Assembly (NCBI GenBank): GCA_944326055.1
Contig: CALVCT010000058.1
Location: 1 to 48,864 of the forward strand
Origin: an uncultured Erysipelotrichaceae bacterium
GTDB taxonomy: Bacteria > Bacillota_I > Bacilli_A > Erysipelotrichales > Erysipelotrichaceae
Length of the DNA: 48,864 bases
Direction of reading: 5' to 3'
Shown here: piece after piece, positions 1 to 48,864 of the stretch
Numbering within the stretch: the first letter of the stretch is position 1
How the letters are laid out: each line of letters starts with the position of its first letter
Translations under genes and position numbers: made by a program
Notes under the pieces: model-generated
Database searches by the model: none
Seen by the model: the letters and a program-made list of their open reading frames with translations, nothing else
Told to the model about the DNA's origin: nothing

Positions 1-47
1 GGCTCATAACCCGGAGGTCGTTGGTTCAAATCCTTCCCTCGCAACCA
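1..47 (+). tRNA. Initiator tRNA-Met (CAT), 3' part only
   Basis: The window opens inside the anticodon stem. The loop CTCATAA (3-9) carries anticodon CAT at 5-7, flanked by GG on the left and CCC on the right, the G:C-rich stem of initiator tRNA. A 5-nt variable loop (15-19), a TTCAAAT T-loop (25-31) and an encoded CCA (45-47) follow. The T stem (20-24 with 32-36) has two adjacent U-U mismatches. The 5' half lies outside the window. Confidence 0.9.
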
Positions 48-49
48 AT

Positions 50-125
50 GGTTCTGTAGCTCAGCAGGTAGAGCATCGGACTGAAAATCCGTGTGTCGCC
101 AGTTCAACTCTGGCCGGAACCACCA
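50..125 (+). tRNA. tRNA-Phe (GAA)
   Basis: A complete cloverleaf. The acceptor strand 50-56 pairs with 115-121, the anticodon loop CTGAAAA holds GAA at 83-85, and the T stem GCCAG (98-102) pairs perfectly with 110-114. The discriminator is A122 and CCA is encoded at 123-125. Only two bases separate it from the preceding initiator tRNA, so the two are the end of one tRNA operon, closed by the terminator that follows. Confidence 0.97.
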
Positions 126-135
126 TCTAGGATAT

Positions 136-164
136 AAAGTAGTCATTGTACTACTTTTCTTTTT
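136..164 (+). terminator. Rho-independent terminator of the tRNA operon
   Basis: A perfect 8-bp stem AAAGTAGT (136-143) / ACTACTTT (150-157) with loop CATTGT is followed by a T-rich tract to 164. It lies 10 nt after tRNA-Phe. Confidence 0.85.
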
Positions 165-174
165 GTGTTAGACT
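146..174 (+). promoter_or_regulatory. Candidate promoter of the rimP-nusA-infB operon
   Basis: TTGTAC (146-151), a 17-bp spacer and TAGACT (169-174) match a sigma-A promoter. TGT directly before the -10 makes it an extended -10. The -35 sits inside the upstream terminator hairpin. Transcription would start near 181. Confidence 0.55.
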
Positions 175-182
175 AGATGCAC

Positions 183-204
183 AAGGAGAGGAAGACCTCT
201 CCTT
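183..204 (+). other. 5'-terminal hairpin of the rimP mRNA
   Basis: AAGGAGAGG (183-191) and CCTCTCCTT (196-204) form a perfect 9-bp stem with loop AAGA. If transcription starts near 181 as the promoter predicts, this hairpin is the extreme 5' end of the operon mRNA, 22 nt before the rimP start. It lacks a T-tract, so it is not a standard terminator. A stabilising or regulatory role is inference. Confidence 0.5.
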
Positions 205-226
205 ATTAAATGATATGGAGGATAAA

Positions 227-697
227 GTGGATCTAAAAGTTATCGAAAACGAATTGAAGGGTTACTTAGATACATTGGGATATAAGCTCTATCACGTCTC
301 AATGGATAAAGTCGAGGGCGAAAAGACTCTACATGTCGAGATCGATGCTCATCTCGACCTTGATGCGATCTCTGAAATATCGCGTCAGGTATCGGATCTC
401 TTGGACAAGATCGATGATACAGATGAACATTATCTTCTAGATGTCTCTACAGTCGGGCTTGAAAGAGAGCTCTATACTTTAGATGATGTCAAAGACGCCT
501 TAGGTTCTTATATCTATGTCAAACTCAAAAAAGAGACAGATGGGATCAAAGAGGCATATGGCTATCTTGATGGCCTAGAAGGTGGTGTATTAGAGATCAC
601 TTATCTTGTGAAGAATATCAAAAAGCATCTTCGTGTCACATATGATGACATAAGATATATACGCTTAGCTATTGATTTTAAAGGAGTAAAGAAATGA
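227..697 (+). CDS. rimP: Ribosome maturation factor RimP
   Basis: RimP binds S12 and helps mature the 30S subunit. The protein shows the N-terminal alpha/beta domain followed by the typical DVSTVGLERELYTLDD stretch and a C-terminal Sm-like beta domain. The GTG start at 227 is chosen because GGAGG (217-221) sits 5 nt upstream and the resulting 156 aa is the usual length. An in-frame ATG at 215 has no Shine-Dalgarno, and the longer reading from TTG 146 begins inside the tRNA terminator. The stop overlaps the nusA start as ATGA. It is the first gene of the rimP-nusA-rnpM-ylxQ-infB-rbfA operon. Confidence 0.93.
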   Translation: MDLKVIENELKGYLDTLGYKLYHVSMDKVEGEKTLHVEIDAHLDLDAISEISRQVSDLLDKIDDTDEHYLLDVSTVGLERELYTLDDVKDALGSYIYVKLKKETDGIKEAYGYLDGLEGGVLEITYLVKNIKKHLRVTYDDIRYIRLAIDFKGVKK

Positions 698-2430
698 GCG
701 GCATTAGTTTGAAAAGCAAAGATTTCTTAGATAGTCTTAGACTGTTCGAAGACGATCGTAAGATATCGGCAGATTTTATCATCGATACTCTTAAAGAAGC
801 GATCATCAAGACTTACCAAAAAGAGATCGATGCACCAGAGGCAGAAGTCAGAGTCGAGATCGATGGTAAAGAGATGAAGATCTATCACGATCTTCTAGTC
901 GTTGAAGATGACAGTGATAAATATGATGAGACTTTAGACATCCTCTATTCAGAAGCAAAAGAGATCGATCCTGATATCAAGATCGGTGACAAGATAGCAA
1001 GAGAAGTCGATTTCAATGAGATCGGCCGTTCTAGCATCTCGATCGCCAAGAACATGCTCAAACAGCGCATCAAAGAATATGAGAAGCAACGAGTCTATGA
1101 TGAGTATCAAGATCGTGTCTATGACCTTATCACAGGTGTCGTCAAGACTGTTGAAGATAAGTTCTTACTTGTCGATATTCGCAATACGATCGCGATCATG
1201 CTAAAAAGTGAGCAGATCCCAGGTGAGATCTATCACGAGAATCAACAGGTACGCGCAGTCATCAAAGAAGTTTCAAAGAATTCCCGTGGTTCACAAGTCG
1301 CACTCTCGCGTGCTGATGCGATGTTTGTAAAGAGGCTTTTTGAAAGAGAAGTTCCTGAGATCGCTCAAGGTATCGTTGAGATCAAGGCTATCGCTAGAGA
1401 TGCTGGTGAGAGAACTAAGATGGCTGTCTATACGCGCAATGAAGACATCGATCCGATCGGTGCCTGCATCGGTCCACGCGGAAGTCGTGTCCAAGCTGTC
1501 ATCCAAGAGATCAAAGGTGAAAAAGTCGATATTTTTGAATGGAACGATGATATCGGTGAACTTGTCAAGAACGCTCTAGCGCCAGCACAAGTCGAAGCTT
1601 GTTTCTACGCTGATGAAGATTACAGTGGCCTTAGCGAAGAGGAGATAGAAAAGAAGAAACGTCGCCTCAATAGACCACTTATCGTCGTCGTCGCTGATGA
1701 TCAATTATCTAGTGCTATCGGTAAGAAAGGTAAGAACGCTAAGCTTGCTGTCAAACTTACTGAGCGTAAGATCGATATCAAGACAAAGAGTGATATCTTA
1801 GCTCAGGGCATCGATATCGAAGAAAAGGTAGCTGAGTTCAAAGAGGATCAAGCACGTATCATCAAAGAGCGCGAGATGAAGAAGTTCATGGCTTTACAAG
1901 AAGAAGCTGTCAAACGTAAAGCTGAATTCGATGAATTAGTTGCTGATGAAGACAACGGTTTCAAAGAAGCTTATGATGAAATGGATATCGGTGATGAAGA
2001 AGAAGTCATCGAGGAGCCAAAAGAGAGCGTTGAGCCAGAAGTTGAAGAAACTGTAGAGATAGAGGACGAAGAACCACAAGAAGAGCTCAAAGAAGAGCCA
2101 GAAGAGCCAGAAGTCGAAGAAGCTAAGCCTAAAAAAGAACGTAAGGTCAGGACTAATGAATATGTCTCGAAGTTTGAAGACTTTGCAGATGCTTCTAACG
2201 TTCAAAAGAAAGAAGAAGATAAGCCTAAACGTAGACGTAAGAAAGAAGAAGATGAAAGACGTCTTCGTGCATCAGAGCTCACTAAAGGCAAGGATTACGA
2301 GATCAAACCTGAGTATACTGATGAAGAATTAGAAGAGATCGAGCGCGAACAAGAACTCGAAGATGAGAATTCTTGGATCAACGACGACATCGATTTCGAT
2401 GAGTATGATGACTATTACGATAAGGATTAG
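694..2430 (+). CDS. nusA: Transcription termination/antitermination protein NusA
   Basis: NusA binds RNA polymerase and modulates pausing, termination and antitermination. The order seen is an N-terminal RNAP-binding domain (about 1-130), an S1 domain (about 135-205), KH1 (about 235-290, with CIGPRGSRVQAVI) and KH2 (about 300-375, with AIGKKGKNAKLAV). From about residue 390 the protein becomes a 180-residue, very charged Glu/Lys-rich tail ending in an acidic Asp/Tyr patch. At 578 aa it is far longer than the roughly 370 aa of the Bacillus protein, and the tail shows no AR repeats. The start overlaps the rimP stop. Confidence 0.96.
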   Translation: MSGISLKSKDFLDSLRLFEDDRKISADFIIDTLKEAIIKTYQKEIDAPEAEVRVEIDGKEMKIYHDLLVVEDDSDKYDETLDILYSEAKEIDPDIKIGDKIAREVDFNEIGRSSISIAKNMLKQRIKEYEKQRVYDEYQDRVYDLITGVVKTVEDKFLLVDIRNTIAIMLKSEQIPGEIYHENQQVRAVIKEVSKNSRGSQVALSRADAMFVKRLFEREVPEIAQGIVEIKAIARDAGERTKMAVYTRNEDIDPIGACIGPRGSRVQAVIQEIKGEKVDIFEWNDDIGELVKNALAPAQVEACFYADEDYSGLSEEEIEKKKRRLNRPLIVVVADDQLSSAIGKKGKNAKLAVKLTERKIDIKTKSDILAQGIDIEEKVAEFKEDQARIIKEREMKKFMALQEEAVKRKAEFDELVADEDNGFKEAYDEMDIGDEEEVIEEPKESVEPEVEETVEIEDEEPQEELKEEPEEPEVEEAKPKKERKVRTNEYVSKFEDFADASNVQKKEEDKPKRRRKKEEDERRLRASELTKGKDYEIKPEYTDEELEEIEREQELEDENSWINDDIDFDEYDDYYDKD

Positions 2431-2433
2431 TCT

Positions 2434-2694
2434 ATGAAGAAGATCCCGATGCGTCGCTGCGTAGCGACTGGTGAGTCATTACCAAAGAAAGAGTTGTTAC
2501 GCATCGTAAAGAACAAAGATGGCGAGATCTTCGTCGATACGACAGGAAAAGCTAATGGCAAAGGTGCTTATATCAAAAAAGATCCTGAAGCTTTAGCTTT
2601 AGCTATCAAAAAGAATGCTCTTGGTCGTGCTTTAGAAGCAGTGATCGAAGAGAATGTTTATGATGAGATAAGAAAGGTCATCGATGCCAGATAA
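2434..2694 (+). CDS. rnpM: YlxR/RnpM family RNA-binding protein (DUF448)
   Basis: A small basic protein of 86 aa with the family hallmarks PMRRCVATGE near the N terminus and GRALEA in the C-terminal half. The Bacillus homologue (YlxR, renamed RnpM) binds RNase P RNA and modulates its activity. It lies 3 nt after nusA and overlaps the next gene by 11 nt, the conserved nusA-ylxR-ylxQ-infB arrangement. Confidence 0.93.
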   Translation: MKKIPMRRCVATGESLPKKELLRIVKNKDGEIFVDTTGKANGKGAYIKKDPEALALAIKKNALGRALEAVIEENVYDEIRKVIDAR

Positions 2695-2992
2695 GAAGCT
2701 AGCTCTCTTATCCATCATCCGCAAAGCCAATAAGCTTTTACTATCGAAAGATATCCTCTACAGCTTCAAAAAGGGGATCATCTATTATGTCTTCATTGCT
2801 TCTGATGCATCTGAGAAGACCAAGCTTCGCTATATTCGTAAGTGTGAGTACTATCATGTACCATATGATACGGATCATACTAGCGAAGATATCTCTAGAG
2901 CTATCGGTAAGCTGAACGTCATGACGATCGGCATCACAGACAAAGGTTTTGCGGACACATTGATCAAAAAAGGAGGAGAAGAAAATGGCTAA
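2684..2992 (+). CDS. ylxQ: YlxQ, L7Ae-family kink-turn-binding protein
   Basis: 102 aa with the L7Ae/L30e/S12e fold: an N-terminal helix region ([16 protein letters not shown]), a central ASDASEKTK loop and a C-terminal [17 protein letters not shown] segment. Bacterial YlxQ proteins bind K-turn RNAs; the cellular role is not settled. AAAGG lies 6 nt before ATG 2684, inside rnpM. Its own end overlaps infB by 8 nt, so the operon is translationally coupled here. Confidence 0.92.
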
Positions 2993-4811
2993 GAATTTCA
3001 AACACAATAGACCTAAACACAACAAGCCCTTCAATAGTGAAAGACCAAAAGATGACATCAAAGTCGATGAGATCACTTACGCTGATGGTATTACAGTAAG
3101 TCAATTAGCTGAGAAGTGCCACAAGAGCCCAAGCGATATCATCAAGCTCTTGTTCATGCTGTCGAAGATGGTCACGATCAATTCTCCTTTAGATGATGAG
3201 ACGGTCGAGCTTGTCTGCATGGAATATGGCATTACAGCAAAAAAAGTCGAAGACGATGGTGATGATAGTCTAGAGGATGATACGCCTGGTGATCCTAAAA
3301 ACTTAAAAGAGCGAGCACCTATCGTCACGATCATGGGTCATGTCGACCATGGTAAGACGACACTTTTGGACTCGATCAGAAAGACGAAAGTCGTTGAAGG
3401 TGAGTTCGGCGGTATCACACAACACATCGGTGCTTATCAAGTAGAGATAAGTGGTAAGAAGATCACATTTTTAGATACGCCAGGACATGAAGCATTTACT
3501 GCCATGCGCGCTAGAGGTGCAAAAGTCACTGACGTTTCGATCATCGTTGTTGCCGCTGATGATGGCGTCATGCCTCAGACAAAAGAGGCTGTCGATCACT
3601 CCAAGGCAGCTGGTGTACCTATCATCATCGCCGTCAACAAGATCGATAAACCAGATGCCAATATCGACAGAGTAAAGAACGAAGTGGCTGATCTTGGACT
3701 TATTCCTGAAGAATGGGGAGGCGATACGATCTTTGTCAACTGTAGTGCCAAGACAGGTGAAGGAATCAAAGAACTGCTCGAGACGATCTTGGTCGTTGCC
3801 GAAGTCAAAGAACTCAAGGCTGACCCAACAAAAGCAGCTACTGGTACAGTCGTCGAAGCGCGACTTGATAAAGGTAAAGGACCAGTTTCAACGCTCCTTG
3901 TCCAAAATGGTACCCTTCATCAGGGCGACGCGATCGTTGTCGGTTGCACGGCGGGTAAAGTACGTAAGATGGTCGATGATAATGGTCAAGAGATCAAAGA
4001 AGCTGCACCATCGACGCCAGTTGAGATCATTGGTCTAAATGATGTACCGATCGCAGGAGACCATTTCAAAGTCTTTGAGACAGAGAAAGAAGCCAGAGCA
4101 TTAGCTGATCGCAGAATGCGTGCCAAGATCGAAAAAGAAAGAAGAGCTGTTGCGGCGATGTCTTTAGACGATCTGGCTAGCCAGATCGAAAAAGGTGAGA
4201 TCCAAGAGATCCCTGTCATTGTCAAGGCTGATGTTCAAGGTACAGCTGAAGCTGTCGCTCAATCTCTCAGTAAGATCGATGTCGATGGTATCAAAGTAAA
4301 TGTCATTAGATCGCAAGCCGGGGCTATTTCGGAGAGCGATGTCATGCTCGCGAGTGCATCGAAGTCGGTGATCTATGGCTTCAATGTTCGTCCTGATGCC
4401 AATGTCCGTAAGAAAGCACAAGAAGAAGGTGTCGATATCCGTCTACACAATATCATCTATAAAGCTGTAGAAGAGATGGAAGCAGCAATGAAAGGTATGT
4501 TGGCACCTGTCTATGAAGAAGTCGTCATCGGCCAAGCAGAAGTTCGTAAGATCTATAAAGTATCAAAGGTCGGAACGATCGCTGGTTGTATGGTCCAAGA
4601 TGGCAAGATCGTCCGCGATTGTAAGGTGCGTCTTGTCCGCGATGGTATCGTCATCTATAGTGGTGAGCTCAATTCACTTAAACGTTTTGAGAATGACGCT
4701 AAAGAAGTAAGTAGTGGTTATGAGTGTGGTCTGACGATCAAAAACTATAACGATATCAAAGAAAATGATATCATCGAAGCTTATGAAGACCAAGAAGTAG
4801 CGAGGGACTAG
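2985..4811 (+). CDS. infB: Translation initiation factor IF-2
   Basis: This GTPase delivers initiator tRNA to the 30S subunit. The order is a short basic N terminus, an IF2_N module (about 30-85), G1 GHVDHGKT at 118-125, G3 DTPGHEAF, G4 NKID, domain II, and domains III/IV with [15 protein letters not shown] and [16 protein letters not shown]. At 608 aa it has a much reduced N-terminal extension compared with the Bacillus protein (about 716 aa). AGGAGG is present just upstream of the ATG. It abuts rbfA directly. Confidence 0.97.
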
Positions 4812-5156
4812 ATGTCTTATAAAAGTGAAAGACTTAGATCGCTCTATCTCAAAGAGATCACCTCGATCATTCAAAATGAAGTCAAGGATCCAAAACTGGG
4901 ATTTGTGACGGTCAGTGATGTCGCTCTTAGTGCTGATAATAGTCTGGCTAAGGTCTATGTGACCTTTCTTGGTAAAGATGAAAGAAATGAAGCTGGTCTT
5001 AAGGTCCTTGATCGTGCCAAAGGCTATATACGCTCAGAGCTCGCTAAACGTCTCAAGGTCTATAAAGTACCAGAGCTTCGTTTCATGATCGATGATAGTT
5101 TAAAAAGAGCTGAGCGCATCGAAGCGATTATCGATAAGATCAATAATGATAAGTGA
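4812..5156 (+). CDS. rbfA: 30S ribosome-binding factor RbfA
   Basis: 114 aa, the normal length, with the KH-like fold: an N-terminal LRSLYLKEITSIIQNEVKDP helix, FVTVSDVALSAD, AKVYVTFLG, and a C-terminal LKVYKVPELRFMIDDSLKRAERIEAI. It acts in late 30S maturation. It starts on the base after the infB stop and is the last gene of the operon; hairpins and a terminator follow. Confidence 0.95.
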   Translation: MSYKSERLRSLYLKEITSIIQNEVKDPKLGFVTVSDVALSADNSLAKVYVTFLGKDERNEAGLKVLDRAKGYIRSELAKRLKVYKVPELRFMIDDSLKRAERIEAIIDKINNDK

Positions 5157-5173
5157 TCGTGATCGAACGTTTT

Positions 5174-5286
5174 GATGTTTCAAAACATCGTAACATCATC
5201 CTATATTTTACTGATGATATTTACTAAATAGGCATTTTAGTAAATCTTCTATCAAGAGCTCAAATGAGCTCTTTTATTTTTATTTC
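5174..5286 (+). terminator. Three tandem hairpins ending in a Rho-independent terminator
   Basis: Within the 215-nt gap between rbfA and mraZ are three hairpins. GATGTT/AACATC (5174-5189) has a 4-nt loop. TTTACTAAA/TTTAGTAAA (5220-5228/5236-5244) is a perfect 9-bp stem. AAGAGCTC/GAGCTCTT (5254-5261/5266-5273) has loop AAAT and is followed by a T-rich tract to 5286. The last is a convincing terminator of the rimP-rbfA operon; the first two are of unknown purpose. Confidence 0.8.
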
Positions 5287-5332
5287 CCCTTAGTGTTTTT
5301 CTTCTTTACTTTTAGGCCTTTCATCAGCATAA

Positions 5333-5371
5333 TTGTGGTATAAAGTGTATAAAAGTGGGAGATAGTGGTAG
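5333..5371 (+). promoter_or_regulatory. mraZ promoter and MraZ-box operator (four 10-bp repeats)
   Basis: Four GTG-centred repeats begin exactly 10 bp apart, at 5335 (TTGTGGTAT), 5345 (AAGTGTATA), 5355 (AAGTGGGAG) and 5365 (TAGTGGTAG). They run up to the mraZ ATG at 5372. An extended -10 (TGGTATAAA, hexamer 5339-5344) lies inside the array. MraZ of other bacteria binds direct TGGGN/AAAGTG repeats with this spacing in front of its own gene, so autorepression of the cluster is the likely function. Confidence 0.75.
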
Positions 5372-5803
5372 ATGTTCATAGGTGAATACACACACAGCCT
5401 CGATGCTAAGGGGCGTATCATCATTCCCAGCAAGTTTCGCGATGAGCTCGAGACGAACTTTTATCTGACGCGTTGGCTCGATGGTTGCCTGGCGATCTTC
5501 TCTAGTGACCAATGGTCGAAGATCCACGAAGAGCTATCAAAACTGCCATCGACAAAGAAGGCGGCTCGTCAGTTCACTCACATGCTCTTTGCAAAAGCGA
5601 CAGAATGCACTTTAGACAACCAAGGGCGTATCATCATCCCACCTGTCTTGGCAAAAGAAGCTAATATCGTCAAAGAATGTTCGATCATTGGCGTCAACGA
5701 TCACATTGAGATCTGGGACAAGGCGACATGGGAACACTACTATGATGAAGCTAGTGAGAATTTTGAAGAAGTGGCTGAGAGCCTGACGGATCTCTTCTCA
5801 TGA
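5372..5803 (+). CDS. mraZ: Transcriptional regulator MraZ
   Basis: 143 aa with two SpoVT-AbrB-like MraZ repeats. The first opens FIGEYTHSLDAKGRIIIPSKFR and the second contains TECTLDNQGRIIIP. MraZ forms a ring that binds direct DNA repeats and controls the dcw cluster. It heads the cluster as usual. GGGAG at 5357-5361 serves as ribosome-binding site although 10 nt from the ATG. The stop overlaps rsmH as ATGA. Confidence 0.96.
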   Translation: MFIGEYTHSLDAKGRIIIPSKFRDELETNFYLTRWLDGCLAIFSSDQWSKIHEELSKLPSTKKAARQFTHMLFAKATECTLDNQGRIIIPPVLAKEANIVKECSIIGVNDHIEIWDKATWEHYYDEASENFEEVAESLTDLFS

Positions 5804-6717
5804 AACACATCAGTGTCTTACTAGATGAGGCTATCGGTCTTTTAGAGATCAAAGAAGATGGGCTATATATGGATGGCACTTTAGGAAGGGGTGGCCATAC
5901 CAAAAAGATCCTAGAGAGTTTGAATGATAAAGGAAGAGTCATCGTTTTTGATCTTGATAGTGAAGCGATAGAAGAGACAAAGAGCTATCTAAAGGACGAT
6001 CGGGTGGAATATCACCATGCAAACTTTGCGACCTTTAGCGAATACGTCAAACCTCAAAGTCTCGATGGGATCTTATTGGACCTTGGAGTCTCTTCACCAC
6101 AGTTCGATGATCCTAAAAGAGGCTTCTCGTATCGCTTTGATGCCACACTTGATATGCGCATGGACGAAGATGCTGAGCTTGATGCGCATAAAGTCGTCAA
6201 TGAGTATAGTGAAGAGGAGCTAGTACGTATCCTTAAAGATTATGGCGAAGAGCCGTATGCGAAACGTATTGCTAGATCGATAGTCAAAAGAAGAAGTGAG
6301 AGACCTATAGATACGACATTTGAACTTGTCGATGTGATCAAGGATGCTTATCCGATCAAGGCTCTAAGCAAAAAAGGTCATCCAGCAAAGCAGACCTTCC
6401 AAGCGATCAGGATCGAAGTAAATAAGGAGTTATCTTCCCTTGAAAAGTTCCTAAGTGAATTTCCAAGATTTCTAAAAAAAGGAGGGACCTGTGTCATCAT
6501 CACTTTCCATTCACTTGAAGATCGTCTAGTAAAAAGAAGATTCAAAGAACTAAGCGAGGTCAAGGTCGATAAACGCATCGCCCTTAGACCAGAAGAGATA
6601 AAAAGAGCAGACTTCAGCCTTATAAATCACAAGGCGATGATCGCCAGCGCTGAAGAGATAGATATGAATAGTCGCGCAAAAAGCGCCAAAGTAAGAGGAA
6701 TAAGAAAAGAGGTATAG
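5800..6717 (+). CDS. rsmH: 16S rRNA (cytosine-1402-N4)-methyltransferase RsmH
   Basis: 305 aa, typical of the family. It shows the SAM-binding motif GTLGRGGHT near residue 27, LDGILLDLGVSSPQFDD, RGFSYRFDATLDMRM, and the C-terminal GGTCVIITFHSLEDRLVK. It methylates C1402 in the decoding centre of 16S rRNA. Translation is coupled to mraZ by a 4-nt overlap, and ftsL begins 2 nt downstream. Confidence 0.96.
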   Translation: MKHISVLLDEAIGLLEIKEDGLYMDGTLGRGGHTKKILESLNDKGRVIVFDLDSEAIEETKSYLKDDRVEYHHANFATFSEYVKPQSLDGILLDLGVSSPQFDDPKRGFSYRFDATLDMRMDEDAELDAHKVVNEYSEEELVRILKDYGEEPYAKRIARSIVKRRSERPIDTTFELVDVIKDAYPIKALSKKGHPAKQTFQAIRIEVNKELSSLEKFLSEFPRFLKKGGTCVIITFHSLEDRLVKRRFKELSEVKVDKRIALRPEEIKRADFSLINHKAMIASAEEIDMNSRAKSAKVRGIRKEV

Positions 6718-6719
6718 AA

Positions 6720-7031
6720 ATGGCAAAGATCGTCAAAAGAAAAGTACAAAAAAGAAAAATGAAGATCGAAGGAGTGGCATTCTTGCTTTTAGCGATCGCT
6801 CTTTGTTCTGTGCTCTTTTCCAGCCTTTTTATCAGGACACAGAAAAACCATCTGACGATGCAGATCGAAGATATCGATGCGGAATGTGCGACCCTTACCG
6901 AGGCTAATGACCAACTGAACGTTGAGATCCAAAATCTCATCAGTAAGGACCGTGTCTATGAGATCGCCTCTAACAATGGTCTGACACAGGATGATACGAC
7001 AGTCATCAACGTGTCTGAAGGAGATAGATGA
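6720..7031 (+). CDS. ftsL: Cell division protein FtsL-like
   Basis: 103 aa with a very basic cytoplasmic N terminus (KIVKRKVQKRKMK), one membrane span at about residues 18-37 (GVAFLLLAIALCSVLF) and a short extracellular coiled coil followed by KDRVYEIASNNGL, the pattern of FtsL/DivIC proteins. The position between rsmH and the division PBP is the canonical ftsL slot. Sequence identity in this family is low, so the call rests on topology and context. It overlaps the PBP gene by 4 nt. Confidence 0.82.
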   Translation: MAKIVKRKVQKRKMKIEGVAFLLLAIALCSVLFSSLFIRTQKNHLTMQIEDIDAECATLTEANDQLNVEIQNLISKDRVYEIASNNGLTQDDTTVINVSEGDR

Positions 7032-9247
7032 ATAAAGACCGTCGTGGTCTATTGAAACTACTTATCGGGGCGATGATCATCGTCTCCTTTGTCATGGTCA
7101 TCAATGTCATCTTCGTCAGTGTCTTCAAGCTACATGTTCGTTCGATGACTTCGCTTGATGAGTATGTCACAAGTGTAAACTATATCAGAGAAGACATCTA
7201 TGCTTCTCGAGGCAATATCTATGATGCGAATGGCATCACTATCGCCCAAGATAAGAACACATATAGCATCATCTGCTATATGAGCAAATCACGTTATAAT
7301 GCAGATGGTTCCCCAGCACATGTCGAGGATATCGATTATACAGCCAATGTCTTAGCTAATCTCTTAGGTGGTGATGCCAAGGAGATAGCGGCGATCTTAG
7401 AGTCGGCAGAAGGAAAATATCAAACAGAGATCGGTACTGTTGGTCGTCAGATCGACGAAAAAGTCAAAGAAGCTATTGAAGAGTATGAATTGCCGGGAGT
7501 AGATTTTGTTGCTTCCAGCAAGCGTTATTATCCACTTGGTGATATCATGAGTCCTTATCTTGTCGGTTTTGCCCAAGATGATGCTGGGAAGCTTGTCGGC
7601 AAGATGGGCGTTGAACAATATCTAAATGATGAACTTTCAGGTATCGATGGTTATCGTGTCTATCAAGCAGATGAAGATGGATATGTCCTTCCAGGTATGA
7701 CAGAGGAGATCAAAGAACCACAAGATGGCTATGATGTATATCTTACTTTAGATAATGTCATTCAAGAAGCTCTAGAGACAGCTTTAGAGAAAACGATGGA
7801 AGAGCGCAATGCCTCAAGGGCATGGGGTGCTGTCGTCGAGATCGATTCAGGAAAGATCTTAGCTTGGGGACAATCACCTTCATATGATCCAAATAAGCTC
7901 GATATCGAAGAATACAATAACTTCGGTAGTCAGACGATGTTTGAGCCAGGATCAGTCTTCAAATCATTTGCCTATGCAGCAGCGATGGAAGAGGGCGTCT
8001 ATGATGGAACGGTCGGCGTTGATTCCGGTAACTTCTGCTTTGTTTCAAATGGCACAGATCCAGTGCGTACATATAGTAACGATAACTATGGCTGTTTGAC
8101 CAATTCAGAAGATAAGGTCTATGGATGGGTCGAATATGATTATGGTCTTATCATGTCATTGAATACAGTGACTGCTTCGATAGTGACTGACCTTATCTCA
8201 CCAGATAAATACCTTGAATATCTCTATGACTTCGGTTTCTTTCAAAGAGTCGATACAGATGGCATCAGAGAGAATGTCGGTAGTATCAACTTTTCCCAAC
8301 CTGTTGAAAAACTCACAGCGACTTATGGTGCAGGTCTAACGGTCAATATGTTAGAGCTACTACAAGCCTATACAGCGATCTTTGGCAACGGTGAGATGGT
8401 CAAGCCTTATTTTATCGAGCGTATCGTCAATAATGATACAGGATCTATCATCTATGAGGGACAAAGAGAAGTCGTTTCGACACCTATCAGCGAAGATACG
8501 GCTAAGTCGATGCAGGATCTACTCAGACGTGTCGTCACCGATGAAGCAGGTACAGCCAAACACTATGAAGTCGAGGGCTTAGATGTCATGGCTAAGACAG
8601 GTACACAACAGATCCTTGATAAATCTGGTATCTATATCGATGGATCTGATGTCTTGTCATCCGTCATCTTAGCTTTCCCATATGACGATCCACAATACAT
8701 GATCTATTATGCATTTGAGTCAGCATATGACAGAAACAACCATTACTACACTGGTCCGATCACGGAACTTATCGAACGTGTTGGTCTTTTAGGTGGTCTG
8801 ACTGATGAGATGAACACAAATGAAGAAGAAGTATCGAATACGATAGTCAAAGAAGAGATGCCGAATCTCAAAGGTCAGACGCTTGAGGAAGCTAAGGAAC
8901 GATTAGATGGTCATGATGTCGTTGTCTTGGGTGATGGAGCGACGATCTTAGATCAATATCCAAAAGAAGGTTCGACCATCTACTCTAATCACAAGATCTA
9001 TCTTTTGACCTCGACTTCTAGTTTCACTATGCCAGATCTAACTGGTTGGTCACGTAAAGAAGTAACGGAACTTTGGTCTATTACAGGTGTGCCGTTTACA
9101 CTTGATGGTTATGGCGTCGTGACGTCACAATCGATAGCGCCAGGAGAGGTGGTCAGTAAAGACGATGTGATCATCGTGACACTAGAGGATCTTAAAGATC
9201 CAAACGCATCTAGCACTGATACAGATAGCGAAACGATAGAAGAATGA
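7028..9247 (+). CDS. Class B penicillin-binding protein with PASTA domains (FtsI/PbpB type)
   Basis: The division transpeptidase of 739 aa. It has a single N-terminal membrane anchor (about 8-34), a dimerisation domain beginning IYASRGNIYDANG, and a transpeptidase domain with S309-V-F-K (in EPGSVFK), S377-L-N and K523-T-G-T. Two PASTA repeats follow (about 615-675 and 676-728), then an Asp/Ser/Thr/Glu tail. PASTA domains bind peptidoglycan and are common on Bacillota PbpB/Pbp2x proteins. The stop codon lies in the loop of a terminator hairpin. Confidence 0.95.
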   Translation: MNKDRRGLLKLLIGAMIIVSFVMVINVIFVSVFKLHVRSMTSLDEYVTSVNYIREDIYASRGNIYDANGITIAQDKNTYSIICYMSKSRYNADGSPAHVEDIDYTANVLANLLGGDAKEIAAILESAEGKYQTEIGTVGRQIDEKVKEAIEEYELPGVDFVASSKRYYPLGDIMSPYLVGFAQDDAGKLVGKMGVEQYLNDELSGIDGYRVYQADEDGYVLPGMTEEIKEPQDGYDVYLTLDNVIQEALETALEKTMEERNASRAWGAVVEIDSGKILAWGQSPSYDPNKLDIEEYNNFGSQTMFEPGSVFKSFAYAAAMEEGVYDGTVGVDSGNFCFVSNGTDPVRTYSNDNYGCLTNSEDKVYGWVEYDYGLIMSLNTVTASIVTDLISPDKYLEYLYDFGFFQRVDTDGIRENVGSINFSQPVEKLTATYGAGLTVNMLELLQAYTAIFGNGEMVKPYFIERIVNNDTGSIIYEGQREVVSTPISEDTAKSMQDLLRRVVTDEAGTAKHYEVEGLDVMAKTGTQQILDKSGIYIDGSDVLSSVILAFPYDDPQYMIYYAFESAYDRNNHYYTGPITELIERVGLLGGLTDEMNTNEEEVSNTIVKEEMPNLKGQTLEEAKERLDGHDVVVLGDGATILDQYPKEGSTIYSNHKIYLLTSTSSFTMPDLTGWSRKEVTELWSITGVPFTLDGYGVVTSQSIAPGEVVSKDDVIIVTLEDLKDPNASSTDTDSETIEE

Positions 9248-9264
9248 TATCTTCTATCTTTTTT
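9235..9264 (+). terminator. Terminator between the PBP gene and mraY
   Basis: GATAGAAGA (9235-9243) and TCTTCTATC (9250-9258) form a perfect 9-bp stem with loop ATGATA, followed by six T (9259-9264). The PBP stop TGA (9245-9247) is in the loop. It splits the mra cluster into two transcription units. Confidence 0.85.
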
Positions 9265-9281
9265 ATCTCTAAGAATCATTG

Positions 9282-9287
9282 TATAAT
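9282..9287 (+). promoter_or_regulatory. -10 box for mraY (probable leaderless transcript)
   Basis: A perfect TATAAT lies 10 nt before the mraY ATG at 9298. No clear -35 is seen 17 bp upstream, where the T-tract of the terminator lies. Transcription would begin about 9294, leaving a leader of only a few nucleotides and no Shine-Dalgarno. Confidence 0.5.
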
Positions 9288-9297
9288 ATCGTCTGCT

Positions 9298-10269
9298 ATG
9301 GGATCTGTAATAACACTTTTATTAGCGTTCATCGTATCGCTTGGCATCACGTTGGTCTTGATGCCACTGTATATCAAAGCCTTGAAGGCTCTTAAATATT
9401 CTCAGACTGTCTCTGAATATGCCCTAGAGGAATACAAAGAGAAGGGCAAGACACCGATCATGGGTGGATTATTGTTTGTGGTCATACCACTTGTCGTCGT
9501 TGCGCTCATAGACATCAGGACCCTGTTTGATCCAGCATGTCTTTTGATCATCGTTTCTTATGTCTCTTTCTGCTTTATTGGCTTTTTGGATGATATCCTC
9601 ATCATCATTCGCCACGACAATGAAGGACTGGCACCAAAGCTCAAGATGGCTCTCCAACTGATCTTTGCGTTTGTCATCTGGTTGATCTTTAAAGATGTGA
9701 TGGGTTCTGATCTCTATCTGCCACTTATCGGTATCCGTTTGCCACTTGGCATCTTTTATGGATTGTTCTGTGTCTTTATGTATACAGCAGAAGCTAATGC
9801 GGTCAACTTTACAGATGGAATGGATGGCTTGTGTAGTGGTGTATCGATAATCGCTATCGTTCCATATCTCATATTTGCGCTTATCGAAGGTCGCTATGAT
9901 ATAGCTTTGCTCATCGTTTCGATCATAGGTGCCCTACTTGGATATCTGCGCTATAATTTTTTTCCTGCTAAGATCTTCATGGGCGATAGTGGATCACTTG
10001 CACTAGGTGCTCTGTTTACAAGTATCGCCATCGCTTTAGATAAAGAACTATTATTGATCGTTGTTGGCGGCGTCTTCTTTTGGGAGATGCTATGTGTTTG
10101 TATCCAACAGCTTGCAGTACGCTTATTTCATAAGCGAGTCTTTAAGTTCACACCTATCCACTATGCCTTTGTCTTAGCTGGGCTTAAAGAAAAGACGGTC
10201 GTGAAACGCTTTTATATCATACAAGTCATCTGCTCTTTGATCGGGCTAATTATTGGAGTGTTAGGATGA
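9298..10269 (+). CDS. mraY: Phospho-N-acetylmuramoyl-pentapeptide transferase MraY
   Basis: MraY transfers phospho-MurNAc-pentapeptide to undecaprenyl phosphate to make lipid I. About ten membrane spans are seen, with the catalytic signatures FLDDILIIIRHDN, EANAVNFTDGMDGL and FMGDSGSLALG. The ATG at 9298 gives 323 aa starting GSVITLLLAF, which matches the family N terminus. The frame stays open to 9244, where an ATGA overlap with the PBP stop exists, but that adds 18 residues and lies in the terminator hairpin. No ribosome-binding site precedes 9298. The stop overlaps murD. Confidence 0.95.
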   Translation: MGSVITLLLAFIVSLGITLVLMPLYIKALKALKYSQTVSEYALEEYKEKGKTPIMGGLLFVVIPLVVVALIDIRTLFDPACLLIIVSYVSFCFIGFLDDILIIIRHDNEGLAPKLKMALQLIFAFVIWLIFKDVMGSDLYLPLIGIRLPLGIFYGLFCVFMYTAEANAVNFTDGMDGLCSGVSIIAIVPYLIFALIEGRYDIALLIVSIIGALLGYLRYNFFPAKIFMGDSGSLALGALFTSIAIALDKELLLIVVGGVFFWEMLCVCIQQLAVRLFHKRVFKFTPIHYAFVLAGLKEKTVVKRFYIIQVICSLIGLIIGVLG

Positions 10270-11567
10270 GAGCCTTAGTCGTTGGTGCTGCTTTAAGTGG
10301 GATCGCTATCAGTAAACTACTAGTCAAAAAAGGCTATGAGGTCTATCTGACAGATATCAAAGCGATCAAAGAGAAAGAAGAACTAGAAACATTAGGTATC
10401 AAAGTCTATGATGGCGGACATCCCGATCTTTTAAAGGAACTAAGGTATGATCTAGTGATCAAGAATCCTGGTATCAAATATGATGTCCCATTCATCAAAG
10501 ATCTCATGGATGCTGGATATACGATACTCAACGAGATCGATGTTGCTCTGTCTTTTGTCTCGAGGTATCGTTATGCGGCTATCACTGGAACAAATGGCAA
10601 GACGACAACGACGACGCTTCTCAGCGAGATCTTAAAAAGGGGAGAGCGTAAGAGTTTTGCATGTGGCAATATCGGCTTACCGGTAAGTGAGATCGTCTTA
10701 GATAATGGCGATGATGATATCGATCTTGCGATCGAGATCGCTGCATTCCAACTCATCGCAGCTCCACACTTCCATCCACTTGTCAGTGTCTGCATGAATC
10801 TGACACCTGATCACATCGATTATTTTCATGACTTAGATGCTTACTATGAAGCCAAGATGTTAGTGTATAAGAATCAAAGAGATGATGATTGGTTCCTTTT
10901 AAATGTAGATGATGAAGAGATCATAGAGCACGCCAAAGATATCAAATGTAAAGTCGTCACTTTTTCACTTGAAAAAAAGGCTGATCTTATGCGCGATGGT
11001 GATAAGATAACGCTTTTTGGCAAGGAGCTCTTTGATGTGCATGACCTGAGGTTGCCTGGCAAGCACAATCTCTACAACGCAATGGTCGCAGCTTGTATGG
11101 CTTATAAAATGGGCATCGCTACTTCTGATATAAAAGATGCGATAAGTAAGTTCAAAGGTGTTCGTCATCGTTTGGAATATGTCGATACGATCGACGGTGT
11201 CGCTTACTATAATGATTCAAAAGGGACAAACCCAGATGCAACAAAGGTAGCACTTTCGTCGTTTAAGGAAGTCATCTTACTTGCGGGTGGCTATGATAAA
11301 AAGACAGGTTTCAAAGAGATCGTTCCTTATCTTAAACATGTCAAGAAGATGTTCGTCTATGGAAAGACGAAATATGAGATCAAAAAGATATACTCTGAAG
11401 CCGTGATCTGTGAAGACCTTAAAGAAGCGACGCTGAGAGCGAAAGATGCTGCTGGTAGTGGTGATGTCATCTTATTGTCGCCGATGTGTGCTTCTTGGGA
11501 TCAATTCAACAATTATGAAGAGCGAGGTGACTATTTTGTCAAACTTGTTGAGTCGTTTAGAATTTGA
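10266..11567 (+). CDS. murD: UDP-N-acetylmuramoylalanine--D-glutamate ligase MurD
   Basis: This ligase adds D-Glu to UDP-MurNAc-L-Ala. It has a Rossmann-like N-terminal domain (ALVVGAALSGIAISKLL), the ATP loop GTNGKTT at residues 108-114, MNLTPDHIDYF, and the C-terminal domain with YYNDSKGTNPDAT and LAGGYDKKT. The length of 433 aa is normal. It overlaps mraY by 4 nt. It is the last murein gene of the cluster; the ftsW/murG/ftsZ part found in most Bacillota does not follow. Confidence 0.96.
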   Translation: MRALVVGAALSGIAISKLLVKKGYEVYLTDIKAIKEKEELETLGIKVYDGGHPDLLKELRYDLVIKNPGIKYDVPFIKDLMDAGYTILNEIDVALSFVSRYRYAAITGTNGKTTTTTLLSEILKRGERKSFACGNIGLPVSEIVLDNGDDDIDLAIEIAAFQLIAAPHFHPLVSVCMNLTPDHIDYFHDLDAYYEAKMLVYKNQRDDDWFLLNVDDEEIIEHAKDIKCKVVTFSLEKKADLMRDGDKITLFGKELFDVHDLRLPGKHNLYNAMVAACMAYKMGIATSDIKDAISKFKGVRHRLEYVDTIDGVAYYNDSKGTNPDATKVALSSFKEVILLAGGYDKKTGFKEIVPYLKHVKKMFVYGKTKYEIKKIYSEAVICEDLKEATLRAKDAAGSGDVILLSPMCASWDQFNNYEERGDYFVKLVESFRI

Positions 11568-13080
11568 AGAAGGATATGAGCTGATCCAAGACGCTGACCT
11601 CAAGGAGCGTCTTTTACATTATTATGATGATGTCGATCTGAATGATCTTAAAGGAATAGATGATCTAAAACTTGAAGGCGAGCTCATCGAAAGGTTGAGG
11701 GCAGTTTTAAAAAGTCTTAAAGGAAAACGCGTCCTTATCGTGTCTGATTATGATACCGATGGGATCATGTCTTTGAGCATCATGTTGAGACTATTGGATA
11801 AGCTAGAGATCAAAACTAACTACCGTATTCCATCAAGAGTGAAAGATGGCTATGGCTTGAATGAAGATATCGCTAAGATCGCGATCGATCATCATTTTGA
11901 TGCGGTCATGACTTTAGATAATGGCGTCAAAGCGATCGAAGCTCTTGCCTTACTTAAAAAGGCGGGCATCATGACGATCATCATCGATCATCATGAATAT
12001 GAAAAGATGCCAGATGTCGATATCATGATCCACCCAGCTCTTCTTGTGCACGACTATCAAAAGCTCTGTACTGCAGGTATGGCCTTTCTTATCCAAAAGC
12101 TCTATCTTGATGATCCTTATAGTAATATCTTAGCTATGGTCGCGACGATCGCTGATGTCGTACCTGTTACTAAGGCCAATCGTCAGATCGTTAAAGATGG
12201 CTTGGCTCTATTTGATGAAAGAAGAGATATCGCAGAGAATATTCGCATCTTAGGTCATGCTAGAAGCTATGATAGCGAAGCTATCGCTTTTAAGATCGTA
12301 CCGCGTATCAATGCGATCTCGCGTCTAGACCCACTTTACAATATCAATCATTTTATCGATTATTTCAAAGATGGTATGATCGATCTGAAGACCGCATCGA
12401 TGATCGATGACATCAACGAGGAAAGAAAGATCAAGACACTGGCGATGCAGAAAAAAGCCAAGGAGTTAGTTGAAGATGCTCCTATACAGTTCATCGTCAG
12501 TAATGATTTTTATGAAGGACTGTGTGGTATCGTTGCTGGAAGTTTAGCAAGCGAGCTCAAGAGACCTTGTATCGTCCTTCAAGGCGATGAAGTACTCAAG
12601 GGCTCAGGACGCTCTTATGGCGATATCGATCTCTACAGTATCCTAGATAGACGAAACGACCTTTTTTTAGCTTTTGGTGGTCATAAAAAAGCCGTAGGCC
12701 TTACTATCGAGAGAAGTAATCTATCTTTGCTTAAAGAAGAGCTAAGGAACATGAAGATAGATAGTCATATCACAAAAGAGAAGATCATCTACATCAAAGA
12801 AGAAGAGCTGACATTAGAGAATCAAGAGCTCATCGATAGTTTTGCACCATTTGGTGAAGGAGTACATAAACCACTTTTCTATCTTGATCATCCACATATC
12901 AAAAGTTCATATCTCGTCAAGATGCAATATCCAAAATTCACGCTCGATAGTGGACATGAACTCTTTGGTTTTGACAAGGATCTCTATGGGCAAGTACCAA
13001 GTGGAGCTATCGGGACCATTGATCGCAATAGCTACAATAAACATAAATTGACCATGTCCTTAAAACGTTTCGTGTTATAA
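11536..13080 (+). CDS. recJ: Single-stranded-DNA exonuclease RecJ (short form)
   Basis: A DHH/DHHA1 phosphoesterase with [41 protein letters not shown] and the C-terminal [15 protein letters not shown] / [12 protein letters not shown]. RecJ degrades single-stranded DNA 5' to 3' in repair. The TTG start at 11536 is chosen because GAGGTG (11524-11529) sits 6 nt upstream, giving 514 aa; ATG 11515 and GTG 11527 are alternatives. The gene overlaps the murD 3' end. It is shorter than the Bacillus enzyme (about 786 aa), as if the C-terminal extension were missing. The order recJ-apt-rel-hisS-aspS matches Bacillus. Confidence 0.88.
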
Positions 13081-13081
13081 T
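13073..13081 (+). promoter_or_regulatory. Extended -10 promoter for apt
   Basis: TGTTATAAT is a perfect TGn-TATAAT extended -10, overlapping the recJ stop codon (13078-13080). The expected transcription start is near 13088, about 25 nt before the apt ATG at 13113. Confidence 0.6.
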
Positions 13082-13112
13082 ATTCATGTTTTTGAAAGTG
13101 AAGGGAATTATT

Positions 13113-13625
13113 ATGGATCTAAAGAACTATATCGCAAGTGTACAAGACTTTCCAAAAGAGGGGATCTTGTTCAGAGACATCACGCCTCTCATGCAAGATG
13201 GAGAAGCTTTCCATGCTGCTACGAAACATTTCGTCGATTTCGCAAAAGAGCTTGATGTCGATATCATTGCTGGACCAGAATCACGTGGTTTCATTTTTGG
13301 TTGTCCTGTAGCTTATGAACTCAATATCGGCTTCGTACCAGTTAGAAAACCAGGGAAACTGCCAAGAGAGACAGTATCCTATAAATATGAGTTAGAGTAT
13401 GGACATAATGAACTACATATGCACGCTGATTCGATCAAGAAAGGACAGAGAGTCCTTATCATCGATGATCTATTAGCGACTGGTGGGACAGTCGATGCGA
13501 CGATCCATCTTATTGAGAAAATGGGTGGTATCGTAGTGGGCTGTGCTTTCCTTATCGAGCTTGAAGAGCTCAAAGGACGTGAACTGCTCAAAGATTACCG
13601 AGTCTTATCTGTTCTCAAATATTAA
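13113..13625 (+). CDS. apt: Adenine phosphoribosyltransferase
   Basis: Apt salvages adenine to AMP with PRPP. The 170-aa protein begins [27 protein letters not shown] and carries [11 protein letters not shown] and the PRPP motif [16 protein letters not shown] 13113 gives the family N terminus and has AAGGG 8 nt upstream; an upstream in-frame ATG at 13086 would fall about at the predicted transcription start. It lies between recJ and rel, as in Bacillus. Confidence 0.95.
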
Positions 13626-13650
13626 AGGTGAAGCTTGCTTCGCTTTTTTC
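13625..13650 (+). terminator. Hairpin with T-tract between apt and rel
   Basis: GTGAAG (13628-13633) pairs with CTTCGC (13638-13643) around loop CTTG, followed by six T. It looks like an intrinsic terminator or attenuator. No promoter is obvious between it and rel, so partial read-through is inferred. Confidence 0.6.
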
Positions 13651-13671
13651 TAAAGAAAGGAGGTGGCAGTG

Positions 13672-15909
13672 ATGAGTGATGATATCGTAAACAGTATCGA
13701 TCATATCAACGGTAGTCAAAAAGAACTCACAAGAGAGATCTTTTTTGATGAAGTCCGCTCTTATATCCGTAATGAAGATTCCCTTAAGCTCATCACTAAA
13801 GCCTACGATTTTGCTAAAGAGAAGCATAAAGATCAAAAACGTAAGAGTGGTGAACCTTATTTCAACCATCTACTAGCTGTCGCTTATGAACTAGCACGCT
13901 ATAAGGTCGGACCAAAGACGATCTGTGCTGGTCTTTTACACGACTGCATGGAAGATCAAGGCGTCAGTAAAGAAGAGCTGACTGAGTTGTTTGGTGAAGA
14001 GATCACTTTCTTAGTCGATTCTGTCACAAAGATAGGCGGTATCAAGTTCAAAGATGAAGCCGAATATCAAGCGGCCAATCATCGTAAGATCTTATTTGCT
14101 ATGGCTAAGGATATCAGAGTCATCCTTATCAAGTTGGCTGATAGGTTACACAATATGCGTACGCTCGATTTTCAACCACCGCATAAACAAAAAAAGATCG
14201 CTCAAGAGACTCTTGATGTCTATGCACCTATGGCTCATCGCCTTGGTATCGCTGAGATCGAACATGAGTTAGAGAATCTTTCTTTCTATTATCTTGATCG
14301 CGAACATTATGAAGAGGTCATCCATCTTCTCAATAATAAGAAATCAGAAAGAGATGAACAGATCCAAAAGATGATCAACGAGATCTCAAAGATCCTTTCA
14401 AATAATAAGATACCTTTTAGGATCTTTGGCCGTTCTAAAGAGATCTATTCGATCTATAAGAAGATGATCGACAAAAACAAGCGTTTTGATGAGATCTTAG
14501 ATCTTTTAGCTATCCGTATCATCACGAAGACAGAACTCAATTGCTATGAGATCTTAGGTTTTATCCACGCAACTTTCCATCCTATCCCAGGCCGTTTCAA
14601 GGATTATATCGCAATGCCGAAAGTCAATATGTATCAATCGTTGCATACGACGATCGTCGGCAATGATGGTGGTATATATGAAGTACAGATCAGAACGGAA
14701 GCGATGGACGAGATCGCTGAAAGAGGTATTGCAGCCCATTGGTCATATAAAGAAGGTAAAGGTAATGCGCAAGGCAAAGAACTCAGAGCGACGCAAGATG
14801 AGCTTGATTGGTTGCGCAATTTCGATGAGGACTTTTCTGATAGTGATGATCCTCAAGAATTCATGTCGACCGTTACGCATGATGTCTTCAATGCGAATAT
14901 CTATGTCATGACACCAAAAGGTCGTGTCATCGATCTAGTCCAAGGGGCAACGCCTATCGATTTTGCCTATAGGATACATACTGAAGTAGGTAATCAGACT
15001 GTCGGTGCGATCGTCAATGGCATCTTGGTACCGCTGAACACACCGCTAAAGACAGGTGATGTGATCGAAGTCAAGACCAATAAGAACTCTGAACCATCAA
15101 GCGATTGGCTCAGTATCGTCAAGACGACAACCGCCAAAAATAAGATCAAAGCCTATCTCACTAAAAAAGAGAATGAGGAGAAAGAGGCTTTAGCTAAGAC
15201 TGGTGAGCAGATCTTTAAAGAGGATATGAAACGTCGTCAGATCTTAGAAGAGGAATACACTGATCACAAAAAGATCGAAGCGCTCTATTCGTCTTTGGGC
15301 TTTTCAACGAGTTTAGATTTCTATTATGCTATCGCTTGCAAGTCTCTGAGCACGCAATCGATAGCTGAAAAACTCGTCAAGCAGAAAAAGAATGAGGTCT
15401 CAGAAGAGACGCTGAAGCAGATAACTTCTAAAGTCCAGGCTCGTCGCAAAGCTTCATCTTCAAAGACAGGTGTACTAGTAGCTGGCGATGCAGATATGAA
15501 GACTGAGCTCGCTACATGTTGTACGCCAGTCTTTTCCGATGAGATCGTTGGCTTCGTTTCACGTGGTAAAGGGATCAAAGTCCACAGAGCTGGCTGTCCA
15601 AACGCCACTAAAGATCCTAAGCGTATCATCAGTGTTTCTTGGGATGAAGAATATCATGGTAAGATCAAATATGAAGCGAATATCCGCATCTTTTCAAGTG
15701 ATAGAAACTTCTTATTAACAGATCTTGTCACATGTGTCTCACAATATAAAGCGAATCTATTAGCAGTCAATTCAAAGGTCAATAGTGATCATTTCACGAC
15801 CACGACCTCGATGACGATCATCGTCGACGACTTAGAACACCTTGAGACCATCATGACTAACCTTCGCAAAGTAAGTAGTGTCACAAGTGTTGAAAGAGTC
15901 ATCAAATAA
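13672..15909 (+). CDS. rel: Bifunctional (p)ppGpp synthetase/hydrolase Rel
   Basis: Rel makes (p)ppGpp on stalled ribosomes and degrades it otherwise. The hydrolase HD domain is intact (AGLLHDCMEDQG; DRLHNMRTLDF), as is the synthetase domain (RFKDYIAMPKVNMYQSLHTT; VQIRTEAMDEIAERGIAAHW). TGS, helical, zinc-finger (ELATCCTPV; HRAGCPN) and ACT domains follow. ATG 13672 is preferred: AAAGGAGG lies 8 nt upstream and 745 aa is close to the Bacillus length. GTGs at 13663 and 13669 are closer to the ribosome-binding site. Confidence 0.95.
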   Translation: MSDDIVNSIDHINGSQKELTREIFFDEVRSYIRNEDSLKLITKAYDFAKEKHKDQKRKSGEPYFNHLLAVAYELARYKVGPKTICAGLLHDCMEDQGVSKEELTELFGEEITFLVDSVTKIGGIKFKDEAEYQAANHRKILFAMAKDIRVILIKLADRLHNMRTLDFQPPHKQKKIAQETLDVYAPMAHRLGIAEIEHELENLSFYYLDREHYEEVIHLLNNKKSERDEQIQKMINEISKILSNNKIPFRIFGRSKEIYSIYKKMIDKNKRFDEILDLLAIRIITKTELNCYEILGFIHATFHPIPGRFKDYIAMPKVNMYQSLHTTIVGNDGGIYEVQIRTEAMDEIAERGIAAHWSYKEGKGNAQGKELRATQDELDWLRNFDEDFSDSDDPQEFMSTVTHDVFNANIYVMTPKGRVIDLVQGATPIDFAYRIHTEVGNQTVGAIVNGILVPLNTPLKTGDVIEVKTNKNSEPSSDWLSIVKTTTAKNKIKAYLTKKENEEKEALAKTGEQIFKEDMKRRQILEEEYTDHKKIEALYSSLGFSTSLDFYYAIACKSLSTQSIAEKLVKQKKNEVSEETLKQITSKVQARRKASSSKTGVLVAGDADMKTELATCCTPVFSDEIVGFVSRGKGIKVHRAGCPNATKDPKRIISVSWDEEYHGKIKYEANIRIFSSDRNFLLTDLVTCVSQYKANLLAVNSKVNSDHFTTTTSMTIIVDDLEHLETIMTNLRKVSSVTSVERVIK

Positions 15910-15918
15910 TGCTAAAAT
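15910..15918 (+). promoter_or_regulatory. Extended -10 promoter for hisS-aspS
   Basis: TGCTAAAAT, overlapping the last base of the rel TAA stop, places the start of transcription at about 15925, just ahead of the T-box leader. Confidence 0.5.
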
Positions 15919-15921
15919 GCA

Positions 15922-16128
15922 CTAAGACCACAGGGTCGAAGGACTTTCATCGAGGGAAAGAAGAGAGAAGACGGAAGCTGCAAGTCTTCCAGAATCGATG
16001 ATCGCGGACACGACTTTAGGTCCTATCTTCAAAGGATAGGCGCATCCGGCGTTAAAGGAAGAGGGCATATGTCAACATATGAACTAAGGTGGTACCGCGT
16101 ATCTTACGTCCTTAGAGGACGTTTTTTA
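15922..16128 (+). ncRNA. T-box riboswitch of hisS-aspS with overlapping Asp/His specifiers
   Basis: The invariant T-box AAGGTGGTACCGCG is at 16086-16099. The terminator ACGTCCT/AGGACGT (16106-16112/16116-16122) ends in a T-run, and its CCTT can alternatively pair with the AAGG of the T-box. Stem I is visible as CATCGA/TCGATG enclosing GAAGAC/GTCTTC (about 15948-15999). After the 3' strand of stem I the specifier region reads GACAC (16007-16011), which contains GAC (Asp) and CAC (His) sharing one C. Uncharged tRNA would favour antitermination and raise synthetase expression. Confidence 0.93.
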
Positions 16129-16145
16129 TTTCGGAGGTAGAGAAT

Positions 16146-17420
16146 ATGTTACAGAGCGTCAGAGGTACATATGACATCATCGGTGAAGAATTCCAGAAAT
16201 TCCACTATGTGAACGATCTCTTTGAGCATTTTATGAAGCTCTATGGCTATGAGATGATCAAGACACCAGTGATCGAAGATACAGCTGTTTTCAAAAAAGA
16301 CAACGATACAAGTGATGTGGTCACTAAGGAGATGTTTACATTTTCAATAAATGGTAAGGATTCCCTGACTTTAAGGCCTGAGGGTACAGCTGGTGTCATC
16401 AGAGCTTTTATCCAGCATAAACTATATGCTAGGGAGTTGCCAGTCAAGCTTGCTTATATCGAAGAGATGTTCCGCTATGAGCGCCCTCAAAAAGGACGTC
16501 AACGTCAATTCAATCAATTAGGCATCGAAGTCTTGGGTGATAAGTCACCACTCATCGATGCTGAAGTCATCGCATTGGGCTATTCTTTCCTTAAGACTTT
16601 GGGCATCGAAGATATGGAAGTGCACATCAATACACTTGGTGACAGCACTTCGCGTCTAAGATATCTAGAGGCTCTAAAAGAGTATTTTAGGCCACATATC
16701 GATGAGCTATGTGCTGATTGTAAGGATAGACTTGAGAAGAATCCTTTGCGCATCTTAGATTGTAAGATAGATCACGATAAGGATGTCATCAAGAGAGCTC
16801 CAAGTATCTATGATCACTTAGAAGATGAAGCAAAAAGCTACTTCAAACAAGTATTGAGCTATCTTGATGCTTTAGAGATACCATATGTCATCGATGAGCA
16901 CATGGTCAGAGGGCTTGACTATTATACAGATACTGTTTTTGAAGTCGTCAGCACCGATAAGGATGCAGGTAGTCAAAGTACGATCTTTGGCGGCGGCCGT
17001 TATGATTCTCTGATCGAAGAGATGGGAGGCCCTAAGATGTCAGGTATAGGTTTTGCGATAGGTGAAGAAAGACTTATAAGCGCAATGGAAAGCGCAGGCC
17101 TTTTTGATGATCTATCGATAACACCTGATGTCTATGTCATCGATCTGACTTCTCAAGATAGTTTCGCACTTGAAGTAGCAGAGATGCTAAGACACAATGG
17201 TTATGCGACAGAGCTCAATTACTACAAGCGTTCTTTGAAGTCGCAATTCAAGTCAGCAGATCGTAAAAAGACACGCTTTATCATCATCATCGGAGAAGAT
17301 GAAGTCAAAGAGCGAAAAGTCAGTCTTAAAGATAAGAAAGAAGAAACACAAGAAATGGTCAAGATCGAAGACTTGATCGCGAAGTTAGATGTTTTGATGG
17401 AGGGAGATAGAGATGAATAG
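16146..17420 (+). CDS. hisS: Histidyl-tRNA synthetase
   Basis: A class II synthetase of 424 aa: QSVRGTYDI at the N terminus, LRPEGTAGVIRAF (motif 2 region), the histidine-specific RGLDYYTDTVFEV and GGGRYDSLIEEMGG, then a C-terminal anticodon-binding domain. GGAGG lies upstream of ATG 16146, right after the T-box terminator. The 3' end overlaps aspS by 8 nt, so both synthetases share the T-box. Confidence 0.97.
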   Translation: MLQSVRGTYDIIGEEFQKFHYVNDLFEHFMKLYGYEMIKTPVIEDTAVFKKDNDTSDVVTKEMFTFSINGKDSLTLRPEGTAGVIRAFIQHKLYARELPVKLAYIEEMFRYERPQKGRQRQFNQLGIEVLGDKSPLIDAEVIALGYSFLKTLGIEDMEVHINTLGDSTSRLRYLEALKEYFRPHIDELCADCKDRLEKNPLRILDCKIDHDKDVIKRAPSIYDHLEDEAKSYFKQVLSYLDALEIPYVIDEHMVRGLDYYTDTVFEVVSTDKDAGSQSTIFGGGRYDSLIEEMGGPKMSGIGFAIGEERLISAMESAGLFDDLSITPDVYVIDLTSQDSFALEVAEMLRHNGYATELNYYKRSLKSQFKSADRKKTRFIIIIGEDEVKERKVSLKDKKEETQEMVKIEDLIAKLDVLMEGDRDE

Positions 17421-19152
17421 GACACACACAAATGGTGAATTGAGGATCGAAGATGTTGGTAAGAGCGTGACGCTTTGTGGCTGGGTAGCTAAAAGACGTA
17501 ACTTGGGTTCGATCTGTTTCATCGACCTTAGAGATCGCTATGGTATAACGCAGGTCATCTTTGATGAGACGATGTCTGAGAAGATCAAAGATGTCCGTAA
17601 CGAATATGTCTTGGAAGTCAAAGGTACTGTCCAAAAGAAAGACGTTCCTAATAAGAATTTAGCGACAGGAGAGATCGAAGTCCATGTCGAAGACGTGAAG
17701 ATCCTCAATAGTGCTAAGACGACGCCGATGATCATTGCCGATAAGACTGATGCGCTTGAAGATCTAAGACTCAAATATCGTTATCTCGATCTCAGACGCA
17801 AAGCTATCTATGACAATCTTATCGTTAGGGATAAGGTCGAGACGATCACAAGAGACTATCTGCATAAACTTGATTTCATCGAAGTCGAGACCCCGATATT
17901 ATCTAAATCGACGCCTGAGGGTGCACGCGATTATCTTGTGCCATCAAGACTCTATAAAGGCAAGTTCTATGCCCTTCCACAATCGCCACAGATCTACAAA
18001 CAACTACTCATGATCGGCGGTCTTGATCGCTATTTCCAGATCGCTCGCTGCTTCCGCGATGAAGATCTTAGGGCTGATCGCCAACCAGAGTTTACCCAGA
18101 TCGATATCGAGATGTCGTTTGCGGACGAGGAAGATATCTTCCATATCGTTGAAGGATTGATGAGCGATATCTTCAAAGGCGTCAAAGATTTGAAGATAGA
18201 TGAACATTTCGAGCGTCTATCATATGACGATGCAATGCGCTATTACGGTAGTGATAAACCAGATCTACGCTTTGGTATGCGCTTATGTGATCTAGATGAA
18301 GTATTTAAAGAAACTGCATTCTCGATCTTTAAGAAGACACTTGAAGATGGTGGTCTTATCAAAGGTCTGAAAGCAGAAGGTCTTGCTGAGAAGTATTCAA
18401 GAAAAGATCTTGACCACTTACAAGAATTCGTCAAGATCTATAAGGCAAAAGCATTGGCTTGGCTAAAATATACTAGTGAAGGACTGAGCGGTAGTATAGC
18501 TAAGTTCATGAGCGACGAAGAAAAAGATACGCTCATAGCGAAGATGGATCTACATATCGGCGATATCGTCTTTATGATCGCTGATGAGAAAGGTATCGCT
18601 GATGTCGCACTTGGTGCACTACGCACAAAAGTGGCAAAGGATAACGGTCTTATCCCAGAGGATGAGTATAAGTTCGTTTGGATCACCGATTTCCCAATGT
18701 TCGAATACTCAAAAGAACAAGGTATCTATGTCGCATGTCACCATCCTTTTACAGCGCCACATGCTGAGGATGTCGATAAACTTCTGACTGATAAAGGAAA
18801 CTGTTATTCAAGGGCATATGATCTTGTGCTCAATGGCTATGAACTGTTATCAGGATCTGTGCGTATCCATGATCAAGATATGCAAGAGAAAGTCTTTGAA
18901 GCTTTAGGACTCACTAAAGAAGAAGCTAAAGAAAAGTTTGGTTTCTTCCTTGAAGCTTTCGAATATGGTGCTCCACCACACTTAGGTGTTGGCATCGGTG
19001 TTGAAAGACTAGTCATGATCTTGTGTGGTACTGACAATATCAAAGATGTCGTTGCCTTCCCTAAGACAGCTAGTGCCATGTGCCTTATGTCAGAAGCACC
19101 GAATACTGTTGATGATGCACAACTTCAAGAACTTAAGATCAAGATCGCATAA
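17413..19152 (+). CDS. aspS: Aspartyl-tRNA synthetase
   Basis: 579 aa, bacterial type. It has an N-terminal OB fold (VTLCGWVAKRRNLGSICFIDLRD), the catalytic core with FRDEDLRADRQPEFTQIDIEMSF, a GAD insertion domain, and motif 3 GIGVERLVMILCG. It is co-transcribed with hisS under the T-box. GGGAG precedes the ATG inside the end of hisS. Confidence 0.97.
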   Translation: MNRTHTNGELRIEDVGKSVTLCGWVAKRRNLGSICFIDLRDRYGITQVIFDETMSEKIKDVRNEYVLEVKGTVQKKDVPNKNLATGEIEVHVEDVKILNSAKTTPMIIADKTDALEDLRLKYRYLDLRRKAIYDNLIVRDKVETITRDYLHKLDFIEVETPILSKSTPEGARDYLVPSRLYKGKFYALPQSPQIYKQLLMIGGLDRYFQIARCFRDEDLRADRQPEFTQIDIEMSFADEEDIFHIVEGLMSDIFKGVKDLKIDEHFERLSYDDAMRYYGSDKPDLRFGMRLCDLDEVFKETAFSIFKKTLEDGGLIKGLKAEGLAEKYSRKDLDHLQEFVKIYKAKALAWLKYTSEGLSGSIAKFMSDEEKDTLIAKMDLHIGDIVFMIADEKGIADVALGALRTKVAKDNGLIPEDEYKFVWITDFPMFEYSKEQGIYVACHHPFTAPHAEDVDKLLTDKGNCYSRAYDLVLNGYELLSGSVRIHDQDMQEKVFEALGLTKEEAKEKFGFFLEAFEYGAPPHLGVGIGVERLVMILCGTDNIKDVVAFPKTASAMCLMSEAPNTVDDAQLQELKIKIA

Positions 19153-19154
19153 AG

Positions 19155-19163
19155 TGTTATCAT
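19155..19163 (+). promoter_or_regulatory. Candidate extended -10 before the coiled-coil gene
   Basis: TGTTATCAT lies just after the aspS stop and 13 nt before ATG 19177. The predicted start (about 19170) would leave hardly any leader, and the AAGGAG at 19168-19173 would be at the very 5' end. Read-through from hisS-aspS is equally possible because no terminator separates them. Confidence 0.35.
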
Positions 19164-19176
19164 ATATAAGGAGAAC

Positions 19177-22100
19177 ATGTTAGGATTCACAACTAAAAGA
19201 AAGATAGATAAGATGTCACCCGAAGAGGTGACGAAGAACATCGAAGATCTCAAGATCGAGATAGCCAAGTTAGAAAGCGACTTGGCTTCTTTTGCTGAGA
19301 AAAGAGAAGAGCTGATAAAAGAAAACAAGACCAAGATCGATGAAAAGAGAGCTTATCTTGAAGATGATCGTATCATCTCGATCGAAGAGGTCAAGAAGCT
19401 CAGGTCAGCCATCAGTATCGAACGCGATAAATTCAATAGCGTATCCAAAGAGCTCAATGATCTGATATCAAAACATCATGAAAAGAAGAGCATTCTTGAA
19501 AAAGATATGGATGAGAAGTTAACGATCTTAAGCAAAGATAATGAAAAGAAGATCAAAGAGCTCAAGAAAGAGTATGATGATAAGACCAAAGATCTACAAG
19601 TCGATTATGAGGCTGAAGAAGCGGCACTGATCGATGACAGTAAGAAGACCTTATCTAAGATCAGTGAGAACTTGAAGCGCCTAGATAGCGAATATAAGAG
19701 CTTAGAGAGTGAGATCAAAGCTGAACAGACAGCGATGATCGATAACTACAATCGTCTGATCGAAGAAGAAAGTGTCAAAAAGGACGCTCTAACGAGCAAG
19801 TCTAGCACGATACACAACAATCAAAGAGCCAAACAAGAAGCTCTAGACAAAAAGCTTGATGAGCTCTTGACTAAAAACAAAGCAGCACTCGAAGAGAAGA
19901 AGAAGACATTAGATGAAGGATATGAGAAGATGAAGGAAGCATTTGATAAAGAATTAGAAAGACAAAAAGCTGAACTGTTAGAGCTTACTAAACGTAAGAC
20001 AGAGCTTTCAGGTGCTTATACTAATGCCTACAACAGCTTCGAGAAAGAGAAAGAGAGCTTGATCGCTCGTTTCAATCAAGAGAGCGAGAATATCGATATC
20101 GAAAATAAACAATTAGCTGACAATGAAAAGAAGGCCAATGATGAGCTTTTGGCGATCAAAGAATCTTTAGCTAAAAAAGAAAGTGAACTACAAGCTTTTA
20201 AAGTCACAGCTGAAAAAGAGTATAACGATCTTGAAGCTGAACTTGAAGCTAGAAGACAAGATCTCATTGCGCGTCATGAGGCTCAAAGAGCCAGTGAAGA
20301 ATCGACATTAAGACAAGCTCTAGAAGAGATGCGCAAGCGCTATGTCGAGATGAAAGAGTCTTTGACTGTCGACAAAGAAAAAGAGATCACTAAGCTCAAT
20401 GCGGACTATCGTATGAACCAAAGACGCTATCTTTCAAAGACTAAAGAGCTACGTTCGCATTATGATGCTTTAAAATCTGAATATCAGGACAAGTTGAGCT
20501 CCCTTAGGAAGGCTAATATGATACTCAAGGATGAGATCGATAATGATACACATCGCTATGAGATCAAGATGATGTCGATCAATCAACAACTGACCGATGA
20601 AGATACGAACTTCAAACGCACTATCAGTAAACTTGAAGAAGAATATGAAGCGAAAGTCGATAGTATCAAGAGTGCTTCCAAAGAACACGAAGCAACTTTC
20701 ACAAAGGAGAAAGAAGTCCTAACAAGCGATATCGAAGCTCTGTCTAAAGAAGTCGAGATCAAAGATCTCTTCTATAAAAAAGAGCTCGCAAAATATGAAG
20801 CACAGATCGCCAGTATCGCTAAGATCAAAGAGACTCGTGAGCTTAATCACGATGCTGCTCTAAAAGCTATCGATGACGAGATCTCTTTGACTAAAAAGAA
20901 GATCGAAGAAACTGAAGTCGAAAAAGAAGATAAGGTCAAAGAGTATGCTCAAAGAAAAGAAAAAGCTCAAAGTGATCTTGAAAGTGATCTTGCGAAGCTT
21001 GAAGAAGCACATCAATCAAAGATCGTCGCTCTCAATGACGAATATGGTAAATTACGCCAAGATATCGAAAGAGATCTAAGTGAGAAGATCACAGAACGCG
21101 ACGAAGTCTTCGCTAACTTCAAGAAAGCTCATGAAGAAAGACTTGTGAAAAAAGATGATGAATTCCATCTTGAAGAGAAAAAGCTCCAAGAAGAAAAAGA
21201 AGCTTTGGATATCGAGTATGAGAAAGAATACGCTGAACTCTTGAAAGAAAACGAAGTCAAGAAAGCAGCCCTTGATGATCTACGATTGAAAAAAGAAGAA
21301 GAGATCAAAGTCAAAGAAGATGAGCTGAATAGACTCATGAGCGATCATGATAATAAGGTCAAGGAACTCAAAGAAGAATTTGAAAAAGAATCAGCAGAAC
21401 TTCTATCTAAAGAGTCTGAAGATCAGGATGCTTATAGCGAGGAACTTACTGGCCTTACAGCGAAGCTTGAAGAGAAACGTTCTGATATCGTCAAGATGCA
21501 AAGCGATTATGAAGCGAAGATCCGTAACTTCAAAGAACTCATCGAGAAGGCAGAACACGATCTTGAGATCTTAGCTCAAGATCATGCCCTAGCTATCGCT
21601 GATAAGAGAAGCGAGAAGGAAGCGATATGCAAAGACTTGAGCGAGGCTTATAAGTCGATCGAAGCTAAAGTCGAGGCTTCTAAAAAAGACTACGAAGAAT
21701 ATCGTGCTCTTTTGGATGCAAAACTTGACAAAGCTAAAGAGGATCTCAATAAGGATGAGAGCGATCTTGTCATCGCTAACGAAGAGATACGTTCTTCAAC
21801 TCTATCCCAAAGCAAAAAAGCTCAAGCTCAACATGAAGCAGAACTCGATAAGAAAAGAGAAGATCTTGAGATCGAATATAAAGCTAAAGAGGCAAGAGTC
21901 AGGGCTGACCTTGATGAATTAGCCAAAGCTAATGAAGCTCTGCGTCAAAGTCTTGAAGCTAAGCTCTTAGATGTCAAACGAGCAAATAGCGATATCGACA
22001 TGCGTTATCAGAAGGCTAGAGAAGATCTACATAAGGAACTATTAGAGAGACAGGAAGCCTATGATGCAAAAAGGGCTAGTCTTGATGAAGAGTTCTTGAA

Positions 22101-23106
22101 AACAAGACGCCGCTATCAAGATGAGCTCGCAAGGCTCAGAGCTGATAATATCAAGCGTATCAAAGAACTTGAGGCACATAATGATAGCGTTAGAAGTGAG
22201 ATCTCTAAGCTTGAAGAAGATGAGAAGTTGGCAAGAGCTAGTTATGATTCAGAACTCAAGGATCTCGACAACGCTCTTAAGATCGAAGGGCAAGAGTTCG
22301 CTAAAGCCAAAGAGGCATACGCATCAGAGCTTGATGATTGTATAAGATTGATAAGTGCCCTTAAAGCTGATCATCAAACAAAGATGCAAGCAGCGCAAGA
22401 TAAGATCGAGGATCTTGAAAAGCGTAAAGCCAACTTTGAACAAGAGCACAAACGAGCTCTAAGAAAAGTCAAAGAGGAACATGAAGCAGCTTTAGCTAGA
22501 CGTCGTGCTGATCATGATGCCAAGATCAGATCTTATACGGATGCGCTCGATGCTTTAGTCATGAAGATCCATGACCAAGAAAACGTCATCAAAGAAGCGT
22601 ATCGCGTCAAACTTGATGAGTTAGCTACAAGCTTCGACGAAAAGAAGACTGAGCTCATGGAACGTCGCCTCAATATGCAAAACGACTATGACAAGCTTGT
22701 AAGTTCTTTAGAAGAAAAGATCGCTGATCGTCAAGTCGATCTAGCTTCTATCGACAAAGAGTTACAAAGAGAACTTGAGAATGCTAATAGTTCTATGCAA
22801 GATCTGCAAAGCACACATGATGAGCGCATCAAAGAGCTGATCGAAAAAGAAGAGGCACATATCGCTGAACTCAAAGACGAGAGTGAAAAACGTCGCTCTA
22901 TGATCATGAAGGAGCGTCAAGAACTCGCATCAAGAGCGAGGGCGATCAATGCTGAGATCTTGAAGATGAAAGAAGAATACAACACTAAGAAGGATGCCTT
23001 TATCAGTGATAGTCAAGATCTTCAAAAGAGCTACAGTAAGATGCTCGATGATTATAAGAGCGAAGTAGCCGCAAAAGACAGTAAACACTCTTTCTTTAGA
23101 CGCTAA
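19177..23106 (+). CDS. Giant coiled-coil protein of unknown function (1,309 aa)
   Basis: I do not recognise a family. The start is firm: AAGGAG lies 3 nt before the ATG. The protein is Lys/Glu/Asp/Leu-rich with continuous heptad-like spacing. The only proline I find is residue 15; there is no tryptophan, two cysteines and very few glycines. It therefore looks like one unbroken helical rod, roughly 190 nm if fully extended. There is no signal peptide or membrane segment; the N terminus is MLGFTTKRK and the C terminus KHSFFRR, both basic with a small hydrophobic patch. Similarity to SMC, myosin or spectrin in a search would be compositional. It may be a cytoskeletal, scaffold or nucoid-associated element (inference). 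Codon use matches its neighbours. Confidence 0.9.
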   Translation: MLGFTTKRKIDKMSPEEVTKNIEDLKIEIAKLESDLASFAEKREELIKENKTKIDEKRAYLEDDRIISIEEVKKLRSAISIERDKFNSVSKELNDLISKHHEKKSILEKDMDEKLTILSKDNEKKIKELKKEYDDKTKDLQVDYEAEEAALIDDSKKTLSKISENLKRLDSEYKSLESEIKAEQTAMIDNYNRLIEEESVKKDALTSKSSTIHNNQRAKQEALDKKLDELLTKNKAALEEKKKTLDEGYEKMKEAFDKELERQKAELLELTKRKTELSGAYTNAYNSFEKEKESLIARFNQESENIDIENKQLADNEKKANDELLAIKESLAKKESELQAFKVTAEKEYNDLEAELEARRQDLIARHEAQRASEESTLRQALEEMRKRYVEMKESLTVDKEKEITKLNADYRMNQRRYLSKTKELRSHYDALKSEYQDKLSSLRKANMILKDEIDNDTHRYEIKMMSINQQLTDEDTNFKRTISKLEEEYEAKVDSIKSASKEHEATFTKEKEVLTSDIEALSKEVEIKDLFYKKELAKYEAQIASIAKIKETRELNHDAALKAIDDEISLTKKKIEETEVEKEDKVKEYAQRKEKAQSDLESDLAKLEEAHQSKIVALNDEYGKLRQDIERDLSEKITERDEVFANFKKAHEERLVKKDDEFHLEEKKLQEEKEALDIEYEKEYAELLKENEVKKAALDDLRLKKEEEIKVKEDELNRLMSDHDNKVKELKEEFEKESAELLSKESEDQDAYSEELTGLTAKLEEKRSDIVKMQSDYEAKIRNFKELIEKAEHDLEILAQDHALAIADKRSEKEAICKDLSEAYKSIEAKVEASKKDYEEYRALLDAKLDKAKEDLNKDESDLVIANEEIRSSTLSQSKKAQAQHEAELDKKREDLEIEYKAKEARVRADLDELAKANEALRQSLEAKLLDVKRANSDIDMRYQKAREDLHKELLERQEAYDAKRASLDEEFLKTRRRYQDELARLRADNIKRIKELEAHNDSVRSEISKLEEDEKLARASYDSELKDLDNALKIEGQEFAKAKEAYASELDDCIRLISALKADHQTKMQAAQDKIEDLEKRKANFEQEHKRALRKVKEEHEAALARRRADHDAKIRSYTDALDALVMKIHDQENVIKEAYRVKLDELATSFDEKKTELMERRLNMQNDYDKLVSSLEEKIADRQVDLASIDKELQRELENANSSMQDLQSTHDERIKELIEKEEAHIAELKDESEKRRSMIMKERQELASRARAINAEILKMKEEYNTKKDAFISDSQDLQKSYSKMLDDYKSEVAAKDSKHSFFRR

Positions 23107-23109
23107 GGC

Positions 23110-23138
23110 TTTCATAGTCTAGGATGGTCTGCTATAAT
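23110..23138 (+). promoter_or_regulatory. Promoter of the 6S-like RNA / yneF unit
   Basis: TTTCAT (23110-23115), a 17-bp spacer and a perfect TATAAT (23133-23138), with TGC before it as an extended -10. The predicted start, about 23145, coincides with the first base of the closing stem of the RNA. Confidence 0.7.
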
Positions 23139-23142
23139 TAAT

Positions 23143-23293
23143 GAGCCTGGGAGGAATACGTAAAATTCCTACATGTAAAATTTGGGAGTCTGGAAGTTAT
23201 CGCTCGGTGTAGAATGCTGCTTATGCAGAATCCTAAAGAACGATATAGGACACCCACCTGGTCTTCAGGGAAATTTTACAACCTCTCAGGATC
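23143..23293 (+). ncRNA. ssrS: Probable 6S RNA, in the leader of the yneF-like gene
   Basis: A closing stem pairs 23143-23154 with 23282-23293 (CCTGGGAGG / CCTCTCAGG core). A second 10-bp stem, TGTAAAATTT (23174-23183) / AAATTTTACA (23271-23280), follows. A large asymmetric bubble has a small hairpin CCTG-GTCTT-CAGG (23257-23269) on its 3' strand. The terminal arm is GGTGT (23206-23210) / ACACC (23250-23254) enclosing CTGC/GCAG. This long-hairpin-with-central-bubble form, about 150 nt, and the ACACCCACCTGG stretch resemble 6S RNA, the RNA-polymerase decoy. It lacks its own T-tract terminator, and the yneF AGGAGG starts 2 nt after it. A cis-acting leader is the alternative. Confidence 0.62.
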
Positions 23294-23305
23294 TAGGAGG
23301 AAATT

Positions 23306-23521
23306 ATGGGATTTGGACTTGAGACCTTCATCTACTTATTAGTTGGTATCATCATCGGTGGTATCGCTGGCTTCTTCATCGCTAGACATTTCTTGAAGAA
23401 AGAACTAGAGAAGAACCCACCTATCACTGAAAAGATGATCAGAGCGATGTTCATGCAGATGGGCAGGAAGCCAAGCGAAGCACAGATCCGTGCTGTCATG
23501 AAGTCGATGAATCAAAAATAA
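23306..23521 (+). CDS. YneF-like UPF0154 small membrane protein
   Basis: 71 aa: one membrane span at about residues 6-27 (TFIYLLVGIIIGGIAGFFIAR), then a basic/polar tail with KNPPITEKMIRAMFMQMGRKPSEAQIRAVMKSM, the hallmark of UPF0154. The biochemical function is unknown. AGGAGG lies 5 nt before the ATG. It sits directly behind the 6S-like RNA and is followed by a terminator. Confidence 0.92.
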   Translation: MGFGLETFIYLLVGIIIGGIAGFFIARHFLKKELEKNPPITEKMIRAMFMQMGRKPSEAQIRAVMKSMNQK

Positions 23522-23543
23522 CACGATCATTCGTGTTTTTTTC
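23521..23543 (+). terminator. Terminator after the yneF-like gene
   Basis: ACACGA (23521-23526) / TCGTGT (23531-23536) with loop TCAT and a seven-T run. Its 5' arm begins on the last base of the yneF stop codon. Confidence 0.85.
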
Positions 23544-23545
23544 TT

Positions 23546-24247
23546 ATGAAGATCTTTAAGAAAGTATTACTGATCGTCTTTCTTTTCCTGATGATCATCG
23601 CATCTGGTCTTTTTGGCATGTCGTTTTATGCTTATAGTGAAGCTAAAGAACGTCTGCCTATCGATGAGATGTATACTGCCGTCAAAGAAAGCGTGACTAC
23701 TTATACAGAGTATGAAGATATAGACGATGATCTCATCGATGCCTTCGTTGCAGTCGAAGATCGACGTTTCTTTACGCGTACGGGCATCGATTTTATCGCT
23801 TTGGGACGCGCGATCTTCACAAATCTCATATCAGGTTCTATGCAAGAGGGCGGATCGACGATCACCCAGCAGCTCATCAAGAACACTTATTTCTCATATG
23901 ATCGAAATCTTATCGAGAAATTAGCGGAATATTTCTTTATCTATGATGTTGAAGAAGCTTATTCGAAATATGAGATCTTGGAGATGTACATCAATACCGT
24001 AAATTATGGTGATGGTAATTTCAATGTTTATGATGCTTGTCATAATTATTTTGACAAAGATACTGACGATCTCAGTGTCTATGAAGCATCTTTACTTGCC
24101 GGTATCCCTAATTCACCAGCTAACTATCAATTATCTAATGATAATCCCAACACATATAAAAGACAGACGCATGTCTTGGAAGCAATGTTAGAAGAGGGCT
24201 ATATAACTAAAAGTGAATATGATGAAGCCATTGCTCTTCAGCCATAA
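23546..24247 (+). CDS. mtgA: Monofunctional peptidoglycan glycosyltransferase (GT51)
   Basis: 233 aa: a basic N terminus and one membrane anchor (about 7-30), followed by a GT51 domain with AVEDRRFFTRTGID (catalytic Glu71), QEGGSTITQQLIKN and KYEILEMYINTVNYG carrying the second Glu. It polymerises lipid II into glycan strands. No transpeptidase domain follows, and the size is that of MtgA enzymes. The ATG lies 3 nt after a terminator T-run and no Shine-Dalgarno is present. I keep this start because it yields the positively charged anchor. Confidence 0.9.
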   Translation: MKIFKKVLLIVFLFLMIIASGLFGMSFYAYSEAKERLPIDEMYTAVKESVTTYTEYEDIDDDLIDAFVAVEDRRFFTRTGIDFIALGRAIFTNLISGSMQEGGSTITQQLIKNTYFSYDRNLIEKLAEYFFIYDVEEAYSKYEILEMYINTVNYGDGNFNVYDACHNYFDKDTDDLSVYEASLLAGIPNSPANYQLSNDNPNTYKRQTHVLEAMLEEGYITKSEYDEAIALQP

Positions 24248-24256
24248 GGAGACTAT

Positions 24257-25969
24257 ATGAGAAGATCGATCATCGTTTTATTGACGATATTATTGAGTTT
24301 GATGCTTGTGGGTTGTGATAGCTCACAAAATACGACGACAGAGTTCGATGAGTGGGTAGATTCTTTACCGCTACGCTTATTAGACCCTCAAGATACAGCC
24401 TTTAATCAGCTTTTCATCCATCCAGAGGAGAGCCTAGGACAAAAGAAAGTCGAACTAAAGTGGCCTGAGTACTCTTTAGAGTACAATCGAGAATATAACG
24501 CGACTTGCGATGCGATATATGAAGAGCTTCTAGCCTATGATAGAGAAGCACTGACTACACCGCAAGCTGAGACTTATGATGTCTTAAAATGGGCTTTTGA
24601 GCCTACGGATGAGGAATATATCGACGCTTTTTACTATATCGCCAATAATCCATTAGGCGCATATACAGGCATCCTTTCAAATGTCATGATCACTTTCTAT
24701 TATCTGAATATCAATGATCTCATGGATGTCAAAAGTTTTGTCAATCTAATGGATGATCTTGATGATTTCGCTCAAACACTTATAGACTTTGAAAAAGAAC
24801 GTCAGGATGCTGGCTATGGTATGAGTCAAGATGAAGTCGATATGACGATAGCTGATGTGAACCAGACACTAGCTGTCGCTGATTTCAATTTCATCGTCGA
24901 TAGTTTCATCGAGAAGATAAACAAGACAGATCTTGAAGCTTCGACTAAAGAAGCTTATATCACCCAAGTCGCTTCTAATTTCGATGAGGCGATGGTCGAG
25001 TTCTATATGATCATCAAAGATGGACTTGAGTCACTTACAGTCAAGCAGATCGATGATGCGACGCTCTTTGATGTGCCATATGGCCCTGAATATTACGCTC
25101 AAGTCGTCTACGCAACGACAGGATATACTGATATGGATGAATATCGCACATATCTTGAGAGCCTTGAGTTGCGCTATGCTAGTGCTATCTTAGAGGGCTA
25201 TAGCGATGGTCTAGATGGTGATATCATCTATGATAGTGACGATCCTGAAGCTGTCATAGCTCATCTTAAAGAAGCGATGAAAGAGGACTTTCCAGAGACC
25301 AAAGACGTAGAGTATAAGATGATCGTCGCTCCTGATGCTATGGTCTCACTTATGGGTGCGACCTCAGCTTTCTATCTTATTGGAGCTCTAGATGATGATA
25401 CAGGTGTCCAGCAGATGACTTTGGTCGGCGATTATGATGACAGTGATTTTTTGACTATCGCTCATGAAGGATATCCTGGCCATATGTACCAGCATATCTA
25501 CGATGATAATGAGAACGATACGCCCTATATCATAAAGATGCTAGCGATCGATGGTTATACTGAAGGTTATGCCAATTATGTTGAAAGATATAGTGCGAAA
25601 TATGCTGATGATCCATCACTTGCTGGCGTGCAGAAAGATCTAGAGTCTTTTACAACGATCATGTGTCTACTTCTTGATTACGATATGCATTATCTAGGTA
25701 AAGAAGATACAAGCGACTTGGCAGCGATGATCGGTGTATCTAATGACAGTCCATTACTTGACCCGCTTATCAGACAAGTCCAGATGTCACCTGGCATCTT
25801 CATCAAATACTATGTCAGTGGTTCCCAAATCGCTGACTTACATGATGAAGTTGATGAAGTAGCTGGTAAAGATATTTCTGACTTTGACTTTCATACAGCT
25901 TTACTTAGCCACGGGCCAATGCCTATCGAACTGTTACGAAACTACGTCTTAGAAGACTTCAGTCAATGA
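24257..25969 (+). CDS. DUF885 family lipoprotein, predicted zinc metallopeptidase
   Basis: 570 aa with a lipoprotein signal (hydrophobic stretch 5-17, lipobox LVGC with Cys20), so it is anchored on the outer face of the membrane. The DUF885 motif TIAHEGYPGHMYQ carries the HExxxGH metal ligands, and ELLRNYV lies near the end as in the family. The substrate is unknown; peptide or peptidoglycan fragments are plausible. AAGGAG lies 6 nt upstream. Its 3' end forms one arm of a terminator. Confidence 0.88.
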   Translation: MRRSIIVLLTILLSLMLVGCDSSQNTTTEFDEWVDSLPLRLLDPQDTAFNQLFIHPEESLGQKKVELKWPEYSLEYNREYNATCDAIYEELLAYDREALTTPQAETYDVLKWAFEPTDEEYIDAFYYIANNPLGAYTGILSNVMITFYYLNINDLMDVKSFVNLMDDLDDFAQTLIDFEKERQDAGYGMSQDEVDMTIADVNQTLAVADFNFIVDSFIEKINKTDLEASTKEAYITQVASNFDEAMVEFYMIIKDGLESLTVKQIDDATLFDVPYGPEYYAQVVYATTGYTDMDEYRTYLESLELRYASAILEGYSDGLDGDIIYDSDDPEAVIAHLKEAMKEDFPETKDVEYKMIVAPDAMVSLMGATSAFYLIGALDDDTGVQQMTLVGDYDDSDFLTIAHEGYPGHMYQHIYDDNENDTPYIIKMLAIDGYTEGYANYVERYSAKYADDPSLAGVQKDLESFTTIMCLLLDYDMHYLGKEDTSDLAAMIGVSNDSPLLDPLIRQVQMSPGIFIKYYVSGSQIADLHDEVDEVAGKDISDFDFHTALLSHGPMPIELLRNYVLEDFSQ

Positions 25970-25979
25970 AGTCTTTTTT
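25953..25979 (+). terminator. Terminator overlapping the DUF885 stop codon
   Basis: AAGACTTCA (25953-25961) / TGAAGTCTT (25967-25975) is a perfect 9-bp stem with loop GTCAA and a run of six T (25974-25979). The TGA stop is the first part of the 3' arm. Confidence 0.88.
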
Positions 25980-26046
25980 GATAACTTATTTTATAAAGTA
26001 TGAAAGTATTATGAAGTAGATCAAAGCACATAAGAGGCTACCTTAG

Positions 26047-26139
26047 ATGTATCGTTTAGTGATCATGATCATCTATCTGACTTTCATTTCTGTCATGCGC
26101 AAGATAGTTCTATCACCATGCATTAAACATCATCAATGA
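26047..26139 (+). CDS. Candidate small hydrophobic peptide (30 aa)
   Basis: In the gap between the DUF885 gene and rpsP an ATG at 26047 opens 30 codons: MYRLVIMIIYLTFISV, then MRKIVLSPCIKHHQ, then TGA. It has one membrane-length hydrophobic segment and a basic tail, the look of small membrane peptides or type I toxins. AAGAGG lies 9 nt upstream. Half of the reading frame pairs with the downstream sequence in a large hairpin. No clear promoter is seen, so it may also be chance. Confidence 0.3.
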   Translation: MYRLVIMIIYLTFISVMRKIVLSPCIKHHQ

Positions 26140-26157
26140 AATGTTCAAAAGTCAGAT
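26075..26157 (+). repeat. Long inverted repeat upstream of rpsP
   Basis: ATCTGACTTT+CATTTC (26075-26090) pairs with GAAATG (26138-26143) and AAAGTCAGAT (26148-26157): 16 bp with a 4-nt bulge. Within the loop GATA/TATC can form a smaller hairpin. It lies ahead of the rpsP promoter, so it is not part of the rpsP leader. It could fold a small RNA or mask the small ORF. Confidence 0.6.
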
Positions 26158-26177
26158 GCATAGTAAAGTAAAAATAC

Positions 26178-26206
26178 TTGACATACTTTACCAGTTCGAT
26201 TATCAT
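26178..26206 (+). promoter_or_regulatory. Strong sigma-A promoter of rpsP-khpA
   Basis: A perfect TTGACA (26178-26183), exactly 17 bp, and TATCAT (26201-26206). This is the best -35 match in the window, fitting a ribosomal protein operon. The start is expected near 26213. Confidence 0.88.
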
Positions 26207-26233
26207 AACGAAGCTTAAAGGAGGTAAATGCAG

Positions 26234-26500
26234 ATGGCAGTTAAATTAAGATGTTTAAGGATGGGTGCCAAGAAAGCTCCATTTTATCGTATCGTTGCTG
26301 CTGATTCACGTGCACGTCGTGATGGCCGCAATATCGAAGTCGTAGGTACTTACAATCCAACAAAAGATCCAGCTATCATCAATATCGATGAAGAAAAAGC
26401 TCTTAAATGGCTCAACGATGGTGCTATCCCATCAGATACAGTCAAGAGCATCTTCAAGAAGGAAGGCATCTTAGCTAAGTATCTCGAAGGTAAGAAGTAA
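26234..26500 (+). CDS. rpsP: 30S ribosomal protein S16
   Basis: 88 aa beginning [21 protein letters not shown], as in all S16 proteins. The ATG at 26234 is preferred: AGGAGG (26219-26224) is 9 nt away, while the in-frame ATG at 26228 would be only 3 nt from it and adds two atypical residues. It overlaps khpA by one base (TAATG). Confidence 0.97.
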
Positions 26501-26745
26501 TGACTAATTACGAAGAAGTCTTGTTAGAGCTCGTCAAACCTTTGACTAGTGACCCTGATAGTGTCGTTGTCAAAAGGATGGGCTCTTTAGAAGAGAATGA
26601 GATCGTCCTTTATGTCTATGCGCCAAAAGAAGATCTAGCACGTCTTATCGGTCGTAAAGGCTCAATGGCTCAAAGCATCCGTACACTTTTACAGAGCTTG
26701 TGCCATGGTAAAAAGAGGATAGTCGTCAAGTTCGAAGAGATCTAA
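26500..26745 (+). CDS. khpA: KH-domain RNA-binding protein KhpA
   Basis: 81 aa with a single type II KH domain; the GxxG loop is in LIGRKGSMAQSIRTLL. KhpA, usually with KhpB, binds RNA and affects cell division and envelope homeostasis in Gram-positive bacteria. It is coupled to rpsP, the standard rpsP-khpA-rimM-trmD order, and followed by a terminator hairpin. Confidence 0.94.
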   Translation: MTNYEEVLLELVKPLTSDPDSVVVKRMGSLEENEIVLYVYAPKEDLARLIGRKGSMAQSIRTLLQSLCHGKKRIVVKFEEI

Positions 26746-26770
26746 AAAGGTGCATGACACCTTTTTGTTT
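26744..26770 (+). terminator. Terminator-like hairpin between khpA and rimM
   Basis: AAAAAGGTG (26744-26752) / CACCTTTTT (26758-26766) with loop CATGA; the 3' arm supplies a five-T run. It overlaps the khpA stop region, and rimM begins 4 nt after it. Confidence 0.75.
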
Positions 26771-27271
26771 ATGGAATACATATACATAGGAAAGATATTG
26801 AACACATTCGCTCTCAAAGGTGAAGTCAAAGTATCGATCGATACTGATTTTGTCGCTGAGAGATATAAGAAAGGCAGCACAGTCTATATCTTAGATAGTG
26901 AAGGATATAGGCCTTTTGTCGTTGAACACTATAGGTCCTACAAAGGTAATCTTATCGTCAAGTTCAAAGATCATGATGATATCAATGATATCGAGCGCTA
27001 TAAAGGCAACGATATCTACAAAGCGAAAGCTGATATCGAACCACTTGCAGATGGCGGATACTATTTTAATGATCTCATTGGCCTTGATGTATATGATGAT
27101 AAGAAGCTTGGTGAAGTGATAGATGTCGAAGAAGGTGTGCGCTATAACTTATTAAGAGTCAAGAAGATAGAGGGCGGTGTTTTTTTAATACCTTTTATCC
27201 CTGTCTTTATACAGGATGTCGACCTTAAAGAAAAGAGGATCTATATCAAGATGATCGAGGGTCTGCTATGA
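26771..27271 (+). CDS. rimM: 16S rRNA processing protein RimM
   Basis: RimM binds S19 and matures the 30S head. It has an N-terminal RimM domain (EYIYIGKILNTFALKGEVKV, DFVAERYKKGS) and a C-terminal PRC barrel (YYFNDLIGLDVYDD, FLIPFIPVFIQDVDL). ATG 26771 gives 166 aa and the family N terminus; the GTG at 26750 lies inside the upstream hairpin. No Shine-Dalgarno precedes either. The stop overlaps trmD as ATGA. Confidence 0.94.
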   Translation: MEYIYIGKILNTFALKGEVKVSIDTDFVAERYKKGSTVYILDSEGYRPFVVEHYRSYKGNLIVKFKDHDDINDIERYKGNDIYKAKADIEPLADGGYYFNDLIGLDVYDDKKLGEVIDVEEGVRYNLLRVKKIEGGVFLIPFIPVFIQDVDLKEKRIYIKMIEGLL

Positions 27272-28002
27272 AGATCAAGATACTGACGCTTTTTAAAGAG
27301 ATGTATGATGGGTTTCTAGATACTTCGATCATCAAAAGAGCTAGAGCCCTAGGACTTGTCGATATCGAGCTTGTCGATATCCGTGACTTCTCTGACAACA
27401 AGTATCGTCATGTCGATGATACACCTTATGGTGGTGGTGCAGGGATGCTCATGCAGGTCGGACCTATCGCTAGAGCCCTTGATAGCGTCAAGACTGAAAA
27501 GTCCTATACAGTCATGATGTCGCCTAAAGCTAAGCCCTATGATCAAGCTAAGGCTCGTGAGCTCGCTCACAAAGAAGAGATCATCATCATCTGTGGCCAT
27601 TATGAAGGAATAGATCATCGCGTCTCATCATTTGTCGATGAACATATCTCGATCGGTGATTATATCCTCACAGGTGGTGAGCTAGCTTCGATGGTCGTTG
27701 CTGATTCGATCATCCGCCTAAGAAAAGAAGTGATAAGTCCTGATTCACTCGATATTGAGTCTTATGATGATGATCTGTTAGAGTATCCACAATACACAAA
27801 ACCATATGACTATCAAGGGATGAAGGTCCCTGATATCTTACTAAGTGGTGATCACGCAAAGATCAGAAGATATAGACGTAAGATGGCGATCTATGAGACT
27901 CTTAAATATCGTAAAGACCTACTAAAAAAACATCATTTCACTGATGAAGACAAGCAATTATTAGAGGAGATATTAGAAGATATCAAAAATGGGAGACTAT
28001 GA
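27268..28002 (+). CDS. trmD: tRNA (guanine37-N1)-methyltransferase TrmD
   Basis: A SPOUT-fold methyltransferase of 244 aa making m1G37. Key segments are DDTPYGGGAGMLMQ, CGHYEGIDHRV and the knot region SIGDYILTGGELA, then a C-terminal helical domain. Its 3' end overlaps the convergent minus-strand gene by 20 nt. Confidence 0.97.
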   Translation: MKIKILTLFKEMYDGFLDTSIIKRARALGLVDIELVDIRDFSDNKYRHVDDTPYGGGAGMLMQVGPIARALDSVKTEKSYTVMMSPKAKPYDQAKARELAHKEEIIIICGHYEGIDHRVSSFVDEHISIGDYILTGGELASMVVADSIIRLRKEVISPDSLDIESYDDDLLEYPQYTKPYDYQGMKVPDILLSGDHAKIRRYRRKMAIYETLKYRKDLLKKHHFTDEDKQLLEEILEDIKNGRL

Positions 28003-28501
28003 ATGCCGCCCATTTTCTTTCTGATCGACCAACTTTGACTTCATCTAAAAGAGCAAGATAGTGATCTACACTTTCTTCTAGTGTCTTCAAATCGATGCCA
28101 AAACGTCTGATCTTTGAAGTAAGATCATAAAGTACAAATCCCATGGCGTGGCCTCTGGTATGAACGACCGACAGAGCTTGAGCTATTGCATGATATGAAG
28201 CGATCAGATATGGATCATCAGTCTTTTTAGCGAGACCATGGATCTCAAGTATCGCTGCCTTAGCTTCTTTCATCTTGATCTTACCACTGGCCCAATCCTT
28301 TACGATTTGATAGCGTTCATAGAGATATATGTCATCTTCAAGCTCATCGATCTTTTCTTTTACGAGTCTGAAACTCCATAAGATGAGATCAGTGTGAGCA
28401 GCATCATCTATCTTAAGTCTAAGGAGATCGAAGAGTTCATCATCTTTATCAAAGAGGATCTTCCTTCTTTGTCTCATTCTTCTTTCTAATACATCTTGCA
28501 T
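27983..28501 (-). CDS. Imm-5-like putative immunity protein
   Basis: The only minus-strand gene in the window, tail-to-tail with trmD. The protein of about 172 aa is all-helical, with a pattern I recognise from proteins annotated as putative immunity protein: DLILWSFRLVKEKI, IVKDWASGKIKMKEAKAAI, then ALSVVHTRGHAMGFVLYDL. The family is defined by association with toxin systems, and the real function is untested; no toxin gene is near. The ATG at 28501 is chosen because a TGTTACAAT -10 lies 6 nt upstream; ATG 28519 would precede that promoter's start point. Confidence 0.7.
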   Translation of the reverse strand: MQDVLERRMRQRRKILFDKDDELFDLLRLKIDDAAHTDLILWSFRLVKEKIDELEDDIYLYERYQIVKDWASGKIKMKEAKAAILEIHGLAKKTDDPYLIASYHAIAQALSVVHTRGHAMGFVLYDLTSKIRRFGIDLKTLEESVDHYLALLDEVKVGRSERKWAAFIVSHF

Positions 28502-28507
28502 GTGACG

Positions 28508-28516
28508 ATTGTAACA
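28508..28516 (-). promoter_or_regulatory. Extended -10 of the minus-strand gene (leaderless)
   Basis: Read on the minus strand, TGTTACAAT ends 6 nt before ATG 28501, so transcription should start at or next to the ATG. A possible TTGATT lies 14 bp upstream. It is divergent from the rplS promoter a few bases away. Confidence 0.5.
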
Positions 28517-28523
28517 CATTCAT

Positions 28524-28552
28524 TTGCAATCAACTAGCCATTGTGTTATATT
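28524..28552 (+). promoter_or_regulatory. Promoter of rplS
   Basis: TTGCAA (28524-28529), a 17-bp spacer and TATATT (28547-28552), with TGT before the -10. The start near 28559 leads directly into the L19 leader. Confidence 0.7.
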
Positions 28553-28561
28553 ATCAAGGCT

Positions 28562-28607
28562 TAGGCGATCGATGTTCCGCTGTGAGGTCTTCATAAGAGC
28601 GTTGATG
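28562..28607 (+). ncRNA. Ribosomal protein L19 leader
   Basis: The stretch containing GATGTTCCGCTGTGAGGTC and AAGAGCGTTGATG matches my recollection of the conserved Bacillota L19 leader, in which the flanking GATGTT.. and ..GCGTTGATG segments form the base of a small structured element. Its place directly before rplS supports autogenous control by L19. Confidence 0.8.
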
Positions 28608-28629
28608 TAAAAAAGAAAAGGAGATAGTT

Positions 28630-28977
28630 ATGAATCTAAGATTAGTTGAAGAAGTCACTAGGTCACAACTAAAGGACGATCGTCCAGAAGTCAGACCAGG
28701 CTACTTGGTCAGAGTAGATGTTCGTATCCAAGAAGGAAACAAATCACGTATCCAGGCTTTCGAAGGTACAGTTATCCGTGTTCAAGGCAGCGGTATCGGT
28801 GAGACTTTCACAGTTCGTAAGGTCTCAAGTGGTGTCGGTGTTGAAAGGACTTTCCCAATGCATTCTCCTATCGTTGAGAATGTCACAGTCATCCGTAAGG
28901 GTAAAGTCAGAAGAGCACGTCTATATTATCTGAGAGGACGTACTGGTAAAGCTGCGAGACTCAAAGAGATCCGCTGA
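28630..28977 (+). CDS. rplS: 50S ribosomal protein L19
   Basis: 115 aa, the typical length, with [29 protein letters not shown] and the C-terminal [19 protein letters not shown]. It sits at the 30S-50S interface. AAGGAG lies 7 nt before the ATG. A strong terminator follows. Confidence 0.97.
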
Positions 28978-28982
28978 TATCG

Positions 28983-29010
28983 AAGGTCGCAAAGCGCGAC
29001 CTTTATTTCT
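28983..29010 (+). terminator. Terminator after rplS
   Basis: AAGGTCGC (28983-28990) / GCGACCTT (28996-29003) with loop AAAGC and a T-rich tail TTTATTTCT. Confidence 0.85.
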
Positions 29011-29022
29011 TAAGAGGTGCAT

Positions 29023-29559
29023 ATGGAAAATGAAGTAAAGAATACTGAAAAGAAGAAAAAAGATGAGAACTTCCTTTTTGATCTATTGAAAGATATCTTG
29101 ATCAGCTTAGTGATCATCGTCATCATGATCAATTTCATCGCGATACCTGTCAGAGTCGATGGTACTAGTATGTATCCTAATTTACATGATGGAGATTTTG
29201 GTTTCAGTGGTATCTTTACAAAGTGGTTTGGTATCGATAGATTCGATGTTGTCGTCATCGATTCTCCTAAGACCTCTAGTCGTATCGTCAAGAGGGTCAT
29301 CGGTCTGCCAGGTGAAACTATCGAATATAAAGACAATCAGTTATATATCGATGGTGTCGAATATGATGAACCGTATCTTGATGAGAGTGCCATCACAGAA
29401 GACTTCAGTGTAACATTAGCTGATGATGAATATTTCATGCTCGGAGATAATAGGAGAGTGAGTCGAGACTCACGTTATTATGGTCCTTTTACAGCAGAAG
29501 ATGTCATGGCCAAAGGTGTCTTAGTTCTGTGGCCTTTAGGGAATATCGGGGTCCACTAG
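29023..29559 (+). CDS. lepB: Signal peptidase I
   Basis: 178 aa, a Gram-positive-type enzyme: a charged N terminus, one membrane anchor (about 22-42), box B VDGTSMYP with nucleophile Ser49, the general base Lys90 in SRIVKRVIGLPGE, and the C-terminal GDNRRVSRDSR box. It removes signal peptides on the outer face of the membrane. ATG 29023 has GAGG 5 nt upstream; the GTG at 29017 overlaps that site. The next gene starts on its stop codon. Confidence 0.95.
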   Translation: MENEVKNTEKKKKDENFLFDLLKDILISLVIIVIMINFIAIPVRVDGTSMYPNLHDGDFGFSGIFTKWFGIDRFDVVVIDSPKTSSRIVKRVIGLPGETIEYKDNQLYIDGVEYDEPYLDESAITEDFSVTLADDEYFMLGDNRRVSRDSRYYGPFTAEDVMAKGVLVLWPLGNIGVH

Positions 29560-30596
29560 TGCGCTGTCGCTTCGTCGATCCCTATGATCCATTATATATC
29601 GAATATCACGACAAAGAGTGGGCTAAGCCCACTTTTGATGATGCTTATCTTTGGGAGATGCTGGTGTTAGAGATGATGCAGGCTGGCTTATCTTGGAAGA
29701 CAGTATTACATAAAAGAGAGGCGATGCGTCAAGCTTTTGATGATTTTGATGTCTTGAAGATAAGTCGATATGATGAAGCCAAGATCGATGAATTGCTTGA
29801 AACGCCTAATATCATCCATAATAGGCGCAAGATCAAAGCGATGATCGCTAATGCTGAGATATTCATTAAGATCGTATCTGAATATGGTTCTTTCTATGCT
29901 TATCTTAAAACTTTTACAAAGGGCCATATCATCTATGAAACGGGTCGAGTGAACTCGAGCCTATCAGACATGATCTCAAAAGATCTCTATGCAAAAGGTA
30001 TGCGTTTTGTGGGAAGCATCATCATCTACTCTTATCTTCAGGCGATAGGTGTGATCGATAGTCATGAGAAGGATTGTGACTTGTATGTCGATATCGAACT
30101 TGTCGATCCCAAAGACGATCTTGATTATGAAGCTAAACTTTTAAGTGATCCTCAGACGATGAGTTATAATGCAGGATATGATGTAGGCGGTAGATACGAC
30201 TATGAAAGTGGCTGTATCTATCTTGAAAAGAAAGATCATCATAAGCGTTATCAAAAGCGTCTAGCTAAAGGGTCTTATTTTGCTTATATCAGAGATCGAA
30301 AGCTAGATGATTACGTTGGTACTGTCGGCTTTCATTATGATGATGAAAGTGGTGTCTATATGTGCGACATCATCATCGAAGCTAGATATCGCAAAAGACA
30401 CTATTTCAAAAAAGCGATGTATCTTTTATTTATCAAAGCGAGTGATCGCGGCATCAAAGAACTATACGATATCTTCGATAAAGATAGGGGCGTCTTAGAT
30501 ATGTTCATGATGATCGGATTTGATGTCGTAAAAGAAGTACAGATAGAGCGTTTTGGCAAGTTCTGTGCGGGATATCTTGTAAGATGTGAGGTATAG
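29559..30596 (+). CDS. 3-methyladenine DNA glycosylase I fused to a GNAT acetyltransferase
   Basis: 345 aa with two parts. Residues 1-185 align by eye with Tag: Cys3, His17, catalytic-pocket Glu38 and Trp46 fall at the E. coli positions, and the C-terminal zinc pair is present in DSHEKDC. Tag excises 3-methyladenine from DNA. Residues of about 190-345 look like a GNAT domain (LVDPKDDLDYEAKLLSDP; YVGTVGFHYDDESGVYMCDIIIEARYRK; IGFDVVKEVQ), for which no substrate can be named. GTG 29559 shares its G with the lepB TAG and gives the family start (V)RCRF. There is no frameshift between the parts. Confidence 0.85.
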   Translation: MRCRFVDPYDPLYIEYHDKEWAKPTFDDAYLWEMLVLEMMQAGLSWKTVLHKREAMRQAFDDFDVLKISRYDEAKIDELLETPNIIHNRRKIKAMIANAEIFIKIVSEYGSFYAYLKTFTKGHIIYETGRVNSSLSDMISKDLYAKGMRFVGSIIIYSYLQAIGVIDSHEKDCDLYVDIELVDPKDDLDYEAKLLSDPQTMSYNAGYDVGGRYDYESGCIYLEKKDHHKRYQKRLAKGSYFAYIRDRKLDDYVGTVGFHYDDESGVYMCDIIIEARYRKRHYFKKAMYLLFIKASDRGIKELYDIFDKDRGVLDMFMMIGFDVVKEVQIERFGKFCAGYLVRCEV

Positions 30597-30598
30597 AT

Positions 30599-31465
30599 AT
30601 GGAAGAGAAGAAAGAAGTAAATGTGATAAATTGGTTCCCTGGCCACATGCAAAAGACAAGGCGACAGATGCAAGAGAATCTCAAACTTGTCGATATCGTC
30701 ATCGAGCTTAGGGATGCTAGATTGCCATTGTCCAGTGCTAATCCAATGATCGAAGAGATCATTGGTCAAAAACCTCGCCTTTTAGTCTTGACGAAAAGAG
30801 ATATGGCTGATCCTAAGGTGTTGAATGATTGGCTACGATATTTCAAAGCGCATGGTATCGAAGTCTTAGCGATCGATGCGACTCATGATGATCTAAAAAA
30901 GTTGATCGTTCCGACAGTCAAAGAATTGCTCAGGGACAAGTTAGAAAGAGCCAAAGCACGAGGAATACGCAAAAAGGTATTGAGGGCTATGATCTGTGGT
31001 ATACCTAACGTGGGCAAATCGACCTTCATCAACGGCATCGTCAAAAAAAGAGCGGCTAAAGTAGAGAATAGGCCAGGTGTTACAAGATCGCTTTCGTGGA
31101 TCAGGCTCAATGAAGATCTTGAACTATTAGATACGCCAGGTGTCTTATGGCCACGCCTTGAAGATCAGAAAGCCGCTAAGAAACTTGTCCTCATCGGTTC
31201 GATCAAGGATGAAGTCGTCGATCTTGATGCGGTAGTTTCTAGTGCACTTCTCTATCTTAAAGAACATTATCCATCTATACTCAAAGAGCGCTATCACCTA
31301 GAAGAATTGAATGAAGATCCCAAGATCATCTTAAATGATATCGCGATATCATTAAACCTATTAGCTGATGGCAAAGCAGATACAAAAAGAGCGCAAAATT
31401 TCATTCTTAAAGATATTCGCAGTGAAAGATTGAAAGGAATAAGTCTAGAAGAGCCAAATGAATAG
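30599..31465 (+). CDS. rbgA: Ribosome biogenesis GTPase RbgA (YlqF)
   Basis: 288 aa, a circularly permuted GTPase: the N-terminal NWFPGHMQKTRRQ, G4 TKRDMAD, G5 IDATHDD, then G1 GIPNVGKST, G2 and G3 DTPGVLWP, and a C-terminal ANTAR-like domain. RbgA drives a late step of 50S assembly. It sits between the rplS region and rnhB as in Bacillus and overlaps rnhB by 8 nt. Confidence 0.96.
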   Translation: MEEKKEVNVINWFPGHMQKTRRQMQENLKLVDIVIELRDARLPLSSANPMIEEIIGQKPRLLVLTKRDMADPKVLNDWLRYFKAHGIEVLAIDATHDDLKKLIVPTVKELLRDKLERAKARGIRKKVLRAMICGIPNVGKSTFINGIVKKRAAKVENRPGVTRSLSWIRLNEDLELLDTPGVLWPRLEDQKAAKKLVLIGSIKDEVVDLDAVVSSALLYLKEHYPSILKERYHLEELNEDPKIILNDIAISLNLLADGKADTKRAQNFILKDIRSERLKGISLEEPNE

Positions 31466-32060
31466 GACAGAAGATATCTATGAGAAGCTCTATCATCCAA
31501 AAGGAAAGACGATCATGGGCATCGATGAGGCTGGAAGAGGTCCGATCTGTGGACCTTTAGTCGTAGCTTGTTGCGTACTTCCGTGTGGGTATCAAAATGA
31601 GCAGATCTATGACTCAAAGAAACTCAGCAATAAAAAGCGAGAACTGTTGTATGATGTGATCAGAGAAGTGGCTCTATATTATAAGATCGAGGTCGTTTCA
31701 CCAAGGATCATCGATGAGAACAATATCTACCAGGCGACAAAAATGGCGATGGAGAGATTAGCTATGAGCTATCCTGTAGATCTTGTTATCACAGATGCGA
31801 TGAAGCTCGATATCGCTAAAGAGCATATCGCCCTTATCAAAGGCGATCAAAAAAGCATCGATATCGCTGCTGCCAGTATCTTAGCGAAGGTCACACGCGA
31901 TCATATCATGGGTGGCTATGATCTTATGTATCCGGAATATGGCTATAAGAGCCATGAAGGCTATTTCACAAAAAGACACAAAGAAGCATTAGAGAGGTAT
32001 GGATCAAGATCTTTCTACCGCTTTTCGTTTGAACCATCACAACGTTATAGAAGACAATAA
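31458..32060 (+). CDS. rnhB: Ribonuclease HII
   Basis: 200 aa; the catalytic acidic residues are in MGIDEAGRGPICGPLV and LVITDAMKL, with the C-terminal YPEYGYKSHEGYFTKRHKEAL. It removes RNA and single ribonucleotides from DNA. It is coupled to rbgA by overlap. A hairpin begins within its stop codon. Confidence 0.96.
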   Translation: MNRTEDIYEKLYHPKGKTIMGIDEAGRGPICGPLVVACCVLPCGYQNEQIYDSKKLSNKKRELLYDVIREVALYYKIEVVSPRIIDENNIYQATKMAMERLAMSYPVDLVITDAMKLDIAKEHIALIKGDQKSIDIAAASILAKVTRDHIMGGYDLMYPEYGYKSHEGYFTKRHKEALERYGSRSFYRFSFEPSQRYRRQ

Positions 32061-32084
32061 GGGATGATCTAAAGATCGTCCCTT
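32059..32084 (+). other. Strong hairpin between rnhB and dprA
   Basis: AAGGGATGATCT (32059-32070) pairs over 12 bp with AGATCGTCCCTT (32073-32084), with one G-U pair and a minimal loop. It is followed by TATATATATG rather than a T-run, so it is a poor terminator. It ends 10 nt before the dprA ATG, which has no Shine-Dalgarno. Confidence 0.6.
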
Positions 32085-32094
32085 ATATATATGT

Positions 32095-32820
32095 ATGGAA
32101 AGAGAAAAACTTATCGCCTTAGCTATCAAATACAAAGGCAATTATCGCATGCTTTATGAAGCACTTAGAAAAGGTGAAGATGCTCCTATGCCAAAAGATG
32201 TCGCTGCGATCACGATCTTTGATAAGGATTATCCTAAAAGACTAAGAGAGTTAGCCCTACCGCCACTAGTGCTTTTCTATCGGGGTGATCGTCGTCTCAT
32301 CAAAGAAGAGATGGTCGCGGTCATCGGCTCAAGAAAGATGGAGGACTATGCCTCTAGAGCCACAAAGGATCTTGTATCTTCTTTAAAAAAGCGTTACACA
32401 GTGATATCGGGTCTAGCTCTTGGTGTCGATGGCATGGCTCATCATTGTGCTTTGACCCATAAGACGATCGGTGTCATTGGTTGTGGTATCGATAGGATCT
32501 ATCCTGCCGCCAACAAAGAACTTTATGAAGCGATGTCCAAAAGACATCTCATCATCTCTGAGTATCCTGGTGATATAGCACCTAGGGCTGAACATTTCCC
32601 TTTTAGAAATCGTATCATCGCAGCTCTAGCTACAAAAGTTTTTGTGATGCAAGCTAGTCTTAGAAGCGGGACTTTCATCACTGTAAATGAAGCTATAGAA
32701 CTTGATAGAGAGATCTATGCTTTACCTTATGACATCTATGATGAGGCTGGAAAAGGGACGAATCTTTTGATCGAAGAGGGGGCAAGGATGATCTTACCGG
32801 ATGAGTTCGATAAGTATTGA
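32095..32820 (+). CDS. dprA: DNA-processing protein DprA (Smf)
   Basis: 241 aa; a Rossmann-like domain with VIGSRKMEDYA, VISGLALGVDGMAHHCAL, GCGIDRIYPAAN, PFRNRIIAALA and SGTFITVNEA. DprA loads RecA on incoming single-stranded DNA during transformation. The N-terminal SAM-like part is short and the C-terminal winged helix is absent. It is the first gene before topA-trmFO-xer as in Bacillus. The start lacks a ribosome-binding site. Confidence 0.94.
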   Translation: MEREKLIALAIKYKGNYRMLYEALRKGEDAPMPKDVAAITIFDKDYPKRLRELALPPLVLFYRGDRRLIKEEMVAVIGSRKMEDYASRATKDLVSSLKKRYTVISGLALGVDGMAHHCALTHKTIGVIGCGIDRIYPAANKELYEAMSKRHLIISEYPGDIAPRAEHFPFRNRIIAALATKVFVMQASLRSGTFITVNEAIELDREIYALPYDIYDEAGKGTNLLIEEGARMILPDEFDKY

Positions 32821-32874
32821 GTTTGCATTTTGAAGTATTGGTGATTATTATTATAGAAGTTTAGGAGAAAAAGT

Positions 32875-34884
32875 GTGAAGAATCTAGTTATTGTTGAATC
32901 GCCTTCAAAATCGAAGACGATCGAAAAATATCTTGGAAAAGATTATAAAGTCCTTTCATCGAAGGGACATATCAGAGATCTTGCGATCAAGGGTAAAGAG
33001 GGCCTCGGCGTCGATATCGAGAATGGTTTCACTCCGCAATATGTCATCTCAGATGATAAGAAAGACACGGTCAAGAAGCTTAAAGAAGAAGCTAAGAAAG
33101 CTGATAATATCTATCTAGCGACTGACCCGGATCGTGAGGGGGAAGCGATCTCATGGCATTTGGCCCAAGTCTTAGATCTCGATCTTGAAGCAAAAGATCG
33201 TATCGTTTTCAATGAGATCACGAAGACTGCTGTCCTGAATGCCTTAAAAGAGCCACGAGCGATAGATCTCGATCTTGTCCATTCACAAGAGACAAGACGT
33301 ATTCTTGACAGAATCATCGGTTTCAAGCTTTCAAAACTCTTACAGTCGAAGATCAAATCAAAGAGTGCTGGACGTGTCCAATCGATAGCGTTGAGAATGA
33401 TCTGTGATCGTGAAAAAGAGATACGCGCTTTCAAAGCTGAAGAATATTGGACGATCAAGGTCTTCTTCAATGAAGATGGTAAAGATTTTAGTGCCGATCT
33501 TTATAAAGTAGGAACTAAAAAAGCTGCTATCAAAAACAAAGAAGAAGCTGATGCGATCTTAGCAAGATCGAAAGATCCTTATCTGTTGAGCGATGTGAAG
33601 AAACAAGTCAAGCGTCGTCAAGCACGACTTCCTTTCATCACCTCTACTCTCCAACAAGAAGCTAGTACTAAACTTGGTTTTGGTGCGAAGAAGACGATGA
33701 TGATCGCCCAGATGCTATATGAGGGCATCGATATCGGAAGCGGTCCTCAAGGACTTATCACATATATGCGTACCGATTCGACTAGACTGTCTAATGATTT
33801 CATCAAAGCTGCTGATAGTTATATCGAAGAAAACTATGGTAAGGAATATATTGGCAAATACCGAGTAAAAAACGATGAAGGCGCTCAAGATGCTCATGAA
33901 GCTATTAGACCGACAAGTCTAGAGAACGATCCCGAGAAGATTAAGAGCTATCTAACGAATGATCAATATAAGCTCTATCGTTTCATCTACCATCGCGCTA
34001 TCGCCTCTTTGATGGCTGATGCGAAAAATGATGCGACGACTTATACTTTTACGACAGCTGATCTCACTTACCAAAGTACCGGTTCAGTACTTACATTCGA
34101 TGGCTTCCTCAAAGCTTATAATGAATATGACAGTTCGAAAGATACACCACTCCCACCAGTCAAAGAGGGATCAGAGCTGATCAGTAAAGATCTTAAAGCT
34201 GAACAGCACTTCACAGAGCCACCATCACGTTACACAGAAGCGCGTTTGATCAAGGCTTTAGAAGAGGAAGGCGTTGGTCGACCTTCGACTTACGCAACGA
34301 TCATCGATACGATCATCGCCCGCGCTTATGTCGAACTTAAGACAGCAAGCGAGAGCTCAAAGACCAAATATTTCTTCCCAACAGAGCAGGGTGAACTGAC
34401 GGATGAGAAGCTCAAAGAGTATTTTTCTAGTGTCATCAATATCAAATATACTGCCGAGATGGAAAAGGAGCTCGATGAGATAGCCAGCGGTAAAGAAGAC
34501 GGGCGCAAGGCTCTAGAAGATTTTTATGAGCGCTTTGATCCACTAGTCAAAGAAGCATATGAAAAGATGGATAAGAAAGCGCCAGAGTTCGTGGGTGAGA
34601 AATGTCCAGAGTGTGGGGGAGATCTCGTTTATCGTCAATCGCGCTATGGTAAGTTCATCTCCTGCAGCAATTACCCAAAATGTCGTTACACAGCTTCTAT
34701 AGAAAAGAAAGATAAAGAGGAGCCTGAACACACAGGTAAGATCTGTCCGGAATGTGGTGCGGAACTACTCAAGCGCAAATCGCGTTATGGTACTTATTTC
34801 CTTGGTTGTAGTAATTATCCTAAATGTAAACACATTGAAAATATCGATGGTGAGAAACCGAAATTCAAAAGAAGGAAGAAATGA
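32875..34884 (+). CDS. topA: DNA topoisomerase I
   Basis: 669 aa, type IA. It has a Toprim domain (VIVESPSKSKTIEKYLG; TDPDREGEAISWH), active-site Tyr297 in YMRTDSTRLS, VGRPSTYATII, and two C-terminal Cys4 zinc fingers (CPECGGDLVYR..CSNYPKC and CPECGAELLKR..CSNYPKC). It relaxes negative supercoils. The start is GTG with AGGAG 7 nt upstream. The stop overlaps trmFO. Confidence 0.97.
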   Translation: MKNLVIVESPSKSKTIEKYLGKDYKVLSSKGHIRDLAIKGKEGLGVDIENGFTPQYVISDDKKDTVKKLKEEAKKADNIYLATDPDREGEAISWHLAQVLDLDLEAKDRIVFNEITKTAVLNALKEPRAIDLDLVHSQETRRILDRIIGFKLSKLLQSKIKSKSAGRVQSIALRMICDREKEIRAFKAEEYWTIKVFFNEDGKDFSADLYKVGTKKAAIKNKEEADAILARSKDPYLLSDVKKQVKRRQARLPFITSTLQQEASTKLGFGAKKTMMIAQMLYEGIDIGSGPQGLITYMRTDSTRLSNDFIKAADSYIEENYGKEYIGKYRVKNDEGAQDAHEAIRPTSLENDPEKIKSYLTNDQYKLYRFIYHRAIASLMADAKNDATTYTFTTADLTYQSTGSVLTFDGFLKAYNEYDSSKDTPLPPVKEGSELISKDLKAEQHFTEPPSRYTEARLIKALEEEGVGRPSTYATIIDTIIARAYVELKTASESSKTKYFFPTEQGELTDEKLKEYFSSVINIKYTAEMEKELDEIASGKEDGRKALEDFYERFDPLVKEAYEKMDKKAPEFVGEKCPECGGDLVYRQSRYGKFISCSNYPKCRYTASIEKKDKEEPEHTGKICPECGAELLKRKSRYGTYFLGCSNYPKCKHIENIDGEKPKFKRRKK

Positions 34885-36179
34885 TGGAAGTGATCGTCAT
34901 TGGAGCTGGCCTAGCTGGCTCGGAAGCAGCTTGGCAGCTAGCTAAAAGAGGTGTCAAAGTCAAGCTGTATGAAAAAAAGAGAGTCGCAAGACATAGCGCT
35001 TTTAAGACGGATGACTTTGCTGAGCTGATCTGTTCTAATTCATTGCGCTCTAATAATATCGAGAATGCTGTTGGACTACTTAAAGAGGAGATGCGGCATC
35101 TCGATTCTTTGATCATGGAAGCTGCCGATAAAAACGCGATCGATGCCGGGAGTTCTTTAGCTTGTGATCGTGAAGGTTTCAGTAGTTATATCACAGAGAA
35201 ATTGCGCTCTCATCCAAATATCGAAGTCTTTGATGAAGAGGTCAAGAAGATCGATATAGATAAGCCAACGATCGTAGCTGCTGGTCCTTTATGTGAAGGG
35301 TCACTTTCGGAAGCTTTGGCTGAGTTGTGTGACAAACGATATCTCTATTTCTATGATGCGATATCACCGATCATCGAGAAAGATTCGATCGATATGTCAA
35401 AGGCATACTACAAGTCACGATATGATAAAGGTGAAGGCGATTATATCAATTGTCCGCTGACAAAAGAAGAGTTCGATGAATTCTATAAGACTTTGATCGC
35501 TGCTCCATGTATCGAAGTAAAAGAGATGGATAAAGAGATCTATTTTGAAGGCTGTATGCCTTTTGAGGTGATGGCTAAAAGAGGTAAAGAAACTTTACTT
35601 TTTGGTCCGATGAAGCCAGTAGGCCTAGAGTATGAAGGGAAAAGACCGTACGCTGTATGTCAGCTCAGACAAGATAATGCGATAAAGACACTTTACAATA
35701 TCGTTGGCTTTCAAACACATTTGACTTTTGGTGCACAAAAGGAAGTCTTATCAAAGATCCCTGCTTTAAAAAACGCACACATCGTCCGCTATGGTGTCAT
35801 GCATCGTAATACCTACATCGATGCTCCAAGAGTTCTAGATGCACATTACCAGATGATCAGACATCCTAATGTCTTTGTCGTTGGACAGATAGCTGGCGTT
35901 GAAGGCTATGTCGAAAGTGCAGCTAGTGGTCTGTATGGAGCTTTATCGATGGCTCAGTATCTAAAAGGCGCTGAGATAAAAGAGCTAGGGCAGGATACGA
36001 TCATTGGTTCGATGGCTCATTACATCTCTAATCCGACTATCGCAAAGCTTACACCGATGAATGCTAATTTCGGGATCTTTAGGACTGACGAACCATATAC
36101 AAAAAAAGACAAGCGTCAGGTCTTTGTAAGAGTGGCATTAGCTAATATCGATACATATAGGAAGGCTATCGATGGATGA
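34881..36179 (+). CDS. trmFO: Methylene-THF tRNA (uracil-54-C5)-methyltransferase TrmFO
   Basis: 432 aa. The FAD motif VIGAGLAGSEAAWQLA is at the N terminus, followed by ELICSNSLRSN, the cysteine-containing PFEVMAKRGKETLLFGPMKPVGL, and AGVEGYVESAASGL. It makes T54 in tRNA with folate as methyl donor. Two ATGs (34881, 34884) are possible. It overlaps xer by 8 nt. Confidence 0.96.
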   Translation: MMEVIVIGAGLAGSEAAWQLAKRGVKVKLYEKKRVARHSAFKTDDFAELICSNSLRSNNIENAVGLLKEEMRHLDSLIMEAADKNAIDAGSSLACDREGFSSYITEKLRSHPNIEVFDEEVKKIDIDKPTIVAAGPLCEGSLSEALAELCDKRYLYFYDAISPIIEKDSIDMSKAYYKSRYDKGEGDYINCPLTKEEFDEFYKTLIAAPCIEVKEMDKEIYFEGCMPFEVMAKRGKETLLFGPMKPVGLEYEGKRPYAVCQLRQDNAIKTLYNIVGFQTHLTFGAQKEVLSKIPALKNAHIVRYGVMHRNTYIDAPRVLDAHYQMIRHPNVFVVGQIAGVEGYVESAASGLYGALSMAQYLKGAEIKELGQDTIIGSMAHYISNPTIAKLTPMNANFGIFRTDEPYTKKDKRQVFVRVALANIDTYRKAIDG

Positions 36180-37077
36180 ATATCTTGAAAGCTATCTAAG
36201 CTATCTCAAAGATAGTCATACGGGATCGAAGCATACTTACGAAGCTTATCATCGTGATATTGGACGCTTTCTTAACTTCTTAGAAGATCAAAAGATCGAT
36301 GATCTAGCGAAAGTAGACAAAGAAGTGATCTTTTCTTATGTCGAAGTCTTACGCAGTGGTAAGATCACCAAGGGGAAGATCTCAGATGCGACTTTTTCAA
36401 GATCGATGTCTGCTCTGAGATCTTTCTTTCGCTATCTGTGTCGTATCGATGTCACTCAAAATGATCCGACTGCTTCTTTTAGAGGAGCTAAGTTAAAAAG
36501 ACCTCTACCTGATGTCCTCTCTTTTGATCAGATCACGAGACTTTTTGATGTCTTTGATTTGAAGAAGCCTAAGGACTTAAGAGATAGGGCGATCTTAGAG
36601 ACGATCTATGCTTGTGGACTTAGAGTCAGTGAGTGTGCTGGCCTTGATCTTGATAAGATCGATTTTGACAGTATGATCGTTCGCGTCCGTGGTAAAGGTA
36701 ACAAAGAGCGCATCGTTCCGTTTTATCCGCGCCTCAAGGAGATCTTGTTGTCTTATATTCGAGAATATCGGAATAATTATGCTTTGGATGATGGAGCCCT
36801 CTTTCTCAATCAAAAGGGTAAACGTATCTCCAGCCGTTTTATTGAGATGATGCTCGATGAAAAAGCTAAAGAAGCAGGGCTTAAAGTCAATGTCCATCCA
36901 CATGTCTTACGCCATTCTTTTGCGACACATCTTTTAGACAATGGAGCAGACCTCAGAGTCGTACAAGAACTATTAGGACATGAGAATCTATCGACGACAC
37001 AGCTATACACTCATTTGACAGTCGACAGACTAAAAGAGACAGTCAAAAAAGCTCATCCACATAAAAAGAACTTATAG
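36172..37077 (+). CDS. Tyrosine recombinase XerC/XerD family
   Basis: 301 aa with an N-terminal SAM-like core-binding domain (1-105) and a complete catalytic set: Arg151, Lys175, His244-x-x-Arg247, His270 and Tyr279. Such enzymes resolve chromosome dimers at dif. The topA-trmFO-xer order matches Bacillus codV (xerC). Which Xer paralogue it is cannot be settled without the other copy, so no symbol is given. No dif-like site is recognised nearby. Confidence 0.92.
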   Translation: MDEYLESYLSYLKDSHTGSKHTYEAYHRDIGRFLNFLEDQKIDDLAKVDKEVIFSYVEVLRSGKITKGKISDATFSRSMSALRSFFRYLCRIDVTQNDPTASFRGAKLKRPLPDVLSFDQITRLFDVFDLKKPKDLRDRAILETIYACGLRVSECAGLDLDKIDFDSMIVRVRGKGNKERIVPFYPRLKEILLSYIREYRNNYALDDGALFLNQKGKRISSRFIEMMLDEKAKEAGLKVNVHPHVLRHSFATHLLDNGADLRVVQELLGHENLSTTQLYTHLTVDRLKETVKKAHPHKKNL

Positions 37078-37103
37078 TATAATCTCTCTATGAAAGAGAT
37101 TAT
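37078..37103 (+). promoter_or_regulatory. -10 box and 9-bp palindrome across the ppaC start
   Basis: TATAAT (37078-37083) lies 6 nt before ATG 37090, predicting a leaderless transcript. ATAATCTCT (37079-37087) and AGAGATTAT (37095-37103) form a perfect inverted repeat with a 7-nt centre containing the ATG. It lacks a T-run. It could be an operator or an mRNA hairpin occluding the start. Confidence 0.5.
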
Positions 37104-38715
37104 CTATATCATCGGACATAAGAATCCGGACACTGACTCGATCGCCAGTGCTTTGGCTTACGCAGATCTTAAAAGACAATTAGGTCAAGAAGCTCTGGCT
37201 TGCCGTTTGGGTACACTTAATGAAGAGACTAAGTTTGCAACGCGATATTTTGATATCGAAGCTCCTGAGCTAATGATAGATGCAAGATCGATGCTCAAAG
37301 ATATCAAATTAGATGAGCCAGTCTTCATCGATAAAGATGATACGATCAATGACGCATATCATAAGGTCATGAAGACCAATTCCAAGACACTCTATGTAAA
37401 GGATAAGAAGGATAGGTTTTTAGGTATCGTCTCGATGGGCGATCTAGCAAGTCTAAGGATCAAATCAAAAGCACAAAGGACACGTTTCATGCGCTATGCG
37501 ACACTTAAGACATTAGCTCATGATCTAAAAGGCAAGATCATCAACGATGCTCCTTTTAAGACAAGTGGTGAGATCCAAATGGTCACAAAGACTTCTCTTG
37601 AAAACCTCAAAGACGCGATCCAAGAGACGATAGCTATCGTCACAGATAATGAAGGCTTGCAAGCAGAAGTGATCGATAAGAAGCCAGCTGTCATGATCAT
37701 CGGTTTTGGTATGCGTCCAAGTGAGGTGGTGATCAAAAAAGCCAAAGAGAAAGCTATACCTATCATCGTCTCTAAGATGGCGCCGATCGAGATGATCAGG
37801 ATCATCTATGAGGCTATCAGTGTCAAATATATCATGTCTAAAGATATCATCGCTTACCACATCGATGATTATGTCGAAGATGTTGCGGCAGAGATCGCCA
37901 CGACACGTTTTAGAGCCTATCCTGTCATCGATGATAAGGGCTCTGTCGTCGCTTCTTTGTCACGCTTCCATCTCTTTCGCTATCCTAAAAAGAAGTTTAT
38001 TTTGGTCGATCACAGTTCATTGTCTCAAACGATCGACAATATCGATAAAGCAGAGATCAAAGAGATCATCGATCATCATCATATCGGCAATGTCGAGACA
38101 AAACGTCCGATCTTTTATCGCAATGAATGCACAGGCTGTACAGCGACGATCATCTATCATCTTTATTTAGAGAATGGCATATTGCCAGATCGCAAGATCG
38201 CTGGAATGATGCTCAGTGCTATCATCTCTGATACGCTTTATTTTAAATCAGAGACGACGACTGATAAAGATCGCTTGGCTGCAAGATCACTAGCTAAGAT
38301 CGCTGACGTTAAGCTTGAAGAGTATGCTAGTGAGTTTTTGGCTTCATCAGTCAATCTTAAGGACGGCGATGTGAAAGATCTTCTAAAAAGCGATCTCAAA
38401 GCTTATGAGTTTGCCGGACATAAGATCGTCGTTGGGCAGACTAACTACCAGAATATCGAAGATATCCAACTTAGGATCAAAGATTTTGAGGTAGCGATGC
38501 AAGATGAACTAGAAGCCAAAGGTTATGATCTTATCGTGATGATGTTTACACACGTCTTAGCTGAAGGAACGATGTTTATGTATTATGGCAAACTTGCCAA
38601 GATCATGCCACAGATCATTGAGTCATCTTTCGATGAGCACAGTGGCTATGATCATAAGATCATGTCTCGCAAGCAACAACTCATCCCGGCAATATCTGAG
38701 ATCTTGGAGAGATGA
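37090..38715 (+). CDS. ppaC: Manganese-dependent inorganic pyrophosphatase with CBS and DRTGG domains
   Basis: 541 aa, family II pyrophosphatase. The DHH part starts GHKNPDTDSIASALAYAD and resumes with LVDHSSLSQ and IIDHHHIGN. In between (about 70-300) sit a CBS domain, a DRTGG domain (roughly 185-245) and a second CBS domain (MSKDIIAYHIDDYVEDV). A C-terminal DHHA2 domain completes it. In characterised CBS-PPases adenine nucleotides control activity, and DRTGG-bearing forms respond to diadenosine polyphosphates. It occupies the place of hslVU-codY of Bacillus. Confidence 0.94.
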   Translation: MKEIIYIIGHKNPDTDSIASALAYADLKRQLGQEALACRLGTLNEETKFATRYFDIEAPELMIDARSMLKDIKLDEPVFIDKDDTINDAYHKVMKTNSKTLYVKDKKDRFLGIVSMGDLASLRIKSKAQRTRFMRYATLKTLAHDLKGKIINDAPFKTSGEIQMVTKTSLENLKDAIQETIAIVTDNEGLQAEVIDKKPAVMIIGFGMRPSEVVIKKAKEKAIPIIVSKMAPIEMIRIIYEAISVKYIMSKDIIAYHIDDYVEDVAAEIATTRFRAYPVIDDKGSVVASLSRFHLFRYPKKKFILVDHSSLSQTIDNIDKAEIKEIIDHHHIGNVETKRPIFYRNECTGCTATIIYHLYLENGILPDRKIAGMMLSAIISDTLYFKSETTTDKDRLAARSLAKIADVKLEEYASEFLASSVNLKDGDVKDLLKSDLKAYEFAGHKIVVGQTNYQNIEDIQLRIKDFEVAMQDELEAKGYDLIVMMFTHVLAEGTMFMYYGKLAKIMPQIIESSFDEHSGYDHKIMSRKQQLIPAISEILER

Positions 38716-38759
38716 TACTGAGAAAAAGTTAGAAATTGCTTTTATTTATAATGATACTT

Positions 38760-38768
38760 TGCTACAAT
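38760..38768 (+). promoter_or_regulatory. Extended -10 promoter of rpsB-tsf
   Basis: TGCTACAAT with the hexamer at 38763-38768. No good -35 is found at 17 bp; TTGCTT lies 21 bp upstream. Predicted start about 38775, giving a leader of about 100 nt. Confidence 0.6.
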
Positions 38769-38774
38769 GTTAGG

Positions 38775-38877
38775 GCGCTTGGGCGCAAATACACACACTA
38801 TGGATCCATCATTCCGTGCCTTTTAGGTTAATGATGTTCGAAGTAGTGGCGGAGTAACGGAAAGAGAGGAAAATAGA
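38775..38877 (+). ncRNA. Structured rpsB leader, candidate S2 autoregulatory element
   Basis: The leader holds GCGC-TTGG-GCGC at its 5' end (38775-38786) and a longer arm CATCATT (38807-38813) / AATGATG (38830-38836) capped by CC-TTTTA-GG. TTCCGT (38812-38817) could instead pair with ACGGAA near 38857, which would compete with that arm. Such alternatives are typical of ribosomal protein leaders. I cannot match it to a named family. Confidence 0.45.
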
Positions 38878-39834
38878 TTGACACAATTAGTAACAATGCG
38901 CAAGCTTTTGGAGAATGGTGTCCATTTCGGTCATCAGACTAGAAGATGGGATCCAAAATGCAAGCCAAACATCTATGCTGCAAAAAACGGCATCTACATC
39001 ATCAACTTAGAAAAGACTCTTGAAAGTCTACAGGTCGCTTATGACAAGATGAAAGAGATCGCTGAGAAGGGTGGAAAAGTTCTATTTGTCGGAACGAAGA
39101 AACAAGCTCAACAGATCATCTTAGATGAAGCACTAAGAAGTGGTAGCTTCTATGTCAACCAAAGATGGTTAGGTGGCACACTCACAAACTTCAGAACGAT
39201 CCAAAAGAGGATCAAACGTCTACTTGAGATCGAAGAACTCGAAGCTTCAGGAACGATCAATGTCTATCCTAAAAAAGAGATCGCTCAGATCCGTAAGGAA
39301 GCAGCGAGACTTGAGAACTTCTTAGGTGGCATCAAGGAGATGAAGAAGTTACCTGATGCGATCGTCGTCGTCGATCCAACAGAAGAATACAACGCTGTAC
39401 TTGAAGCAAGAAAGCTCAATATCCCAGTATTCGGTCTCTGTGATACGAATTGCGATCCTAATAAATTAGATTATGCTATCCCAGCAAACGATGATGCGAT
39501 CAAATCGATCAAGCTCATGATGTCTTTATTAGCTGATGCGATCGTTGAGACAAAAGGCGGTATCTTACAAGATGCATACCAAGAGGGTGATGATGTTCAA
39601 GATATCACGATGTCAGATGTCATCGTCAGTGTTGAGAAACACGCTGAGGAACAAGAAAGACGTCGTCGTCAAAGAAATGAAGAAAGACGTCGCAACAACG
39701 GACCACGTCGCTACAATTCTGAAAGACGTTTCGTCGCAAGAAAAGAAGAAAAGACAGAAGAGCCAAAGGCAGAAGAAGTAAAGACTGAAGCTGCTGAAGC
39801 TCAGGTCGAAGTCAAAGAAGAAAAAGGAGAATAA
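38878..39834 (+). CDS. rpsB: 30S ribosomal protein S2
   Basis: 318 aa. The start is TTG 38878, with AGAGG 8 nt upstream; the resulting N terminus [19 protein letters not shown] aligns with other S2 proteins. The core ([63 protein letters not shown]) is followed by a tail of about 75 residues, first Arg-rich ([18 protein letters not shown]) then Lys/Glu-rich. Most S2 proteins are about 250 aa. It overlaps the first possible tsf codon. Confidence 0.96.
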
Positions 39835-39836
39835 TG

Positions 39837-40727
39837 ATGGCGATCACTGCACAACAAGTCAAAGATCTTAGAGAACGTACCGGTGCTGGTATGATGGATT
39901 GTAAGAAAGCTCTCACAGAATGTGATGGTGATATCGATAAAGCTATCGACTGGCTACGTGAAAAGGGTATCGCTAAGGCAGCAAAGAAAGAATCAAGGAT
40001 CGCTGCTGAGGGTCTTTCAAAAGTCGTCGTCGATGGTAATAAGGCTTGTATGGTTGAGATCAATACAGAGACAGACTTTGTCTCAAAGAACGATCATTTC
40101 CTCAAGCTCTTAGATACGACAGCGAATGCGATCTTACACAGCGATGCTAAAAACAATGAAGAAGCATTAGCCCTAGTCGTCGATGGTAAGACGCTAGGAG
40201 ATCTCTTCATCGAAGCTATCTCAACGATAGGTGAAAAGATCACTCTAAGAAGGTTTGAGGTCTTAGAGAAGAGCGATGCAGATACATTTGGTGTCTACAT
40301 GCACAACGGTGGTCAGATCAGTGTCTGCCTCATCCTTGAAGGATCAAGTGATGAGCAAGTTGCTAAGCATATGGCGATGCAAGTCGCGTCGATGGCTCCA
40401 TCTTATGTCTCACGCGATGATATGCCTCAGGACGTCGTCGATCATGAACGAGCTATCCAAACAGAGATCGTCAAAAACGATGAGAAGTTAGCTGGTAAAC
40501 CTGAAAAGGTCTTGGCTGGTATCATCGAAGGCAAGGTCTCCAAGAGCTTACAAGACATGTGTTTAGTCGATCAGATCTACTTCTTAGAGCCTGATAAGAA
40601 ATGTGGACAGTACCTCAAAGAACAAGGTACGAAGGTCGCTAAGTTCACAAGATATCTAGTCGGTGAAGGTCTTGAAAAGCGTGAAGAGAACTTCGCTGAA
40701 GAAGTAGCGAAGCAGATCGGTCAATAA
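39837..40727 (+). CDS. tsf: Elongation factor Ts
   Basis: The guanine nucleotide exchange factor for EF-Tu, 296 aa. The N-terminal UBA-like domain MAITAQQVKDLRERTGAGMMDCKKAL is followed by the core TDFV motif in INTETDFVSKND. ATG 39837 has AGGAG 7 nt upstream; ATG 39834, overlapping the rpsB stop, is only 4 nt away. It ends at a terminator. Confidence 0.96.
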   Translation: MAITAQQVKDLRERTGAGMMDCKKALTECDGDIDKAIDWLREKGIAKAAKKESRIAAEGLSKVVVDGNKACMVEINTETDFVSKNDHFLKLLDTTANAILHSDAKNNEEALALVVDGKTLGDLFIEAISTIGEKITLRRFEVLEKSDADTFGVYMHNGGQISVCLILEGSSDEQVAKHMAMQVASMAPSYVSRDDMPQDVVDHERAIQTEIVKNDEKLAGKPEKVLAGIIEGKVSKSLQDMCLVDQIYFLEPDKKCGQYLKEQGTKVAKFTRYLVGEGLEKREENFAEEVAKQIGQ

Positions 40728-40732
40728 TCATA

Positions 40733-40763
40733 AAGGGGGACATATTTTTGTCCTTCTTTTTTT
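40733..40763 (+). terminator. Terminator after tsf
   Basis: AAGGGGGACA (40733-40742) / TGTCCTTCTT (40749-40758), 10 bp with two G-U pairs, followed by a T-run to 40763. pyrH begins 15 nt later with its own AGGAG. Confidence 0.8.
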
Positions 40764-40777
40764 AAAAAGGAGTATTA

Positions 40778-41476
40778 ATGTATAAGAGAGTATTACTTAA
40801 GCTCAGTGGTGAAGCTTTGGGCAATGGTAAGGGCATCTATGATCCAGAATATCTAGATGGCTTAGCAGAAGAGATCAAAGATATCGTAGCTGGTGGCACA
40901 GAAGTCGCGATCGTCGTCGGTGGTGGCAATCTCATCAGAGGACGTATCTTAGAGAATATGGGCTTTGAAAGAGTCAGCGCTGATAGGATGGGCATGCTTT
41001 CAACGGTGATGAATGCGATAGCTCTTGAAGCTGTTTTAGCAGATCACAATGTCAAAGCTAAAGCTTTGAGTGCACTTGATGTCGAGGTATGCGAGAAATA
41101 TGATCCAAAGACATCAAATGATTATCTAAAAGAAGGTTATGTCACGATCTTTGGTGGAGGTGTATCACAACCTTATTTCTCTACTGATTCGACTGCTATC
41201 TTAAGAGCTATCGAGAATAAGTGTGATGTCGTCTTACTTGCAAAAAATGGCACCGATGGTGTTTATGATAAAGATCCTGGTCTATATAAGGATGCTAAGC
41301 GCTATAGCGAATTGAGTTATGATGAACTATTAGAAAAAGGTCTCAAGGTCATCGATCTCACAGCAGCAGCGATGGCTAAAGAATATGGCATCGAGAGCTT
41401 AGTCTTCAATATGAATGATAAAGGAAATATCAAAAAAGCTATAAATGATAAGTCCATTGGTACTATAATTAGATAA
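40778..41476 (+). CDS. pyrH: UMP kinase
   Basis: 232 aa, amino-acid-kinase fold: VLLKLSGEALGNGKG at the N terminus, VGGGNLIRGR, ADRMGMLSTVMNAIAL, and LLAKNGTDGVYDKDP. It phosphorylates UMP to UDP. AGGAG lies 6 nt upstream. It sits in the conserved tsf-pyrH-frr order. Confidence 0.97.
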   Translation: MYKRVLLKLSGEALGNGKGIYDPEYLDGLAEEIKDIVAGGTEVAIVVGGGNLIRGRILENMGFERVSADRMGMLSTVMNAIALEAVLADHNVKAKALSALDVEVCEKYDPKTSNDYLKEGYVTIFGGGVSQPYFSTDSTAILRAIENKCDVVLLAKNGTDGVYDKDPGLYKDAKRYSELSYDELLEKGLKVIDLTAAAMAKEYGIESLVFNMNDKGNIKKAINDKSIGTIIR

Positions 41477-41489
41477 AGGAGAATTTTAT

Positions 41490-42038
41490 ATGTTAGATGA
41501 TATTATGACAGTATGTAATGACAGGATGAGCAAAGTCATCAGCCAATTTGAGAGTCGTTTGACTAGTGTCCGTACAGGCAGAGCTAATCCGATGTTACTT
41601 GATCATATCGAAGTCGAGTACTATGGTGCTATGACTCCGATCAACCAAATGGCTTCGATCCAAGTAAGTGAAGGTAAGACATTAGTCATCAAGCCTTATG
41701 ATGCATCGAGCCTCAAAGATATCGAGAAGGCGATCAATAAATCAGATCTTGGTTTGCCACCAACTAATGATGGCACAGTCATTAGGATCACTGTTCCTCA
41801 ACTTACAGAAGAGACACGTAAGAATTATTGCAAAGAAGTCTCGAAGTATGCTGAAGAAGCTAAAGTTCAAGTCAGAAACATCCGTCGCGATCTAAACGAT
41901 CAACTCAAAAAAGATAAGACGATCCCTGAGGATACACAAAAGGATCTATTAGATAAAGTCCAAAAAGACACAGATAGATTTATCAAAGATATCGATGAGA
42001 TCGCATCTAAAAAAGAAAAAGAGATAATGACGATCTAG
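41490..42038 (+). CDS. frr: Ribosome recycling factor
   Basis: 182 aa, slightly shorter than the usual 185. It shows FESRLTSVRTGRANPMLLDHI, MASIQVSEGKTLVIKPYD, INKSDLGLPPTNDGTVIRI and the helical C terminus. It splits post-termination ribosomes together with EF-G. AAAGGAG lies 7 nt before the ATG. Confidence 0.97.
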   Translation: MLDDIMTVCNDRMSKVISQFESRLTSVRTGRANPMLLDHIEVEYYGAMTPINQMASIQVSEGKTLVIKPYDASSLKDIEKAINKSDLGLPPTNDGTVIRITVPQLTEETRKNYCKEVSKYAEEAKVQVRNIRRDLNDQLKKDKTIPEDTQKDLLDKVQKDTDRFIKDIDEIASKKEKEIMTI

Positions 42039-42039
42039 T

Positions 42040-42744
42040 ATGACTAAGATTCCTGCTCATATCGCGATCATCATGGATGGCAATGGACGCTGGGCTAAAG
42101 AGAAGGGCAAGATGCGTTATGAAGGTCATCTAGCTGGCGTCAAAAAAGTCAGAGATATAGCGATACATGCAAGCGATATGGGGGTCAGATATCTGACTCT
42201 CTACGCTTTTTCAACAGAGAACTGGAAAAGGCCTCAAGAGGAAGTCGACTACATCATGTCTTTGCCGAAGATCTTCTTTGCTTCTTATCTTAAAGAGCTG
42301 ATGGACAATGACATCAAAGTCACGATGCTTGGAAAGATGGAAAAGATCCCAAAAGTAGCCTCTGAGATATTTAAGGAAGCGATAGCGAAGACAAAAGATA
42401 ATAAAGGTATGGTCTTATCTTTTGCGGTCAATTATGGAAGTCATGATGAGATCGTCACAGCGTGTAAAGAATATGCACAAGATGTTAAAAATGGCAGAAG
42501 TAACGATCTCACTGTCGATGAATTCTCAAGATATCTATATACACGTGATATGCCAGATGTCGATCTCATGATCAGGACGAGTCATGAACTACGTCTTTCA
42601 AATTTCTTACTATGGCAGATCGCATATAGCGAACTGATCTTTCTGGATCGCTATTGGCCAGATATGCAAGATAGTGATCTTGATGATTGTATCAATGAAT
42701 ACAATATGCGTCAAAGACGCTTTGGAGGCTTAGATGAAGGTTAG
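42040..42744 (+). CDS. uppS: Undecaprenyl diphosphate synthase
   Basis: 234 aa cis-prenyltransferase making the C55 carrier for peptidoglycan. It shows IIMDGNGRWAKEKGK with catalytic Asp, LYAFSTENWKRP and the C-terminal LRLSNFLLWQIAYSEL. In the last motif the residue before the conserved Glu is His (RTSHE) where the family normally has Gly (RTSGE / RTGGE). It starts one base after the frr stop and overlaps cdsA by 11 nt. Confidence 0.96.
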   Translation: MTKIPAHIAIIMDGNGRWAKEKGKMRYEGHLAGVKKVRDIAIHASDMGVRYLTLYAFSTENWKRPQEEVDYIMSLPKIFFASYLKELMDNDIKVTMLGKMEKIPKVASEIFKEAIAKTKDNKGMVLSFAVNYGSHDEIVTACKEYAQDVKNGRSNDLTVDEFSRYLYTRDMPDVDLMIRTSHELRLSNFLLWQIAYSELIFLDRYWPDMQDSDLDDCINEYNMRQRRFGGLDEG

Positions 42745-43501
42745 AGTCATCAGTGCATTGATATTAGCGATCGTTTGTATACCAGCTTTGATCTTAGGCG
42801 GTCTTTTTACCGATATCTTAGTGGCGGCTGTCGTCTTGATCGGCTGCTATGAATTTTGCAGTATTCGTGAGAAGCGTTTCAATGTCTTACTTTATATCTC
42901 GATGGTCATCTTCATCTTCTTTTTGAATGTCTTTACTGATAGTCAAGTAGGGCTAACGATCTTCTTTATCATCTACTTATTCTTTATCGCTATCTTATTT
43001 GAAGATATCAGTCTAGATGATATCGCTGCTGTCTTCTTGATGAGCATGATCTTAGGCATCGCTGTCTTCTCTGTACTTAGGATGTACGATCGAGACAATG
43101 GTGCGATGATGATGATCTATGTATTACTGGCTTCTTTTGGCTGTGATATCGCAGCTTTGTTTGTGGGAATGCTTTTTGGCAAGCATAAGCTCAATGAGCG
43201 CGTCTCGCCTAAAAAGACAGTGGAAGGAGCGATAGGTGGTTGGATCTTTGGTGCATTACTATCTTTCGTCTTCGCGCTCTTCTTTTTTCCAAAAGACCAT
43301 ATGTTATATTTCTTTGTAAATTCTTTGACACTGCCGATAGTCTCACAGATCGGTGATCTATCTTTCAGCCTTATAAAGCGCAATTACGGTGTCAAAGACT
43401 TTGGATCCATCATCCCAGGACACGGAGGCATCTTAGATCGTGTCGATTCATTATTGTTCTGTTTGATCTATTGTGTATCGATGTGGGAGATGTTCCTATG
43501 A
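42734..43501 (+). CDS. cdsA: Phosphatidate cytidylyltransferase
   Basis: 255 aa integral membrane enzyme making CDP-diacylglycerol. About seven spans are seen, and the signature is distributed over RVSPKKTVEGAIGG and QIGDLSFSLIKRNYGVKDFGSIIPGHGGILDRVDSL. GGAGG lies 6 nt before the ATG inside uppS. It overlaps dxr as ATGA. Confidence 0.96.
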   Translation: MKVRVISALILAIVCIPALILGGLFTDILVAAVVLIGCYEFCSIREKRFNVLLYISMVIFIFFLNVFTDSQVGLTIFFIIYLFFIAILFEDISLDDIAAVFLMSMILGIAVFSVLRMYDRDNGAMMMIYVLLASFGCDIAALFVGMLFGKHKLNERVSPKKTVEGAIGGWIFGALLSFVFALFFFPKDHMLYFFVNSLTLPIVSQIGDLSFSLIKRNYGVKDFGSIIPGHGGILDRVDSLLFCLIYCVSMWEMFL

Positions 43502-44643
43502 GAAAAGTCATCCTTCTTGGTGCTAGTGGCTCGATCGGGAAACAGACTTTAGATATCATTGAAGATCATCGATCAGAGATCGAAGTCGTTGCTTTGAGTG
43601 TCGGACACAATATCGATTTCTTGAGAAGTTATCTCAAAGATCATGATATACTTTGTGCTTATGCAATAAAAGTTCCTGAAGATATTAAAGAAGCTTATCC
43701 AGATGTTACATTCTATGAAGGTGAAGAACTGCTTTCGCTTCTTGATGTAGAATATGATCTTCTGATCAATGCTTTGGTCGGTTTTGTAGGTTTTAGGCCG
43801 ACACTAAAAGCGATAAGAGCTGGAAGAGATGTGGCGCTAGCAAATAAGGAGTCTTTAGTCGTTGGTGGTGAGCTCATCAAAGATGCGATGCAAAAGACTG
43901 GCTCGAAACTTTATCCTATCGACTCAGAACATTCAGCGATCTATCAATGTCTCAAGGGTTCTTCTAATAAGGAGATCAAACGTCTTATCATCACGGCTAG
44001 TGGCGGTGCCTTCAGGGATATGAAGCGCAGCGAACTGAGTGATGTGAAAAAGGAAGATGCTCTGAAACATCCAACATGGTCGATGGGGCCTAAGATCACG
44101 ATCGACTCCGCCACCATGATGAACAAAGCTTTCGAGATCATCGAAGCTCATTATCTTTTTGATATACCTTATGAGAAGATCGATGTTATCGAACATCGTG
44201 AATCGATCGTTCACTCTTTTGTTGAATTCAATGATGGTTCTATCCTAGCACAACTAAGTGAGCCCGATATGCGCTTACCTATCAGTTATGCTCTATTTGA
44301 TGCCCATCTTCCCTATACTGCTAGTAAGTCGCTTGACCTAGCAAGAGTCGGTGAATTACATTTCCAAGAACTGTCTTATAAGCGTTTCCCGTTACTTGAA
44401 GTAGCGAAGCTTGCTGGTAAGATCGGTGGCGATCTTTTGGCTTATCTGGATGGTGCCAATGATACAGCTGTTGAACTGTTCTTAAAGGATCGCATACCGT
44501 TTCTAATGATCGAGGAAGTGATCATCGAATGCCTCAAACACTTTGATATAGATAAGGACGCAGATGAAGAAGTGATCGAGAAAGCTTATGAAAAAGCTCG
44601 ATCTTTCACTTTAAGATATACAAATAATGAAGATCTTAGATAG
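43498..44643 (+). CDS. dxr: 1-deoxy-D-xylulose 5-phosphate reductoisomerase
   Basis: 381 aa, the second enzyme of the MEP isoprenoid pathway. NADPH motif LLGASGSIGKQTLDI, ALANKESLVVGGEL, YPIDSEHSAIYQCL, ITASGGAF and GPKITIDSATMMNKAFEIIEAH. ATG 43498 gives the family N terminus and overlaps the cdsA stop; the open frame from TTG 43471 is not needed. It overlaps dxs by 17 nt. Confidence 0.97.
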   Translation: MRKVILLGASGSIGKQTLDIIEDHRSEIEVVALSVGHNIDFLRSYLKDHDILCAYAIKVPEDIKEAYPDVTFYEGEELLSLLDVEYDLLINALVGFVGFRPTLKAIRAGRDVALANKESLVVGGELIKDAMQKTGSKLYPIDSEHSAIYQCLKGSSNKEIKRLIITASGGAFRDMKRSELSDVKKEDALKHPTWSMGPKITIDSATMMNKAFEIIEAHYLFDIPYEKIDVIEHRESIVHSFVEFNDGSILAQLSEPDMRLPISYALFDAHLPYTASKSLDLARVGELHFQELSYKRFPLLEVAKLAGKIGGDLLAYLDGANDTAVELFLKDRIPFLMIEEVIIECLKHFDIDKDADEEVIEKAYEKARSFTLRYTNNEDLR

Positions 44644-46498
44644 GATTGATAGCCCGCAAGATGTAAGAAAGCTTACACTTGATGAAAAGAAGCTTTTAGC
44701 ATCCGAGATAAGGCAATATATATTAGAAGTAGTATCAAAAAAAGGGGGGCATCTTGCCTCCAATCTTGGCGTTGTCGAACTTACGATCGCTATCCACACA
44801 GTCTTTGATACGCCTATTGACAAGGTCATCTTTGATGTAGGACATCAAAGTTATGTCCATAAGATCTTGACTGGTCGAAAAAAAGAGATGATGAGTCTTC
44901 GTGAACTAGATGGTCTTTCAGGCTTTCCCAAAAAAGCAGAATCGGAATATGACGTCTTTGATACGGGCCATTCATCGACTTCGATCTCAGCAGCTTTAGG
45001 CCTAGCGCGAGCTCGTGATCTATGTGGTGAAAAGAATCGCATCATCGCTGTGATCGGTGATGGTGCTCTTACTGCAGGGATGGCTTTTGAAGCTCTTGCG
45101 GACGCTGCAAGCTCTAAGACGGATATCATCGTCATCCTTAATGATAATGAGATGTCGATCGAAAAGAGTGAAGGCGGTATGGCACAGGCTCTATCTAAAG
45201 CTAGAACGAAACCGCTATATACCAACTCTAACCGTATCATCAAAAGTGCGGTCCTCAAGGTCCCAAAGATCGGTCCATTTATCGTCAAGGTCGTAAGGCG
45301 TCTAAAACACATTCTCAAACAGATCTTTATTCCGAATATGTTATTTGAAGATATGGGCTTCACCTATCTTGGGCCAGTAGATGGTCATGATCTAGAGAAG
45401 CTTGAATCGATGTTGTATAGGGCAAGAGATCTAAAGGGGCCTGTTCTTATCCATGTCCTTACGAAAAAAGGCAAAGGCTATGAGATGGCAGAGCGTGATC
45501 CTGATCTTTACCATGGCGTTGGTCCTTTTGATCTTAGTGAAGGTATCAAACACAAAGATGAATTAGATTATTCAGCAGTCTTTGGAAAGAAATTAGTGGA
45601 ACTTGCTGGAAAGGATAAAAAGATCTGTGCGATCACAGCGGCGATGACAAGTGGAACAGGACTCACAGCTTTTAAAGAGAAGTATCCTGAGCGCTTTTTC
45701 GATGTCGAGATCGCTGAACAGCATGCAGTGACGATGGCAAGTGGTCTAGCGCTTGGCGGTATGAGACCTGTCGTTGCGATATATTCATCTTTCATGCAAA
45801 GAGCGTATGATCAATTGATCCATGATGTTGCATTACAGAAGACGCATGTCATCATCTGTCTTGATCGGGCAGGGTTGGTTGGAAAAGATGGAGCGACACA
45901 CAATGGTCTATTCGATCTAGCATTTGCACGTATCGTCCCTGATCTGACGATCATGGCGCCAAAAGATTTCAGGGAATTGGAAGATATGTTAGAGGTAGCG
46001 ATCGAATACTTTGATGGGCCATGCATCATTCGCTATCCTCGTGGTAAAGAAGAAAAGAAGTTTGATAGCCTAAATGAGATAGAGCGTCTCAAAGAGAAAA
46101 AGGCAGAAGTCTTATGTGAAGCTGATAGTGGTATCGTTATCTTAGCTATCGGCAAGATGGTCTATCGTGCGCTCATCGTCAAGGACATTTTGATCAAAAA
46201 AGGTGTCGACGCAACGATCATCAATGTCTCATTTATCAAACCACTAGATGAAAAGACGATCTTGAGGTATATAAAAGGTGCTCATCTTGTCGTGACGATG
46301 GAAGATGAGACAGTGATAGGTGGTCTAAATGAAGCGGTAGAGAGTATGATGTCAAAGTATACGATCCAAGCTAAGACTTTGGCGATAGCCTATCCTGATG
46401 CCTTTATCGAACATGGCGATATAGATATGATCGAAGAGCGCTATGGATTAGATCAAGAAAGCATCGCGCGCAAAATATTTGCGTCTTATCAAGAATAA
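44627..46498 (+). CDS. dxs: 1-deoxy-D-xylulose 5-phosphate synthase
   Basis: 623 aa thiamine-diphosphate enzyme, the first step of the MEP pathway. FDVGHQSYVHKILTGR, DTGHSSTSISAALGLA, IGDGALTAGMAFEAL and ILNDNEMSI cover the ThDP domain. VEIAEQHAVTMASGLA and DRAGLVGKDGATHNG lie in the transketolase domain, and a C-terminal domain follows. It follows dxr directly, with no Shine-Dalgarno and a 17-nt overlap, so its translation is probably coupled. Adjacent dxr-dxs is unusual among Bacillota. Confidence 0.96.
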   Translation: MKILDRIDSPQDVRKLTLDEKKLLASEIRQYILEVVSKKGGHLASNLGVVELTIAIHTVFDTPIDKVIFDVGHQSYVHKILTGRKKEMMSLRELDGLSGFPKKAESEYDVFDTGHSSTSISAALGLARARDLCGEKNRIIAVIGDGALTAGMAFEALADAASSKTDIIVILNDNEMSIEKSEGGMAQALSKARTKPLYTNSNRIIKSAVLKVPKIGPFIVKVVRRLKHILKQIFIPNMLFEDMGFTYLGPVDGHDLEKLESMLYRARDLKGPVLIHVLTKKGKGYEMAERDPDLYHGVGPFDLSEGIKHKDELDYSAVFGKKLVELAGKDKKICAITAAMTSGTGLTAFKEKYPERFFDVEIAEQHAVTMASGLALGGMRPVVAIYSSFMQRAYDQLIHDVALQKTHVIICLDRAGLVGKDGATHNGLFDLAFARIVPDLTIMAPKDFRELEDMLEVAIEYFDGPCIIRYPRGKEEKKFDSLNEIERLKEKKAEVLCEADSGIVILAIGKMVYRALIVKDILIKKGVDATIINVSFIKPLDEKTILRYIKGAHLVVTMEDETVIGGLNEAVESMMSKYTIQAKTLAIAYPDAFIEHGDIDMIEERYGLDQESIARKIFASYQE

Positions 46499-46530
46499 GT
46501 AATATACTTAACAAGTAGAAAGTAGGAATT

Positions 46531-47610
46531 ATGGAAACTTTATTGACGATAGTGTTATTTATAGTATTGCTTTCAGTGATCATCATCGTCCATGAATGTG
46601 GGCATCTGATCGCTGCTAAAGCTTTTGGTGTCTATTGCCAAGAGTTCTCGATCGGCATGGGACCAAAACTATTTTCAAAAAAAGGCAAAGAGACCGAGTT
46701 TTCGATAAGAGCAGTGCCTTTTGGTGGCTTTGTCGCCATGGCTGGTGATACAGATAATGATCTAGAGACTAAGGTCGATACGAATGATATCCCATATGAA
46801 AGGACGCTTCCTGGCATCTCACGGATCAAACGTATCATCATCATGCTGGCAGGCATCATCATGAATGCCGTCTTAGCTCTAGTCATCGTTGCGATGGTCA
46901 TCTTAGCTAGCGGTACATATGCGAAGTCTCCAGCGGCAGTCGTTGGCGATGTCATGAGCGGTAGCCCTGCAGAGATCGCAGGTCTCAAGGCAGGTGATGA
47001 GATCATCGAAGCCCGTTATGATGAACTCAATATCTCGATCGAACCAACAAGTTTTGAAGATTTCATGACTTTTACGTATGGCCATGATGAAGATGTCTTG
47101 ACCATCGTTTATATGCGTGATGGGAAAGTAGCTGAGACAGAACTTACAAAGGTCTATATGGAGGACGTTGGTCAGATGCAATATGGCATCTATGCTGGTG
47201 AGAGTGAGGTCATCGATGTAAATATCCTCAACTGTTGGGGATGTGCCATCGATTATCTGGCTTATGCCACAAGATCGATCTTTATGGCTTTAGGGCAACT
47301 GTTTGTCGGCCAAGGCTTAGAGAACCTCAGTGGACCTGTTGGTGTCTTTGAAGTCACATCACAAGCTGTTTCGCAAGGCTTCAGTTCATATTTATTGCTT
47401 ATAGGTCTATTGTCGCTCAATGTCGGCATCTTCAATGCTTTACCTTTGCCTATTTTAGATGGCGGTAGGGTCTTGATCTTGCTTATAGAAGCTATCATCA
47501 GAAGACCACTGAATGAGAAAGTGGTCAATGGACTCATGTATGCAAGTATGATAATCATCTTAGGATTATTCGTCTTTGTGACGTATCAAGATATCACACG
47601 CTTTTTTTAG
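46531..47610 (+). CDS. rseP: Site-2 protease RseP/RasP
   Basis: 359 aa intramembrane zinc protease. HECGH lies in the first membrane span, FSIGMGPKLF and AVPFGGFVAM follow, a PDZ domain sits at about 130-200 (SPAEIAGLKAGDEI), and the third metal ligand is in NALPLPILDGGRVL near the C terminus. It cleaves anti-sigma factors and leftover signal peptides. dxr-(dxs)-rseP resembles Bacillus dxr-rasP. Confidence 0.95.
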   Translation: METLLTIVLFIVLLSVIIIVHECGHLIAAKAFGVYCQEFSIGMGPKLFSKKGKETEFSIRAVPFGGFVAMAGDTDNDLETKVDTNDIPYERTLPGISRIKRIIIMLAGIIMNAVLALVIVAMVILASGTYAKSPAAVVGDVMSGSPAEIAGLKAGDEIIEARYDELNISIEPTSFEDFMTFTYGHDEDVLTIVYMRDGKVAETELTKVYMEDVGQMQYGIYAGESEVIDVNILNCWGCAIDYLAYATRSIFMALGQLFVGQGLENLSGPVGVFEVTSQAVSQGFSSYLLLIGLLSLNVGIFNALPLPILDGGRVLILLIEAIIRRPLNEKVVNGLMYASMIIILGLFVFVTYQDITRFF

Positions 47611-47619
47611 GAGGAAAAC

Positions 47620-48633
47620 ATGCGGATATTAGTAACAGGGGGAACAGGTTATATCGGTTCACACACTTGTGTTGAGCTTATAACTAAAGGGCATGAAGTC
47701 GTCATCGTCGACAATCTTTACAACTCAAATATCGATGTCTTAGACAAGATCGAAGCTATCACGGGCGTGAAGCCTAAGTTCTATGAAGTCGATATCTTAG
47801 ACAAAGAGGGCTTAGACAGAGTATTCAAAGAGAATGACTTCGATGCGATCATCCATTTTGCAGGTTATAAAGCGGTCGGTGAATCATGTGTCATACCACT
47901 CACTTACTACAAGAACAACATCTCAGGTTCTATCAATCTCTATGAATGTATGGCTGCTCATCATGTCGATAATATCGTCTTCTCTTCAAGCGCGACTGTC
48001 TATGGAGATAATTTTGAAGTACCTTTTAAAGAAGAATATGGACAGGGCGATACGACAAATCCATATGGAACGACCAAGAAGTTCAATGAGATCATCTTAG
48101 AAGACTTCTGTAAAGCAAACAAAGATATCAGTGCCGTGAGCTTGCGCTATTTCAATCCTATCGGCGCTCATCCAAGTGGTCTTCTAGGAGAAGATCCAAA
48201 AGGTATACCTAATAATCTAGTGCCTTATATCGCTAAAGTCGCTACTGGTGAGCTCGATCATCTCAATGTGTTTGGCGATGATTATGATACGATTGATGGT
48301 ACAGGTGTCAGAGATTATATCCATGTTGTCGATCTAGCTAAAGCTCATGTCAAAGCTATCGAATATGCTCAAAGACATAAGGGTGCTGAAGTCATCAATG
48401 TCGGTAGTGGTAAAGGATACAGTGTCCTAGAGGTCCTACACGCTTATGAGAAAGCTTGTGGTAAGAAACTGGCTTATGAAGTAAAAGATCGTCGTCCTGG
48501 TGATATTGCAGTATCTTATGCTGATACAAAAAAAGCTAAGGAATTACTTGATTTTGAAGTCGAACTCGATATCGAAGACATGTGTCGCGATTCATATAAC
48601 TTTATGATCAAGAGTCAAAAAAATGAGGGGTAA
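47620..48633 (+). CDS. galE: UDP-glucose 4-epimerase
   Basis: 337 aa short-chain dehydrogenase: NAD motif VTGGTGYIGSHTCVEL, FAGYKAVGES, catalytic Ser in FSSSATVYGD, Tyr-xxx-Lys in PYGTTKKFNE, and RYFNPIGAHPSG. It interconverts UDP-glucose and UDP-galactose. AGGAGG lies 5 nt upstream. It replaces proS-polC, which follow rseP in Bacillus, so the conserved block ends here. Confidence 0.96.
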   Translation: MRILVTGGTGYIGSHTCVELITKGHEVVIVDNLYNSNIDVLDKIEAITGVKPKFYEVDILDKEGLDRVFKENDFDAIIHFAGYKAVGESCVIPLTYYKNNISGSINLYECMAAHHVDNIVFSSSATVYGDNFEVPFKEEYGQGDTTNPYGTTKKFNEIILEDFCKANKDISAVSLRYFNPIGAHPSGLLGEDPKGIPNNLVPYIAKVATGELDHLNVFGDDYDTIDGTGVRDYIHVVDLAKAHVKAIEYAQRHKGAEVINVGSGKGYSVLEVLHAYEKACGKKLAYEVKDRRPGDIAVSYADTKKAKELLDFEVELDIEDMCRDSYNFMIKSQKNEG

Positions 48634-48702
48634 AATCTAACAAGATATCTCTTTATAAAACATAATTAGAATATAACTTCAAATAAATTGTGTAATTTTA
48701 TG

Positions 48703-48736
48703 TGAAATTTATCGATAAATATATTGATAAATTTCA
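48703..48736 (+). promoter_or_regulatory. Inverted-repeat operator before the antitoxin-like gene
   Basis: TGAAATTTATC (48703-48713) and GATAAATTTCA (48726-48736) are perfect 11-bp inverted arms, 12 bp apart, in an AT-rich stretch. The right arm overlaps the -35 of the promoter, the expected place for an autorepressor. Confidence 0.6.
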
Positions 48737-48752
48737 TAAGAGATCTTATACT
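48724..48752 (+). promoter_or_regulatory. Promoter of the antitoxin-like gene
   Basis: TTGATA (48724-48729), 17 bp, TATACT (48747-48752). Start predicted near 48759, directly ahead of GGAG at 48759-48762. The rest of the 137-nt gap after galE holds AT-rich sequence without a clear terminator. Confidence 0.65.
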
Positions 48753-48770
48753 TTATTTGGAGTTATTTTT

Positions 48771-48864
48771 ATGAAGAAATGTGCTTTAGAAGTAACATTA
48801 GATTCTCTAGTTTCGATCTCGAGCCTCAATCAAGGTAAAGCGGCAAAGATCATATCGGAACTTG
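48771..48864 (+). CDS. Probable Phd/YefM-type antitoxin, N terminus only
   Basis: Thirty-one codons are visible, beginning MKKCALEVTLDSLVSISS and continuing LNQGKAAKIISEL. The segment (V/I)SIS-xxNxGKAxKI resembles the start of Phd/YefM antitoxins of Bacillota. GGAG lies 8 nt upstream. The palindromic operator supports an autoregulated DNA-binding protein. The gene runs off the window, so a partner toxin cannot be seen. Confidence 0.5.
   Translation, partial: MKKCALEVTLDSLVSISSLNQGKAAKIISEL

Follow-up and report, generated by a model that had tools for sequence, protein, structure and literature searches.

Results

The window, by which we mean the whole stretch of DNA analyzed (48,864 nucleotides from an uncultured bacterium whose nearest named relatives are Erysipelotrichaceae), carries on its plus strand the genes for a histidyl-tRNA synthetase (hisS, positions 16146 to 17420) and an aspartyl-tRNA synthetase (aspS, positions 17413 to 19152). 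Both were identified as open reading frames and overlap by 8 nucleotides; homologues of hisS were found in 58 of 60 relatives, and aspS adjoins hisS in the relatives as well. The gene order given in the initial annotation, with a T-box leader preceding hisS and aspS, was borne out. Directly 3' of aspS lies an open reading frame of 1309 amino acids (19177 to 23106) with a high content of K, E, D, and A, which apparently encodes a long coiled coil.

The covariance model RF00230 matched the plus strand at 15922 to 16116 with 71.8 bits (E = 6.9e-16), confirming the T-box that the initial annotation had placed at 15922 to 16128. The match spans the model from end to end (1 to 219) and scores below the curated gathering cut-off of 93, so that the leader has no entry at the gathering threshold. 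In the genome as a whole (1.38 Mb, 81 contigs), we counted 12 clear matches to RF00230, 5 of which were above the cut-off, plus two weak ones. The T-box sequence AAGGTGGTACCGCG (16086 to 16099), located from the sequence letters and the RF00230 match, contains the acceptor-end contact TGGT (16090 to 16093) and is followed by a competing intrinsic terminator on the same strand (ACGTCC-TTAGA-GGACGT plus a T run, 16106 to 16127); with a UGGN-bearing T-box sequence and this terminator, the leader belongs to the T-box class. In the serS-like and trpS-like T-boxes of this genome (genes named from sequence), the N of UGGN is C, and the hisS leader has U (16093), for a tRNA with G73. Upstream, a promoter-like site, TTGAAA-17-TAAAAT (15890 to 15918, plus strand; 10 of 12 consensus matches; shuffles, mean 0.5), lies within the 3' end of the preceding rsh (RelA/SpoT-like) gene, and its letters recur in two leaders of the same genus (L056 and L057).

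The letters at 16007 to 16011 are GACAC, and the overlap of GAC (16007 to 16009) and CAC (16009 to 16011) at a two-base offset, as described in the initial annotation, can be read from them directly. We assigned the register by fitting a lower and an upper helix, separated by a loop, to 131 leaders, with the start of the lower helix varied over bases three to nine. In the window, the best fit paired GGGTCG (15933 to 15938, beside the specifier loop) with CGACTT (16011 to 16016) and left the loop strands AAGGACTT and TCGCGGACA, which gives GAC, one A, and then the helix. The proposed Asp specifier GAC is thus followed by a single purine (A16010), and CAC ends in a C that belongs, by this fit, to the lower helix and not to the loop. 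The His triplet lies two bases away from where a specifier usually sits, and it runs into the pair that closes the lower helix. The Clostridium acetobutylicum T-box of Saad et al. 2013 reportedly involves a one-base codon shift.

The lower helix was also supported by changes on both of its sides within the genus: GGGTCG/CGACTT in the window is replaced by TAAAAG/CTTTTA in L058, AACAAG/CTTGTT in L061, and CAAG/CTTG in L063. Of the 131 leaders, 69 gave the best fit with the lower helix beginning at base five of GACAC, and 15 with it beginning two bases further on (base seven), as the His frame would require; the fit is a simple one, and a start other than the fifth base was best in 62 leaders. 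A plain minimum free energy fold of stem I (z = -0.35) gave a different lower stem in which the proposed helix was absent, and the comparative fit was used instead. The AGTA/GAA motif pair was absent from the specifier loop of the window (15933 to 16016) and from the hisS-aspS leaders of families f1 and f2. GAA just upstream of the specifier was present in 1 of 60 of these f1 and f2 leaders, compared with 22 of 25 Listeria-order leaders and 18 of 20 from Bacillaceae.

T-boxes were also present in 8 of 28 fetched regions upstream of hisS paralogues of the same order (∼25% identity), which we take to be hisZ-like. Like the window, these dedicated His leaders bear CAC, but in all eight it directly follows GAA (GAA(A)-CAC) and lies one base before the helix, the next base being a purine in seven and C in one. 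Their His specifier hence occupies the place that GAC holds in the hisS-aspS leaders. In addition, the N of UGGN differed from the U of the window in most of them (A in 6, G in 1, and U in 1).

We listed the tRNA genes of the genome and read the discriminators of tRNA-Asp and tRNA-His. The only tRNA-Asp found (GTC) has G73, and the only tRNA-His found (GTG) has C73, paired to G-1. Among relatives, tRNA-His had C73 in 16 of 16 genes (16 genomes) and tRNA-Asp had G73 in 27 of 27 genes (18 genomes), counting those of the 28 searched genomes that had a pattern match, after removal of two false matches (L142 and L183). In named genomes, the listed tRNA-His genes likewise had C73 in the 17 genomes with a match, of 20 searched. 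UGGU therefore fits tRNA-Asp by a U-G73 wobble and does not pair with the discriminator of tRNA-His. Of the initial proposal that TGGT suits both discriminators, the tRNA-Asp part stood and the tRNA-His part did not; the Bacillus-type tRNA-His discriminator on which it relied disagreed with the genome, its relatives, and the named genomes alike. As the dedicated His leaders also lack pairing between N and C73, the discriminator does not rule out a His reading, and we dropped C73 as proof against one.

To follow both triplets across orthologues, we searched for HisS homologues, which were present in 232 of 247 genomes of the class and 60 of 60 Listeria-order genomes in addition to the relatives mentioned above; of the named HisS loci, the best 80 of 583 were used. 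Upstream regions of 188 loci (in the class, named, and Listeria-order sets, loci from part of each) yielded 140 hisS-aspS leaders with a T-box that could be scored, 131 of which were placed. They read GACAC (95), AACAC (22), GACAT (9), GACGC (5), GACAA (4), AACAT (2), and GACCC, GACGA, and GACAG (1 each). The two codons were not conserved together: GAC was present in 116 leaders, CAY in 128, both in 104, and neither in 0. CAY was lost with GAC retained in 12 leaders, including one of the same genus (G007/L062, GACGC), and GAC was lost, always to AAC, with CAY retained in 24 of 24. The AAC leaders (L283, L294, L300, L309, L313, L317, L318, and 17 others) comprised 23 from Bacillaceae or Caryophanaceae and one from a Listeria-order genome (L390). 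In the genus of the window, a pattern search found the T-box in 8 of 9 genomes, 7 of which read GACAC and the remaining one (G007) GACGC. By pattern, no T-box was found before hisS-aspS of G003 (L060), L065, and L074; in L060 and L065, the hisS start lies close behind the end of the upstream gene.

On a FastTree HisS tree, GAC changed between kept and lost 4 times and CAY 10 times. Per position, the 131 placed leaders showed 4, 0, 0, 6, and 12 changes at bases one to five and 15, 23, and 38 at the three that follow, so that the last base of the His triplet (12 changes) varies about as often as its helix neighbor (15 changes). All 131 read GAC or AAC and varied at neither of the last two triplet bases, A and C, and all 61 placed leaders from the class of the window retained GAC, while CAY was repeatedly lost there. 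Among the 116 GAC leaders, the N of UGGN was U 91 times, C 25 times, and never A; in the 24 AAC leaders it was C in 12, A in 10, and U in 2, with N = A confined to Caryophanaceae and Lysinibacillus. We also considered whether the AACAC leaders might be Asn specific, with AAC in register and N = C in 12, but the ten leaders with N = A argue against this as a general rule.

CAC might come for free if a codon were generically followed by A and C. This was compared with 69 T-boxes from six related genomes and the genome itself, from which those without a readable context dropped out. AC followed the codon in 95 of 116 GAC leaders, in contrast to 3 of 26 clean contexts in the other T-boxes (9 of 35 in a looser, noisier parse); for codons ending in C, the numbers were 3 of 11 clean contexts and 7 of 14 in the looser parse. 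CAC is thus commoner than the generic T-box context predicts, with the qualification that orthologous leaders are not independent, and the idea of a free CAC, which partly holds, is less than a full account of the AC excess after GAC.

Discussion

Our best explanation, to which we assign a probability of about 0.7, is that the leader of the window is an ordinary transcriptional T-box riboswitch of hisS-aspS that is read mainly by tRNA-Asp. We infer tRNA binding and antitermination by this leader as follows. Uncharged tRNA-Asp (anticodon GUC) would pair with GAC at 16007 to 16009, and its GCCA end would contact UGGU at 16090 to 16093, G73 facing U as a wobble. These contacts would stabilize the antiterminator, and RNA polymerase would then pass the terminator at 16106 to 16127 into hisS and aspS. 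CAC would be present because the bases after GAC are a purine A and the closing C of the lower helix. As a prediction from sequence, the Asp reading is well supported by the register fit, the paired helix changes, the comparison with dedicated His leaders, U or C at N, G73 of tRNA-Asp, and the loss of CAY. What counts against this explanation is the presence of CAY in 128 of 140 leaders, the loss of GAC with CAY kept in 24, the excess of AC, the 62 leaders with other best helix starts, the plain minimum free energy fold that lacks the helix, and the C at N in the serS-like and trpS-like T-boxes.

The GACAC motif of hisS-aspS leaders has already been published (PMC5313534), and the earlier claim that overlapping Asp and His specifiers had been proposed for such leaders agrees with the available text of PMC4342826. 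PMC5313534 and PMC4342826 both cite a 2009 review by Gutierrez-Preciado et al.; as cited there, GACAC was suggested to interact mainly with aspartyl-tRNA (PMC5313534), or both tRNAs to be sensed through two alternative structures (PMC4342826). TBDB (PMC7778990) accepts more than one frame and leaves out the discriminator match when the amino acid is His. The leader of the window shares operon, GACAC, and T-box architecture with the published leaders, as far as their available descriptions go, and is probably a further example of their kind, with Asp reading predicted. It differs from them in lineage and in a loop that lacks the AGTA/GAA of most Listeria-order and Bacillaceae leaders. In the accessible portions of the open-access literature on hisS/aspS T-boxes, we found no report of reciprocal loss of the GAC and CAY frames.

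The retention of CAY in AAC leaders, the lack of any double loss, and the AC excess fit either an ancestral dual leader or a specificity switch in Bacillaceae. One scenario, which we consider rather unlikely, is that an ancestral leader read both tRNAs and that its descendants then specialized for one or the other. The His triplet would have been dropped in Erysipelotrichales and several Lactobacillales (GACGC, GACAA, GACAG), Bacillaceae and Caryophanaceae would have dropped the Asp triplet (AACAC, often with N = A), and the leader of the window would keep the undecided state.

A present-day leader of dual specificity, in which tRNA-Asp reads GAC and tRNA-His, by slipping two bases and opening the G-C pair with which the lower helix closes, reads CAC, appears unlikely for the window. 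It has operon logic on its side, since a shortage of either amino acid would switch on both synthetases, and it agrees with the prevalence of GACAC and CAY and with losses that affect either frame, never both. It has also been suggested in print for hisS-aspS (PMC4342826), and, according to a review (PMC4052509), Saad et al. 2013 described a two-codon T-box of Clostridium acetobutylicum whose overlapping codons are used by two tRNAs. In that T-box, as possibly in the window, overlapping codons share one specifier loop; it concerns Asn and Glu, with binding reportedly shown, and a dual reading in the window would concern Asp and His with a two-base shift. Against a dual reading, part of the His triplet falls in the lower helix, and 12 of the 140 leaders, one of them from the same genus, do without the triplet; tRNA-His has C73, with which U at N forms no pair; and the available text of PMC5313534 cites GACAC as acting mainly with Asp-tRNA. 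Of the proposal that one switch serves both tRNAs, the overlapping codons and the Asp part were upheld, and the His part was weakened by a CAC that is out of register, is lost in 12 leaders, and lacks pairing between U and C73.

That the leader reads tRNA-His only, GAC being incidental, is highly improbable: the 24 leaders that lost GAC and kept CAY, with N = A in 10 as in 6 of 8 dedicated His leaders, speak for it, but they come from Bacillaceae, Caryophanaceae, and one Listeria-order genome and none from the order of the window, in whose class GAC is universal among placed leaders and CAY repeatedly lost, and N = A never accompanies GAC.

The natural variants GACGC (no His triplet), AACAC (no Asp triplet), and GACAC (both) constitute a ready panel with which existing antitermination assays would show whether one riboswitch can serve two tRNAs in hisS-aspS operons.

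Follow-up and report, generated by a model that had tools for sequence, protein, structure and literature searches.

The 1309-residue protein encoded at positions 19177-23106 (+ strand) of the window, the whole 48,864-nucleotide stretch of DNA analysed here, may be a cytoplasmic coiled-coil homo-oligomer, probably a dimer, whose chains run parallel and in register and form an almost straight rod, roughly 190 nm long, serving as a ruler or strut. We give this reading, drawn from sequence, a probability of about 0.5. The two strongest facts about the protein had both been overlooked in the original prediction: an exact super-repeat of 245 residues, and a length that hardly varies and admits almost no indels although the sequence diverges very fast. 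A cytoskeletal or spacer role, as proposed there, remains the best reading of a rod that is headless, continuous, about 190 nm long and basic at its ends, but the heptad periodicity given with it did not hold.

The reading frame was taken from the ORF list and its translation. Its ATG is preceded by a Shine-Dalgarno-like AAGGAG (19168..19173, + strand) and lies 25 bp downstream of aspS (17413..19152, + strand; compared among relatives), with which it is probably cotranscribed. The frame is real and under purifying selection (dN 0.125 and dS about 2.9 in the closest pair of orthologues). Residue 15 is the sole proline, and the protein has no tryptophan, six glycines and two cysteines, as the original prediction had counted for proline and tryptophan. 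Its length as a helix, also predicted near 190 nm, is calculated at about 192 nm (some 1294 helical residues at 0.1485 nm each). No membrane span was found (peak 19-residue hydropathy mean 0.33), and neither a signal peptide nor a wall anchor was recognised. A lone helix along the membrane surface, as in apolipoproteins, was rejected given the net acidic character of the protein (327 acidic versus 266 basic residues) and its narrow hydrophobic stripe.

The neighbourhood is a housekeeping operon. Adjoining the rod gene, but separate from it, is the gene of a 6S RNA (ssrS, 23141..23296, + strand) with its own promoter-like site at 23111..23138 (+ strand; TTCATA-16-TATAAT, TG before the -10, 10/12 matches). 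Here RF00013 scores 42.5 bits, just below its cut-off of 46.4, while five relatives score above it, so that the 6S-like RNA had been called rightly. Downstream lies a small membrane protein (23306..23521, + strand) which, by sequence recognition, we take to be yneF-like. Members of the genus that have the rod gene carry it between hisS-aspS and 6S-yneF or beside yneF; its place behind hisS-aspS and before the 6S-like RNA had been described for the window. Other genera have yneF without the rod gene. The proposal of a reduced division cluster was examined in part, and MreB was not found in any genus member. The loss of MreB as a full explanation of the rod was rejected, several other genera lacking both.

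Orthologues were found in 8 of the 9 species of the genus (family Erysipelotrichaceae), and the gene is thus kept in the close relatives in which its absence would have counted against the original prediction. In the remaining species (G006) it was not found at this locus, and none of the 58 further genera searched within the family has it. A scan of genome contigs gave CALUZL010000044.1, from an uncultured Erysipelotrichaceae MAG, as the sole named relative. Profile matches in a second family of this class (G351, G387) were lipoproteins with a coiled-coil period of 3.62, rejected as compositional. Four orthologues, each exactly 1309 residues long, align gaplessly with the window protein at 42-51% identity; one pair reaches 81%. 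The remaining full-length ones, of 1306, 1297 and 1286 residues, come from two further clades, about 18-20% identical; even these need no gap between residue 5 and roughly residue 1084, and they differ mainly by the loss of 18 residues (5 turns) beyond residue 1172. Between these species the neighbouring aspS retains 72-82% identity. The rod, far more diverged and yet nearly gapless, is thus free to change in sequence but constrained in length and register. Hydrophobic residues are retained on the core face but not on the outer face (76% versus 24%, G000 vs G007), and the outer face diverges almost freely, at 13-16% identity between clades. Conserved length with diverging sequence is the mark of spacers and rulers (PMC5082667), and the rod bears it.

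What is held is a hydrophobic stripe with a mean period of 3.604 residues, phase-locked from end to end. This period (3.604-3.606) is found in all seven full-length proteins, and the windowed spectral power of the stripe is 8.3 versus at most 2.0 in shuffles. Phase coherence over the whole chain reaches 0.84-0.89 in six full-length orthologues and 0.69 in G005, where phase is lost near the C-terminus; for six SMC proteins from this family the range is 0.45-0.51. Alanine makes up 2.9% of the core sector versus 12-14% outside it. The heptad-like spacing that had been reported throughout was therefore wrong, since the period is 3.604 overall rather than the canonical 3.5, and values of 3.56-3.58 occur in part of each repeat unit only. 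A phase-locked stripe of this period predicts an almost straight rod, roughly 190 nm in length.

The chain also matches itself at long range. Among in-phase self-shifts of up to 1200 residues, the best were 490, 980, 245 and 735, all multiples of 245, with z values of 10.7, 5.3, 8.0 and 5.9, respectively, against phase-preserving shuffles. In each of three diverged clades, taken independently, 245 or 490 was among the best two. A shift of 245 residues equals 68 helical turns, or about 36 nm, and arithmetically 13 heptads plus 14 hendecads; each unit alternates a heptad-like part (local period 3.56-3.58) with a hendecad-like part (about 3.65), and in 6 of 7 full-length proteins the core phase swings back and forth about every 246 residues. 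The units, set by self-shift analysis in an arbitrary frame, are residues 1-245 (19177..19911), 246-490 (19912..20646), 491-735 (20647..21381), 736-980 (21382..22116) and 981-1225 (22117..22851), followed by a partial sixth, residues 1226-1309 (22852..23103), all on the + strand and together 5.34 units. Such a repeat may have arisen by tandem duplication of a 245-residue unit. The left-handed heptad-like and almost untwisted hendecad-like parts would keep net supercoiling low and so give a straight rod.

The repeat could instead mean that rods polymerise with axial offsets in multiples of 245 residues (about 36 nm) into a periodic filament, sheet or bundle, in which staggered molecules would present equivalent surfaces. 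This is the main rival, although we consider it rather unlikely. Shifted chains still match core to core at 245, 490, 735 and 980, acidic positions recur as well (z 4.5 at 245), and 5.34 units would leave gaps and overlaps as in collagen. On the other side, the charge-pair attraction of parallel rods has no peak at multiples of 245 (best staggers about 949 and 1075, z about 2.6), the bulk of the repeat signal resides in the core, as duplication alone would give, and no second assembly motif was found. Antiparallel pairing gave no repeat-spaced family of matches. Collagen and myosin rods are likewise long and repeat axially at intervals several times smaller than their length, but the collagen D-period and the myosin stagger are set mainly by surface charge, unlike the mostly core-borne repeat of this protein, for which polymerisation is a proposal only.

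A second use of the repeat would be a docking platform binding one partner per unit, like the troponin and actin contacts on tropomyosin. The repeat is exact, and aromatic and His/Asn core positions recur at unit positions 111, 122 and 133; the idea is nevertheless improbable given the poorly conserved outer face and a single strongly conserved block instead of five. That block, residues 246-276 (DEGYEKMKEAFDKELERQKAELLELTKRKTE; 19912..20004, + strand), peaks in conservation at residue 262, has E247, K251, M252, L260, E266, L267, E269 and L270 invariant, and is a candidate partner-binding patch.

AF2 monomer models of the two halves of the rod were all-helical and of low confidence (mean pLDDT 71 and 66, pTM about 0.2), with helix breaks near residues 300-305, 821-830 and 1092-1098. 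A bundle folded back into a zigzag of roughly 245-residue helices, the repeat being its arms, would agree with breaks near 300, 825 and 1095. We hold this to be very improbable, as in all orthologues the register continues unbroken past these points and turns normally tolerate indels. Because the orthologues conserve neither Gly nor Pro there, have no indels and keep the stripe, we judge the breaks to be artefacts of folding one chain.

Returning to the straight strut, its ends had been predicted to be basic, and both are indeed short, basic and aromatic in all orthologues. The N-terminal end, residues 1-14 (MLGFTTKRKIDKMS; 19177..19218, + strand), is a conserved basic-aromatic segment followed by an S/T-x-x-E helix cap, modelled by AF2 as a separate short helix (3-11) with a break at 12-14. 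The last 11 residues (23071..23103, + strand) end in KHSFFRR, and in relatives in GLFGLFKKKK, GLFNHFKKKR or GFMGIFKRKK. We infer that the ends may bind membrane: like short amphipathic membrane-targeting segments, they would fasten the rod to membrane or partners at a fixed distance.

A profile search, proposed with the original prediction, gave no composition-robust match to a known family: the window protein had none in Pfam or NCBIfam, and searches of Pfam, NCBIfam, PHROGs, PADLOC and PDB sequences yielded at most weak compositional matches. These were to Apolipoprotein, ZMYND8_CC and Baculo_PEP_C, in one member each, and to the tail of ZorA, and were rejected. ZorA of the Zorya defence system combines a MotA/TolQ-type membrane domain with a long helical tail; the PADLOC match covers only the tail (residues 1060-1300, E 1.6e-4), with no membrane span, and a ZorA-type rod was rejected. 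So was a phage tape-measure or other phage protein, with no PHROGs match, no occurrence in viral contigs and housekeeping neighbours. The SMC-like class is excluded likewise: the rod is a long bacterial coiled coil like SMC and MukB but lacks the ATPase head, as had been predicted, and the hinge, and the true SMC of the genome lies elsewhere (G000:C62). Two long ORFs met beside the SMC search (L082, L083) show no coherent rod and, judged from their sequences, probably encode membrane permeases. A long coiled coil evolving fast would also suit a surface or secreted fibre of the M-protein kind, but the missing export and anchoring signals, the missing family match and the operon context make this the least credible of the alternatives.

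Kinship with Scy/FilP/DivIVA, crescentin or HMW2, past detection by sequence, is also very improbable. It would suit a long heptad and hendecad rod in a Gram-positive lineage without MreB, and the AF2 order of short N-terminal helix, loop and long helix recalls DivIVA. However, members of the DivIVA-like family (DivIVA, GpsB, FilP, Scy) carry GY[DN]xx[QE]V[DN] before a dimeric heptad coil (PMC9858780), a motif missing in 8 of 8 orthologues, and there was no PF05103 match; the GpsB-like protein of the genome is encoded elsewhere. Scy and FilP of Streptomyces are likewise long, with mixed heptads and hendecads, but they are almost pure hendecads with an Ala-rich core (PMC9858780) and belong to a different phylum; the Ala-poor core, the 3.604 period and the 245-residue repeat set the rod apart.

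HMW2 of Mycoplasma pneumoniae, a small-genome relative of Bacilli, is the closest parallel in size, a very long headless coiled coil whose 1257 coiled-coil residues give a calculated 190 nm and which sets the length of the attachment organelle at about 0.15 nm per residue (PMC8191905); the length of the rod could set a structure similarly. HMW2, though, is a chain of 1818 residues in which linkers separate 11 coiled-coil domains (PMC8191905), unlike the single unbroken register and exact repeat found here, and no attachment organelle is known in the rod-bearing genus. By Pfam and NCBIfam profiles, the window protein shows no match that would link it to HMW2 in sequence. Eukaryotic golgins such as giantin, spacers fastened at their ends, also keep length while sequence diverges (PMC5082667), but the rod has no transmembrane or GTPase-binding end and holds length and register far more tightly.

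Tentatively, the rod would be a genus-specific cytoskeletal element of MreB-less bacteria, a straight 190-nm strut of five tandem 245-residue units in which heptads and hendecads cancel supercoil, for a structure of 36-nm period or a fixed cell dimension. To our knowledge, few bacterial molecular rulers have been described. Sequence by itself reveals here that selection fixes length and register with almost single-residue precision yet leaves the sequence free, and it reveals a long-range repeat that escapes family and repeat searches; the phase-locked self-shift method could reveal similar hidden rods elsewhere. The predicted length of about 190 nm, the axial period of 36.4 nm and the effect of losing one 245-residue unit make the ruler idea directly testable. 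In this one gut-type genus the rod is probably an intracellular ruler or strut of a previously undescribed kind.

The ORF at 19177-23106 (+) encodes a rod protein of 1309 aa with a single proline (residue 15), no tryptophan and no membrane span along the whole chain, and it lacks the ATPase heads of SMC proteins, all as the original prediction had described it; the chain has six glycines. An AAGGAG motif is found ahead of its ATG, and the gene begins 25 bp after the end of aspS. Our sample consisted of eight orthologues, all from metagenome-assembled genomes. Since orthologues are present in other species and synonymous sites take most of the substitutions, with a strong bias, comparative sequence analysis indicates that the ORF is a real gene and no artefact. 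The absence of heads rules out an SMC, and DivIVA, FilP and Scy were rejected because their motif is absent and the core is poor in alanine. A phage protein and ZorA were ruled out as well.

In a plain search of 60 relatives, matches to the rod were confined to its own genus. The profile search for orthologues that had been proposed as a check, built on seven members and run on 272 genomes of the family, detected the rod in eight of the nine genus members (absent in G006) and in none of the 58 other genera. Across 395 genomes of the class, nothing was found beyond compositional matches. Except for aspS, 6S, MreB, SMC and DivIVA/GpsB, genes were named by sequence recognition without a family scan. 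In six genomes, the order is aspS, rod, 6S (checked in five of the six), yneF and a membrane-anchored transglycosylase-like gene. The predicted placement held in the window: aspS comes before the rod gene, and after it, at 23141-23296 (+), lies a 6S RNA (RF00013) that has a TATAAT promoter to itself. This RNA scores just under the Rfam cut-off, and its counterparts in the corresponding position of five relatives, the rod-less G006 among them, score over it. A peptidase gene lies upstream of the rod in G005 and G001; downstream of it, G005 carries yneF and the transglycosylase-like gene. G006 has the order aspS, 6S, yneF without the rod, and aspS and yneF are also near each other without it in other genera (e.g., G025, G028). 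The aspS tree grouped G006 with outgroup genera and left the fork above open, so the rod may be either a gain that postdates the divergence of G006 or a loss in G006. Separately, a T-box leader (RF00230, 109.7 bits) precedes hisS-aspS of G006 at L065:5711-5909 (+); none reached the gathering cut-off anywhere in the window.

The original prediction of a heptad-like hydrophobic spacing stood as to regular recurrence along the full chain, but not as to the period, which is 3.604-3.606 in all seven full-length proteins. Residues per turn are 3.63 in an undistorted helix and 3.5 in heptads (PMC9858780). The rod, lying between the two, is therefore predicted to be nearly straight, with left-handed but very weak supercoiling. 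The ratio of stripe coherence over the whole chain to that in local windows was 0.84-0.89 in six full-length rods and 0.69 in G005, versus 0.45-0.51 in full-length SMC of the same family and 0.59-0.73 in much shorter SMC arms. Between clades, hydrophobic residues are kept at 72-76% on the core face and 17-24% on the outer face. A coherent stretch of coiled coil, with a period of 3.62, is also present in lipoprotein-like proteins of another family of the class (L067:646-2565, L068:649-2568). Two conserved ORFs of the window's genus, of 1201 and 1329 aa (L082:2714-6316 (-) and L083:727-4713 (+), reading-strand coordinates), probably encode membrane permeases and include a long segment of coiled coil.

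The stripe phase swings back and forth by roughly a tenth of a turn about every 246 residues, and these swings coincide across six full-length orthologues (spectral share 0.32-0.41; 95% null 0.21). When the family profile was compared with itself, the best four in-phase shifts up to 1200 residues were 490, 980, 245 and 735 (z = 10.7, 5.3, 8.0 and 5.9 against shuffles preserving helical phase). Scores at 245 (0.533) and 490 (0.655) lay above 0.514, the highest value that any shift reached in 300 shuffles. The phase and shift tests draw on overlapping data and are incompletely independent. The super-repeat was visible separately in three diverged clades. Altogether, the top shifts, their z values and the three clades indicate that the rod consists of 5.34 copies of an exact 245-residue unit of 68 turns, about 36.4 nm long. 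Sixty-eight turns correspond to 13 heptads plus 14 hendecads, and in the folded unit the local period is 3.56-3.58 at residues ~16-105 and 3.65 at ~121-165. The signal comes mainly from core residues, acidic ones adding less. Identity between units is 14-15% (background 9%), so ordinary repeat finders would miss the repeat, which may be the product of duplication, selection or both. At unit positions 111, 122 and 133 (e.g., ~residues 367, 612 and 1102), in the hendecad-like part, His, Tyr, Phe and Asn are over-represented in the core, where hendecad dimers are known to have Ala.

Four orthologues are exactly 1309 aa long and align to the window's rod with zero gaps at 42-51% identity; the remaining full-length ones (1306, 1297 and 1286 aa) show ~18-20%. 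Over the same species, aspS identity is 72-82%. The eight-way alignment is gap-free from residue 5 to ~1084, beyond which one species has a 1-residue insertion; the main length difference lies after residue 1172 and consists of an 18-residue deletion (five helical turns) together with small ones. In a second run, two gaps, of 11 and 7 residues, fell nearer the N-terminus instead, so gap placement between distant clades depends on aligner settings. Low identity at near-constant length, set against aspS, shows a sequence that changes rapidly under a fixed length and register. The best-conserved stretch, residues 246-276, is a candidate binding site.

In all orthologues, a short basic segment containing Phe or Ile opens the chain, an S/T-x-x-E/D helix cap comes next, and the C-terminus is a basic aromatic tail (SFFRR, LFGLFKKKK, LFNHFKKKR, FMGIFKRKK). 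Both ends look like short amphipathic membrane-targeting segments, presumably of the kind found in MreB, MinD and FtsA; a membrane role is putative. AF2 models (residues 1-560 and 556-1309 run separately, seven or eight orthologues) were of low confidence and almost entirely helical; a short helix stands apart at the N-terminus, and no globular domain is predicted. Their helix breaks near 300, 825 and 1095 are probably artefacts of single-chain folding, as no conserved Gly/Pro or indels occur there among orthologues and the stripe is intact.

The window's genus is without MreB, and its DivIVA family is represented by a GpsB-sized protein only. This is compatible with a structural role, yet common to genera without the rod. 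In G000-G008, G010, G012 and G013, mreB-family matches were all DnaK-sized; several sister genera retain a true MreB, which seems to have been lost repeatedly within the family. That rods self-assemble in a stagger of 36-nm period would fit the exact 245-residue register, but charge patterns give no support for a preferred stagger, and we consider such assembly unlikely. The rod is filed as a new family inside a known kind, the long bacterial coiled-coil rods, carrying a new feature. A coiled-coil spacer is recognized by a length that is kept and a sequence that is free (PMC5082667), and this is what the rod family displays. Its nearest working parallel is HMW2, a long coiled coil (1257 coiled-coil residues, calculated 190 nm) that determines how long the attachment organelle of M. 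pneumoniae is, each residue accounting for ~0.15 nm (PMC8191905). We therefore favour, at roughly even odds (about 0.5), a rod whose ends would be fastened and which would act between them as a ruler or strut in the cytoplasm.
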